A stretch of 64,000 bases of DNA from Taiwanofungus camphoratus (Eukaryota; Basidiomycota; Agaricomycetes; Polyporales; Taiwanofungaceae). The translations under genes were made by a program, and so were the position numbers. The stretch's first letter is position 1; each line of letters starts with the position of its first letter. The stretch lies in contig CP021224.1 of NCBI GenBank assembly GCA_003999685.1, forward strand, positions 124,001 to 188,000. Direction: 5' to 3'. Below, in pieces: positions 1 through 64,000 of this stretch. The notes under the pieces were generated by a model. It had not been told where the DNA came from and searched no databases. It saw only the letters and a list, made by a program, of their open reading frames with translations.

Positions 1-2876
1 GCTAAATTCTGAGATTAGACAGCGAGCGTCGAGAATAAGTACGGAGCCAATTGGTTGCTGACAAAATTATGTAATGTGTATGTTATGGCCCGAAGGGAAG
101 TGCAAAATGGACGCGATGTTCACCATTCATTTGTTAAGGCAAGCAGCTACTGTGTTTTTGCACAGTAAAATGGGCCCGTCCTCCGAATATTTTACGTTGA
201 TATCCTACGGAGGAAAGCGATGGCCTCCGTAGATCGGTGGTGCCTGGACAAAGATATCTCACTTTGAACACCCCCGTCTCGTTCGCTGACCTGTTACGGC
301 CTTGGTATGCGGATCTACTTGTCCTGGGTATATGGATGAGGACCCTTATGCTTACTTACCCACCCGTGCTAATCTTGAAGAATCCGAAACATTGCATTCA
401 TAGGTGAATTTGTACCCTGATTCTATTAAATCAGCCTACTTGCCGTAAAACTCGATATAACCTTCGAATCGGAAATTGAAGCCAATCATACGAGTGATCA
501 TGAGTTGAAGGGCTAACGATAACCACAGACAGTCCAGTAATACATGATCACAGATGAGCCACAGATATACCTTCATGCATTCACGCATGAAGTGGGGTTG
601 AATCCGGCTACTATGGCTTCCCATACTCCCCCTACAACCTCATCTCCGTAAGATATTTGCGATGGTGTCTCTAATGCCAAGGTTTTCGCGCACACTACGC
701 CGAGCCGTCGCGTCTCAGCACGCAATCTGGATGGTAACGGCCTCGTTGGTCCAGCCATGGTTATCAACAACAGCACGCAAATCAAAGGAGACCGAGGGAA
801 CTGGCCGGTCCCGACCGAGCTAGATGTTGTCGATTTCTGCCCAATCCAAAATGGAGCTGTCATTGATATTGTGGGTTAGTATGCTGAAACAGATTCTATC
901 AAGGTCGACGGAGTTGAGCTGAGAAAGGATAGAGGCCACCCATTACAAATCTTGCTAGACATACTGAAACTAGCCGTGTATTCAGATATGTCTGTGTCCT
1001 GTATACATGAGACTGGAGAGGAGCGTGTAAGTGCTAGTCGGGACTCAGATTCGGCTGTCAGCGTACTTGGATCTTCGTCACCAATAATATTATATCTGTC
1101 GATCAAATCCGACCACTTGTTGTTCCAACAGTGTTCTGGCTCCGGTAATCAAGTCCTGCACCGGCGACAGTTGTCCCTGGTCTTTCCATATAATTTCCGG
1201 TCCTCGAAGGCATAATTCCAGAGGATATTTCAATAACCAGCTTAGAGTCGGTTACCACGGACTGCGAAGGGAGGTACAATGGATGCCAATCAATCGGGAG
1301 AAGGCAAGAGAAGCTTGGGCGGAGTCCAGGTTGCGGTCACCTAAATAAGAACAAGGGTATACCTACAGATTGTCAAATGTTGCAAAGTACTGTACTGGCA
1401 CGACCATAGGTTCAGCCGGTGTGACGTGTGACACCCTTGAACCACATTTTTTCTAGTTCAAGGGCCCGTGTGACACAGGACAGAGCCCTTAGTTCAGTTC
1501 AAGTGTGGGCGTGACACATTTGTGACTGAACTAAGGACCTAAGGTCTGGTGTGACACCTGCTTTTGCAATTGAATATTGAGCTAGCAACCTACTTAGTGT
1601 GCAGGTCACTTAGCGAAATGTGGAGAAAAACAGCATAAATCATAAGACCCAACTTACGTATATAGTAATTTACAAGCCACACTTGAACAATACAGACTTA
1701 CTCTCTGCCGCTGAGCATGACTTTGGTACCTGAAATGTGACCATAGATCAAGATGAGTGAGCAGCTTTCTCAATATATCTGTGGATTGACATTAAGGAGC
1801 TGGAAGCCTTTGCAAAACTGTTTGCAAACAGGCTCCAAAAGACATCCAAGCCACCTGCAAAAAGACAAAAAATTATAGTGGTTTTCATTGCAATTGTCTT
1901 ATTTGTTACTTCTATAGGACACCACTAGAGTTTACAAGCTGTTTTGAGTCTCAACTGAAGGCTGAACAGCCAGGAAACAGTGTTTTTCGCCTGTGTGACC
2001 AATGGTTCGGACCCCAGTTCAGACCTCCTTGGGACGCGTGACATTTGAACTAACTGCCCAGTTCAAGGGGCCCTGTGACGCGTGACTGAACCTATGGTCG
2101 TGCCAGTACAGTAGTTGCATCGGGAGTGTAAGAGTTGCTTTAGATCCAGGATAAGGGCATGCAAAAAAGTTGAGATGGGTGTCATTTATGTCGCTTACAC
2201 TGCCGCGGAGTCGTAATCCGCATACCAATACATTTGTCCTTACACTTCTCCATGTTGCGCAATGATGTCTATCAGCGGTCCGGGTGCACAGTTGAACGCA
2301 AGCCTGTCCTTGGGAAGATCCAATAAATGTGCTACTCGAACCTATGGTAGCATCATTGGCTGGAAATAGGAGTATCAGCAGGGACTGGGCTCACTCGTCA
2401 TACTGCTACGAGCTTTACACGCAATAACGACGTCGCTCAAGTGATTGATATCCGGCCCACTCGAAATGTGAACGAACGGATCCTCGTTACAGCTCCACAT
2501 ACACGTTTGAGTGCGGAATGTTGAAACCTTCGAGTGGGGTCAGCAGCTGGGAACATTGTTTTGGGTCTGAACTTCTTCCGCGAGATGTGCAGACCGTGGT
2601 GATGGATGACGTGATGGGAGCAAGAACAAGGAACCTGCGTTGCTATTGGCTGGGGATGCCTTCACATACTTACAGCAAAAGCCATAAGGGTCCGAATGTA
2701 CAAACAGCCAGTTGCTTATGAAGCACAGCGGGCTGCTTTGAAGTCATATCGCTTATGCACTGCTTACGAAGCCACTAGGTGAACCCGCTTATCAAGCTCT
2801 AGTCGGCTTTCTGGGCCTGTATAAAGGAGCTCTGAATAATAGGTCAGGCAACTATCTTCTTCCACGGTGAGCCAGT
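1..2876. other. Gene-poor left edge
   Basis: I see no recognisable gene here. The open frames are all under 100 codons, overlap on both strands and resemble nothing I know. The stretch does carry a terminal-inverted-repeat element (listed separately) with many short direct repeats built on GTTCAAG and GTGAC. The sequence is more AT-rich than the coding regions to the right. Confidence 0.6.
1388..2113. mobile_element. MITE-like element with 28-bp perfect terminal inverted repeats
   Basis: Positions 1388-1415 and 2086-2113 are perfect 28-bp inverted repeats; both outer ends read TACTGTACTGGCACGACC inward. The match continues imperfectly outward through TGCAA, so the true ends may lie a few bases further out. 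The interior (about 670 bp) has no long open frame. It contains repeated GTTCAAG and GTGACGYGTGAC blocks next to the termini, like the subterminal repeats of non-autonomous DNA transposons. I infer a MITE mobilised by a transposase elsewhere. No clear target-site duplication can be named by eye. Confidence 0.7.
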
Positions 2877-4400
2877 ATGTCGACTACGAAGACGGCCATA
2901 TTTTTTCTTGGTGCCACTGGTAAATTCCCACTTGCTTGTAGGGGGGTTGATCGGATTTGGAATCGAAATTGATCGGCAGGATACATTGGTGGTGCTATCC
3001 TCACACGCCTTTTGAATCATCCTAGTGCGAGCAAGCTTGATATCACCGCCCTCGTGCGCAACTCGGAGAAGGCGAGGCGCCTGGAGTCGTTCGGGATAAA
3101 GACTGTGATAGGCTCTCACTCAGATCTGGACAAGCTAGAGACGCTATCGAGCCAGGCTCACATTGTGATCTCTTGCGTAGGCTTCCTACGTCTTGGAGGA
3201 GCTTCCGGCTTGAGTGGCTGATCCTGAGGTTACTAGTCGGATTCAGATGATCTGCCTGCGATCCAAGCAGTCTTGGCTGGTCTGCGGAAGAGGCATGCGT
3301 CAGTCGGCCAACCGCCCATCCTCATTCATACGGTAAGCCAGCAATTCGAAGCGTACCTACCTCGAACAAATCTGATTTTGTGGTCTACAGTCTGGTACAG
3401 GTGAACGCGCCCGCCTTAGTTGTTTGCTTGTGTGGACGATATTGAAATGGCTGTACACAACTATAGGCGTCTTAGTGGACGATGCGAAAGGCATGTACGC
3501 CACGGACGTGATCTACTCAGACATGGATGTTGCGCAAATAGAGTCGATTCCGCCTACTGCACTTCACCGCAATGTCGATCTTGCAGTCGTCGAGGCCGAC
3601 CAGCAAGGTCAGCCCATTTAGAATGACGAGTCGGGTTTTCTAACAGATTAGCAGGGTACGCGCGGACGTATATCGTCCTGCCGTCGGTGGTCTACGGACT
3701 CGCGTCTGGACCCCTTGTCGAGGCGGGCATCTCGAATCCACAGTCGATCCAGATCCCGGCCTATATCAATGCATCGCTCGACAGGAAGCAGGGCGGTGTG
3801 CTCGGCGCGGGCAAAGCCATCTGGCCTAACGTCAACGTTGATGACGGTGCGCATTCTTTCCTCTATACAAGCCTAGGCGTGCTATACAGCGATTCTCAAA
3901 TCGGCTATGGGGCACGCACGCGTCGGTAGTTGCGGACCTGTACATCATATTACTTGACGCAATCGCGGAGGACCCGGAGCGGGTCGGGCACGGGCGTGCG
4001 GGTTTCTACTTCGGAGAGAACGGCGAGCATACGGGGTACGATATCAGCAGGGCCATCGCACAGGCACTCGTCGAACTCGGTGTTAGCAAGAGCGCCGAGC
4101 CCACGCCGTACACGACAGAGGAGCTGGTCAAGTACTGGGGATCAGAGGTAAGTTTTCTAGTCGTAAGGTCGGCGTTCTCTGACCAGCCATCCTGCTTCGT
4201 AGCCAGCAGGCAACTACAATGGAACGAATTCCCGCTGCCGGGCAGATCGTGCACGATCCATCGGCTGGAAACCTGTAAACACGACCGCGGACATGCTCGC
4301 CGGCATCAAACCGGAGGCAGAGCTGATGTACAAGAAAGCGCAGGAAAAGGGTGGCGTGAATATTGTCTTGCGTTCCGCACATCTTTTCCCAGTGAACTAG
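2877..4400 (+). CDS. NmrA-like / extended SDR NAD(P)-binding protein
   Basis: This is a Rossmann-fold protein of the NmrA / atypical extended short-chain dehydrogenase family, probably cytosolic. Exons are 2877-2919, 2980-3176, 3237-3332, 3391-3400, 3467-3607, 3652-3846, 3930-4147 and 4203-4400, which gives 365 aa with an exact frame. Residues 8-19 carry the dinucleotide-binding glycine motif G-A-T-G-Y-I-G, followed by alternating beta/alpha hydrophobic patterns. The central region reads I-L-I-H-T-S-G-T-G, and a Y-I-V-L-P-S-V-V-Y-G segment follows, as in nucleoside-diphosphate-sugar epimerase-like proteins. The C-terminus (R-S-I-G-W-K-P) also fits that family. The substrate cannot be read from the sequence, and a catalytic Tyr-x3-Lys is not obvious, so it could be a redox sensor rather than an enzyme. 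Exon 4 is only 10 nt long. The ATG was chosen because it places the glycine motif near the N-terminus. Confidence 0.85.
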
Positions 4401-5544
4401 TTGGACGCCGATCCTCCAAAAATGTTCATCACTGGGAAGGTAGGCATTAGGAAACACGTCACTCGAGGATTTTCCACATCCAAATGACATAAACACACAT
4501 ACTTGTTGTTTACAGCAATGTGCATAAATATGCGGAAATGCCACTTTTGATTTTGTATTGTCACAAGTTGCTCACAACGGGACCCGAACCGGGTTCGCAT
4601 TCTGAGCAACTTGCACGGCACAGTACGTGCTAATTTCCAACTGAACTGTGCCTGCACCGCTCTAGCTTCAATTTGCCGTCTTTCTGGGACGGCTCAGCGT
4701 ATTCACTTTCTGTTAGAGTAAGGCGCTGCTGTTACCAAACGAGAATCGGTAGACGCAGGGAGTGAATTGACCCAACATACTAGTAGAGTCAGCACTCGAC
4801 GTTTTTGATGGCTTTCGCACATACCCAAATTTTCATTGGTCGAGACCCTAAGTGCCAACGCGCGCCGACTCTACCAGTAAGCGTACACACCCGTTATGTG
4901 CGACGATGAGACGGCTTGGTCTTGCTCTGTTTACACGACCGTGCCCGTGCAAAGACACTGTGCAAGATTGTACTGCAGAGGGAGTGAGGGGAGGTGTGCA
5001 CATAAACAAGGGAGCTACAATGTCGCGACTATACATGACCGAGTACGGTCGCCGAGGAGCATCAGGTCATAAACTGAGATTCTCGTCACAAGTCACAAGC
5101 GCAAGCCTGTTTGTTTTGCAAAGCTAGTAAACCCCATAGTAAATTCAGTGTATGCAGCAGCTATTATGTAATACTATTGATTTAGTTCACCTTTAATAAC
5201 CAAAGAAATCATTCTTTCTGAGGGTGCCGTTCTGTGAGTGAGCATGTTAGAATACCTGTGCTCATCATTGCGGACAATGAGGAGCGCATTGGTGCCATCG
5301 CTGAGGGCGGAACAGTGTCCAGGCAGCTAAGCAGGCGGAATAACTCTCGATGACCACACTTTACTAGAATCGGACAGCGACTGTGATGTCGCTATAGTAC
5401 TCCGGAGTGTGGCACATTTTGCATTTTGCATACATAGTCTTGACATTTGCTAGTAATTACAATTTCCGTCGACCCATGTTTCGAGCGTTACCGGGTACCA
5501 GCGGGACGCATACGAGGAAGATAATGAAGACACCTTATCATGTA
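4401..5544. other. Intergenic, convergent with the FAD oxidoreductase gene
   Basis: This lies between the 3' ends of two convergent genes. Open frames are short and unconvincing. The only structure I see is a nested inverted repeat at 4564-4613, listed separately. Confidence 0.5.
4564..4613. repeat. Nested inverted repeat (hairpin)
   Basis: An 11-bp perfect stem pairs 4564-4574 with 4603-4613 and encloses a second short stem (4585-4590 with 4592-4597). On the minus strand the core reads GGTTCGGGTCC, one base from a Pol III B-box consensus. No cloverleaf can be drawn and no A box lies at the right distance, so it is not a functional tRNA. A tRNA-derived fragment or a transcription-end hairpin are both possible. 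Confidence 0.5.
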
Positions 5545-7429
5545 TCAATCTGCGTTTGTGATGTAATGGAGGGGAAACCATTCTGGAGGAGCCCAAGATT
5601 GACCGGTGATGTCTGCTGCTATCATCTGAGCGACGGCATCCGCACTGTTAGAATGCCCGCAGGGGACAGAAGAGGTACGTCTCCCGTTAAGACGAGACTC
5701 CTTTCATCGTGCACGGAAACACGCACCATGCGAAAGCACGAGGCATACCGTGACCTGAGTAGCCTGCAGAGATGTACTGGCCTTTATACAAATCTCGTCG
5801 AACGTTCTCAGTAGGACCAACTATAGGGCCAACCTGCAACGATTGCCAAACACATTAGCATATGGCAAGTGACGGTGCCACAGCAGAATGCCCACAAACG
5901 GATCTCCGGATCTCGTGAACCCCATGATTCCTGTCTAAACAAAGTTCAACGTACGTGAGCCTGGATAGAATGCTTCGGTCCACTCACCCACTCCATTTCG
6001 GGTTCTTTTCCAGTTTCAAATTTACCGGGGAAAACACTGGGCAAGAATTTCCTGAGCACTTCGCCTACCTCCGAATTGACGATCGAGTCGTCCTCTACAT
6101 ATAGCTCGAACGCGGGGTTTGCCACCTCGCGCCCCCCACCCAAAATGACGAGCGGGGCTTCCGTGTCCGCTTTCACGGGTCGTGGAAACCAGTATTCGAG
6201 GCCTTCATTCCCTAACCACGCACTTCGCGTGAGCTCTCTTGCCGACACGTCTGCCCGGAGCGCAATGACCTGTCCACGTGTTGGGATGATCCCTGCTGGT
6301 CCGTGCATGTGAGGAAGTAAATACGATGCATACGCGTTGCTCGCATGGAGCACATATGAACAAGTAATCTCGCCGCGAGGCGACGTGACGTTCCAGCGAC
6401 GCGGTGCGAATGAAGGAGGAAGCGGAGCAATGGATGTGACGGGTGTCCGGGTGTGTAGGTTGAGGGAAAGGTGGCTGCTGGATAAGGTTAAGTTATACAG
6501 CAGGGTGACGAATTTCAGTGGCCAGATATTATGCGCTGGCATTTGTACGCCAGGATACGATGCGCCATAATTCTAAATTCAAGGCATTAGCACGGCTAAC
6601 GGAAGAGTTACACTTGTCTTACTATTTCCATCTCTTTCTCGTCCAGCCACTCTACGCCATGAAGATCAGCTCCCGCCGCTTGGGCAGCTTCATAATCAGC
6701 TTTCGCATTGAGAAACTCTTCTTTCGTGAACAGTAATTCTATGCGTCCGCCTGTAACCAGGTCTACCGCGCTCTCCATATGATGTTCCTGCACGATCTTG
6801 ACGATCTCAGCAGCTGTGTGCTTCTCAATTGCTATGCCTCGCAAAGCCTCATCGATCCCTAAATTTTTCGCATGTCGTCGAAAATTCGAGAATGCGTGAG
6901 GGGCTAAATGCCCGCCATTTCTGCCTAAAAACACAAATACCTTCAACACAAGTCGACTCTGTATACGCAGTATCACAAAAGACCTGTTGCGCCTGAGCCT
7001 ATTTACCTCACGTCAGGTCGGCACTTTTGATATAGAGGAATCACAATGCTGACAAAAATCTCTCGCTTCCAGTATGGTGACCTTTAGAGGACGATCGGGA
7101 TCACTGCCTTTTGCCATCGCTTTTCCCAGGTGGTATGCTGCGGATATACCAGTGATACCGGATCCAATGATGCACACATCTGCATCTGCAGTCAAGGGAC
7201 CTTCGCTCCCTTCCCCTGCTAGAGGATTCGCATCAGGGGAATCAATCCAAAACGATTGTGTCGGATTGGGAACAGGCAGCGATGCGGAACCATGATCTAT
7301 TGGATCCTCAAAAACGACTTGTTGATTTGCTAGTACGTTCAAGGGCACTGGAAGAATAGTCATTATGGCGGCAAGCTGCAGAAGTAGGAATATCATGGTT
7401 CGTCGCGGGCCAGTTTGGCCAAAGTTCAC
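5545..7429 (-). CDS. FAD-dependent oxidoreductase (DAO family)
   Basis: Exons read on the minus strand are 7429-7054, 6998-6984, 6924-6623, 6572-5988, 5934-5896, 5833-5727 and 5644-5545, giving 507 aa in an exact frame. A hydrophobic segment (M-I-F-L-L-L-Q to about residue 35) suggests a signal peptide or membrane anchor; a second ATG at 7396 would start right before it. The FAD-binding Rossmann motif is V-C-I-I-G-S-G-I-T-G near residue 90, followed by acidic L-E-A-R-D and the S-G-A-T-G-R-N-G-G-H motif of the DAO family. The C-terminal FAD-contact region reads G-I-M-G-F-T and S-A-G-Y-S-G-H-G-M-P-R-A. The family includes amino-acid and amine oxidases; the substrate is unknown. S-G-A-T-G is supplied by a 15-nt microexon. 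The gene converges on the NmrA-like gene. Confidence 0.88.
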
Positions 7430-8019
7430 TACACGTGGCAGGCCTGCCGGTCACGCCTGCTGTGAGACAAAGTCTGGATAAGTAGATCCTGATAGTCTGT
7501 TACTGTGACATCAAGTCAGGACCCACACTTTTTATCACATGCACGTCGTGACCTGCAACAAGCCCTTTAGATGTTGAAATGCACTTATATAATATGCAGG
7601 TGTGTGGATCTCCGCGCTGGTCATCTCTTTCGGACATGTTACAGAACGAATGAGGCTCTTTTTCATGTACCTCGTCCGTTATGCGCCGGGGGCGTAGATG
7701 ATTGCGAAGGCCAATACTCTAGAGATCCGCTCAATACTCGTAGAATTTCACCCTTTTTTCGTATTTTGCGGTCATGATTGATATCGAAAGTATACATACA
7801 CTATCCCCATGGTTTGCAAGAGTCTGATCACTGAAATGAGGCGAGAGGTTCAGTGGCCCGCTTGAAAAGCGTTTGCAACATTCACTGGCACCGCCAATGT
7901 ACTGACCAAGGTAAAGAGATTAATACAAGTAAAGTTTCCAGACATTCCATTACAATGATGACTATAGCCATAATCCAGTAAACATATTCTCACTGAAGAG
8001 TACTTGTCATTATCGATTG
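7430..8019. other. Intergenic, upstream of the FAD oxidoreductase
   Basis: This holds the presumed promoter of the FAD oxidoreductase on the right and the 3' flank of the small coiled-coil gene. I see no motif I would name with confidence and no convincing open frame. Confidence 0.4.
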
Positions 8020-8808
8020 CTACCGGAAGTGGGGAATACGCCTGCTAACCTTCCGTTTGACACCATTGCCATTAGTCTGCGATGAGGATTTACGCAGGCG
8101 AGAACGGACAGGGGGCGGTGGTGGCGGTGGCGGAGCATTTGGGGCGGCAGGGAACGGGACCTGATACGAGTGATACTGTGGTGGTATAGGATCTCGAGAC
8201 AAATAGTGAAGCAGGGAAGGCTGCGCGGGAACAGCTATGTCGACGGCATCCAGGAGTAAACTGAAGTTTTGAAATGGGCAAAACAGGTGGTGAGACCGCA
8301 TTGTGAACGTCGTGTGCAACGTGTTTTACTTGGACGGAAGGAACACGCACTCGCACTCCTCCTGTAGCCTCTTTACTTTCTCATCCGCGATGGCGAGCTC
8401 CCTTTCGTATGCTTCGCGTGTCTGATTACACAGGGAACAACATCAACCGCCAAGCTGGTAAACTACGAAAGCAAGTACATACTGCAGTGACCTGCTCATA
8501 TTTCTCGCGCAAAGCTTGGAATCTAGCGATCCATCACGATCCGAATGATGTCAGGGCCTATTCGTACGTACTTTTCCTTGTAGCGCGTTCCTCGATGCGC
8601 GGATTGCGGGACCTATATGTTCGCACATCGTAACGTTCGTGTCAGCGTCTCACCTGAACGCCAGACTTGGGTATGGATATTTCACCTTCAGACTAATCGC
8701 TTTCTCCTCCAACTTTTCTCCAGCTTGGCCAGTTCGGGATGCTCTACCGGTGGAATTGACTCGCCTAGGTTCAGGGCGTATAGGGCGAGACGTTGCGGAA
8801 ATATCCAT
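8020..8808 (-). CDS. Small coiled-coil protein with polyproline tail, function unknown
   Basis: I do not recognise this gene. An ATG at 8808 opens a basic, Arg/Pro-rich start (M-D-I-S-A-T-S-R-P-I-R-P). After it come several short exons joined by plausible GT..AG introns. They encode a heptad-like stretch (F-Q-A-L-R-E-K-Y-E-Q then E-A-Y-E-R-E-L-A-I-A-D-E-K-V) that should form a coiled coil. The last exon (8020 to about 8266) encodes an acidic helix, a run of eight prolines and a basic, Ser-rich end consistent with nuclear location. Total length is about 180 aa. The coiled coil plus polyproline suggests an adaptor. The exact acceptor of the last intron is uncertain. Confidence 0.55.
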
Positions 8809-10216
8809 TATGGCTCAGACATCAATCTCAGCATAGGATCAAAGAGAGTACCAGCGCTACAGAAGTGTCTGCTAGTACTTACTTATTTAATGTGCTTGTA
8901 CTTACATAAGTACGAAATGGTTAAACATAAATAAGTACAAATTCTATAGTGGCATGGGAAGGTCCGCGGAAGTGCCCAGATCAATGCATGCTGTGCCAGT
9001 CAGTTATAGGGTTCAATCCAAGTTTCGGAATAGCATCAGGAAAATAGGCGGGATGTACTGTAGGTAAACTGTAGGACTTGAACGTTTGAACGTTTGAGCG
9101 CTCAGTCGACCGACTTGGAGTCTGTAGTTGAGTTATCTATTACCAAAAATACAATATGAATCCAGGAGAACGTCTACTGCGAAGTTACTTGGGTCCGCTT
9201 TTGTTATCCCGTTGCGTATCGATTTGGGCTTTTCTATGCTGGAATATATCAGTTTTTGGTACATTGAACACGACGCATTTCCGCCGCAGTGAGCTCCGCA
9301 AGAGAATCAGGCCGTTGGATTCTGTTTTAAGCGACTTTTCCCTCTTGATTACGGATATCTCACAGGATACCACTGTATTTGAGGATGCCACTCATCCCAG
9401 TCAGGGTAGCCATAGACTTGGTGGCAAGTATGATGACAGCTTTCTAATCTATGTCGAGAGTTTCCTAGGATCTTGATTTTGTTTTACAAGCTGGGCACAA
9501 TCTACTAAAGTCGTTCACGGGATCCTTGCTGTTCAGCAAGGTCCCTTTTATCAGCTAGGGTGGTTCAACACCGTGAGCGAGATATTTGGTCCTTGACGAG
9601 GTCACTTCAGAGGTTCGTACTGAACCGTGTACCGTGTTTGTGTTGTTCAGAGTCTTTTTTACTATTCCCAGGTACGCCTTGTTAGGCAGCTTGAACAATT
9701 GCGAAGACGCATAGATGTGCAACTTTGATGCTTCTGTTAGCAGATTCACAGTGCCTGTCTTCACGATTGCGCCTCTCATCGACTATTGTTGACGCCCATA
9801 ATGCTGAGTGGTCGCATGTCATAGACCCTGCTATGATACTAGTACTCGAAACTCTGAATTGAGCAACCTCGAGCGAACGATTTTTTATCTGCGAGTCTTA
9901 GATTTTCTTAGTCGATTTCCTATGATCACGTAAGTGCAATCATTGTCGGATCCATTTAGCACTCACGAGGTCATATCATTCAAGTTGCGTCACGAAGCTC
10001 TTAAAGCACGACACCTTCTCTTATCTATTCGAGCAAGCCAGCTGCTTATACATGCCCCAGGGTCGATTAGGCCCGAGAATGGCGTTATGCGCGGATTCTG
10101 GCTGACTGAGCAACGATCAGGACCCTAATGCCCCCGGTTCCATTGACGCAGAGATATATAAGAGCGCGTTTTGTTGCGTTCGCATAGTGTCAGACCCGAG
10201 TGTTTGTTGTCCTATC
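8809..10216. other. Intergenic between divergent genes
   Basis: 1.4 kb between two divergent starts. An open frame of 106 codons at 9156-9476 (+) has no recognisable domain and poor coding character, so I do not call it. A cluster of GTACTTA/TAAGTAC repeats sits at 8875-8938. The sequence GATATATAAGAG at about 10151-10162 is a plausible TATA box for the CmcJ-like gene, about 60 bp upstream of its ATG. Confidence 0.45.
8875..8938. repeat. Cluster of GTACTTA / TAAGTAC inverted repeats
   Basis: Within 64 bp there are several copies of GTACTTA and its complement. They include a perfect hairpin at 8898-8913 (GTACTTA, two bases, TAAGTAC) and an outer pair formed by GTACTTACTTATTTA at the left and TAAATAAGTAC at the right. 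It lies between divergent genes. It may be a tiny foldback element or a binding-site array. Confidence 0.5.
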
Positions 10217-11180
10217 ATGGCCACCGCTGCAGTCATTACTCCTCACGATGTTTCTACCACCTTGAACTATTATACTCCTATAGGGGAGGAAGCTCCATAC
10301 TCATATGCGTACGAGCCTCCCGAGGGAAAACCTCTGCACAACATCGGCATAGACACCCGGCCTGCGGTCATCCACGACGTGCGCGGCCAGGAGAAATCCG
10401 TCTCGCTTGACACGACTGGCTTCCAGTTCGTCAAACATGTCAGTGCAGAAAAGGAGTTTGAGGATGAGGAGGCGATCAAAACGACATACTACAAAGAGGT
10501 GGAGGAGCTCTTAAAGAAGGAAGCTGGAGCTCAACGTGTCTTCATCTTCGACCACACCATCAGGTCAGTCCCTATTGTATTTGACATATTTCCCGGGAGT
10601 CGAGCTTCCATGCAGGCGGAAGCCCGTTGACAGTCTCAATGTGCCCTCCAAGCCCGGTCTTACGCGAGGCCCAGCGGTGAGTTGGTTCCCCCAACCGGTC
10701 ATGATCTTCAAATCATGACATACATTGTCGCTTTAGGAACGCGTCCACATCGATCAGACATTCGATGCGGCTGTGAAGCGGGTCCAGTATCACCTTAGCG
10801 ACGAGGCGGAGGAGCTCTTGAAAGGGCGCGTACGCATCATCAACGTCTGGCGGCCCATCCAGAATCCCGTGGCACACAGGCCGCTCGCTGTATCTGACTG
10901 GCGTTATCTCGACACCACTCACGATCTTGTGCCAGCCCGGCTTATCTACCCTCATCGGGAGGGCAGCACGTTTAGCGTGCGATACAATCCCAATCATAAA
11001 TGGTACTACCTCTCGGGCCAAACACCTGACGAGGTTCTTCTCATCAAGTGCTACGACTCGGAGGTGGATAGAGCTCGATTGACGCCCCACGCAGCATTCT
11101 TGGATCCTACTAGTCCGCCAGAGGCGCCTCATAGGCAGTCGATTGAAGTCCGATGCCTTGTCTTCTCTGACCGAGAGTGA
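10217..11180 (+). CDS. CmcJ-like / GA4-desaturase-family putative 2-oxoglutarate Fe(II) enzyme
   Basis: Exons 10217-10563, 10616-10676 and 10737-11180 give 283 aa in an exact frame. This matches the fungal family annotated as CmcJ-like methyltransferase or GA4 desaturase family, whose members act in secondary metabolism. Family landmarks are visible: R-V-F-I-F-D-H-T-I-R at the end of exon 1, R-V-H-I-D-Q at the start of exon 3, R-I-I-N-V-W-R-P-I, then W-Y-Y-L-S-G-Q-T-P-D-E and P-H-A-A-F at the end. His-x-Asp plus a distal His fits an Fe(II) facial triad. That makes an oxygenase more likely than the older methyltransferase label. No biosynthetic cluster partners are adjacent, so the substrate is open. 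It converges on pantothenate synthetase with 237 bp between stops. Confidence 0.82.
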
Positions 11181-11417
11181 GATGTCGTAACGATATATCA
11201 CAATTGCGTGTCGGAATCCATCTGTTGTACTTGTAGATCACTTGTAGCCCCCTTTGTTTCCTTGTGAAAAGTGTACACGTTATGGTGTACGTACCTGCAC
11301 GACCTCCTGAATACAGTGTCAATCGGAAAGTTGCATGCAACGAAATGCCATAGTCGATGGTTCACTTGCTGGACTTCCTTCGCCCTTGCATTCATACTAT
11401 AAATCGACAGCAATCAG

Positions 11418-12757
11418 TTACTCCATGATACCTAAGCCGCTCGCATCCCCGAGAATGACATTATCAATAAGTCTTGTCCTGCCGACCCACATTGCCCCAC
11501 TCAGGATTACTGCCCTCCCTTTCTCTCCGTTCTCACGGACCATAGACTCCCACTGCTTGCGCATGACTGCACTCGGGAGGACCTCGAACGTCTCCGAATC
11601 GTTCATTTCGATATAGTCTATCTTTGTCTCCACCTTCTCTCCGCTGTCGCCTCCCAGCCGCTGGGCAGTCTGCGTGATTACGCCAGAAGCAATTTGGATG
11701 CACTCGTCTTTGCTTGCGCCTGCCTCCCAAGCGCGCTTGCCAGCCTCCAATGCGGCATATAGCGCCGGTGCAGCGAGGTCCCGTTCACGCGGACTGAGGT
11801 ATGCATTACGCGATGAGAGCGCAAGAAATGTGGTGGGATCTCTGTAAAGCTATGTGAAATGAGGTGTGGATGCGGTACGAAGATGGTCCCTACCGCGCCG
11901 TGGGTACAATGTTCAGGTTCTCAGGCAGTGGATGAGAAAGGAGAAGATCACGCGTGAGCCGGCGTAGTAGAAGTGCCTGTTGGATGTCCTTTTGGCCAAA
12001 ATACGTTCGCGTAGGCTGTATAACACGAAGCATATGAACGGGGCTGAACCAGATCTGGGGTGCACGAATTGAAATGGGACTAACCTCGACTACGTTGAAC
12101 AGCTTGGTCACCACAGTTGCTACCCCGCGGAAGAATGTCGGACGAGTCCTGCCCTCCATCTGGTGCCCATATCCTTTCACTTCGACGAAGGTGCCCTTCT
12201 GAACGGAGACATCTTGTGAGATCCCTGTAGGATACATCTCGGAAACAGAGGGCAGGAAAATGGCAGAGGGTTGGCGAACAACGCTTTTTGAACTGGGCAC
12301 AACGCTCGATGCCATATCGGAAGCAGTGTATGGTATAGAAACGGAAACAGAAGAGAGCAGTTCAACATCGTGTGGCAGAGTCCGAGGATAGGTCGCTAAA
12401 TCTTCATGAGGAGCAAATTGAGCTGGATTCACGAATATAGACAGAACAGTCAAATCATTGGCTGCTAAGGATCTTCTGACTTGAATGCGCGCTTTCTTAG
12501 ACTTTACAGAGCCTGCTAGTCAAAGAACCCTCACCTAAAGACAGATGTCCTTCATGTAACGCGCCCATAGTAGCTACATAGCCAACAGACTTCATCTCTT
12601 CGTACGCCTTCCGTCGCCAATCGCGATATGAAGCCACCGTGGTGAAGATTGGGATTGGAGATGGTGGTAGGGCAGTTGTAGACATTTCCCGATATACTGA
12701 CCTTGCGAGCTGTGCAGCAGTGTGAAGATTATAGCGACGCCAGAGAGTAAAGTACAT
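11418..12757 (-). CDS. PAN6: Pantoate--beta-alanine ligase (pantothenate synthetase)
   Basis: Catalyses ATP-dependent condensation of D-pantoate with beta-alanine to pantothenate, the last step before coenzyme A assembly. Exons are 12757-12535, 12479-12085, 12015-11894 and 11841-11418 (387 aa, exact frame). Hallmarks in order are M-G-A-L-H-E-G-H (nucleotide-binding HIGH-like motif), F-V-N-P-A-Q-F, G-R-T-R-P-T-F-F-R-G-V, Y-F-G-Q-K-D and L-S-S-R-N. The extra N-terminal 25 residues before the second ATG (12682) are basic and could be a mitochondrial leader; starting at 12682 would give 362 aa. A Ser-rich insert of about 40 residues sits before the P-T-G-I-S-Q-D-V segment, longer than in bacterial PanC. 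Family identity is secure. Confidence 0.95.
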
Positions 12758-13021
12758 AAATGCACAGAATAACGATACGTGATATGAGGAGGTGAAGAGG
12801 GATAAAATGTTATGAGAGCAGACAGCGGGACACCATGGCTAGAGTGAATAAACTTTACAGGAATAAAAGTGGTCAGATCCATAGATCGACTCAGATCCAC
12901 ACAGATCAATATTCAGTCATGTGATAAGCATTGACATTTGATCAGTAGAGTCGGTGTTGCACAACTTTCAATTCGTCAATAGTCCAGCTCTGCAACAATT
13001 GAAGGACAACCTTGGTCAACA

Positions 13022-13098
13022 TTCTGGTACTAAAATTGCATAAGTTGACTGACTAGTCAAATTTCTTGCCACTCGGTGGCAGAATATGGAGCAGTCAC
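13022..13098 (+). repeat. Dispersed repeat, copy A (TTCTGGTAC...AGTCA family)
   Basis: This 76-77 bp segment matches 42339-42415 in reverse orientation at roughly 80-85% by eye. Shared blocks include TTGCATAA, TTGACT, ACTAGTC, TTTCTTGCC and TCGGTGGC. Similarity continues weakly to the right through CCAGTCGACCTAT. It appears to be a remnant of an interspersed element present at least twice in this window. Confidence 0.65.
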
Positions 13099-13111
13099 CC
13101 AGTCGACCTAT

Positions 13112-13217
13112 ACAGTCAACTCCCTCTTAGCCCATACCTCTCAAAACCCATACTCCCTGATAACCCATAGCTCGTAGCTTCCACAGAGGGGGTATGGGTT
13201 AAGAGGGAGTTGACTGT
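13112..13217. mobile_element. Foldback / hairpin element
   Basis: The arms 13112-13138 and 13191-13217 are inverted repeats of 27 bp with a single mismatch. Both contain CAGTCAACTCCCTCTTA and continue into CCCATACC. The 52-bp loop carries two more copies of ACCCATA. It sits inside the repeat family described at 13022-13098, so it is probably a nested insertion or a small MITE. Confidence 0.65.
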
Positions 13218-13721
13218 AGTCATCTAGTGCGACTACCGCGTGAATGTCGCACCAACGTTGACTACACTTTTTCATAGAGTTCAGGGTCATCTCGGCGACC
13301 GCTGCATGACCGGGCTGATATTTTCGTGGACGGAGATCTCATCAACTAGACCTATAATACAGGCGATCCCAAATTCTTCCCAGATGTTGAGCGGTCTGAG
13401 TGCCATGCGAACAACGTGCAAGGACAAGATCTTTTGCCAGTGATGTGCATCGTAGTAGTATACGCAATGCAATGGAACGAGCGAGTAGAATAGAAATGGG
13501 CTTGAAACGTTCAAGATTTAGGGAACCCATAAAAGTATCTGCAGCCCGCTGTAACGTGATGGTGTTGCGGACCTGAAAGGACATTGAAACGCTAGCAGCG
13601 CAGACAAAAGAGTGTTGAACGAAGTTCTCCGAAGCCGAGCTCTACGTGTAATCTCTGGGGGAGACCAGGGTGCAACCATGAAGGCGGCACCAAGGCCCGA
13701 GGTCAGGCGTTCAGTCGCCCA

Positions 13722-15155
13722 TCACTCCCTCTTTGAGGGCCGTGCGGCCCGCGATTCCAGAAATCGTCTTCTATCCCACTCGATTCTCCATTGTTGCCAC
13801 TGTACCTCGATCCCACTATCGTTCCAGACTGCCCATCCATCTCTGATTCTGAGCCAGGTACAGATACGGCTCGAAAGAACGGCCGAGCGGGCCTGACCGC
13901 AGAAGGACTCGGGACGCGTATGTGGAATAAGCTCGACGAGAACATAGTAATAAGCTCCAAATAGAGCGCCAATGCCTAGACCCCAAAGGACTTGACTTGC
14001 TGTATGATATGACAAGTACCAGCTGAGTTGAGACCGCAACAGAAGGGAGTATAGAAAAATGGGTGCAACATCAGATCGATGGGATAAACATCGGATGTTG
14101 AACTTACCGCGAGAATGCCACCAGGCATGCCCAAGTCATTAGGCCCATATAGAGTGTCGCCTTCCATGCTAGATCCAGTGCCCGTGAACCCATTGGCACG
14201 AACCGGTGACGGAATAAGAAATGACAGATAAGAAAAGTAGAAAAATACCCCATCCATTGACTATGAGAGGAGGGAAAACCATAACCTTGTCCCATGTCAC
14301 CTGCATTAGAGTTACAATAGAGTCAGCGAGGGGAAAGAAATCGGAGATCGTTCCTGTTGAGATGATCGGGAGCATGTAAAGTTGTACTCGAACATCCTGA
14401 AATTTAAAGACAAAATAAATTCGAGAAACAGTGATAACGCGTCCACTCCAAAGCTTCAATCACCAGGTGACTTTGCTATGCGCTGTTTGGTACTCCAAAA
14501 TTTCAAATACATCACACTTTACGCCACGTATGCCATTAACATCTCGTGTGTGTCGTGGGAGATCTTTTAACCACCATGTATCTGGGAAAGTGATGCTCGT
14601 ATGTCCGAGAGGACATATGAACAGAAGAAGGTCCGGACTGCACGTTTGTATCTTAGACCTCGTGCGACACTCAAAAGAGCAATGGCTGCTCAATAGTGGG
14701 ACGTAATGGTGACTTCCTTATACATAACAGAATCTCTCCCCCGCGACGTCAACGGAGATTGCAGTTCTGGAAATCGAAACTTGAGTTACTCACTGCTGGG
14801 TCGATTCTGCTGGACAGTGTGCTTCAGAATCCAATTGAACCCTTCACAGAGCATCTGCCCTGCCCACATCTCAACGAAGAGCAATTCGCGCGTTTGCACC
14901 ACAAGAGCTGCGTACGCGGGCTATGTCCGACCATCAAATAAGATAAAAGAACATTCCTATGAGGTGTACTTACATTGAGGAGAATAGGACTTAGCGTGAG
15001 TAAGGCTAGAAAACCAGACACATTCGAAGAATCATTGTCTGCGCATGACAGTGATCAGCCAAGCATGACAGAAGCAATATCAATCTTGAGACTCCACGAT
15101 GCATACAAAGTACATAGGTATAATCCAGTGCAACACGTCGTACTTCCGTGGACAT
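13722..15155 (-). CDS. CAX4: Dolichyl-diphosphatase (dolichyl pyrophosphate phosphatase)
   Basis: An ER-membrane PAP2-family phosphatase that hydrolyses lumenal dolichyl diphosphate to recycle the N-glycosylation carrier. Exons are 15155-15107, 15038-14974, 14920-14794, 14300-14108 and 14022-13722, giving 244 aa in an exact frame, normal for the family. The start M-S-T-E-V-R-R-V-A-L-D-Y-T-Y-V-L-Y is the typical short lumenal start. It is followed by a hydrophobic helix and L-C-E-G-F-N-W-I-L-K. PAP2 motif 1 reads K-x6-R-P-S, motif 2 is P-S-S-H-S-Q and motif 3 is S-Y-H-T-A-S-Q-V, with four or more membrane spans. The intron 14301-14793 is 493 bp, about eight times the local norm. Confidence 0.93.
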
Positions 15156-15881
15156 GCCTATACTACGTGCCTACGCGGGGGTCGGTCGTGCTTCGCGATA
15201 CCAGTACGATTGATCTGTGTAGTCGAGTCAACTAAAAATCAGAGTCGAAAGTCACGATGAGGCAGTTCATGAGCATGAGTGAGCGCGTTAAACCTGCGCT
15301 AAGCTGCCACAAGCGGGGCGACGGGCGCTTCTCAAGTCCCAGGTGCCACCTGTTTATGTCTATGCTGATCCTACCAGACGGCTGTAGCTATGGCCTCATG
15401 ACTCGTCAATACGGCGCCCACGAAGGCAAAGAATACTAGCCGTGTATCTCAAATCTCTTCACATCAGAATGAACCTTCACCGTCGGGATTGCGTAAGAAC
15501 ACTAATGAACTGTATTTGCCTTGAAGCTAAAGGTCATTATCTACATTTCCTTTGTCGATTGACAACACTTTTGGGGGAACACTGCATCATAGCATAGCGG
15601 AAGATCACATCGATATAGGTGCCTCAAGGCGATACTTGGACGTAAAATTTGGAACGAGGAGGTTTGTCCACCCCGACGAACCGTTATGACTCGGAGATGC
15701 ATCGGTATGTCCTAGCAAGCCCAGTCATATCTTGGAGATATAAAGATGCAGACGATCGCTCTCATCTTTTGTCGTCCTCCACCCCGGCAATCTCGCAGTC
15801 CTGGATTCCACTCAGCTCTTCCAAAGCGTTCTGTCGTTCGTGGGCTCCTCGAGTCCCTATCATAACGTGACTGCTTCTACC
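15156..15881. other. Divergent intergenic region CAX4 / BCS1-like
   Basis: About 730 bp between divergent starts. Short open frames look non-coding. The presumed promoters of both genes lie here; I cannot name a specific element. Confidence 0.45.
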
Positions 15882-17905
15882 ATGCAGAATATCACATGGC
15901 CTGTTACGACTATGCCATTAAATGGTTCCTCTGATATGTCTTCGTTTGTTTCTACGATGCTGTCCTTTTCCGCCCTGCGCGACTGGTTCAAGCTTCTAGT
16001 GATCGGTGGCCTAATCGAAACTTGCCGGCGGATCTTCTACAGCTCATGGCAATCCGTACATGAGTCTTTCTGGCTGACAGCTTCTTTTGACGATGACGAT
16101 ACAAGCTATAGTCAGTAACTGACATCCTTGCTTGGATGTATCACTAATGGCAATGAACACGACCAGACTGGATTCTATTTTGGCTTTCTCAGCATCCTTC
16201 ATGGAGTAAGCGTCATGTCTAGCGATCTGAATATCTTTTTGCTAACTGGTCAATATACGACAGGCAAAGCACGAACTGTGGAAGTCACTACCCGGAACTA
16301 CGGCCTGAATTCACCCGCCATCTCCGTGGCTGAAGAAGATGAAGAGCAAGATAGAAGTCGAAGGACCACTTATCTACCATCGTTATCTGCAACTCACTCG
16401 ATCTGGTACAAGCACCATTATATGGTCGTATCACGCAACCAGATTCCTTGTGGCTATTACCGCATGAAAGAGACACTTCAAATAAGGTAACTTATTCCTC
16501 ATTATGCAATGGGATTCGTGAGCTGATGACGTCGCACCGTGTAATGTGTAGCATTTTATGTCGGGATAATGCGATTCTGGACGAACTCCTGGTGGACGCC
16601 AAAAAGATATACAAGGCAGCGCAAGAGCATCTTATTTCTGTCTACATGTCCGACTTGTGAGTTACTTGACGTTGGATGGAAGCGGATCCAGAGGAAGTGA
16701 CTTGGCCTTTTCAGGAGTGGGAATTGGAAACATATCGCGTCCCGCCCAAAGCGCCCCTTGAACTCCATCATTCTTGAGCCAGGAATGAAGGAAATGCTTT
16801 TAAATGATGCTCGTGAATTTTTGCAAAGCAAAAACTGGTATTCTCAGCGAGGTACGTCAAGACAAGTCTTGACAAAACCTCAGCCTGTTCAATGATTTTG
16901 CTTATAACACAGGCATTCCTTTCCGCCGCGGATATCTTCTGGTAAGCGTTTCACCAGTCTTACTAGCTTGTACAATCACCTGACGTTTCTCAATAGTATG
17001 GTGCTCCTGGATCTGGTAAGACTTCCCTGATTCAAAGCGTTGCCGGTGAACTGGGGCTCGACGTTTACATCGTATCACTTTCGCGTGCGGGACTTGACGA
17101 CAACGCCCTTGGAGAGCTCATTTCGGATCTGCCTACACGGTGCATTGCACTTATGGAAGACATTGATGCAGCATTTCACCAGGGGATTACTCGCGAGCGC
17201 CGCGATACAAAGGAAGGTGAAAAGGAGCCTGAGGCCGGTGCTGGGCATCAGCGTGATTCGGGCAATGAACCGACCACATCCCGCGTTTCTCTTAGCGGTC
17301 TCCTGAATGCCCTCGATGGCATCGCTGCTCAAGAAGGGCGGATTCTCTTCGCAACTACTAATCATTACTCTGCCCTCGACCCTGCATTGTGCCGCCCTGG
17401 GCGTATGGATGTGCACATTGAGTTCAAGCTCGCGAGCAAGTATCAGGCAAATGAGTTGTTCAGGTGTTTCTATATGCCGTCAGACGACGGCACGGATGGC
17501 CCACGCGCGGAGCGGACCGACGAGAAATCAAGTGATTCAGGATACCGCTCGCGCACACCGTCTATCGAGAGACAGCTCAGCCGTCCCGAATCTCCAACAA
17601 CTCCCCCCATCCTAACCACGTCCAGTAATGCCGAACTCGAAAGCAACTACAGCTCTCACTCCAACCGCAGTCCGCTACTATCTTATGATAGGATATGTGG
17701 GCTTGCCGCACAATTTGCGAATACTATCCCGGAGCGCGAGTTCTCAATGGCAGGTCTACAGGGATATCTCATGATGTACAAAATTCGACCCTACGAGGCC
17801 GCGAATGAAGTCTCGTCGTGGGTGGAAAAAGAGCGTGCAGAGAGGGCGCGAAGCAACAGGAAAACAGTTACTGGCGTGGATGCCATTAGTGCCTCAGTTT
17901 CATGA
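15882..17905 (+). CDS. BCS1-like AAA ATPase, copy 1
   Basis: Exons are 15882-16110, 16167-16205, 16264-16486, 16552-16656, 16715-16851, 16913-16941 and 16997-17905, giving 556 aa in an exact frame. One membrane segment (about residues 30-50) is followed by a BCS1_N-type domain and then an AAA core. Visible motifs are Walker A G-A-P-G-S-G-K-T-S, Walker B I-A-L-M-E-D-I-D-A-A, sensor region I-L-F-A-T-T-N and the arginine segment C-R-P-G-R-M-D. True BCS1 inserts the Rieske protein into complex III in the mitochondrial inner membrane. This protein has long low-complexity inserts after Walker B and after F-Y-M-P-S, seen in the expanded basidiomycete BCS1-like group rather than in the housekeeping orthologue, so its client is unknown. 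A second, inverted paralogue lies at 32282-34316. An upstream in-frame GTG is not a likely start. Confidence 0.88.
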
Positions 17906-20900
17906 CCCTCCCCAAATCCACCAGGACACTGTCTCATACCTTTCGAATGTGTTATAGAGCATTATGACACTTACCAATACCGTAACTATACCCTATACCT
18001 ATCAACTTGCATTGTATTATTACGTCACGGTAGTTCTAACAAGTGCCTTGGGTACGATCCAAGAGCATACCGGCCATGCATAGAACATGCATATCGAGAT
18101 CGGTATAATGAGATCAGAAAATTTGGTAATAGTGCGCTGGCTGAAGTCGTTGCAGTGAGGCACAGTATGTGGCAATAGACAAGCAAGAATTTGACATCTC
18201 GCCCAGGATCAGTCCCTGAAATAGAATGGGCTAAACAACTGGGGATTGAATGTGCGAAAGATATGACTGGGTCCCTTTTCATGCTGTAGATGTGACTTGT
18301 ACTCTGATAGCAAGTCTGTGACACTGACAAACAGGTGAGAAGATAAGTGACATTACCGAGACAAGAGAACAGGTAAAAAAACCGGATAGACGTAAGATGA
18401 CCCGGTATTCACCACTATTTCCAATGTACAGACTTACAGCGTATCGCAAGATATTAGCGACGACAGCGCAAAGTGGAAGACTTACGACCGGGAAATGAGA
18501 GGAACGCAGTAGGTGTTTAGAGTACGATGTCGTTCATTCCCGGAATACCCACCTCCGGTGCGTAGCACACTGATCGGATATCATCAAACAAGAAAACCCG
18601 GACTGATAGTTACCGTCAGTGCAGGAATAGTCAGGTACACATTGCCATGTCCGAAGGCACTGTAAGGGTCCGTTAAGCTTATTGTAAATGGTGACGTACT
18701 CGTCAACAATCAAATTCAAGGTTTGACTACAGGGCGGCTGCTAACCACATCCGACGTGGTCGAAAAAGAAATAAGTGCTATTTGGTAGCAAAAATCATAC
18801 CCTCTTTCATGGATACCCTATTGCTGATAGTGTTCATCCGTTATCAATCGCATCGTTGGCAGCAGGGAGTTTACATGGTAACCTGTCTCTCAAGTCAGGG
18901 GCATGAACTCATTCGAGAAAAAGGAATTGGAAAATAACACAACCTGCGGAAACAATCCATTCAGCGCATATGACATCCAAGCAAAACGAACCTACACAAG
19001 TAAGGAATACTGCAGCCACCGCTTGCACCGTGGGCCTGGGCCAATTTCCTTTTGTTAACCACAAAGGGACGTGTAACGGGCACCATAGTCAGGGGCTGGT
19101 GAGGCGTATTCACAGCTCAGGGCGGTCAAGCTGTCACCCTTCTCAAACTGTTGCACAATGCACACAGGCGCTGTGGCGTAGTATCACGTGATTGACGCGT
19201 CAGACCGTTCAAACGCGATCGAGCTAAATCTGGAAGGGTTCGCTCAGATATCCACGAGGAGCGTGGAGCCGACTCTGCGCCGTGAAGCCGTGTCGGCAGG
19301 CTCCGATGGTACAGATGATAATGACTCTCAGGTGGGGACAAGCCTGAGAGAACGAGCAGAGGAAGTGAACGGAGCGGTCGGTCCCATACCTGTACAAGTC
19401 TTAGCGTCAGCATCAATAGTCATGATAGATGCAATCGAGCGCAGCACACACAGGACGGCTGTTACTGCTGTGGAAAATTGGAAAGGTTCAATTTACAGTG
19501 GCGTTGTTGTAGGTGCCACATACAGCCGGCGTCGTCCTCCGAAAAATGAGCGTGAATTACAAGACTCGCAGATGTAGGAAACCATCAGCACCACCTGCCA
19601 AGAGGCACGATACAGTAAGAGGCGTACCCGGATATTCTCTCAAACACTACCGAGGTCCTCCAATGGAGAATGGAACCGACATAGCCTCTTCCCTGCGAGA
19701 GTACAATTTCAGTGATGAAACTCTCCGCTGGAATGGAAAGACTCGGGATGCGGATTTTGGCATAGATTATTTTGTCATTCCCGCCTATGCCATATCGGAC
19801 AGCCTCTCCCTGCAGACAGCATCAGAGGAGAGGGGCTGACGGATACCTGAACGTTCTTCTGTCAACGATAAGCTGACACAAAGCTGGAGGTGCCCTAGTA
19901 GAGCTAATGAGTCGTGGCCGCACCACAGATGATCATCGACAGTCTTGCAAACCCACAAAAGAGCGCCTCGAGCAAGCCTCCGCGTCCATGCGTTCGGGTG
20001 GCATTTTTGCACATGCACATCTCAGCCATGTCCGTTCAGCCCAGGTATGGGCCGAAGCCTAGTCGCCCGATCTGGTATAAGTGTCCAAGCCGAGCACCAG
20101 GGAAAACACACGTTGGCTCGAGCACTGCAACAGTCCCGAGCTGTGAGGGCGCGACACTCGGACGGTGGAGCGCTGGTGCTTCGGATCATTATTGAAGGTT
20201 CCATCCGGGGCGCATTTCTTTTTGGTTGACCAGAACATGTACCGTCCCCACCGAACCGTTGGTAGCATAAGTGAGCGGCTAGTTATCGGTCCACCGAAAG
20301 GTTAGCTAGTTCCCCGGACTGGCCCCTTGTTGCTCCGCTGGTGTGACTGGGCCAATTTTTGCGTATGAAATGGCTTTCCACGGCTATAACTTGAAGCGCA
20401 GCCGGTGGTTCAAACAGGTCAGAGAACATAAGTGGTTAGTACGATATATTGATGAACCCGACTCTCTGTTTTAACTCGGGTCGCTGGCGGGCAGTGGCGG
20501 GCGGAAGGAGACACGGCGTGGGAGTGTCACCATCTGAGCGCTGAAATGTCTCAAGTTCGAGTCTGAGTACTGTCCTAAACAAAATGCTGGTGTTTCTCAT
20601 GCTACACAATGTATACACACGCGTACGTGTTTACAGGTTCTCACAGATGTGATCCAGGGTATGTCTCCGCCCATGTCGGGAATACGGATTCGGCGCTGCA
20701 ACCGAGACGAACGAATTGTTCAAGCAGCTTCGATTTCTGCAGGTACACATCTCACGATACCTGTTGCTGTGAGCTAAGCATGATGGCGCACACAACTTGT
20801 CCACAGTTTCTAGAGCATATTTGGCCAGTTCCCTTCCCGCGGCAGCTTGATGATCAACAGTCAGTGATCCTTGAACACAAAGCTCAGGAAGCACAACTTG

Positions 20901-21696
20901 TTCTATTACCGAGGTGTTGAAATCGACGGCGTACGTGTATGCTTGTGTGAATTGTATGAGGACTCTGACTGATATATCATGTGGTGCCGACACGTCCTTT
21001 GACTTGATTAATTTCGTCTCAAGTTGGCAGAAGTGGCGTCGGGCTAGTACATGTAGCATATACCGCTTTCAGCGCACTGCCAGCGGCGTTGACCTTCGCC
21101 TCGGTCTCTGCAGTGTGAAGACGCCTTACTAGTGCCCGATGCTACAGCCTGACAGCCACAGGCGCTGGATCTAGCTGCGACCGTTTCGCTCCAAGATAGA
21201 GTTGACAGACGGGTTCAAACGCTGACTTCACCGACATGGCGTCATCGCGATGAAACCTCATTTTCCAATCCAACTTCATTGCTTTCAAATATTTCCCAGA
21301 CGAAGTGCAACGATAGACTGCGTGTCTGTCGGACATGACCCCTGAGGTCTTTGGGTTGCTTTATCGAGCAGTCCCTAGCTTTCGTTACAGAGACGGCGGG
21401 TCTGAAATGAGATGGAGGTTTGCCTGCCTCGGGCCTGCCAAGGTGTTAGAGCCTTCGTGACATGTCGGTGCTTCGTTCGTTTTCTGTTACCGCCAGGACT
21501 GATGCTGGGACATGTCAGCGCTTGACCATAGCCTGGGAGAAACAGAGCGTCGGCCCTCGCTACAGCCCAGTCCGCGGCGGCGAGCCAAGAATCGGTGATA
21601 CGAAACAGTGCGTCGCATCTCAACACACCCGTCATAATACGTTCAAGTCCAGAGCTTCGTAGCTGCATGGCTGACCGATGTGGCGCTACTGGCCCT

Positions 21697-21762
21697 CGAT
21701 GGGTGAGGGCGCGACGTAAACGCCAATCTCGATGGGTGGGGGCGCGACATAGACGCCAATTT
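21697..21762. repeat. Two-unit tandem repeat of about 33 bp
   Basis: Two adjacent units start with CGATGGGTG, continue with GGGCGCGAC and end with ACGCCAAT; they differ at only a few positions. The repeat lies about 280 bp upstream of the first laccase ATG and is too short to call a minisatellite. Confidence 0.55.
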
Positions 21763-21960
21763 CGCCATTCCCATCCAAGTTGGCCCGCACGCCCAGCATG
21801 CTGGCCAGGCCAGATTTTGCCCCCATCTTTACGTCTCGCCCTGACATGATGCGGCACACTTCTCCTCCGACCCAGGACACTTCGTTCCATCAAGAGCTCT
21901 AGGCATCTGGACTGGTAAGCATGTACCAATTCATACACCGTGCCTTTCGACTTCGAGGAC

Positions 21961-21966
21961 TATAAA
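21961..21966 (+). promoter_or_regulatory. TATA box of laccase 1
   Basis: TATAAA followed by GGA, 85 bp upstream of the laccase ATG at 22046. The second laccase has the same TATAAAGGA string at 80 bp upstream, which supports a functional core promoter. Confidence 0.65.
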
Positions 21967-22045
21967 GGATGATCAGGGCGTGCCCTACCTCTGCATCCTA
22001 AGCCCGTGTTCAGTTTTCTGACATCCGTTCTTCGCACTAGTCGAG

Positions 22046-24347
22046 ATGGCTAATTCCAAGTTCTTTTCTGCCATCGCTGTAACAGCGTTCACTTTTTCCG
22101 GTGGTGCTTTCGCTCAGCTCGGCCCGATAGCTACCTTGCCAATTTTTAACAGGAACATTGCCCCGGACGGGTTCAGTCGTGCGGCTGTTCTCGCCGGTGG
22201 TACTTTCCCTGGGCCGGTGATCTCAGGCAATAAGGTCTGTTGAGTGTGCTTCCTTGACGCCCATCAACTGAGACATTCGTCGGCAGGGGGACAATTTCCA
22301 GATTAATGTACTCAACCAACTGACCAACGAGACCATGCTCAAGGCCACATCCGTCGTGAGCTCTTCTTTAAATTTAGGTTGTATTTTTCTCATGGCACTG
22401 ACTGTTCCGGCGCGTCCTTGTCATCCAGCACTGGCATGGGATATCCCAACACGGATCCAACTGGGCAGATGGCACAGCAACAGTCACTCAATGTCCCATT
22501 GCCCCGGGCAACTCGTTCCTGTACAACTTCAACATTCCCGATCAGGCCGGTGAGTTGATGGCCTTACGAAAAGTCAGGATCATTATTGATCATATTTTAG
22601 GTACATACTGGTATCACAGTCATAATGGATTGCAGTATTGCGATGGTTTGAGAGGCCCTTTTATCGTGTATGACCCCAATGATCCCCAAAAGCATCTGTA
22701 TGACATCGATGATGGTACGTTCAATTGTCAATGTTGATTGATGGCGCGTTATAACCCATTGTCGTACAGAAAGCACCATCATCACTCTTGCTGATTGGTA
22801 TCATGTCGCGGCGAAGAACGTACCTGTGCCCCCGTATGTTTCTTATTCCCGCAAGTTTTTCTTGATGACAAAATTGAGCACATTTATCTCATCAGGACGG
22901 CATCATCGGTCTTAATCAATGGACTGGGCCGTGATAGTAATACTAGCACTTCACCATTGTCTGTGATAACTGTAATCCCTGGTTTACGGTGAAATCTACA
23001 TTTCCTGCATTACTGATGGCATCGGCTGATTTCTATATTCTATAGCTATCGTTTCCGACTAATTTCCATGTCTTGTGATCCCAATTTTGTCTTTTCCATT
23101 GATGGTCACAACATGACAATCATTGAAGCTGAAGGCGAGAACACCGAGCCTCTGTTAATCGATTCCGTCCAGATTTTTGCAGCTCAACGTTACTCGTTCG
23201 TCGTGCGTATACACTTCTCACTTTCCTGCGCTCGCAGGTGTCATACCAATCCAATTTTGATCTGGTACTGATGGTACATTTCCTTTCTATAGTTGGAGGC
23301 TGACCAACCCATCAACAACTACTGGATCCGAGCTGTTCCCGATACTGCACCTGCCACGCCAAATGGCTTGGCTATCCTTCGCTATGTCGGTGCGCCTCTG
23401 CTGGAGCCCACGACGAAACAAATTGCAAGCTCAAACTCACTTCTTGAGACCAATCTTCATCCCCTCACCAATCCTGCCGCTGTAAGAATACGAATCTAGG
23501 GAACGCTGAGCGTGTACTAAGACATGCCAATTGTTGACAGCCCGGCGGAAACGATCTCAGTGGTGCTGACGTCAACATCAACCTCAATTTCACATCGGTA
23601 TGTTATGCCTTCCAACTCCCAACACGTGATTTTGACTGGCGTCTTATCGATTTCCTTGCTTGTAGGCCCATGGAGTGTTTTTCGTCAACGGGGTCCAATA
23701 CATTCCTCCTCCACTCCCGGTTCTCCTGCAAATTCTCAACGGCTCCTACAGTGCACAGGACCTTCTTCCTGCAGGCAGCGTGTATACTCTTCCCAGGAAT
23801 AAGACTATTCAAGTCACCATGCCCGCGCTGGCATTTGCCGGTCCGCATCCTATGCATCTGCACGGTGTAAGTGCTTCTTCCACAGAACACGCACGATAAA
23901 CGGACTAATGAACACCCCGCAGCATACCTTCTCGGTCATCCGAAGTGCAGGCAGCTCGACCTACAACTACGACAATCCTATCCGCCGTGATACCGTTAAC
24001 ACCGGTACTACTGGCGATGAAGTTACCGTCCGCTTTAACGTTCGTCCGCCTGCCCTGCAGCTCGATCTCCTGCATGCGCCCCTACTGGAAGCTGACAATG
24101 GTCGTTTTTCACAGACGAACAACCCTGGGCCATGGTTCTTCCATTGCCACATCGACTTCCACCTTGCTCTCGGCTTTGCTATCGTTTTTGCGGAGGATCC
24201 TCAAGATACTCCCAGTGTCGACGCTCCTCCTCGTGAGTGTTGCGTAGCGGTAGTTCCCACGAGCAGATAATGACGACCGTTGCTGTTATAGCGGCATGGG
24301 ATACCCTCTGTCCTATCTACGATGCCCTGCCTTCTGATGACCAGTAA
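22046..24347 (+). CDS. lcc: Laccase 1 (multicopper phenol oxidase, secreted)
   Basis: A four-copper oxidase that oxidises phenols and lignin-derived compounds while reducing O2 to water, outside the cell. Thirteen exons (22046-22234, 22287-22355, 22429-22549, 22601-22714, 22770-22833, 22896-22988, 23046-23202, 23293-23481, 23541-23597, 23666-23866, 23923-24039, 24115-24232, 24292-24347) give 514 aa in an exact frame. A signal peptide of about 23 residues ends G-G-A-F-A before the mature start Q-L-G-P-I. All copper motifs are present: H-W-H-G, Y-H-S-H, H-P-M-H-L-H-G and H-C-H-I-D-F-H. The residue at the T1 axial position (H-L-A-L-G-F) is Phe, typical of high-redox-potential enzymes. Several N-x-S/T sites are visible. 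Its tandem neighbour at 27581 is a close paralogue with matching intron sites where compared. Confidence 0.97.
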
Positions 24348-25529
24348 CTCCGGTCAACCACACCCTTCATTTCGGAATTCCATTCAGGTACAGAACGATC
24401 TTTAACTGACGCCGATTCAGAAACTAGTCATTTCACCCGTCGTCGTGATTTTATATTTCTCCCGTATTTATAGAAACCTTAATCAGGCCGGGTTACTGTC
24501 CAGCTTGTGTGCATACGCCAATGTACTTATGGGTGGTATCGCCAAACATAAAGTAAAGACAGATTTTATTAGGTATTTCATTCTGTGACCTTAGCTAGTC
24601 TTTGGTAGTCCGCGTGGGCCAGGGATACGATAACCTCCACACACTAGATATATATATATTGACTCCACATGTTTCTAGAGTATGGGACTGTCAACCTTGT
24701 TTGACTGAGCAAAGTTGTTTCACACACCTGCGACGATAAGAACGCCGACTTCGAGCGCGGTAAGGTCAAGCTGAAGGGCGGCTGGGACACACTAGTGCTT
24801 CAACGCAGCAGACGTAGTAAAGTTACGTCGAAGTTACTGCCATATACGTACAAAGCACCCTGAGTCACCGAACTCGCATAGGGGGACGCGCGGCAGTGAG
24901 TGCACTGCCACTGCCGCAAACCTCTAGGTTCCAGATTGCCCAAGCTTCTTCGGCCTGTGTTTGGCACAATAATAGAAGCCCGGAGAAGGGAGGGAGCAAT
25001 GGGATGGCGGAGAACTTCACAAGCTCGCTCTGAGCCTGTGCGTGCCGGCCATGCGAGCCTAACAGCGCTCAGTAGTAGAGTATGGACGCGAGATGAAAGG
25101 AACGTCGTCTTTCATCGATGCATCATTCACCGACGCTAGCATGCTGTCGACTTGACCTGGCCTCACTACATCTGGACTGAAAACTGATTGAAATTTCCAT
25201 AGAAAGGTGAGTTTACAAAGTTTTATTTCACTATTCCTGAAGGCGATCTGATCGGGCGCGGAAGAAGCGCAAGTATGAAGAACGTGTGAGATCCACTTGA
25301 AGGTGTTGTTGTTTAGGCGATCCGTGGAAATTCGGCTCGCAAATGCGATGGAATGCACTTGCAGTGGTGTTCTCGATGGTTTGGCAAGACCAAATGCGAG
25401 CCCCTACTTCAATTCGAATACTGTGTCGTCGGGAATATTAGATCATCGTAGGGACTGTCGGCCTCAATAAATTATTAGAATTGTAGTCCAGACGCGGCGG
25501 CTGGTCGGTGCCAGCTACCAAAAGGCAGC

Positions 25530-26050
25530 AAGTTCACCGGGCGTGACATGTGACAGCTTTAGTTTACGGCCTTTAGTGAGGGTGCCGGCTGATCACGAGA
25601 TTTCATTTCGCCTTCATTCTGCGCACGTCCTCCCCCCAGAGGTAGCGTATATTGATTCTTCACACCAGGCCTTCGCCTCCCACCCGCCCGTCGCGGGATG
25701 TTTTCTAATACAGCAGAAATCCAGCATGATGTAAATCCATACAATACACAGTTTCCCGCATAAGTAATTACGCAGGATCTCCTGTGCACCAAAAATTCGT
25801 GTCGAGCCCGCCCACCCCAGCGGCTCGTTGCTCCACGTCCGCCCGTACTGACGTCGGGCTCCCCCAACCCCTCTGCGCTCTCGATGAGGTCGCAATCGTA
25901 GTCCATGGCCATCGATGACCGGTGACCGGTGACCGTTAGTTCATAGGTGCCGAGGGATATTGCCACCATGTATATTAATCGGGATTTCATCATTCGATTC
26001 GGAGTTCAAGGCTGCCTGTGACGCGTGACGAGTGACGGATTCAGTTCAGG
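25530..26050. repeat. Probable decayed relative of the 1388-2113 element
   Basis: The left part reads TTCACCGGGCGTGACATGTG and resembles the left end of the 1388 element (TTCAGCCGGTGTGACGTGTG). The right part (around 26008-26030) has GTTCAAGG then CTGTGACGCGTGAC, as at 2061-2084. The 28-bp outer terminal repeats themselves are not recognisable, so this is inferred as a related, decayed or differently bounded copy. Confidence 0.4.
25911..25934. repeat. Short tandem repeat GACCGGT
   Basis: Three consecutive near-identical 7-bp units of GACCGGT (GATGACCGGTGACCGGTGAC), a palindromic core repeated in tandem, within the spacer between the two laccases. Too short to interpret. Confidence 0.5.
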
Positions 26051-27495
26051 TCTGAACTTTATCTCATTACTGATCGACAAGCTAACACTGAGGGCTGTGC
26101 CGCCGGGAACACGGGTCTCCAGTGTCTGAGTCATGGTAACTTATCCTAGGTCCGGAATGCAGAAATACACGATTACACATATTACAATGTTCCGATAACA
26201 TCGAAACTGCTCGTCTGCGGACGCTGACTACATCAGAGGAGTTGTACTAGGACTCGTGCAGAAACCTCTCTTTTCGCTCTGGCGTGAACGCTAATTGTTA
26301 CGAAGGTGGGCTCAGTATCATCGGTCAATATGTTATGGCGGACGGTCAGAACGTGCGGCCCAATCTCACCGGGAGACAACATTTGTCTGGATAGCGTATG
26401 GTTGGTGGCTCTCTGTCCGATTGGAAATGTTGACATTTGCCAAAAGTCAAAAGCAATTGGAAAGTCAAGGCACCTAGTCCAGCTGTGGAGGACAAGAGAG
26501 ATTCGGATATACTGTCCTCCCTCGCGGGATCGCAAATATAGCTCATTCGCGCAATGTGCGTCGCGTCCTTTGCCTCCGGCGCCGTGAGCGCGCCGTGGAG
26601 CGTTCGACCACCAATATGGCATCGCCCGATCGTGGCTTGTTTGTGCGGTGCTGAGCGCTCTGTCCGGCATGGCGGTTTGGCAACGGGCGGAGACGCTGGG
26701 CACCGCTGCGACCTGTCGACTTCGACTCCACAGATGCGCACCAGCAGACGGGACCGAACCCTTCCGCTTAACGGGCATGGCTTGATTTATGAAACTCATG
26801 CGTTGCGCAATATGAAACGCAGTTCAAGTTCTTACAGATTACCCCGTGCGCGCACCCGTCGTCCGTATGTCGGACACTCCTAATCGGGGTCTGCAAGCTG
26901 CTCTGATTAGAGGTTTACGCCTGTTACTGCACGTTGCGATGCCTCTGACTTGAGTCAGTGGCGTAGCTGTAACCTTTGCTTGGTCCGGACGAGGCGCCCC
27001 CCTGGTGTCTGTCGCAGTAAGCAGTCCTACTCCTCATCTCCTCACACTGTTGTAACGCCTTGACAATGGGTTTTTTTTCCCTGTAAGGATAGGATCAGTG
27101 TATACCTGGCAACATAGTTGCGAAGCGGCTAGTTCGACGTTCTCAGGGAGAGCTACACTGCACAACAGAGCGTACGCCATAGCACATGTTTCGGCCCAAG
27201 ATGAAATGGCATGCTCCACAATCAGGCAGTGCGAGAGCTTTATCCAATTTTCGCTGTCTCGGGCAGTCCTTCTGGACGAAACGCGCCTTCGTCTCGAACT
27301 CTACCCAATAGACTTTGAAACTCCCGCCAAATTTGCGCTCGCGCTGACCGCAATGTACCTTGTCATTCTCACCTGTCCCTCCAGTTTGACGTGAGACGGG
27401 TACGCCTCCTCCACCGTAGGGGCGTCCTGAGCGATCATCGCTGCAGACACGCTTGAGTGGTAAGCACGTCCCTGAGTTATGCGGCAGCAAAATGG

Positions 27496-27501
27496 TATAA
27501 A
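27496..27501 (+). promoter_or_regulatory. TATA box of laccase 2
   Basis: TATAAAGGA, 85 bp upstream of the ATG at 27581, matching the position and flanking bases of the laccase 1 box. Confidence 0.65.
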
Positions 27502-27580
27502 GGACGGGAGAAACGGTGCCCATTCTCTCCATCTCAAGTTTAGTCCACTCATCCCGAGTCTTAATTGAACCCCGTCCGAA

Positions 27581-29886
27581 ATGACTTACTTTAAGCTCCT
27601 ATCCGTAACTGCTCTCGCGTTCCTCAATGTCCCTACGAGCGTTCTCGCTCAACTTGGACCCATATCTATCCTTCCCATCGTTAATAAGGAGATCTCTCCT
27701 GATGGCTTCCAACGGTCAGCAGTGCTCGCTGGCGGTAGCCTTCCCGGGCCTGTGATCTCCGGCAATAAGGTATGCTCATATTGCGGCTCACGGAACTGGC
27801 TCTGAAGTATTGCGACCCCAGGGAAACACGTTCCAAATTAACGTGGTCAATCAGCTCACCGATGATACGATGAACAGAACTACCTCAGTGGTGAGTTGCC
27901 TCCGCACATGACCCGGGTATCTACTCATAGTTTCGGTGGTCTCTTCGCGTTGGTTTCTTCAGCACTGGCATGGGATACACCAGCACACGACGAACTGGGC
28001 GGACGGTCCTGCCTTTGTCACTCAGTGTCCAATTGCTCCGGGGAATTCGTTCTTGTACGACTTCACTGTCCCTGATCAGACTGGTAAGTACTTAGAGGAG
28101 TTTGTTTTTTTTAGCCGTTAAATCATGCTCTTCATTCAGGCACGTACTGGTACCACAGCCATGAGTCATTGCAGTACTGTGATGGTCTGAGGGGCGCTTT
28201 CATCGTATACGATCCGAATGATCCCCACAAGCAACTGTATGATGTTGACGATGGTGCGTTCAATCATCTGCGTAGCTGTAAATTTCGCGTGCTGACTCTA
28301 TTCATATATAGAAAGTACCATTATTACTCTCATGGACTGGTATCACGTCCCGGCGCTCCAGGTTCCTGTACCTCCGTAAGTTTTTCTCGCCATTGTAGTA
28401 GCTGTTCCGCTGCATTTTTCTGATACTTCTAATTGCAGGACGGCTTCATCCGTTTTAATTAATGGCCTGGGCCGCGACAGTAGCAATAGCACCTCGCCGT
28501 TATCTGTGATCACTGTCGCTCATGGCCTGCGGTATGCATCACGATTTGTGTCCACGTCCTATGTGCAATGCTGACACTTTGGTGATCCTGAACAGGTACC
28601 GATTCCGTCTCATCTCGATGTCGTGCGATCCGAACTTCGTTTTTACTATCGACGGGCACAACATGACTATCATTGAAGCCGACGGCCAGGAAACCGAGCC
28701 TCTGCTTGTTGACTCCCTCCAAATCTTCACCGCTCAGCGGTATTCATTCATTGTGCGTTCTTCCTCATTCGCTCACATCAACATCGCACGAGGCCCTGGT
28801 TTGCTTATGTCCATACTGACGAGATTTCTGCGGCCTTCTATAGCTGACGGCCGACCAACCAGTTAATAATTATTGGATCCGCGCTGTTCCAGATACTGCC
28901 CCGACGACACCCAATGGTATGGCTGTGCTGCGCTATGTTGGTGCACCTAGTGCGGAGCCTCAAACAAAGCAAATCGCGAGCACAAACCCGCTGGTCGAGA
29001 CTAACCTCCACCCATTGACAAGCCCAGCTGCCGTGCGTTCCGTTTCCTTCAAGTTTGCGCTATTCATATGCTCATTACCGAAACGTCTTTAATCAGCCTG
29101 GTGTACCTTCACTTGACGGCGCGGACATCAACATCAATCTCGAGTTCAATATCGTGTGTCTATCACTCTCAGTTGACTCGGTTGTGGCTGACTCTATCAA
29201 TTCGATAGTCGCAGAACAGGGCGTTCTTCACTGTCAATGGCGTCGAATATATTTCCCCCACTGTTCCTGTTCTCATGCAAATCCTCAACGGTTCCTACAC
29301 CGCGCAGGACCTCCTTCCGGCAGGCAGCGTATACACTCTCGCAAGGAACAAGACTGTCCAGGTTACTATGCCTCCTCTCGCATTTGCCGGACCACATCCC
29401 ATGCACTTGCACGGTGTAAGTATCTTTTGACATGGGCCGTATTCGGACGAATTTGACCCCGAGACTCGCAGCACTCCTTCTCCGTCATCCAAAGTGCCGG
29501 AAATTCGACTCCCAACTTCATTAATCCAGTTCGCCGTGATACTGTCAGCATTGGTGACAGTGGTGAAGGCGCGGTCATCCGCTTCAATGTTCGTGAATGA
29601 ATTTCTTCTTCTCTCGAGCAAGACTGATTTGGATACATCGACGTTGTCTTCAGACGGACAATCCTGGGCCGTGGTTCCTCCACTGCCACATCGACTTCCA
29701 TCTTAATCTTGGATTTGCCGTCGTTTTCGCTGAAGATCCCCAAGACACCCCCAAGGTTGATGCTCCTCCCCGTAAGCATCGCGTTGGGGATACATTTCTG
29801 GATACGAATCGCTGATTATCCTCTTTCTAGCGGCTTGGGACAAGCTGTGCCCCATCTACGATGCTTTGCCTGCTAGCGAATTATAA
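27581..29886 (+). CDS. lcc: Laccase 2 (multicopper phenol oxidase, secreted)
   Basis: A tandem paralogue of laccase 1, of about the same length and with introns at matching places (for example after the S-G-N-K, T-S-V, D-D and L-H-G positions). The signal peptide ends S-V-L-A before Q-L-G-P-I. Copper motifs are complete: H-W-H-G, Y-H-S-H, H-P-M-H-L-H-G and H-C-H-I-D-F-H, again with Phe at the axial position (H-L-N-L-G-F). Stop is at 29884-29886 after P-A-S-E-L. The two proteins differ in substrate-loop regions (for example after [11 protein letters not shown] in copy 1 and H-Q-H-T-T-N here), so substrate preference may have diverged. Intergenic sequence between the copies does not look duplicated, suggesting an old duplication. 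Confidence 0.97.
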
Positions 29887-30390
29887 ATTAGAGCCTCGAC
29901 GAGTTTCGTGACCACACGTTTTGTCGATTAATGCTTAATTCTTCATTGCTATCGTATTTTCAATTGCCTATGTGCACCATTCACAGTACGTCGCTGGAAC
30001 TTATCCAACCCGTGTTTATCTACTTCAAGTAACCTCAGGTGTTAATGTCACAGGTAGCCCTAGGTCGATTTGATTGGTTTTTATCTGACGTTCGTTTGGT
30101 ATTTATTTGACTAGCAATGTTGGCCCATAGCTGACATTGTAACCTCATATGGTAGTAATTGTAAAGTTGTGCCAATATATAAACGAAATTATTATAATTT
30201 GTAAATATTCAGCAGCGTGCTTTCAATTTAAATCAGTACTCTCGCTTGGAACTGTCGAGCCGAAGGATTACAACTTGAAGAAAAAAACCCTTGTTTACTT
30301 GCTCAGACCAAGCTCAGACGTTACAGCCGATCTCACCGGCATGGTGGCACCCAGGTGACCTCTAGGACTCAGCGCTCACTGCTCAGTACA
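29887..30390. other. Intergenic, AT-rich
   Basis: 3' flank of laccase 2 and 5' flank of the RPP40-like gene. AT-rich, with no supported gene or repeat. Confidence 0.45.
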
Positions 30391-31948
30391 ATGGAACACC
30401 CACCCCTCGAACCTCGGCGCACAATGCTTACGGTCGGCGCACACGACCCGAACCTTGATATCAGATTACGCTATTTGGCGGCATCTCGACCGTTTATCCA
30501 ACAGGAACGTCAGTTTACTAGGCTTTTCAAGCCAAATCGTAACCATAAACTCAAACTGGTTGTGAATCCAGCTCGATTTGATAATTCCTTCTAGAAATAT
30601 TCAAGAGCTTCCGCTTGAGAGCTTGCAGACCAAGTATCAGGCGTGTCAATGTACATTGTCCGCGTTCATCAAACACGCGACGTCTTTCATTGAGCACTAC
30701 GCGGTGAAAAGGTGCCATCCAAGCCTTCCGTGTTGATACCAAGCCAAACGTTGGTGCCTGACGTATGTGTTGCTCAAAGTGACATACTAGCCCTTGGCTT
30801 AGCTGGAGATGGAGATGATGATGTGTGGAGCCTGGATTCACGCGGAATGCTCACGCTGGCAGTTAACAAGAACACGTACGAACGACTCGGACTGGTGGGT
30901 CAAAAATTGCCTTGGAAAGGGTGTGACGATGCGTATAGTACGTATCCCACTCGGTGCTTTTCCCCCTGAAGTAGTCCACAATGATCTCCCGCAGTCGTCT
31001 GCGTATCCCTGCATCAAGAGGTCATGCATTCGGACGAAGCGGCCTCGCAAAAGTGGCATCGACTTGGTGCAAAGGAGACAGCGGCTATAGAAGCGTGGGA
31101 TGCACGAAGAGGCCTCTGGCGGATTCTGTATCATCTGCAGAAGCCAAGTACGTCGCACATCACCTGATTTCTTGTGCTGCTGTGAGCTTCCTTTTACGCG
31201 TTCCCTTTCAGACCCTAATGTAATTCCAATTGAGAGTTCCATGGAATATCAGGTGCTTCCCCGAGTGACCACAACCTCTGACATCTACACTCCTCGGCCT
31301 GCAATGAAACCTTGGTCTTCACCAGGAGAGCAGGAACAAGATGCTGAAGAATGGGAAGAAGACATTTCCTCCTTGCTCGAGTGGGTTGGAATGGCCTGTA
31401 TGGGCGCGCAAAGGTAGTACATTCTGTTTCGGAATACCCACACCATTTAAGAGCCGACAGTGAGGAGGTTAGCTTATGTTGACTTATTATTCATATGGCG
31501 ATAACAGACTACAGAAGAACGACCGCACTGACCCATATCTAGCCGTCTATACGCCGCCTAGTCCATGCCAGATAGAAGATGTCACACACGTACAATGGAC
31601 TGGGCTCCTCTCACCTGCATTTGTACAGATAGTCATGGAGGCTGTTTTGTAGGTATCCTTTGTGCCTCTTGACACGAAGCTCACTAACTCTTTCCGTTCT
31701 TGGTCAGCTCCCCTCCACTCAATCAAATGACCTTCCTGTCCCTTGTTGGGCACAGCATCCCAAATTCCCCTGTAACATATATTTCTCCCTCTGCGCCATT
31801 TCACTCACCTTTGCGTGCCCCGAGGTCTGAATCGGAAGATACATGGTGCTTGATTGTTGCAAAAGGTCCCAATGACTCTGAGACAAGAACAGGTAGCAAA
31901 TGGGTGTTAGCTGAGACAGTTGGACAGTGGGATACACGATGGGGGTGA
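30391..31948 (+). CDS. RPP40: RNase P/MRP subunit RPP40-like, reading frame disturbed in 5' half
   Basis: Several segments fit the RPP40 family, a protein subunit of RNase P/MRP acting in tRNA and rRNA processing. G-M-L-T-L-A-V-N-K-N-T-Y-E-R-L-G-L aligns with the conserved L-x-L-x-K-x-T-Y-E-x-x-G-L block. L-L-E-W-V-G and S-L-V-G-H-S-I-P-N-S-P-V match the C-terminal half, and the protein ends W-D-T-R-W-G. The 3' half (from about 31205) reads cleanly through introns after Q-K-P, M-G-A-Q-R and V-M-E-A-V. The 5' half does not. Good protein segments lie in three different frames at about 30590, 30710, 30920 and 31000, with a stop (TAG) at 30592-30594. Some shifts can be explained by introns with poor donors, but not the first one. 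Either the gene is damaged, the sequence has indel errors, or the exon structure is unusual. The start is uncertain. Confidence 0.6.
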
Positions 31949-32281
31949 TCAATATCCAATAGATATATCTTGTAAGTCAAGCCTTTCCAAGCAAACTTGA
32001 TTGTCTAATCACAAGCTGGTCTCCAGGTACCAGTTCAACCCCCCACCAGACCTGTCACAGGAGGTATCATGAGGGTTACAAGGCAGAAGTACTCTACAAA
32101 TGTAACACATATGGAAAGATCATATAGATGTGCAGTCTTCCAGTGGAAATATCCACCATTTTTACATCAGTGTCTAATTCACTGTAAGTTTTGTGCAAGG
32201 TTTGTTCAATTGTGGATGAAAGTCACACCACCATTTCATGGTGAACATCCCCCTCCAGTTTTTTGGCAGTCTGATCACCAA
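31949..32281. other. Convergent intergenic region
   Basis: About 330 bp between the stops of the RPP40-like gene and BCS1-like copy 2. I see nothing specific in it. Confidence 0.45.
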
Positions 32282-34316
32282 TCATGCCGTTTTCTTCTCA
32301 GCAAGCTGATTTTGTACCCATGTGCGGGCATAGCTGACTGCCTCATATGGTAGGACCTTGTATGTCATAAGATAACCCTGTAAACTTGCCATTGACAATC
32401 CTCGCTCTGGGATTGCATCTGCAAATTGCTTGGCCAGCTGCGATACCTTGCTGCGCGAAAGCACTGGGCACCGTACGCGGTGAAAATGTCCCCCAAGGAG
32501 TGGCTCCAATTTCTCTGATGAACAGGATAGGCTAGATGGTGAAGGAGGGTCGAGGTCAATGAGAGTGCCGTGGTCCAATGATGTGAGTGACGTTTTTCCC
32601 GAGTCATCTGAATCCTGGTGATTGTCCTCCTCAGTCTGTGAAGGCATGTAGAAACACTTGAAGAGCTCTTCTGCCTGATATTTACTGGCCAGTTTGAACT
32701 CGACATGTACATCCATGCGGCCGGGACGACACAATGCGGGATCGAGGGCAGAATAATTGTTTGTAGTGGCAAACAGGATTCGTCCCTCTTGTGCTCCTAT
32801 ACCATCTAGAGCGTTTAACAGCCCACTGAGGGTAACGCGACTCGACGAAATGAGATCATCGATCTTATTGCTATCGTGCTTCTCCGCACCATCTCCACTC
32901 TCGAGGCCCTTGCGGTGATTGCGGCTGATCCCTTGGTGGAATGCTGCATCAATATCTTCCATTAGAGCGATGCACCGCTGGGGAAGCTCTGCGATTATCT
33001 GACTTAGAGAATTGTCGTCAAGCCCGACCCTGGAAAGGGACAACATATAGACATTCATTCCCAGCTCGCCCGCTATGCTTTGGATTATGGAAGTTTTCCC
33101 CGATCCAGGGGCGCCATGCTGAAAAAGCATGAGATGGTTTCTCCGGGAGTGATTGACTAAGATCATACCAGCAGATATCCTCGACGAAACGGGATACCTA
33201 CACATCGAACAAGTCAGTGAATAGCCATGATGCACGGGTACCGAATGCTCACACATACCTCGATCTGAATACCAACTCTTGCTATCGAGAAAGTCCTGAG
33301 CGTCATCGACCAACATTTCCTTGATTCCGGGGTCGAGTATAATAGATTTCAAGGGACGCTTTTGGCGGCAGGCAACATGCCTCCATCCATTCATACTGTG
33401 ATTTAGAGATCACCTTTCCGTAACCAGTCATATTGTCATTGTCAGCTTACCTGTCGGAGATATACACGCATATAGTGTGCTTTTCTGCTGCCTTGTATAA
33501 GTCTCTTGCTTCTAGAAGAATTTTACTCAAAACCGCATGATGACGGGTCAGTATGCTGTATACAAAGGGACCCAGATTAATACAGGTGCGGTCACATTTC
33601 CGAGATCAGCATACCTAACCTGGAGCCTCTCTCTAGGCCTCGAACGAAAACTGTCCTGGGTATGAACTTGACTGCGAGATACTTTCAGGTAATGACATTG
33701 ATACCAGATTGAGTAAGTCTCCTCTAGAGAAGGTAAGTACTTCATCTCATGGCTTTCAGCCTGGTCTCCCAGGTTTCTTCCAAAGACCGAAACAGCAGCA
33801 GTGATAAGACCGAAATTCCGAGTGCTGATTTCCACCCTACGAGCTTTGCCTATAATTATGTTGTACATAAGCCATACAAGGGATTGCGGCCAAAAAACGA
33901 ATACCTACTCCACGAGGGATTTTTTGAGAGCCAGAAAAGAATCCAATCTAGGTACACACGGAGTCAGCGAGCCATAGATGGTGGGCAGGCCGATCAGAAA
34001 TTGACTTACTATAGCTGATATCATCATCATCAAAGGAAGCGGTGATCCAGAAAGACTCGAGAAAGGAACGCCAGGAACTGAAAAGTAAACGCCGGCAAGT
34101 CTCGATGACGCTACCGATGACTATGAATTTCAACCAATCTCGCAAGGCCGAGCCTGAAAGGATCATAGACAGCAACGCCAAGGGATCAAATTGTCGAGCG
34201 AAGGGTGTCGTCACTGGAGGAGGCATGGTTCCATTTTGCATTCCAGTTGCGGACATACTGTCGGTTTGTCCCAGAATGCCCAAGATCGAGAAAGCTGTCT
34301 GCAAAACCTCGGACAT
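32282..34316 (-). CDS. BCS1-like AAA ATPase, copy 2
   Basis: An inverted paralogue of the gene at 15882-17905, with the same order of exons and domains. The N-terminal exon has a single membrane segment (W-L-K-F-I-V-I-G-S-V-I-E-T), then the D-D-D-D-I-S-Y junction. Small exons encode D-W-I-L-F-W-L-S, followed by the BCS1_N region and the AAA core. Walker A is G-A-P-G-S-G-K-T-S, Walker B I-A-L-M-E-D-I-D-A-A, then I-L-F-A-T-T-N and C-R-P-G-R-M-D. Introns around Y-S-D-R-G and Y-L-L sit at the same sites as in copy 1. The low-complexity inserts differ almost completely from copy 1 while the core is conserved, so the inserts evolve freely. ATGs at 34316, 34256 and 34241 are all possible starts. Client and compartment are unknown; mitochondrial inner membrane is inferred from the family. 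Confidence 0.87.
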
Positions 34317-35849
34317 GGGTGATTAAAATCTTCAATAGAATGCAAAGCTCTGGACGAGATAACAGTCTCAGCTTTATATATGACCGTCGCGGAATTATGA
34401 AAACTTAACATCCATTAGAGATGACTCACGTATTGGGCCTGGTTTCCGATTTTGACCTGGTGATTGGTCATGTTGCCAACAAAAAAGGGGGGGCCTCATA
34501 CTTGCAGGGAAGTAGACCAAGCGGAATATCAGATAGCTTTCTGCTGCCGTCAAAGTTTTATCGATTAACACCGCGAGGGACAAGCTCACGAGAATATTGA
34601 GTTGCTGAATTTCAAAAATAAACCATATGGTGGACCATCGTTGATGTCTTCTATTATTTCTTGAGTGCCTCAAACAACTGCAGTCCACGAGCCTGTGCAC
34701 ATGACTAGAAAGTGCATATGTACCTAGGCTGCTCTTTCTAGGGCCAAGAGAGTTCGAGTCATCTCCGGACCGAGGATACCTACAACAAAGTGTGGCGAGT
34801 GCAATAGGATGAGTATCGGCATCTGACTTTCTAAATATCATTTCCAAATGATCACAGTTGATTCCGACTTTACACCGGTTCCAGTGAGTACCATACAGGT
34901 GAAGGCACCGAAACTCACAGTAAGAATGATAGTCGATATGACTCGTATGAACGCTTGTAGATCACCCGATCAGCGGGATATGTGTAGCCTAGGCATCGAT
35001 TTCGGCCCAAAACCACATACAAGGATAGGCGCTCTATGAGAGTTGGACCACGCAGTCCGGTGTTACAGGATTCCGAGAAGCATCGCAAGTCGAAATTGGA
35101 CTGTGGGTCCTTCTCTCGATTTCATTCGTGAAAAGTGGCATGGTCACCACAGGATAGTAAGAATTATGCATCGCAGTGATATCTTGTTACCTCTGCAACG
35201 ATATGACCAGAGAACGTCCGGCAGATCAACATTATGGATATCTTGAAAGCTGCGTACCTAAACTATTTGAAGTGTAGCGAGCTTGACAGTCAAGTTGTCG
35301 CTCTCAGAATGAAGAAGCTACGACCTCAGTAAACCCGCTTTGCGGGCCGGTCGAGTTGCAGGTCCGCTTGTACCGGAAGAAAGGATGCTGAGAAGCCTGA
35401 AACGCGATATACGGGGGTCATCCTGCAGTCGGTGCGATGAGACTGTTCATGGCTTGCAAATCGATCGTCGATAGTCTTTCTAGTATAGTCTGTCTGCCAT
35501 GTAGAGGAGAATTAGTGTAAACTTCAGCGCACTCATACCATTTAGGATGTAGGCGATGGCGAGATACACATGCATGGACCCACGATCTAGAGTTTCAGCG
35601 GCCAGTACAACGTGTTCATAGTAAAGAGTGTGCATTTGGAGACGAGGTAGGGGATAAGCTAGACCAAGCGATAGTAAAACAAGAACTGCGAAGCTATCCG
35701 TATTATGATCTAGCCAAGACGAAGACCACGACTAGCCAAGGAACGTATGGGTGTGTTAGGGCGCGACCAAAGCAAACTGCACTAGAGAGAGTATCTAAGT
35801 AAGGCAAGCAACAGGCGCAAATGGGGAGCAAGCAAAGCATATTTCTCGT
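34317..35849. other. Intergenic
   Basis: 1.5 kb with the promoter of BCS1-like copy 2 at its left. The open frame at 34395-34847 (minus) shows no domain and I do not call it. No repeats stand out. Confidence 0.45.
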
Positions 35850-36809
35850 TCAGACGACGTGCTGAGCAGGAATGAGCGACGGCGCGGAACGGATGTGCGC
35901 GACAGACAGGCGTGCGCTGCGGTTCGTGAGGGGTCCTGAAGTGACAGGGGAGGGGGGATAGAATGTCGTGGCGGTCCGCGGGAGGTTCCGCGAGGACCAA
36001 GAATACAACCTGGGTGTTACAGTCGGGGGAGGCGACGGAGAGCTATAGAACGAGGCGGTCTGGATCGGCGGGGTGGAAGGGCGCTCGGGGGTGGACGGCT
36101 GAGGCGCGGCGACCCCCCGCGCACGAGGGCTGAATGCGGGCTCCGGGGATGGTGGAAAAGGGTCGGCGATGCTGTCCAGGGCAGGAGACGGAGAGCGAGA
36201 AAGGCGGTCGACGTTGGAAGGGACCGGGCTACGGACATACGAGGTCGCGACCGGATTGGGGGGAAGGGGATACGCAATCTCCCGCATGGCGAGCATCGAC
36301 GCGATGGTGCTGTCGAGATAGGTCGAGACTACCTCCCTGGGCTGGTTCTGTGTGTGCAGCGCCGCTTGGGAAGGCATGGGCACGTCGACGACTTGCGGGG
36401 GCCCGGGCGACCCCGCCGTAGCTCGACGGGTGCCCTGGTCCTCCTCAGTCTCGCCGCTCTGCAGCTGCACGCGCATCCACGAAGCTTGTCTCCTCAGCTC
36501 CATGTCGATCTCCTCCACTGAGAGTCCCTCCGACTCGTCCATCGGGCTTCCTCTGCCGCTGGAGCTTCCCTCGCTCGAGGACATGTTATCCTCGACCACC
36601 ATCGTCCTTCGGTCCTCACCCTCGTGTAGCTGAAGATGGGCGGCATCTATGAAGGCTTCGTAAACGGCGTCGTCGTTTTCAAAGAACTCGTCGGAATCCG
36701 GGTCGAATGCGTTCCAGTACGTCCACTTCTCGTAGGTGGGTTGTGCATGTTCGGGTTCGACACGAACGGCGGGGGCCTGGTGGGAGTGCGAAAAGAGAGG
36801 GCGACCCAT
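35850..36809 (-). CDS. Ser/Pro-rich protein of unknown function
   Basis: A single uninterrupted frame; I take the ATG at 36809 (M-G-R-P-L-F-S-H-S-H), giving 319 aa, because the 41 residues before it look like translated 5' leader. I do not recognise a domain. The N-terminal third has a likely folded or motif-like segment (W-T-Y-W-N-A-F-D-P-D-S-D-E-F-F followed by V-Y-E-A-F-I-D-A-A) and an acidic, Ser-rich stretch. A short amphipathic segment (S-V-E-E-I-D-M-E-L-R-R-Q) follows. The C-terminal half is disordered, with many S-P, T-P and P-P pairs that would suit proline-directed kinases. Codon use is strongly GC-rich, like the neighbouring real genes, which supports coding. It may be a regulatory or scaffold protein. 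Confidence 0.65.
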   Translation of the reverse strand: MGRPLFSHSHQAPAVRVEPEHAQPTYEKWTYWNAFDPDSDEFFENDDAVYEAFIDAAHLQLHEGEDRRTMVVEDNMSSSEGSSSGRGSPMDESEGLSVEEIDMELRRQASWMRVQLQSGETEEDQGTRRATAGSPGPPQVVDVPMPSQAALHTQNQPREVVSTYLDSTIASMLAMREIAYPLPPNPVATSYVRSPVPSNVDRLSRSPSPALDSIADPFPPSPEPAFSPRARGVAAPQPSTPERPSTPPIQTASFYSSPSPPPTVTPRLYSWSSRNLPRTATTFYPPSPVTSGPLTNRSARLSVAHIRSAPSLIPAQHVV

Positions 36810-37267
36810 TTTGCGTGTTAGTATTAGTATACAACGGTATAAAAATGTGCTGTGAAGCTTTTGGGGGTATGTGGAGGAGGACGAGTACAAAGAGACGCGT
36901 AGGAAGGAGACTGGCGGGGAGAAGTTTTTCACTGCCGATCGCGACGTGGCGGTTTATTTATTTACTTGGGGCACCGCCACTGTTATGTTTGTGGCCAAGG
37001 TTTGCCGCAGACTGGCCACTAGGTTTTCCAACGATTGTCAGCTGGAATGTTTTGGAATGTTAGGAGATAGAACGGCTTTTCCGACATATCATTCAGCGTC
37101 CCATGCACATGTGGAGGACGGCGTTACAACGGTGTTAGCACGTCCTGGCGTCTTGGATGATTAACATCGTCCCTCACTGAATACACGCTCATCAATGCTT
37201 CTATCACTGACAAGTGTTGTAAGTATACAGGATGCGCGATACACGGCAATGCTCTACACTAGGTTCG

Positions 37268-39452
37268 TTAGAGCGTGTATCTGTACCCACTCCATTCGTC
37301 TCCCTTTTCCCGCTTCGCATCTGCGACACTGGCAAACGTGCCGTTCCTGCTCAGGTCGGTCCTCTCTTCGTTGACTCCCTTGATAATCTCATCGCGCTCG
37401 CCCCGATCGCGTTTCCTGTTCTCTCGCTTCAGCAGCAGCAGATAAGAGACCGAGCAGATGAGACCGATCCCGATGTACATCAGGACGATCCCGTGCCCGA
37501 GCGTGTACCACGGCTTGTCTTGCGCGCGGTACTGCCGGCCAGAGATGCTTCAGCAGGAGGACAGACAAGCTATATGGGAATGACACTTGCCACGTTCGAC
37601 GACACCGCTCCGTTGACGTTCCCGAAACTGATCACCATCGCTAGCGATACGCTGCGCTTGTAGGAGCCCTCGACATTGTTTGACACCCAAGCGATTACGT
37701 TCGGTATACTTGGATAGATGCCACACGCTGCTAGGTAAACTGCAAAATAGGATACACCTGCATCTCGAGACACGATCAAAATGATGTATCCTATAGCACC
37801 GACAACAAGACACAAGCTGTGAACAAAGACTATCAGGTTCACAGGTATGCTCCGCAAGTAATGGGAACACACATGTTTAGGTAGCCTCTTCGTCCATAAC
37901 GATCTGCAATGAATCCCACAAGGCATGTGAAGATACATGCGAGAACGTATACAGGAACAGACAGGAGGTTGGCGGGGGTCGCAGTGTAGCCGAGCTATGG
38001 GGATTCGAGTAAAATTAATCCTCTGGGGCTCGCGCAAACCCGTGATGACTAGAAAGTGACCGACCTCATTGATGATACTGGGCAAGAACAGAGCGAATGC
38101 ATACAGGGGACCGTCAGTTCCCATGTAGAGGAGCACTGCAAGTCATGGTCAATAGAATGTTATTCCGCATTTGCCGCCTACGCTCACTTGTCAGCCAGGT
38201 TTTCCAGTCCAACAAGCTCTTCCAAATGTACCGCATTTTCAGCTTCTCGCCCGCCGCGCTGAACTGGTCGTCGGACTGCAGCCGGCGCACGACCACCGTG
38301 CGCTCCGCCTCGGTGAGGAACTTGGCGTTGTCCGGGAAGTCTTGAATGATGAAGAACGAGAGCGCGCCCGCAATTACGGTCACTAGTCCTTCGAGAATGA
38401 AGATCCATGCCCATCCAGGTTTGCCGCCGACTCCTGCCATGTTGGATATCGCCGCCTGTGGAGAGAAGATGGCGAGGTGGGACACATCTTATGAATGGGA
38501 TATGCTGGAATTGGACGCTCGGAACCACCTACAGCAAGAAGGCCACCAAAGGCGCCAGAAATAGTTGCCGCAGAAAAGAAGACCGCCGCACGAAGACCGA
38601 ACTCGGAGCGCTTGTACCAGCTGAATTGGAAAAGTAGTATGAATGACGGCGAAATAACAAGGTCGAGCCCGAATGGAAAGCGTACCATGAAAGGTAATAG
38701 TTTACTCCTGGATAGAGGCCCGCCTCGAATGTGCCGAGCATCCACCGCGTACCTGAAGGAATAGAACACATGGTCAACAGCTCGTCGAGAAGATGACGAT
38801 ACGTACGCAAGACATACCAAGCAGACCACCGTCGTTGTGAACAAGGCCTTGCACGGTCTAATCTTATGACTGAGTTTGCGCGGCGATATCATGGGCCAAG
38901 ACATACCATCATTACTCCCCAAAGCGTCATCAAGAGAGACAGCCATATTGAAGGCCGTAATCGTTTTAAGAATACATTTGAAGGAACCTTTAATACCTCG
39001 ATCAGTCCCGAGTGGGGCAGAAACGAATGAACTCACTTCGAAGAGCGCGTAGGGGAAGAAGAATATTGTAAGGGCGATCAGGTATTGCTGATCGCTGATG
39101 TGCAGGTCCTTTTCCATGCCATATAGCTGTCCAAGGTGTCCAGATCAGCGCGGTTTCTCAGCTCGCAATGGACTCTGCGTACCCTGGCATTACCGATGCT
39201 TGTCCGGTCCAAGAAACTGAGCAGGTACAGGAAGGACAGCCACGGAATGAGGTGCCAGTCCAGTTTTCTCATGAGTTTTCGCTCGTCGACGCCGCTCACG
39301 TCGACATCGGCGTTGAAAACCTCGGGCTCGGCGCCCTTCTCGTCCCCGTCAACCTTCTCTATCTCTGATGTACGGGCCTTCTCGTCTGACAAGCGCGCAG
39401 ACGACGCGGACAACGGATGCGACGCACCCCTCTCTAGACCTGCAGACGACAT
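37268..39452 (-). CDS. MFS transporter, anion:cation symporter (Dal5/allantoate permease type)
   Basis: A plasma-membrane major facilitator of the ACS family, which import organic anions such as allantoate, nicotinate, pantothenate or biotin precursors. The start at 39452 begins a cytosolic leader of about 60 residues. It is followed by D-W-H-L-I-P-W-L-S-F-L-Y-L-L-S-F-L-D-R-T-S-I-G-N-A-R, the typical TM1 signature with L-D-R-x-N/S-I-G-N-A. Further exons encode M-L-G-T-F-E-A-G-L-Y-P-G, A-W-I-F-I-L-E-G with D-F-P-D-N-A-K-F-L, and a C-terminal half with W-V-S-N-N-V-E-G. About eight introns are inferred by eye. The C-terminal tail is charged (K-R-E-N-R-K-R-D-R-G-E). The exact substrate is not predictable; I see nothing around it that hints at one. 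Confidence 0.88.
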
Positions 39453-42400
39453 GCTGTGCTCCGCTCCTTGTCAAGAAGGCCGCTACCAGAAGATTGAATG
39501 GGAGAAGAACGTTGAAGACCGGCGGAAAGTCAGAAGGAGCGCCTGCACTTATTCCTCGCTTTATAGCGCCTGCCATTCCTCGCTGTTTGGTCGGCTCAGC
39601 GGTCCCGAGTCTGCTTGGCGTTGGACGTTGAATGGTCATGAGAACAAGTGGTGACAATTATCAGGTACTAAATTGCTCCATCTTGATCAGAACGACCCCG
39701 TTTGTGGCTGCCGCCCTCAGCCGCCACCTAATCCCCGTAGATCTTCTAGCTGCCGGTATAGGCATGGACACGAGCTAAAATTGGGCTTACGGGCTACCTA
39801 GGATGTCCCACCCATCCCTCTGTAGAACCGTGGTGGTCTCGGAATAGGGCAGCGCAAAAACCAGCGGGTTTTCCAGACAGATCCATGGCAGTCTTGAAAT
39901 GCAGAACAGTGGATCTGATACGAAATCTAACTTTATTTCCCCCAGATTCTGTCGTCGGTCGAGAAAGATTTCGCGCTGTGGGGAAAGGCCGGCGGGAAAA
40001 TGTGACCATACAAGATGCGAGCACGTGCCACGTTACGCCAACCGCGGCTCTGCCTTTTTGCCTCTCCTTTCAAGTCGACGCGAAAGACAGTATATTACTC
40101 TTCCTTACCACCGACTGCACGCTGGACTGTTCAAGTCGCCCTTTTTGACCTTCTGTTCTTTGGCCGGGAATCTAGTACCAATTTCCGCCCCATGTGAGGA
40201 ACCTTTGAGATGCCGTTCTGTCGAGCGTTGGTCAGGCGTTATCTACAGCATCTACACATCTGGCAGCTCACGGCAGAACCGTCGAGCTTATCCATTGCTT
40301 CTACACAATATCTGCGCAGCCGTGGTGCGTAGCGTTCCTCCAGAATAACGGCCAATCATGGCTGTGCAGTGTGCACACGGCGCTTCTTGGCCTGCAAAAT
40401 CAATAGCGATGCCGAATGGAGCCACGACACTCGCAAAGTATTATATTGCGTCTGGATGGACCCTTGTGACTGATTTGGCACTGCGGGGCTCCGTCTTTGT
40501 GAATTCCGTCTCCACTCCTGGTTGTCGTCGATTTGTCAATGAGGACTTACCGCAAGACCGAATGCGCAACAGCCAATAGTGCTTTTCATCGCTGGCCCAA
40601 GTCCTCGAAGTTCACTTCCGGGTGCAACGCTGGCACGCGTCGAGGGCTCATATTTCTAAATCTTATCATGGTGCGCTTCCCGCTTATTTCAATGATACCG
40701 TCCCAGACTTCCATGGATGGCGGAGAAGCCTGTACTATCCACACTTGGTTCCACTGGGTCTTGAAAACATGGCTATTTGCAGTGATCAGCGAGGTGGTAT
40801 GCCGGTGTAATGAAACATGTGTGAGTAGCGGCCATGGGGCTTTTTCTCGGTTCCGTCTATGATTACCGCCCCATATAACATTTTTCTTTTAATTACCCCA
40901 GCCGGATCGTGTCAAATTGATATACAATATCCGCTGAAAGGTAATCGCAATTGATTATGGAAAATCAGAACATCTCCAGCTTCCTCAAAAGGGAGATTTG
41001 TCAAAAGGGCCTGCTTAAACATAGCCCTCTCATCCACATTCACAAAGCATTCGGTCTGTTGTGTGTCCGGCTTCGCGCACCTATTGATATGAAAATTTCA
41101 AAGGGACCGCGGGAATCCGAAGAGATGTTTGCGTTCGTCCTGGTCTACGTCAGCAAGCGCATCGTAAGGAACGTTGAGGACACATGTCGACTTGGCCGAT
41201 ACGTAGGTATCGAGACCAGGGATTGGCCCCCATCTCCGGCCCTGGCCCTGGAGTCCACCGCGGAAAAACCAAAGGCACGTCGAGACGCACATCCACCAGT
41301 AGCGGCATCCCGGGCTCTCGGACATCTCGCGGCGTGTTTTGCCACCGCGAGATCTACACATATACACGCAGGACGCACCGATGCGTCCCCTCCGCCGGAG
41401 GATTTTCCTGCACGTCGGGCCGGCCTTCGAGCGTGCCGCTCGCAAACGGTGCCGGTCCGTCGTGCCTGCTGGCCAACATGGCGCCTTCCATGATCTCACG
41501 GCCCGCACCCTGCGTATGATGGAAAGAAATCTGGTTTCTGCGCACTTGTACGGTGTGCGGCAGGGGAGTGCGCCTACGTCCGCCGGTGCATTCTGGCACC
41601 GTGCACCCGTGGACTGCTGTCACCGCGAAGCTTGGCCTGCCGACGGCGACGGAGCACCCCATCTCATCCGCACCCTTTAGTTGCTGTTAGGCCCGAGTCG
41701 TCATGAGCTATCGTTGACCGGCTGCTCGTCGGCTTTGCGGGCCTCGGCGGAAATATTGTTGCACGGAAGCACGGCTGCTTCGTGTTCCTGGAACACAGCA
41801 AGTGAGTAATCTCGCGCAAGCCGTTCTCCCGGCTGCGGTTTGTCGGGCCCCTGGCTGAGAAATTGCCCCCGCGAACATGGCCGGCATTATGCACCTTCTT
41901 GATTCCTCTCGCCAGAAGCGACTGTGCTGGACGGCTGTCATTTGGTAGAAAAAAAGAAGAAAAAGACGAAGAAAAAGAAAAAGGAACACAAATTTACATG
42001 GCTCAAATGGGCGAAATAGTTGACATGGGCTCTCTCTCGCAGTGCTGCCACCCATTGCTCTGCGTGCTCCTTCGACTCCTGTCCAGCGTTGGGTACTATG
42101 GCTTCACGGCAAGTGCAAAGTCTTGGCAGAGCGTGAATAACTCTGCAACCACTCAAAATTTGACCTTGGTGTAAGGACTTCACAGACACTTACAACCCAT
42201 TCCCCTATTTTAGACGAGACACGCCATGTGACCCTCTGTAAAAAAGCATAGTCAACATTTGTGCAAAATTTGCAGGGCGGTCATGCACTAGTCGTACAAG
42301 CTGACCATAGGTTGACTGGTGTGCGACTGTCCTATAATTGACTGTTTCATTATTCAGCCACCGAAAGGCAAGAAATTCGACTAGTTAGTCAAGTTATGCA

Positions 42401-43163
42401 ACTTCGGTACCAGAAGGCGACTAAGGCCGACTTTCATTTTTTTTACAGGGTGTGACCTCGAGACACCTGCATAGACACGGAATTACCCTTCTTCCTTAAT
42501 TCCCTACTTCTCTTTGCAGTAATCATACTCTGGCCTATCAGACTTCGTGTGCCAGCTGAGCCCGAGTGAAGCCGCGAGGGCTTAACACTTGGAATTTCTC
42601 TGTGACTGGGGGAAAACTCTTAGCTAGATGACTGCCTGCTCCAAACCCAATTATGTAGAGGAGCGTTTGTGAGAACAATCCCAAGATGAAGAATGCATTG
42701 TAGAAGTGTATGGCGGATGCATCGCAATGCTAAATCAGAGCTTACAAGTGTGATTTCCTTTCTGAGCCTGTGTGGTTGAAGTTGTCACACTTGAGCAATG
42801 TTCGTTGAATTGTATAAAGCCACAACTATTTCTTGTAAAAAGAATGGAGGATCTGAATCAAAGGCACTTGGCCCTAATTTACCAAAATTTTGAGGAAGAA
42901 CAGTGGGCAGGATCAAAGTGGACAATCTGCTCATCATAGTCGGGAAATGACCATGTCTGGGTGTTGCAACAGTACATTTACATCTTGTAAACTGGCTACA
43001 TTTGTATATTTTCATACAAGAACTTCATGGAGCTTTAGAGTACTGTTGTATCCATACCTAAACCAAGTTTTATGAGGTTTTGTGATGTTCGTGGTGTTCA
43101 GGACAGGATTCTGCACTTCCAGAATACAACAATGGCAGCCAATTTGAACAACAGACGACCCAA
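39453..43163. other. 3.7-kb gene-poor region with repeats
   Basis: No recognisable gene. Open frames at 40951-41493 (plus) and 41098-41508 (minus) overlap each other on opposite strands in a GC-rich patch and match nothing I know. A purine-rich run of A and G lies at 41948-41991 and gives an artificial Lys/Glu or Phe-rich translation. A copy of the dispersed repeat seen at 13022 is at 42339-42415. Confidence 0.5.
42339..42415 (-). repeat. Dispersed repeat, copy B
   Basis: The reverse complement of this segment matches 13022-13098 at about 80-85% by eye over 77 bp, with the same order of conserved blocks. Flanking GACTRACTAGTC and CCAGTCRACCTAT are also shared, but the foldback hairpin present next to copy A is absent here. 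Confidence 0.65.
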
Positions 43164-44085
43164 TCAAGCGCCACCGTTTCTGGCGAACAGGTTCCCGACC
43201 AGGCGCGCGCCAGCAGCCAGTCCATCCAATATGGACTTTCCAATACTGCCTCGCATCGCGGGCTTCATCCCTGCCCGCTGCAAAAAGGAAAACCAAGCAT
43301 CCTCCTTCACCACCGCCCCAAAAAAGACACGCTGCGCCCACGCTGCAGCAGAACCTGCGGAAATGTAGAGACACACGTCAAAGTTACACCGAAGCCTGTG
43401 TGACAAGCCCAACACCGACCTTTGACGGGTCCAGACGACCCAAACCCGAACAGCCGAAGTAACGGGCGCAGGATCCATGTCTCTGGGATAAGCATGACGG
43501 CTCCTGAAAGTAAGAGATTTTCGAGCAGCACAGGATGCTGCTCCGCAAGGTCACCTGTCAGTACCCAAATGGCATGTTGGTGAGGCGATTATGAGACAAC
43601 ACCGATAATGATACCGTACCCATCATGACGACCAGCTTCTCCATGTGCGGGAACAGTCCGTCCAGCTGGCTCTTCACGCCCTCTGCCGGCATGCCTCTGT
43701 CGGCACAGAAACGCACCATGGCCTCCTCCGCCCTCTCCATCACCCGCGACACGCTTGCTCTCCTCTCCGCGTGGCTCGGGGCAGTCTCCAGCGGCGGAAA
43801 CTCGTCCTGCAGCTCTTCGAGCAGCGCCATAAACAAGGCATCCAAGCCATCCGAGACGAGCTGCAGGCCGTCCCCGTGCGCGTCTGCCATCGCGGACGGC
43901 TCAGCCCGCAGCTCTCCTGCCTTGCGCACCACCTCGCTTAATGTCTCCTTGAAGAGGTCGGTGCTGACAGCGGTGCTGTTCGCGCTCTCAGTGAAGTTGT
44001 TTGCCAAACCCGCCGGCGCGGACGAGTTCCTCGCGTCGCTGCCAACGTCCACGACGCTTGCCCATACGCTGGCGATGCCCTGCAT
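43164..44085 (-). CDS. Putative membrane protein with C-terminal IFI6/IFI27-like segment
   Basis: Three exons are visible: about 44085-43620, then one with L-L-E-N-L-L-L-S-G-A-V-M-L-I-P, then the last ending at 43164. The N-terminal part is helical and acidic (E-T-L-S-E-V-V-R-K-A-G-E-L, then E-A-M-V-R-F-C-A-D-R-G). The C-terminal 90 residues hold two hydrophobic segments with small residues (L-L-R-L-F-G-F-G-S-S-G-P-V-K-G then S-A-A-A-W-A-Q-R-V-F-F-G-A-V). This arrangement resembles the interferon-induced 6-16/ISG12 domain that many basidiomycete proteins carry. In animals that domain sits in mitochondrial or ER membranes; a role here is unknown. The start is uncertain: TTCATGCAG at the 5' end of the first exon could equally be a splice acceptor, with a small upstream exon. 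Confidence 0.55.
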
Positions 44086-44734
44086 GAAGAACGCTTCAAA
44101 GCGGCATGAGTAAAGCCCGACAAGTCGCGCGGCACATACACGTCATTTCGTGTGTCTTGTTCCTGCCGTCGCATTCAGCTCACCGTCCCCCATCGCTCGT
44201 GCAAGCCTACACTCACAGAGCTAGTTGAAATGCAGAGTGGCCCGTTGCTTGCGCGGGGGCACACAAGGCGGTGGCGACCACCATCGTCAGCACGGCAGAC
44301 CATCTAGTATAATGTACGAGCTGCATGACGGTAGAGCACGACAAAGGATGGGAAGAACAAATAAAGAACAAATAAGGAACAGCACTCAGTCACGGCCACT
44401 TGGTGCGGCGCCAGGCGCATATATGCCCAAAACGCGCGCCACACACGCCGCAATCGGGAACGTTGCATGGCTTGAGTGCAGGTGATCTTGGATGTCCAGC
44501 TCTGCACCCAACGTCGTTCTCGCCCTGCACACACGCGTATGGGGTCCGCCCGGGAGCAAGCGATGGTTGCTGCATACGCATACACGAATCCAGCCATTGT
44601 GGCTGTCAGTAAGGTAAGATAGAAGTACAAGAATTCAGGCTCAAGCTGGGGCATGCACGGCACTTGCATGCGGGATCTGGTACTTTGGATTCAGCTTTCA
44701 AGCGTGAAGACGAAGCACCAACGGGGCTGCACAC
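44086..44734. other. Intergenic
   Basis: Upstream of the IFI-like gene. A 121-codon minus-strand frame (44304-44669) contains a hydrophobic start but no domain. It might supply a 5' exon of the IFI-like gene; I cannot decide. Confidence 0.35.
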
Positions 44735-47700
44735 CTAGCCGCCGCCACAGCTTCCGCCCCCTCCGCCACCTCCACATCCGCCGCCGCCACATGCCGCCAC
44801 ACCGCCCTGGCCTGCTCCCCCTCCCCCTCCGCATCCCCCGCCGCCGCCGCACCCACCGCCACCCCCACACGCCGCCGTAGCCCCATTCTGGCAGCTTCCG
44901 CCCCCACACCCCCCGCCCCCGCCCCCCCCAGACCCACATGCCCCCGCGCCCTACCACAAACGAGTCAGCGTGTCAATACCCGCGGCGCACGGGGCACTCA
45001 CCACGGCGAAGAACAGCGGGACAGGCACCAGGAGCATAGCGCAGTGCGCGTCCGCGGCCGCGGTCGTGCGGCGCTTCTCCGCCCCCTTCCCCCGCCGCTC
45101 CCGCGCGGACTCGTGCGTCCCAGACCGCACCCGCACGGCATTGTGGTCGCTCGGGTGCGTGGCGGCGAGCGCGCCCTGGTAGTCAGGGGGCTGCAGGCTA
45201 GCAGGGGGCGCGTGCGGGGCGCCTCTTACGAGGCGCGCGAGTCTGCCCAGCCGTTCGCCGATGGTGGCGCCGGGAAGCGGGCAGCCGCAATGCATGTACG
45301 GTACGTTGAAGCGTTGCTGGATTTTCGAGGACGATCAATCCGGGCCCGCCAACTAGATAAGAGCCGATAGAGCTTACCTGCCACGCACGACAGGTAACGT
45401 CGAAGGACGTGGCCAGAAGAGTCTCCTCAACCTTGTCATCGCTGGAGGACGCTTGTCAACCCGAGGTGAAAGTACAAGAAACGACTTACTGGTCAATGTG
45501 GCGTCCGACGTATTTCAGGCAGTCGTTCTCGTATCGACTCCCCGTGAGCTGGTGCGAATGCCACACGAGGTCGATGTCCAGCGTAGGCACGAAGAAAGAC
45601 GTCGGCGACGACGCCATCAAGTCCAAGAATCTGTCGAGGCCTGTCAACTAGCGTGCGCGATGCTCACACACAACAAGCACTTGCGCATGATACCGAGCAG
45701 TCGCGTGGATAAGCACTCGTGCATCTTCGCTGTCGTCAAAGAACCCGAACCCGGTCCAGCCTAAAGCATACATCTTGTCGACGTACGAGCATTGGCGAAC
45801 AACCTGCCGCATCATACATGAGCCCACTCCACCAAGCAGAGCTACGCAGAGTGCCCACCGCGCCCACGAGATCAATCGAGAACGGCCTGTCATCCGTATA
45901 GGCCGCTAGTATTCGCCGAGCCCTATTGGTTGAAAAGGAGAATTTAGACACAAGCCTTCCATAAGCACTTCTCCTGGACTCACATGCGTCCACCACCCGC
46001 TTTCATTACGACGGCCACAGAGGCCTGGATCTTGGGCATACTGTAATCCATCTTCGACAGGATCTCTTTCTCCCACACGCGACCTGACATCTGCCAGGGC
46101 CAACGATCAGGGCTTTGCTACACTGGTAAATATAGGTGACCTTCACCTTCTCGTTCGACTTCTTGAACGACGGAGCCTGCAGAATCCGGTTCTTCACATT
46201 ACTGGCGCGGCGCGTGTCCGCGGCGTTCGTTTGGGTGTGGAGTGTGCCTCTGAGCGGATGTCAGGGGGGAGCAGACCCTACTATCCGATGCAGATACGCA
46301 CGCAAGATACGCGCCATGCCCCACCTCCCGATCCCGCACGACGTCTCTCACAAGCTTCGCGACACCCAGCTTCTCCTTCGTGATGACAAACTTGCACTGC
46401 TCGCAGACCACCGTGAATGCGGGCTGGGCGTACCCGGTGCCGGCGTCCGTCAGGAATGCTGAGCGAGGGGATGCGTCTGGCGTTAGACAGATAAACAGCT
46501 GCACTGCCCGGGCACGCTTACGGGATTCGACACCGGCGAGGCACTCTGGGCACTCGACCGTCCGACTGCCGATGGCCGCAGCGGCCTCGAGCGGATCAAA
46601 CGGCGTGCGCGTCTGGGACTGCCAGGTCTTCTCGCGCGCCGGCGTTGGCTTGAACTGCGAGAGGTCCCCCATTCTCACCTGCAGCACCGGGCTGTGGTGA
46701 GGACGCACGACGGCGGAGTCACGAGAACGACGGCCTACCAGGGCGGGCAGAAACCAGTCCCCCAGCGTCTGCAGGGTCTTCAGGATCGGGACGCGTGTGC
46801 AGTCTTCCGCATACCATCTATTTGCGCACCGCTTCAGCGCTGTTTACAGGCGGGTGTTGGTGTCGTTGGACTCACCCGGGATTCAGCATGTAGGCATGCC
46901 AGACCATGAGGACATCCATTGGGGGCACCTCTTCTACCACCCAGATGCTGAGCTCCGATTCTTTCACTACCTGCACCCAACGCTGGAAACTGAACGAAGA
47001 TCAGAACGGTCTGCCGACGAAGGGTGTTCAGACCCCACACACAGAGCTCCTCACACCCGGACGAATCTGGAGGGGTGCGAACAGCAGTCATTTGCAACCG
47101 ACCCAATGCTCAGTATTCCCCTTCTGCGAGTATTTCGACAGTGAAGGACGGCTAAACTGAGTCAATCTACATATGCCTACCGGCCTAGCAGCGATATAGC
47201 ATATGAAGCCGACCCATGCTCTCGATGGCATCGCGAACAAAAAGGATACAAATTCTGAACGAACACTACCCAAACGAATGCGACCAGCTACAGAATCGTT
47301 GCTTTGCGCTATCAAGGTCGAGCGCCACACCTTACCAACCCAGGGCCGCCAATTGGATAACTCGGGCTCAACGATACGACAACCATGTAGGTTGAGCCCC
47401 CTCTAGAGACCTGTCAGGCAACGATTCGCGCGCTTACTCACCGTTCAACCGCTAGCCCCACGAACCACACCCACCGCTGTGGGCCGGACAAGGCCTTCAC
47501 TAGCACTGGTAGTTCCGCATCGTCGCCCTCGACAGCAGTTCTCAAGAACTTGAACGCCCGGAGCAGGGTGAGATGCGCTTTCAGATGCTCGATGGAGACC
47601 AGGGGCGTGCTGAGCGCAGCCGACCCGATGATATAAGTCGCCGGAGCGTCATATCCCGGCGGAGGGGCGTCGCTAGAAGTGTATGAAGGGGGAGGCGTTG

Positions 47701-47797
47701 AAACGACCATGGCCACGCGCCTGCTGGCCTGAGACGACAGAGCTCTTTTAAAGGGTGGCATGAGACATTTGTGCTTAACTTGATCTGGCGTGAGCAT
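44735..47797 (-). CDS. Glycine-rich domain-containing protein (GRDP/DUF1399-type) with Gly/Cys tail
   Basis: This matches the GRDP family (DUF1399-type), known from plants and abundant in basidiomycetes; molecular function is unclear. Exons can be followed from an N-terminal P-S-Y-T-S-S-D-A-P-P-P-G-Y segment. The first conserved block is P-M-D-V-L-M-V-W-H-A-Y-M-L-N-P, followed by W-Y-A-E-D-C. Further on are S-I-D-L-V-G-A-V-R-Q-like and F-F-V-P-T-L-D-I-D-L-V-W-H-S-H-Q-L, with Y-V-G-R-H-I-D. These two W-H-x-x-x-L/W-H-x-H-Q-L blocks are the family signature. A Cys pair motif (V-E-C-P-E-C ... V-C-E-Q-C-K-F) could bind zinc. A Y-M-H-C-G-C-P segment is followed by a C-terminal tail of about 65 residues, almost only Gly with spaced Cys, ending S-C-G-G-G at 44735. 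ATG at 47797 or 47710. Confidence 0.82.
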
Positions 47798-48359
47798 CTG
47801 CCCACAGGTGCGGACGCCGCAGCGCCTGGGTAACAGGCCAGACGGCGCCGAGACACAGATAACGACTTGACGAATGCAATAGCAGCGGTTGGCAGGAACT
47901 TAGCACAGGCCGTGCGACTTGAGGCTGACGCGCGAGAACGGCAACCATGCCGAACGTAAAATCACATGATCCGTTTCCTGTTGTTGCAGCAACCGATCAG
48001 AACGTCCCGATCACCCGCGACACGTTGTCATCGTTCTTCACCCACAGCGGCCGTCGAGCAATAATAATGCATTTTCACAGAACGTGCATCAATAATGATA
48101 TGTACCCCGAGTGCACCGCCCTGAGGACCCGCAAGCATAACTATTCCATCGACGTTCAACGATGGACATGGGACCCGCCCTCAGAACCAGATGCGTGTAT
48201 GTATATGGACATCACCGACGTCAAAAAAAGAGTGCCCGGCCGACGCGTCGAGTCGGAGTCGGTGGTGAGTACGAGAGCAAAATATAACATGAATTCAGTA
48301 TAAAGCTAGATACGTGTCGGATGTCGTCAGTAAGATGCAGCCCACGGAGCGCCGGGCGT
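47798..48359. other. Intergenic
   Basis: Between the GRDP-like start and the GH16 stop on the same strand. Open frame 47947-48303 (plus) has no recognisable domain and is not called. Confidence 0.45.
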
Positions 48360-49599
48360 CTATTGGTATACGGAGATGGAGTTGATCTCCCACTTCGCGT
48401 CTGCGGTCACAGCGTTGAATCAGACACACCGCAAACCCAGGAGCACATAACGGAACGTACTGGCAAAGTTGGTCGCATTCGCAACAGCTTGCGCGCAGGT
48501 GCCCGGGCAGCCCGAGGAGCTGTAGGCTGCGCCGGCCCAGTCACCACAGATAGTGGTGTCAAGCACGATCGAGTGGTCGTAAAAGTGCGACGAGATGTCG
48601 CAGCCCGTGTTCGGGAAGATCGCCGCGGGGGTGCCCCAGCCGGCGGGGTTGGGGTTGCCGCTCGTGATGTCGCTGGGGACCGAGCCGCGCGAGAAGAACC
48701 AGAACGTGATGCCGTCCGTGTTCCAGAGGTGCGCGAACACGCCCCCGCCGGCCTGGTTGAAGCCGTTCCCGAACGAGCGGTCGTCGCTCTGCTGGTACGC
48801 ACACCCCGAGTTGCTGTCCGCGGTGCTGGCGCACTGGATGCCCATAACGTGCGCCTCGGTCTGCGCGGTGTTGTTGAGCGTGCAGCCGGGCCCGGAGTGC
48901 AGCGTGATCTGGTTCTGGGTGTTGAGGTTCACACCCTCTGGGAGTCGGAATGAGCGACACGCGTTTGACGTAACATTCAGATCAGGGCTTACCGATGATA
49001 TCGATCTCGCCGGCTAGCGGCCACTGAGCATTAGCACCAACAGACCAGTATGCCGGCCAGACACTGCAGCCCCAAGGCATCGCCTGGAAATCAGCAATGA
49101 AGAGCCCGTTGTTGAAGGTCTGTGGTGAGCTGATACGGACACTGGAAACGAATGAGGATACAAAAGAGTGAGATAACATTGTTCCGCCCAAGGAAAGCGC
49201 ACGTACGACTTGCGCTGACCACCAACGGCGACACTTGACGTGGAGTCGACGGCCAAGGTGGTCACATTATTGCAGTCTACTGTAGCCAGACCAGCATTGG
49301 TCGCATCCTGCTGGCTCTGGTAGGCTACATTGCCGTGTGTCGGGTCACTGTCAGTGTAGAAATTCCAGTCTCTGTTACGGATGCCAACGTCAATGCAGTG
49401 CGCAAAAAATGCAAAAGTTCAGGTACAGGAAGTCCTCTCCCACATATTTGTTCACCAAATTGTAAGAAGCTTGGCGGCGCATGTAGGCGGGGCTGTGAGC
49501 GACTTCAGCATGTCGGCGTCGGAGAACCCCCTCCTGGTGGGGGCCAGCGAAGGCGGAAAGAGGGAGCGCGAGGAGAAGGGCAGCGAGAGCAGAGTGCAT
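48360..49599 (-). CDS. Glycoside hydrolase family 16 (beta-1,3(4)-glucanase-like), secreted
   Basis: A secreted beta-glucanase-type enzyme of the fungal GH16 laminarinase-like group, acting on beta-1,3/1,4- or 1,3/1,6-glucans, either of its own wall or of food material. The start at 49599 opens a signal peptide ([16 protein letters not shown]). The acidic catalytic motif G-E-I-D-I-I-E is rebuilt across an intron: E-I-D-I-I on one exon and the catalytic acid Glu on the next (before G-V-N). Other landmarks are [25 protein letters not shown] and [13 protein letters not shown]. The last small exon (to 48360) ends [10 protein letters not shown]. Length is about 340 aa, usual for the group. Cys pairs suggest disulphides. 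Confidence 0.93.
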
Positions 49600-51229
49600 C
49601 GTGATGGACAGCGAGGAAGTCTAGACGACGGACAAAAGGAGGGAAAAGCAAGGATAGACCTTATAACGAGGGACGAGGGTGGTGAAGAAAGAAGAGAGCC
49701 GAGCGGGGCGTGCACTGTTGATAAACCACAGCTTTGTGCAGCTCGTGGCAGTGGCTAGGCCGTCACATAGCCATTCGGTTCCCCCGCACCAATCGGTATC
49801 ACCGCTTGCATTGATCTTCTCACGATACGGCTTAGATATCGTCCTCAGAACTCAAGCTGGCGGTCATAACAGCACCCCGCTTTGTTTGCATAACAAGGCC
49901 CCTTGTCTTTGGGGGTACAAAAAACTTTGCGAGACTCGTGCACACGGCGTTGTCGCGGGCGTCGTCGCAGAGGGCGTGTCAACGCACGCTGTACTCGCGG
50001 CCGCTGCTGGACGACGGAACAGTGATAGACGACAGATCATGCATCACCCATCTCAATCCTCACTGTACGGCGCCGATATCGCCGTCCAACTCCCCAACGT
50101 GTATATTTCAAGACCAGGCATTTCTATCCTCTGAATCGATATTGTCGTCCCTAACAGGTAATGGACGCCTCGAGCCCGTCACCTCCGAATCCGGTTCTCT
50201 ATGCTCGGTTCATCCTGAATGAACGTTCTAAAGTGGTACCCCTGAACTCTGAACCCGGCGCTAGGCGTGTTATGCCCGCTTGTGAGCGGGGCGCCATTAT
50301 ATGATGACGGACGAGAGGCCAAACAAGCCATTGTGCTGCGATGCCGTGATCAAGGGCCCAAACGGCGCCAACCGCCGTATTCTTCACTCGCGCAACCGCA
50401 AGGCGTAGCGGTATGTAACTGTGCCCTGACGGACCTCAAGCCGCAAGACGATGATATATAACCTGCGTATTGTTTGACCTCACATGAACCGTCACCAATG
50501 CGCGAGCAGTTGGCGTTCATTTCCGTGCATCGTGTCTTGCCGTCCGGCGCAACGAGGGAAGGAATCAGACCTAGCATTGTCCTAAGTGGCAGATCGGTCT
50601 TTTTGCAATTTGGAACCATTCTGTATTGCAATTATTCGTCTTTATACGCATTGCGTTACCGTCTCCAGATTGCCAGTGATCTTGTGAACAGAGGTCAAGT
50701 CGAGACAATTGACGCGACGCGTCTGATTAGTCATGTGACACAACCTCGATCGCGCCTGGCACGATACTTGAGTCGCAATGCCCTGCAGTAAAGCATGCAG
50801 CATTGTGCGTACTTTCAGATTCAATACGAACAGTGACTTTGGGGATAGTCCTGAAAATTGTATGCTTCCATCAGGACATTTTCATGTGTCTCAACGAACA
50901 CACAAAATACTGCTGGAGCTCGTCTACGACCGGAGCATTCCTTGTGGTCCAGCCCAGACGCCCTCAATCCCTGTCAGACTTGTCTAAGTAGTAGCATCAT
51001 CATAATTGATTTCTGCTTCATGCTGCCCAAGGTTCCCTGGAAGATCTGATCAAATAATTTGACAGTGGGTTGCAATCCTCCCCCGAGCGTTCTTTCAGTG
51101 ATTCAAAGACCAACCAATAGCAACATGTCTACAAGAGTCAATAGGTCGAGGTGGTCAGCTCAAATTCCGTGAACGGGATATGTGGATTCGATAACAACAC
51201 ACCCGTACCACTGGTTGACAGCTGGCCAG
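49600..51229. other. Intergenic, 1.6 kb
   Basis: 5' flank of GH16 (a TTATAAGG at about 49657-49664 on the minus strand may be its TATA box) and 3' flank of PEX7. No supported gene; short overlapping frames only. Confidence 0.5.
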
Positions 51230-52499
51230 CTATACACGAAAAACATCCAATTTGCAATCCCAGCCGCAGCTGGCCAGTACGCCCTCGTCGTACAGCGACC
51301 AACCGCAGCCCACGACGAATTCCGTATGTGGGTCGTGAATATACAGTAGGTGCGTCCCAGCCGGAGTCGGGGTAGTCGACCACCTGCAAACACAGGTCAG
51401 AGTCCGCGAGGGCCGTGCCTCGACACAGCGAAACGCACACTCTGCACGTCATATCGTAGCTCGCGCTTGCGAGCACGTCGGGTCGGTGAGGGCACCACTG
51501 GAGCTTCCGTACCGCATACTCGTGCCCGACGAGTTGTGCCTCGCACAGCCCGCCGACCGCTTGAGCCTGGGAGGCCTCCGGGCCCAGCTTGATCATCCGA
51601 CAGTCCCATACCTTGACTGTCTTGTCTACTCCTGCGCTAGCGAGCGTGAACGGTCGGTACTTGTTCCAATCCAGAGTCAGTATTTCCGTCCCTGATGCAG
51701 GAACAGTGAGCGCGGCAGCGGACAGGGGGCTGGTGAAGTTGTTGGCATTGGGCCCTGAAGGAACGTAGGATGGTGAACGAATGTCGAAGATTCTCAGGGT
51801 ACCGTCGCTCGAGCAGGTAGCTAGGATATCAGGCTGGTGTGGAGAGAAAAGCGCTTGGTATACGCAGGACTGGTGGGCTAGTAGCGTCGTTATCGAGCGA
51901 GGTCTGTCCGGAGTCCACTGCCGCAGCTTCAGTGGTCGAATGCACGCAGGCTCCGGCGGACGTACCAGTTTCACTGTGCCGTCCCATGACGAGGATATGA
52001 AAATGTCTTTCTGTATATTTGACCAATCTACGGAGAACACCTCCCGGGTGTGCTCATGCCAGGCACGGATAGGCAGGTCCTAGCATGCTTGCTGCACCTT
52101 GAACTTTGCAGACAGAGGCGTGGCTTCTAAAGGCAGCTTACATTGAGCATGATATCCCACATCTTCAGCGAGCCGTCCCCAGAGGCGGTAACGAGCTGGT
52201 TCTCATGGACCTCCGACCAAGCTACATCATACAGCCCGTCCTGCGTATCATAGCTGCTTTCTTGAGCGATGAGATGCGTTCAGACCTCGGGCGACTCACA
52301 ATTTGTCCAGGGATAACCCTGGTACACCGCCCGGCCCTGGCCCGAGCGAAACAAGATGCAGACGACCATTGCCTACCAAACCGTAATTGGCAGCGGACGC
52401 GAGCGCAAGCCGGTTGTTATGAAACGGCGACCAAGCCAGAGAATAATGAGCGAATCCAGGCGTTTGCAAGACGGATGGAGGCGCCGGTGGCCCATTCAT
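51230..52499 (-). CDS. PEX7: Peroxin-7, WD40 receptor for PTS2 proteins
   Basis: A cytosolic WD40 beta-propeller that recognises PTS2 signals and delivers proteins to peroxisomes. I use the ATG at 52499 ([10 protein letters not shown]), just before the conserved [15 protein letters not shown] start of PEX7; an upstream ATG at 52541 is also in frame. Repeats are seen as [54 protein letters not shown] and a C-terminal [12 protein letters not shown]. The last exon must be read in the frame that ends C-K-L-D-V-F-R-V at 51230. It shares a very short divergent promoter with the SIRT4-like gene. Confidence 0.92.
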
Positions 52500-52572
52500 C
52501 GTGGTCGCTATACACACAAGCCTCGGCGTCAGCCTGATCAAGGGGACCCACCGTGCGGGCAGAGTGGATCAC
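52500..52572. promoter_or_regulatory. 73-bp divergent promoter, PEX7 / SIRT4-like
   Basis: The chosen ATGs of PEX7 (minus, 52499) and the sirtuin gene (plus, 52573) are only 73 bp apart. Both 5' UTRs and core promoters must fit here or overlap the other gene. No TATA box is visible. If PEX7 starts at 52541, the gap is just 31 bp. Confidence 0.55.
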
Positions 52573-54202
52573 ATGCGGGTCTCAGTCCCTACCATACCGA
52601 ACGCACTGCTTCGGTCGGCGGATTCAACACAGACAATATCGCCAGCCGCGGCGGTAGAACGCATCGCAGCTTTTCTAGCCCCCGGAAATGTGGGAGTGAT
52701 CACTGGCGCAGGCGTGAGCGTGGACTCTGGCATCAGAGCATACCGCGGGGCGAAGGGGAGGTACTTGAACCCAAATTACAAGTATGCCTGTTCTGAGACA
52801 TCCTGTATCCCGAGTCCTTTCTGATATGCCTGGGTTAGACCTATTTTCGTAGGTCTATCTCTAGCTATAGCAATCCACGTCTGACCGTTTTACAGTATCA
52901 TGAACTCATGGATGAGACCGCGAAGGGCGCCGCCTTCAGGTGCGAGGTTTTCAGTCTGCATTGTACGCGTGTCTGATATTTCATCAGACGTCGATACTGG
53001 TGAGCCCTCTCGAATATCACAGTCTGAGAACGTCTGACGCGTCCGGTCAGGCTACGTTCATACTTAGGATACCCGCCCGTGCGCGACGCCCTTCCCAATA
53101 CCACGCACTACGCCCTCGCGGCACTGCAGTACACATCCTTTGTAAACAGGCTCATTACACAGAACGTCGATGGACTGCATCACAAGGCCATTGCCCATGT
53201 CTGGGATCCTCCGCTAATGAAGGAACAAATACTAGAGCTTCATGGGAGGCTGCGAGTATGCTGTCACACCTTAGGGCTGGCATTTGGAGACTCACGCATC
53301 TACGCCGTCTGATTTTTAGGAAGTGCGCTGCGCGTATGGGCACGTAACAGACAGAGATACATTTCAGCAGCATCTGTCTGCTGCTAACCCACAATGGAAA
53401 GCTTTTGTAGACGAACTGGAAGCGACAGGGAGGCAACCACGGACTAATCCTGATGGAGACGTGTGTTACCAGGAGATAAATTGCATGACAGACCAGTGCT
53501 GACATATCTTGGCTCTAGGTGGTGTTAGAGGGAGTCTCATACGACGATTTCGTGGTGCCCGACTGTCCAGCATGTCTCATGGAAAACCGTCACAGCAACG
53601 TCGTAAGTAAATAGCCGAATAGCTCACATGTCGGAGTTCGGGATATTGATGTCCGAATTCTAAAGCAAAAGCCAGAAGTTATATTTTTCGGCGAATCAAT
53701 CAGTAAGGAGGTCAAAGACCGGTCGTACGTTGCGCTTCCCCGTTTTATTTTCGATGGAGTGTTCACGGGTGTTACAGATATCAGGATATTGAATGCTGCG
53801 ATAGGCTGTTCTTTGTTGGTACCACGTTGGCAACATTTTCTGCGTTCAGGTAATTTTGAGACAGTCACGACCTTGAACACACATTGAGCTTTGGTCAGGC
53901 TCCTCAAACATGCACTTGAATTGCACAAGCCAGTCCTACTTGTAAACCTAGGCCCAACTCGGGCGGATCCCATCCATGGCGTCGAGAAGATCGAGATTGC
54001 AAGTGGAGCAGTTATGAGAGAGGTTGTAAAAGCTATCCTGTAAGTTTCCATGCTGAGATGCCTGGAATTTGATTTACTCATAATTATGGCCAGCGGATCT
54101 GATCATGCTTCAGATCCCGTCGTACAAGGCATGTTAGAAAGTGGTATCGTAAGACCTCCTCCAGAGGAGGACGATGACGGGGCGCCAAGAGCAGTGGGAT
54201 AA
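52573..54202 (+). CDS. Sirtuin, class II (SIRT4-like) NAD-dependent deacylase
   Basis: An NAD-dependent lysine deacylase or ADP-ribosyltransferase. The exon chain starts M-R-V-S-V-P-T-I-P. It carries the NAD motif G-A-G-V-S-V-D-S-G-I-R-A-Y-R-G, then P-N-T-T-H-Y-A-L-A-A-L, I-T-Q-N-V-D-G-L-H and the catalytic H-G in L-E-L-H-G-R-L. Zinc-ligand Cys are seen as V-R-C and C-P-A-C. P-E-V-I-F-F-G-E-S and V-G-T-T-L-A-T-F-S-A-F follow. These features and the S-V-D-S-G-I / G-Y-P-P-V-R words fit the mitochondrial SIRT4 class. A short exon around 52968-52990 (rebuilding R-R-R-Y-W) and about seven introns are inferred. It converges on the next gene with 302 bp between stops. Confidence 0.9.
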
Positions 54203-54504
54203 AATATTGATTTGTCCTCCTATAATTTACATTATTAACCAACCTTAATAGATGCAATGTGATACAAGGCATGTACTTGAATGAGACATCATGACAAGAT
54301 GTAAACAACAGTGGCAAGAGAGAATAGACGTGTGCTACACTACAGTGTTTGAGATTAGTTCGGTAGGAGATGGCTTGACAGTAACAACAGAGCGTGCGAC
54401 AGCAATGTGAATATGTAGGAGTAGATGGAAAAATGGATGCGCCAGTAGATGCAGGAAGAAAGAAGAAAATGCACATATGAAAATAAACTTTCCGCATAGG
54501 AAAG
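54203..54504. other. Convergent intergenic region
   Basis: 302 bp between the stops of the sirtuin gene and C2HC gene A. AT-rich; nothing specific seen. Confidence 0.45.
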
Positions 54505-55442
54505 CTATCCGAACGGTGTTACTTCTTGGTCAGTAGCGGGGGACGATGAACGGATGATTGAGTTGACTTGAGGTTCGGCTTTCAATGCTACGGAATATAT
54601 GGCATCTTCATCGTCGTAATCCATATAGCCAGGATACACTGGCGCTTTCAGCTGGGACCATGTCCAACTCTGCCAGCTCTCGAGTGTCTGTGGGATTAAT
54701 TCGCGTGTGGACCGACGCCGAGAGCGCACAAGGTATTCTTCGAATGCTGCATCGGGTTGGCGAATGGAGACATAGGTTCCGGTTGGAGAATCATCGAGGT
54801 GCAACGAGGGCGATTCCTCCTTCACAGGGCCCTCGCTGGACCGGTCGTCGTCATTGTCCGGCGTCAACGGCGGCGTTAGTGAATCAGTCACCCGCCTCTT
54901 TGACGACGTATAGATCTTGACTTCGGTCGGGTACGATGACTGGCATTGCTTCCTGAGAATCAACTGGTACAAAACACGATGGAATTATCTGTGTCACCTG
55001 GTCACTATTCTCCTTAAGCTCCTTGACGAGAACATCAGATCGCCGGAGACAGCGCTCCCTGTGCTTTTGCCAATGGAATGGGTCGTACGAGCTCTTCGTA
55101 GAAAGCTTGATTTTGCCACCACAGCGTTGACACTGGACCATTTGCGGGTTTTGCACAATCGCCATTGGGTCATCTCTGAGTTTCCTTTCTCTAAGTCTCT
55201 CAGCAGGCGTTGCCCGAGAGAGGCCAGACCTGGCAATATCAATTTAGTTGGACTGAGGATGACAAGCCTTGGACTTACCCCACAGACCTAGGTGAGTTCG
55301 ACAGAGACGCTTTCTGAGACTTCTTTCTAGAGGTACGCGGAGTGCGCTGCGGATCATGATCAATTACCATGGGTTCATTTGTCAGGCTCGCATCCCCAGC
55401 CGGCGTGGCGAAGGACACGACTTCGGATCTGAAAACGCGCAT
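54505..55442 (-). CDS. C2HC-motif protein A, function unknown
   Basis: I do not recognise this protein. The start is uncertain; an ATG at 55442 opens M-R-V-F-R-S-E-V-V-S, though the CAG/ATCC just after could be a splice acceptor. Exon 2 carries A-E-R-L-R-E-R-K-L-R-D-D-P followed by C-Q-R-C and, 19 residues later, H-R-E-R-C. That is C-x2-C-x19-H-x3-C, with Tyr at position 12 and Trp at position 17 of the spacer. The same spacing recurs twice in the neighbouring gene. After a short intron the C-terminal exon (54505 to about 54965) is acidic and Ser/Pro-rich, with D-D-E-D and many potential phosphosites. A basic segment (S-S-K-R-R-V) suggests nuclear location. A zinc-binding role is inferred only from the Cys/His pattern. 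Confidence 0.6.
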
Positions 55443-56241
55443 TCAACGGAGTTCAGACTAGTCTGCCTTCTGCGGGGGACTCAGAACTACTCAAAGGCCA
55501 GTAACTTACCCTGTCTTCCTGCTTAGACTAAATTACGGGAGGCCACAATTTCAGGACAATGACTGAGATGAGGGGAATTGTACACGAACCTGCATCTTTG
55601 ATTGAGTGCATTCATGTCCTTGTGTCATACATTGTCAATCAATGTCAAGCAATAAAATAAATCTAGCTAGAACCCACTTCCGACGGAATTTCGTGAGGCT
55701 GAGCGGCTTCTCCGCTTGTACTTGCGACTACTGGTCTGCGAACGACCATTCATGCAAGGGATAGTAATTAATTATCAGAACACACTCACTGATTGCCAAC
55801 CTCCATTTGTCACGTCGCGGTCAAGTTTAAGAAACGAAAGGTATGCAAGAAAGGTGATAGGAAATGTTGCACGCCACAGAGACGCAGAGCGGAAGGGGAG
55901 AAAGAGACGAGATAATTAGGGTGGCCGCGGCACTTACCGCACCGACGCGTTGGCGCGCAGGCGCGCGCGCCAGGGCAGGCTGGCCACAGTCTTTGTCTGG
56001 ACAACTCCTGATCCGGAACTACGGTTCGCGGAAGCAAAAGTCTATATCCAAAAGGCGCTTCAAAACATAAAGATATATATGCAATACCGATCTCGTAAGT
56101 ACAACCAAGCAGGACATTCGTGCAAGCAATGAGAGTGGGTTTGAGTTCAGAGCGATAAACGAGATCAGTAAGGAGTGGCAGGTAATGGATAGAGGAAGGC
56201 GTAGGGATAAACGATCAACAGGTGAGAACATGATTCATGGT
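55443..56241. other. Spacer between the two C2HC genes
   Basis: About 800 bp. No supported gene. GCGCAGGCGCGCGCGCC near 55957-55973 is a short GC-rich alternating run. The 5' end of gene A may extend into the left part. Confidence 0.4.
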
Positions 56242-57579
56242 TCATTCTCGACCAGAAGATAGGCCCTCGCGGAAGCCGCGCACAAACGAGCGAAAAGGAA
56301 GGACAAGCCAATCCAAAAACCCAGGTGCGTCTCCTTCCGGCGCCTCATACCGCTCGCTGCGCGGGCGCACGGAACGCTTCTCCCCGTCCTGGTCGTCCTC
56401 ACGCGGGCGCTTCTCTCCTACACGCGACGGAGAGGACTCTGAACCGATCACAGTAGCGTCAGTTGAAGTCGTGGAAGGAGGAGGCCTTGCAGATTTCGCC
56501 ACTTTGGTGGCGATGGCTGGGGAGACCGATGACACAGCGCTGGCACCGGAAGATGACACATGCTTTGAGGGAGACATATTCCTGGGTACGATTAGACAAA
56601 AGTCCGAGTAAAATACATTCAACAAAGCTGACCTGAAACATGTCGTCTTATGGTCTTCCCAATTAGTCAGATCATATTCCAGTTCGCCCTCTAATTGGAT
56701 CTCGACACCACACAGTGAACATTCAACACTGTGATCAGTAAACTTCTTGACCTGCGCATCATTCACAAGCTGTAGCTTCCTTTGGGCAGTCGCAATGCGT
56801 TTACTGGGCCTGGGAAGGGAGATCGAAATGCTGTCATCGTCGTCTTCTGCGCCTGCGTCCGACTTGAAGTCCGAAGGGTCGGGCCTGCGGATCCGAACAA
56901 GAGTGAGTCGACCCGTTCTTTTATGATAAGTAATCAAAGAGAACGTACTTCTCATAATGAGTATATTTTTTGCCACATTGTTTTCGATGAGTAATCCAAA
57001 GTGCCATTACGTATCTGCGCTTCGGATTCAGTCCCACCCACGCCTTGCAAGCAGTACAAAACACGCGATGGGGCTCGACCTCGCCAGAATGGGGATCGCT
57101 CTGTAGGAATTCCATGCGCTCGGCTTCCGACTTCCGCACCCGGGAACTGGCCTTCGAAGACTCTCCTATTGACTCTCCTATTGAAGAGCGATCATCAGCT
57201 GCAGCATCCGGTGTCTGAGGGCTACTGTGCTTCAATGTCAGTATATAGGTGATACTGTATAGTCTCAAATTTGTACCTAGATATTTGGGACTTCGGCTTC
57301 CTAGAACCAGTAATAGATGCAGGTTTGGCAGGAGAATATGGACCTTTCTCATCGCCGATATCCACAGCATTGGCTGCGATGGAAGACGCACGAGAGTGAC
57401 TGGCCTTCTTCACCTTACTGATAGGCTTTTTACCGGAAACTGGAGAGTCATGATTCTCGCGCTTAGCGCGTGTTGGAGATGGTCCCGGTAAGCTAGAGCA
57501 TCCATGTATTTAATGGAACAGATTTCATGATCAAATCCGAAGAAACAACGACTCACGGCACGTTAACCTTTTTCGGCAT
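56242..57579 (-). CDS. C2HC-motif protein B (two motifs), function unknown
   Basis: Four or more exons from an ATG at 57579 (M-P-K-K-V-N-V-P) to the stop at 56242. The N-terminus is basic and Ser-rich (K-K-P-I-S-K-V-K-K-A-S). The first motif (around 57000-57090) reads C-T-A-C, 19 residues, H-R-K-Q-C. The second (around 56640-56740) reads C-S-L-C, 19 residues, H-K-T-T-C. Both have Ile or Val at spacer position 4, Leu at 6, Tyr at 12 and Trp at 17, identical to gene A. The first motif is preceded by S-E-A-E-R-M-E-F-L-Q-S-D-P, which resembles the region before the motif in gene A, so the two genes are probably tandem paralogues. The C-terminus has a basic cluster (E-K-R-P-R-E-D-D) and an aromatic helix (F-L-D-W-L-V-L-P-F-R-S-F). 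Looks like a nuclear protein. Confidence 0.65.
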
Positions 57580-57877
57580 TGCTTTCTGCTTACCCGTCTA
57601 GTGAGGAGATATCAGTTAGCGTGCAGGGAGTGCTAAAAGATCAAATGCTATAGTCGTGATCAATAGATCTTACTGAGCGGTAGCCACACTCAAGATAACG
57701 GTGACGCAGCGGCAGATTGTTACAGGATATACTATAGCGATGGATACCGGATGAGCCCGGTGACACCGGACCTGGAAGGCGCATTCCTCCGCCCAGCTTC
57801 CATTGGTCACCTCGACAATAGCATGAATCTCATTGAAATACAGTGAGAGACGGACTTCAGGTAGACCAGTGCCTTCG
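57580..57877. other. Intergenic
   Basis: About 300 bp between gene B and the small unknown gene on the same strand. An 87-codon minus frame (57670-57933) overlaps the end of the small gene in another frame and I do not call it. Confidence 0.35.
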
Positions 57878-58332
57878 TTATCTGCCAAGCCTCGCACGGG
57901 CTTCCAGCAGCGACATGTTGAGAAATTCGCCATCTCCCCAGGCGAAGAGTAGTGACAAGCTGGGACACCAACTCACCCCCTTTGCAAGTCCACCATCAGA
58001 TTCTGAAATTAGTCCTCCATCCTTCGTTTCTTGATCGTCCGTTGCATCGTCGGGCGTGTCTCTGCGGGAAAGGATGAGAATCTAGTAGCTCTGCAAGACA
58101 GGAGCAATGCGAACTCAGCGTGGCTCGCGACACTGTCTCGTCTTTTCTGATGTCCTCTTGGTATTCAATAATCTCTTTCACCGGTCACAAAAGTAAAAAT
58201 GTGGCATCACCTTGCGCCGTCCACTGTATGTGACTTTGACCGATTTCGAACTTCAACTTCGATCAGTACAAGGTTTTGTCAGTAGTCGCGTACGAACCGT
58301 TCCGGGGAGGACATCCGGTCTTCTTCCATCAT
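57878..58332 (-). CDS. Small hypothetical protein, about 80-100 aa
   Basis: A tentative gene. It starts M-M-E-E-D-R-M-S-S-P-E-R at 58332. A GT..AG intron leads into T-Y-S-G-R-R-K-R and another leads into T-P-D-D-A-T-D-D-Q-E-T-K. The C-terminal exon ends N-M-S-L-L-E-A-R-A-R-L-G-R at 57878-57880. The basic N-half, acidic middle and short C-terminal helix suggest a small nuclear protein. Splice joins were chosen by frame and by natural-looking sequence; one internal segment could be intron or exon. It diverges from the EFM7-like gene with about 230 bp between starts. Confidence 0.35.
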
Positions 58333-58564
58333 ATCGTACAAAATGAACACTAAACAGCGAGGAAACACGATAGCGCTGAAGTCTGCCGTTGACCACGTGC
58401 CACGTGCACGCGGTAGCAACCATCACGTGATTTTATCATTGTTGTTGAAGCGCCAAAGGTTTCGATCTCGACTTGTCGACTGCTGTCGCAATTATTTACT
58501 TGGTCTGATCTATACACTCGAAGATATAAACTGCGTTATTCCTGGCATCGTATTTCTCGCACGT

Positions 58565-59431
58565 ATGACCGATTCCGAAGATATTCTTTCAGAGTCGTTG
58601 CAAACGCTCTATGACTACACCCCCATCACACATTCCTCTGCGGGATCGCTGTTCACCTACAACTGCCCGGAACCCCTCTGGCGACAATATGTTTTGAAGA
58701 CGTCAGAAGCTTTACCGCCTTCTATCATTCTCAGAACACCAGACACCCAATCTGCCCATTGGTCCTTGCACGCGTCGTCCATCTGGGTGTCATCGTTGTA
58801 TGTCGCCGATCACCTGGCTGATCTCCAGCTTGACCGTCATCTACAATCGGCTGCAGCCAGAGATGAAACTCTGTACGTGCTTGAACTAGGTGCTGGAGCC
58901 GGTCTACCAGGAATCTTGATAGCAAAATGCTACGATAATATCAGTGTGGTTTCAAGTGATTACCCTGACGAATGTCTGATCGAGACCTTGGCGGGCAACA
59001 TCGAGCGAAACGACGTTAGGGCAAGATGTTGTGTTGTGCCTTATGCCTGGGGCTCGGAGCCTTCGGTTCTTCTCGAAAAGGTGACTCGGACCCATACACT
59101 GTCTACGCGTGGCTTCGATGCCATTTTGGCCGCAGACACCTTGTGGAATCCCGAGTTGCACCATCTTTTTGTGGAGACGCTGTGTTCGACACTAAGAAAG
59201 TCAGAAGAAGCTCGAATATATCTCGTCGCAGGTCTCCACACAGGAAGATACACGATTCAAGCATTTCTGAACGTAGTCCATGGTGCCGGTCTCGAAGTGG
59301 AGGAAGCAATAGAAAGGGAGATCAACGGAGATGGTCAACGTCCGTGGAAAGTAGAGAGGGGAGAAAATGAGACAGAGAAAGACCGAAGACGTTGGGTAGT
59401 GTGGTTATCTTTGAAATGGGTATCGTTGTAG
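58565..59431 (+). CDS. EFM7: EFM7/NNT1-like protein lysine methyltransferase
   Basis: A class I S-adenosylmethionine methyltransferase of the METTL21/EFM7 group. Yeast Efm7 (Nnt1) modifies the N-terminus and adjacent lysine of elongation factor 1A. A single exon from M-T-D-S-E-D-I-L-S at 58565 gives 288 aa; the 74 codons upstream in the same frame look like 5' leader. Motif I is V-L-E-L-G-A-G-A-G-L-P-G, followed by V-V-S-S-D-Y-P-D, which is characteristic of this subgroup. The post-motif region reads I-L-A-A-D-T-L-W-N. Y-D-Y-T-P-I near the N-terminus and L-P-P-S-I-I-L-R-T-P also fit the group. Cytosolic. It ends R-R-W-V-V-W-L-S-L-K-W. Confidence 0.88.
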   Translation: MTDSEDILSESLQTLYDYTPITHSSAGSLFTYNCPEPLWRQYVLKTSEALPPSIILRTPDTQSAHWSLHASSIWVSSLYVADHLADLQLDRHLQSAAARDETLYVLELGAGAGLPGILIAKCYDNISVVSSDYPDECLIETLAGNIERNDVRARCCVVPYAWGSEPSVLLEKVTRTHTLSTRGFDAILAADTLWNPELHHLFVETLCSTLRKSEEARIYLVAGLHTGRYTIQAFLNVVHGAGLEVEEAIEREINGDGQRPWKVERGENETEKDRRRWVVWLSLKWVSL

Positions 59432-59639
59432 TTATATATGCCGTGAACTGTGCGATGTCCAACTTCCTTGCGTGGTCTTTATAGAATCTGGGTCTTCGCC
59501 GCCCAGTAGCGTTATTAGGTAATTCATAACAACTGCCGTATATGGATGATTGGTCAGTAATAGTGTAGTCCACAGACTTACGGAGTTGCAGCGTCGCTGA
59601 CACCTTGCTCACATACTATCTCCTTCGTTCCTCTCCAAT

Positions 59640-60100
59640 ATGGTTTGCAAGAAATGTGAGAGCGTAAGGACCTTTATTATCCATTCTGATTGTCGGTTAC
59701 CTAATCATATCTTGTAGAAACTGTCCAAGGTCGCAGCTCCCGATCCGTTCACATCGACGTCCCAAAGTATCAAAGATGGCACACGGAAAATTGGGGAGAA
59801 CAAGCTGTTGACTCGGCCAGGCGGCTCGAAGAACCGGTTTCAAGTATGTCTCTTCATGTTTCTTTGCAGGCGGATAAGTTCACAGTAATTTGAAGCCATA
59901 CCAAGGCAAATGCAAAGATTGTAAGTCAACTGTCACGCAGAACAGGGCGAAGTATTGTCATGGTGTGCTCTAAGTTCATCTCTCACGTTGTATGTGGCTA
60001 ACTATCGGTCAATCTAGGTTGTGCATACAAGCGAGGTGTGTGCGCTATATGCGGTAAACAGGTCTTGGACACAACAGGCTACGTGATGTCGGCTAAGTAG
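59640..60100 (+). CDS. CRIPT: CRIPT-like cysteine-rich protein
   Basis: Exons 59640-59663, 59718-59843, 59896-59962 and 60018-60100 give 99 aa in an exact frame, matching the roughly 100-aa CRIPT family. It has M-V-C-K-K-C-E at the start, K-L-S-K-V-A-A-P-D-P-F, then Cys pairs C-K-D-C, Y-C-H-G-C-A-Y-K-R-G-V-C-A-I-C-G-K and V-L-D-T-T-G-Y. Animal CRIPT binds PDZ domains and is part of the minor spliceosome in humans. The fungal role is probably in splicing, by inference. The eight-Cys pattern suggests two zinc sites. The first exon is only 24 nt. The acceptor at 59895 was chosen because nearer AG sites give an immediate stop. Confidence 0.92.
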
Positions 60101-60742
60101 GACAGCTCAGAGTATTCATCGTCTTGGCACATGGACTTCTGTACTAGTAGGCCTTTGTGTAGAGTCATATGTATGTCATTATTCTTATTAACCCATTTCT
60201 TACTGAGGCTATGTGTGTCAATTCTATTTGATGTACTGAGAACGAGTACTTGCAGTATCAGCTTGTCGGCAGATGAAAATATCTGACTGAATGTCCAACA
60301 AGTGTTCTCCCTTGTCTGGTTCTGCCTCAAACCAATGTGCTACGGCCTCCTCACCGCAAGCGTAAAAAAAGCCGTGCGTTTCTTATTATTGTCGCTCTTA
60401 CGTTTTGTACCCGTGCGGTGCTTAGCAAAATAGTATTATGCCTCAAGTTTGTCAAAGGACAGCCCACTGTCAAATCTAGACTCAACGAATATGAAGCGGA
60501 GCATACTGAACGGTTTACAGAGGTTTAGACCCGGCACGCCAACGCAGATGCTCGATATTCTAAATCAATTATAAGTCAGATTGCTCGTACATTGGAGTGA
60601 CAAATGTAAGATGTATCAATGCCAGTATGTCAGTAAATTGCACCCGATAACACGACAAGATAGAGCGAAGACAACCGAAAACCTGTCCAACGCGACCCGG
60701 AAGAGAGGCCACAGATTGCTGAATATGCAAGAGTCGAGACTG
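60101..60742. other. Convergent intergenic region
   Basis: Between the stops of CRIPT and the SNF2 gene. No supported gene; nothing specific seen. Confidence 0.45.
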
Positions 60743-63700
60743 TTATATTTTCGTCTTGGTCCTCTGCTCGTAGATCTCAACGTCAATTGTATTTGTGCTG
60801 AGGAATCGCCAAACGTTCACATGCTTCATTTGTCCAAATCTTCTCAACCGCCCGATTGCCTGGATCTCGCAAGCATCATAAATCTCCTGGGACGGGGCAA
60901 GCAGTGGCGAGAGGAATACAGCGTGGTTGGCTGACGTCAAATTAGCCCCACTCGCGCTTTCGTCCATAACATTGAGGAGTAGGACTCGTTCGTCGCTGTC
61001 ATTCTGAAACTTCTCTAAGTTCTTGCTCTTCTGAGATGCGGAACCTTTGATCTCGAGGAACTTGACACGATTAGCTGAGAGAGCCTCGGCGACTTTCTTC
61101 ATGAGGTCTGGAAATTGGACGAAGATCAAGATGCGCTCATCTCTGGGTATTTTTTTCCTAAAATAACGAGAACACATCAAAAGTGTGAACATAGCAGAAG
61201 GCATGACAGTAACGCACTTGATGAGGTGAATGACCTGTTCGAGCTTCAGCCCGTAATGTTTACCGCGCCCATCGCGAGCCTCGTCATCGACACCCAGCGT
61301 ATCGCCTTTGACAACGTTAAGCACCCGAGCTGCTGCGCTACAGGCACCTGCAGCCGCATAGACGCATTCCTCCTTTTCCGCGCATCTCATCACACACTCA
61401 AAACAGCCCATATGGCCACAAGACGATAAAACAGCGATCTCATCAATCGGAACTTTGTCCCGGCTGCAAGCAGGGCACGAAACAACTAGCGGGGTTTCCA
61501 CTTGCTTTTGCAGATCCCGAACTGCAGTGAAGTAGCGCAAGGATCGTACGCGTCCTACCAATTCCTTAGTGAGTCGCCGAATCTCGTGAGTTTGTTCACG
61601 ATGCTGCCAGATGAGTTCCTTGGTGCTGTTGGACAAGTGCTCATCCTTCGCCTTGCTCTTGCCCTTCATTGCACTGGCCTTTGTCTCCTGCTTATTAGTG
61701 ACCGCTTTGAGCGGTACTGGAGCTTTGGCTTTGTCTAAGAGCGCCTGCGCAACTTTGGTGGCCTCTTCATCGCCAACACCTTCGTTCCGCGTGACTCGGT
61801 TGTATTCACAGAAAAGGGATTCCGCATCGACCTTTCCTATCTTCTTCTCCATCTTAACGGCCTCTTCCAGCCTCTTCAGCAACTCAGCCTTGCAGTTGTC
61901 AAGTTGCTTCTTCCGTTCTTCAACGATGACCTCGCATGCCTTCATGGCATTTTCCCTGTCCGATGTGTCAAGTTCGAAATGGGAACAACGCTTCAAGAGT
62001 GCTTCTTCAGCAGTGCTACAGATTTGTCAGCGAGATCAGCATTCACTACGACGATGCTCGATAGCTTTATGTTCACCTGCTCTCGCCCAGGGCCTGAGCC
62101 ACACGCTTCTCGCGATCACTCTCGCTTTTCTTGCCGCGTTTCACAGTCATGTCCAGGGCTCGGAGATGATGCTCGAGTTCCAGATAAATCGCGCGTTCAG
62201 CTGCCGGGAGATCCACCTTCTTGATCTCTTGACTTGATGGTATCTCGTCGATTTCAGCAATGTTCTACGTTTGTAATGAGTACCATTCATAAGAATGCGT
62301 TGATAAAGGACAAATACCTGACGGACAAAGCGGTCCAAAAAGGCCTGACCAACCTCATGCCTGTGAGCATGCCATTCCAAACTGTGCACCTCACGGAACG
62401 AGTGGAACTTTTCGACCGCTAGCGGAACAATGAGTCAAAGTTGAGCTAGAACTGCGAACATCTTACCGGTCTGCTCTCGCCGCCGTTTCTTCACTTGTGA
62501 GGATTGACCTTCGCTGTCATCATCAACCCCGAGATGCAAGTTGAGGAATGCTGAAATGGTTTTCAAAGCTCCGAAATCATGGATGGGTGGAGTACCCGAC
62601 AGAACCCAATGCCTCTCAGCGGTCAGGTTGGTAACCATCGAATGAATCTTGCCATCGAGGTACGTATATTCGTCAACAACTTTACGTGCAAAGTGGAACA
62701 TCTCCAATGGTGGGGCCTGCATCTGAGACCAGTCCTTTTTGACTGCGTGAGACCGCAGTTTCCATGGGTCCGAGTCCTCTCTCCTCTTCTGCTTTTTTGC
62801 GGGTCTCTTGTCGTCATTTTCGGCCTTCCTTTTCTTCGCGGTCTTCTTAGCTTTACCCTTCGATAGATTAGAATCATCAAGATCCATGCTCTCATCGTCT
62901 GAAGTCGTCGCTGTATTTTTCTTAGCAACCTTAGCCTTAGACTTGATATGGGATTTTCGCTTCGGTTTCCCACTGGCTTCATCATCGGATATTGCTGCTG
63001 TGTCTGCAGCGGTATCACCATCGGATTGGGTTTCTTCCGCAGAAGACTCTTCGTAATCGGATGACTTGGATGCTTTAGGACGTTTAGCATAGGTTGCCTT
63101 TTTAACGCGATATTTGGGCCGGCAGTCATTGTCCTCGTCGGTAGGCTGGAAATCATCGAACGTCTCTTCTTGCTCCTCCTCGTCGGATATCAAAATGGCG
63201 CGCTTCGGTACTCTGCGTTGTCGACCCTTGGCGAGATTAGAGTCGCTTTGATCTGCTTCGGTCACCTCAGCCGCGGACGAGGTTGGAGGACTGGTGGCCC
63301 TTGAGGACACCGGTGTGGATGCTCCTGAAGATGACTTAGTCTTTGAAGTAATAGGAATCACAACCTCCATGATGAGACCTGTACGCGGGCTCTTGGAAGG
63401 AGCCGACTTGGAGATAGGCTGGATCTTCTCCACAGATGTGGCTTCTGCGGCCTCTCGGTAAGTCTTGCCTTTCATACGTTTTGTTGGTACAAAGAAATTA
63501 GACTCATCGTCATCTGAGACAAAATATAAGCTAGACTATATTGAAACATTTAGCACATTCAGCACATACCGAGCTTTCTTCCCTCTTGTATTTGCTCCAT
63601 AACGCGAGTAGCACCCTCTTCTTTCAGACGTTCAACTTGTTCCCGAAGAGACGATAATACGATATCCAGACGTGCATTGAAATATCTACCATCTTGTGCC

Positions 63701-64000
63701 GGAAGACTTCCAGCAGCAGCAAAAGCCTCAAGGTTAGCCAGATAGACACTGCTCCTGAACAGATTAGACGCAACGACAACGATGTCGGCCTCCTGGATTT
63801 CTTCGATGGTGAGAGGGTTCAAATTCGTCGCTGTCGATATTACCACGACTTTGAAGCGTGTGCCGGTGAATTTCTTCACCTCGGAGTCCCATTGCCTGGT
63901 CAGATGTGGGGGTACGATGACGAGCGTTGCCTTGACAGGAATCTTGCCCTTCATGTTTTTGATTTTGCGGAACTCCTTGTCGACATCTTTAGAGGCGGAA
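60743..64000 (-). CDS. SNF2-family ATPase with RING finger, 5' end cut by window edge
   Basis: The C-terminal part of a large nuclear SNF2-type ATPase with a RING inserted before the helicase C domain, an arrangement like Rad5/SHPRH-type translocases/E3 ligases. From the right edge, T-L-V-I-V-P-P-H-L-T-R-Q-W is motif Ia. An insert of about 250 residues, very rich in Lys/Arg and Ser/Asp/Glu, follows (about 63470-62720). Motif II reads V-V-D-E-Y-T and motif III W-V-L-S-G-T-P-P. The RING has V-S-C-P-A-C, then S-C-G-H-M-G-C-F-E-C (about 61480-61380). Helicase C shows I-L-I-F-V-Q-F, S-G-A-N-L-T-S-A and motif VI A-I-G-R-L-R-R-F-G-Q. Walker A lies beyond the window. Motif II departs from the usual DEAH. 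Long coiled-coil-like sequence precedes the RING. It stops at 60743 after Q-R-T-K-T-K-I. Confidence 0.88.

Follow-up and report, generated by a model that had tools for sequence, protein, structure and literature searches.

Rua1 has been described as a zinc finger transcription factor that controls cellobiose lipid synthesis in Ustilago, with a Cys2His2 motif named as its conserved portion (PMC7673458). A winged helix of the MCM3 type is also met in the present family; that of Mcm3 itself, according to a review, interacts with Cdc6 and Orc2 and was of unknown function at the time of that review (PMC5538431).

In the stretch of 64,000 nucleotides analyzed here (the window; C5:124001-188000 of a genome of 33.2 Mb in 15 contigs), two adjacent genes, A and B, carry three C2HC fingers, and a paralogue on the same contig about 500 kb away, gene C, carries four more (Table 1). 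The closest relative that we found for these detached fingers is the second finger of the Pfam domain Rua1_C (PF14616), the C-terminal domain of this fungal regulator. The two have Cys-x2-Cys, a Trp three residues before the His and His-x3-Cys in register, and they share an Ile or Val four residues after the second Cys, preceded by Trp in four of the seven copies; gene C in addition matches the Rua1_C profile above its cut-off. Unlike Rua1_C, the detached fingers lack the first half of the domain, occur alone or in series and are mostly preceded by a stretch resembling R..ER...L..DP, and their spacers measure 19 to 21 residues, in contrast to 23 in the genome's own Rua1_C protein. The window copies, unlike that protein, escape the Rua1_C profile.

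Results

Genes A and B Carry Three Copies of One Motif

The initial annotation had reported three copies of C-x2-C-x19-H-x3-C in two adjacent genes, and these proved real: the six frames of the window contain the strict pattern three times, shuffled windows 0.0 times on average, and for the spacing alone the counts are three and 0.07 (200 residue shuffles in each case). All three fingers have a spacer of 19 residues, whose positions 4, 6, 12 and 17 are occupied by Ile or Val, Leu, Tyr and Trp, respectively, as had been pointed out earlier. The model of gene A is uncertain at two points, as its real start possibly lies further upstream and its second intron has only 34 bases. The C-terminal part of gene B includes a basic and acidic stretch, KRPREDD...RPR, and a final hydrophobic segment, which could be a binding helix. 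The genes flanking the pair matched SIR2 on the side of gene A (35 bits for one exon, cut-off 24) and Methyltransf_16 on the side of gene B (52.8 bits, cut-off 21).

Table 1. Finger genes, their fingers and adjoining features; positions are those of the window unless a contig is given
Feature	Position	Strand	Description
Sir2-family (sirtuin) gene	52450-54200	+	several exons; adjoins gene A, convergent
Gene A	54505..55370	-	260 aa from the ATG used; one finger
Gene A exons	55370-55279, 55229-54998, 54963-54505	-	spliced by hand
Finger A	55049..55132	-	C-x2-C-x19-H-x3-C; CQRCGGKIKLSTKSSYDPFHWQKHRERC; homologues found
Gene B	56242..57579	-	368 aa, two fingers; spliced by hand, GT-AG introns
Gene B, five exons	57579-57557, 57492-57277, 57224-56949, 56884-56633, 56581-56242	-	spliced by hand; intron alternatives exist
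Finger B1	56975..57058	-	C-x2-C-x19-H-x3-C; CTACKAWVGLNPKRRYVMALWITHRKQC; R..ER...L..DP stretch just before; homologues found
Finger B2	56638..56721	-	C-x2-C-x19-H-x3-C; CSLCGVEIQLEGELEYDLTNWEDHKTTC; homologues found
Hydrophobic end of gene B	56242-56360	-	GFLDWLVLPFRSFVRGFREGLSS; behind the charged stretch
Methyltransf_16 (lysine methyltransferase family) gene	58286-59431	+	past the start of gene B, divergent
Gene C	about C5:679737-681864	+	four C2HC fingers, acidic/charged stretch, C-terminal MCM3-type winged helix
Rua1_C gene	C14, around 649184	+	one gene, found by Rua1_C genome search

A Paralogue Holds Four Further Fingers

Protein searches of the genome, for which finger A, finger B2 and fingers 2, 3 and 4 of gene C served as queries, led to two loci: one is the window, the other gene C. 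The genome search scored the best candidates only, and the family thus comprises at least seven copies in three genes; a weak match on contig C10 (E 0.36) contained no Cys-x2-Cys and was dropped as chance. The profile of the three window motifs that the initial annotation had proposed picked up, from a set of 2848 sequences, all four fingers of gene C, with E values of 6.1e-18, 2.6e-15, 2.7e-9 and 0.14. With these four further copies, the family is homologous. The shuffle counts and the profile matches in gene C led us to reject a chance origin of the motif, that is, a coincidence in unrelated or non-coding frames. The many spurious ORFs of the region are all that can be said for such a coincidence, and its probability is next to nil given that the strict pattern was absent from shuffled windows, that homologues exist at a second locus and that the spliced reading frames are open.

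The claim of fixed spacing and residues holds for the three window fingers but was too strict for the family. Gene C fingers 1 to 4 have spacers of 21, 19, 20 and 19 residues, the last Cys of finger 1 depending on the splice site chosen, so that a spacer of 19 is found in five of the seven copies, one of 20 in one and one of 21 in one. The Trp and the Ile or Val are present in all seven copies, the Leu in six and the Tyr in five.

A simple local tandem duplication, as suggested earlier, was weakened by the identities among the copies: fingers A, B1 and B2 are 25–28% identical to one another, whereas B1 is 40 and 43% identical to fingers 2 and 4 of gene C and is thus closer to these than to its neighbors. 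The sequence comparisons make A and B seem ancient relatives rather than products of a recent tandem duplication. Of the 12 introns that the three finger genes have in their best-scoring splices, 11 are in phase 2, two of these with an alternative in phase 0; such phases would allow an exon with a single finger to be copied while the frame is kept. As a baseline, a crude mechanical scan put 6 of 12 other introns of the window in phase 2, although it recovered none of the introns of the finger genes and is not a like-for-like control. The excess over this baseline is suggestive of, but not strong support for, the idea of an exon module.

Gene C and the Genome's Own Rua1_C Protein Support a Probable Relation of the Fingers to Rua1_C

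Genes A and B, searched by exon and as spliced proteins, matched no Pfam family above its cut-off, and neither Rua1_C as such nor the first half of the domain was found in them. Spliced gene C, on the other hand, scored 30.9 bits against Rua1_C (cut-off 27, E 3.7e-7) in three stretches, and this curated score is the strongest single piece of evidence for the relation. Finger 3 matched the domain on its own (E 0.0055), aligned to positions 76–121 of the 122 of the profile, while fingers 1, 2 and 4 each alone gave no Rua1_C match. The best stretch of gene C begins at profile position 76 and takes in none of the first half of Rua1_C.

The own Rua1_C protein of the genome, spliced by hand, scored 117.1 bits over profile positions 3–122, and its second finger alone scored 47.6 bits over positions 66–122. 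This finger is of the form C-x2-C-x23-H-x3-C; Trp-Val follows its second Cys, and a further Trp lies three residues ahead of the His. In total, three genes of the genome hold seven or more detached copies, next to one full-length Rua1_C gene.

We compared the detached copies with this second finger using hhalign and found the two Cys, the Trp-Ile/Val, the Trp, the His and the final Cys all in register. For an alignment of six of the seven copies (A1, with gene C finger 1 left out), the E value was 4.8e-4 and the probability 32%, and the score of 24.7 was reached by none of 500 full shuffles and none of 500 shuffles with Cys and His fixed (best shuffled scores 24.2 and 23.3, respectively). With the three window copies alone, the E value was 0.0043 and the probability 8%, and the score was reached in 2 of 500 shuffles of either kind.

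The controls were weaker for the sequence HMMs than for hhalign. The HMM of all seven copies gave the Rua1 finger 11.7 bits; of 2000 full shuffles none attained this score, and of 2000 Cys/His-fixed shuffles 5 did. The HMM of gene C gave 12.2 bits, attained by 0 full and 2 Cys/His-fixed shuffles. The window-only HMM gave 5.7 bits, which 12 full and 78 of 2000 Cys/His-fixed shuffles reached, and thus does not single out the Rua1 finger. The HMM of gene C scored one unrelated-looking ORF of the window above the Rua1 finger: a short ORF with CTVCGRGVRLRPP (plus strand, frame 2, codon 13839 onward, about 41520) obtained 15.5 bits. It is without the His-x3-Cys half, and we took its likeness to a finger copy as chance.

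The statistical link to Rua1_C is thus an observation, and the family is likely, though not certainly, related to Rua1_C by its sequence. The initial annotation had stated that the motif fits no nameable family; this was right for the window copies, which stay below all Pfam cut-offs, but not for the finger as a whole, which joins the second finger of Rua1_C via gene C and the genome's own Rua1_C protein.

Other Domain Families and a Predicted Fold

Sub-threshold Pfam matches to OmdA, DUF7828, zf-CW, MYND_ZMYND11, Lentiviral_Tat, Aconitase, CDC27, Eapp_C, Zn_ribbon_recom and others were taken as noise, because none reaches its cut-off and the families matched vary among the copies. We are least sure of this for DUF7828, which matched two stretches of gene C (E 0.0017, 18.5 bits, cut-off 25.7). 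NCBIfam gave a single weak match, in one of six copies. Sequence searches of the PDB returned no relatives of weight for the fingers: the best profile match was to a short PHD-finger stretch (E 0.14), and single proteins gave no matches or E values of 0.15 and above. With one gene C finger as the query, searches for close relatives in IMG/VR and in GTDB genome contigs gave no confirmed relative.

The predicted model of finger B1, of middling confidence, has a helix at residues 8–17, strands at 21–25, 28–31 and 36–39 and a helix at 48–65. In this secondary structure, C31 and C34 fall at the hairpin, while H54 and C58 share a face of the last helix, a placement that would suit four zinc ligands. 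Such an arrangement of helix, strands and helix would be compatible with a C2H2- or BED-like finger. Structure matches of the model in the PDB were weak and mostly to spliceosome entries, with ZBED2 and ZBED3 also among them. The spliceosomal zinc finger proteins, which we take to be C2H2-type U2 proteins, are 7–17% identical to the finger in the aligned rows, and no PDB sequence match of weight was found. Neither did zf-BED (PF02892) match the window fingers at E values up to 10, nor was either finger locus among the nine matches of a zf-BED genome search with E values up to 1; BED membership found no support in the sequence. The homology across two loci and a plausible model support the earlier proposal of a folded, duplicated domain under selection, of which zinc binding is a putative property.

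Gene C Ends in an MCM3-Type Winged Helix

The last exon of gene C scored 25.3 bits against WH_MCM3_C in the spliced protein, below the cut-off of 27, and 28.7 bits, above it, in a genome search. With E values up to 10, that search gave one other match only, which presumably is MCM3 itself.

Discussion

Our preferred reading, to which we give a probability of about 0.6, is that A and B are nuclear regulators whose C2HC fingers, one in A and two in B, descended from the second finger of Rua1_C, became detached and multiplied. The finger looks like an unusual second finger of the Rua1 type and not like a wholly new fold. Under the proposed mechanism, the C-terminal finger of Rua1_C would have split from its first-half partner and been multiplied. 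Each finger would consist of a helix, a beta hairpin bearing Cys-x2-Cys and a helix bearing His-x3-Cys, arranged around one zinc ion, with a core made of the conserved Ile or Val, Leu and Trp. The finger helix would bind DNA or another nucleic acid, and the disordered charged tails would contact other nuclear proteins. The descent from Rua1 and the charged, disordered-looking tails make A and B most likely DNA binders of the nucleus, although their nuclear location and DNA binding are, like the coordination of zinc, putative.

The likeness to Rua1_C could also reflect convergence of short zinc finger motifs, the copies then forming an independent C2HC family with a BED-like layout. The motif is indeed short, the window copies lack a Pfam match above cut-off, the score of the window-only HMM is reached by 78 of 2000 Cys/His-fixed shuffles and two ZBED proteins appear among the weak fold matches. 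We nevertheless consider convergence unlikely, as gene C exceeds a curated Rua1_C cut-off and the score of alignment A1 was reached in none of the 1,000 shuffles; the register, moreover, extends past the ligands to the aromatic residue and Ile or Val after the second Cys, seen in several copies, and to the Trp three before the His, and the zf-BED genome search listed neither locus at E values up to 1. A somewhat doubtful reading, but one to be taken seriously, accepts the finger as real and related to Rua1 yet gives it the role of a chromatin or protein–protein adaptor instead of sequence-specific binding to DNA. This reading draws some weight from gene C, whose MCM3-type winged helix would suggest a place in replication or in chromatin machinery; the interactions with Cdc6 and Orc2 described for the Mcm3 domain belong with this (PMC5538431), and the only other match to the winged helix in the genome at E values up to 10 lies in the putative MCM3. 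Against this, genes A and B are without a winged helix match, and contacts of A, B or C with replication proteins are hypothetical.

Apart from the preferred descent of A and B from the second finger of Rua1_C, a more far-reaching and rather improbable scenario would treat the finger as a free-standing, symmetric phase-2 exon module that has spread in a small basidiomycete family. In one member, four copies would have been fused to a winged helix of the MCM3 type, and the resulting protein, specific to fungi, would couple the recognition of sequence with origin licensing or with the chromatin at origins. The shorter proteins A and B would then act as partners or competitors of this protein.

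We found no description of detached Rua1 fingers in the open-licence literature, as far as its text was available, whether on Rua1_C or on the C2HC and BED domains of basidiomycetes and Agaricomycetes, which does not exclude work published elsewhere; the motif itself, spelled out, turned up in no paper of that literature. An MCM3 winged helix combined with a zinc finger in basidiomycetes was likewise found nowhere in the available open-licence texts. Four fingers and an MCM3-type winged helix in one protein, as in gene C, are an odd combination, and one open to direct testing by laboratories that study replication or chromatin. As Pfam is blind to the window genes, such proteins are likely to be uncharacterized in the annotations of basidiomycetes, and the placement beside Rua1 gives the genes of the window a testable function.
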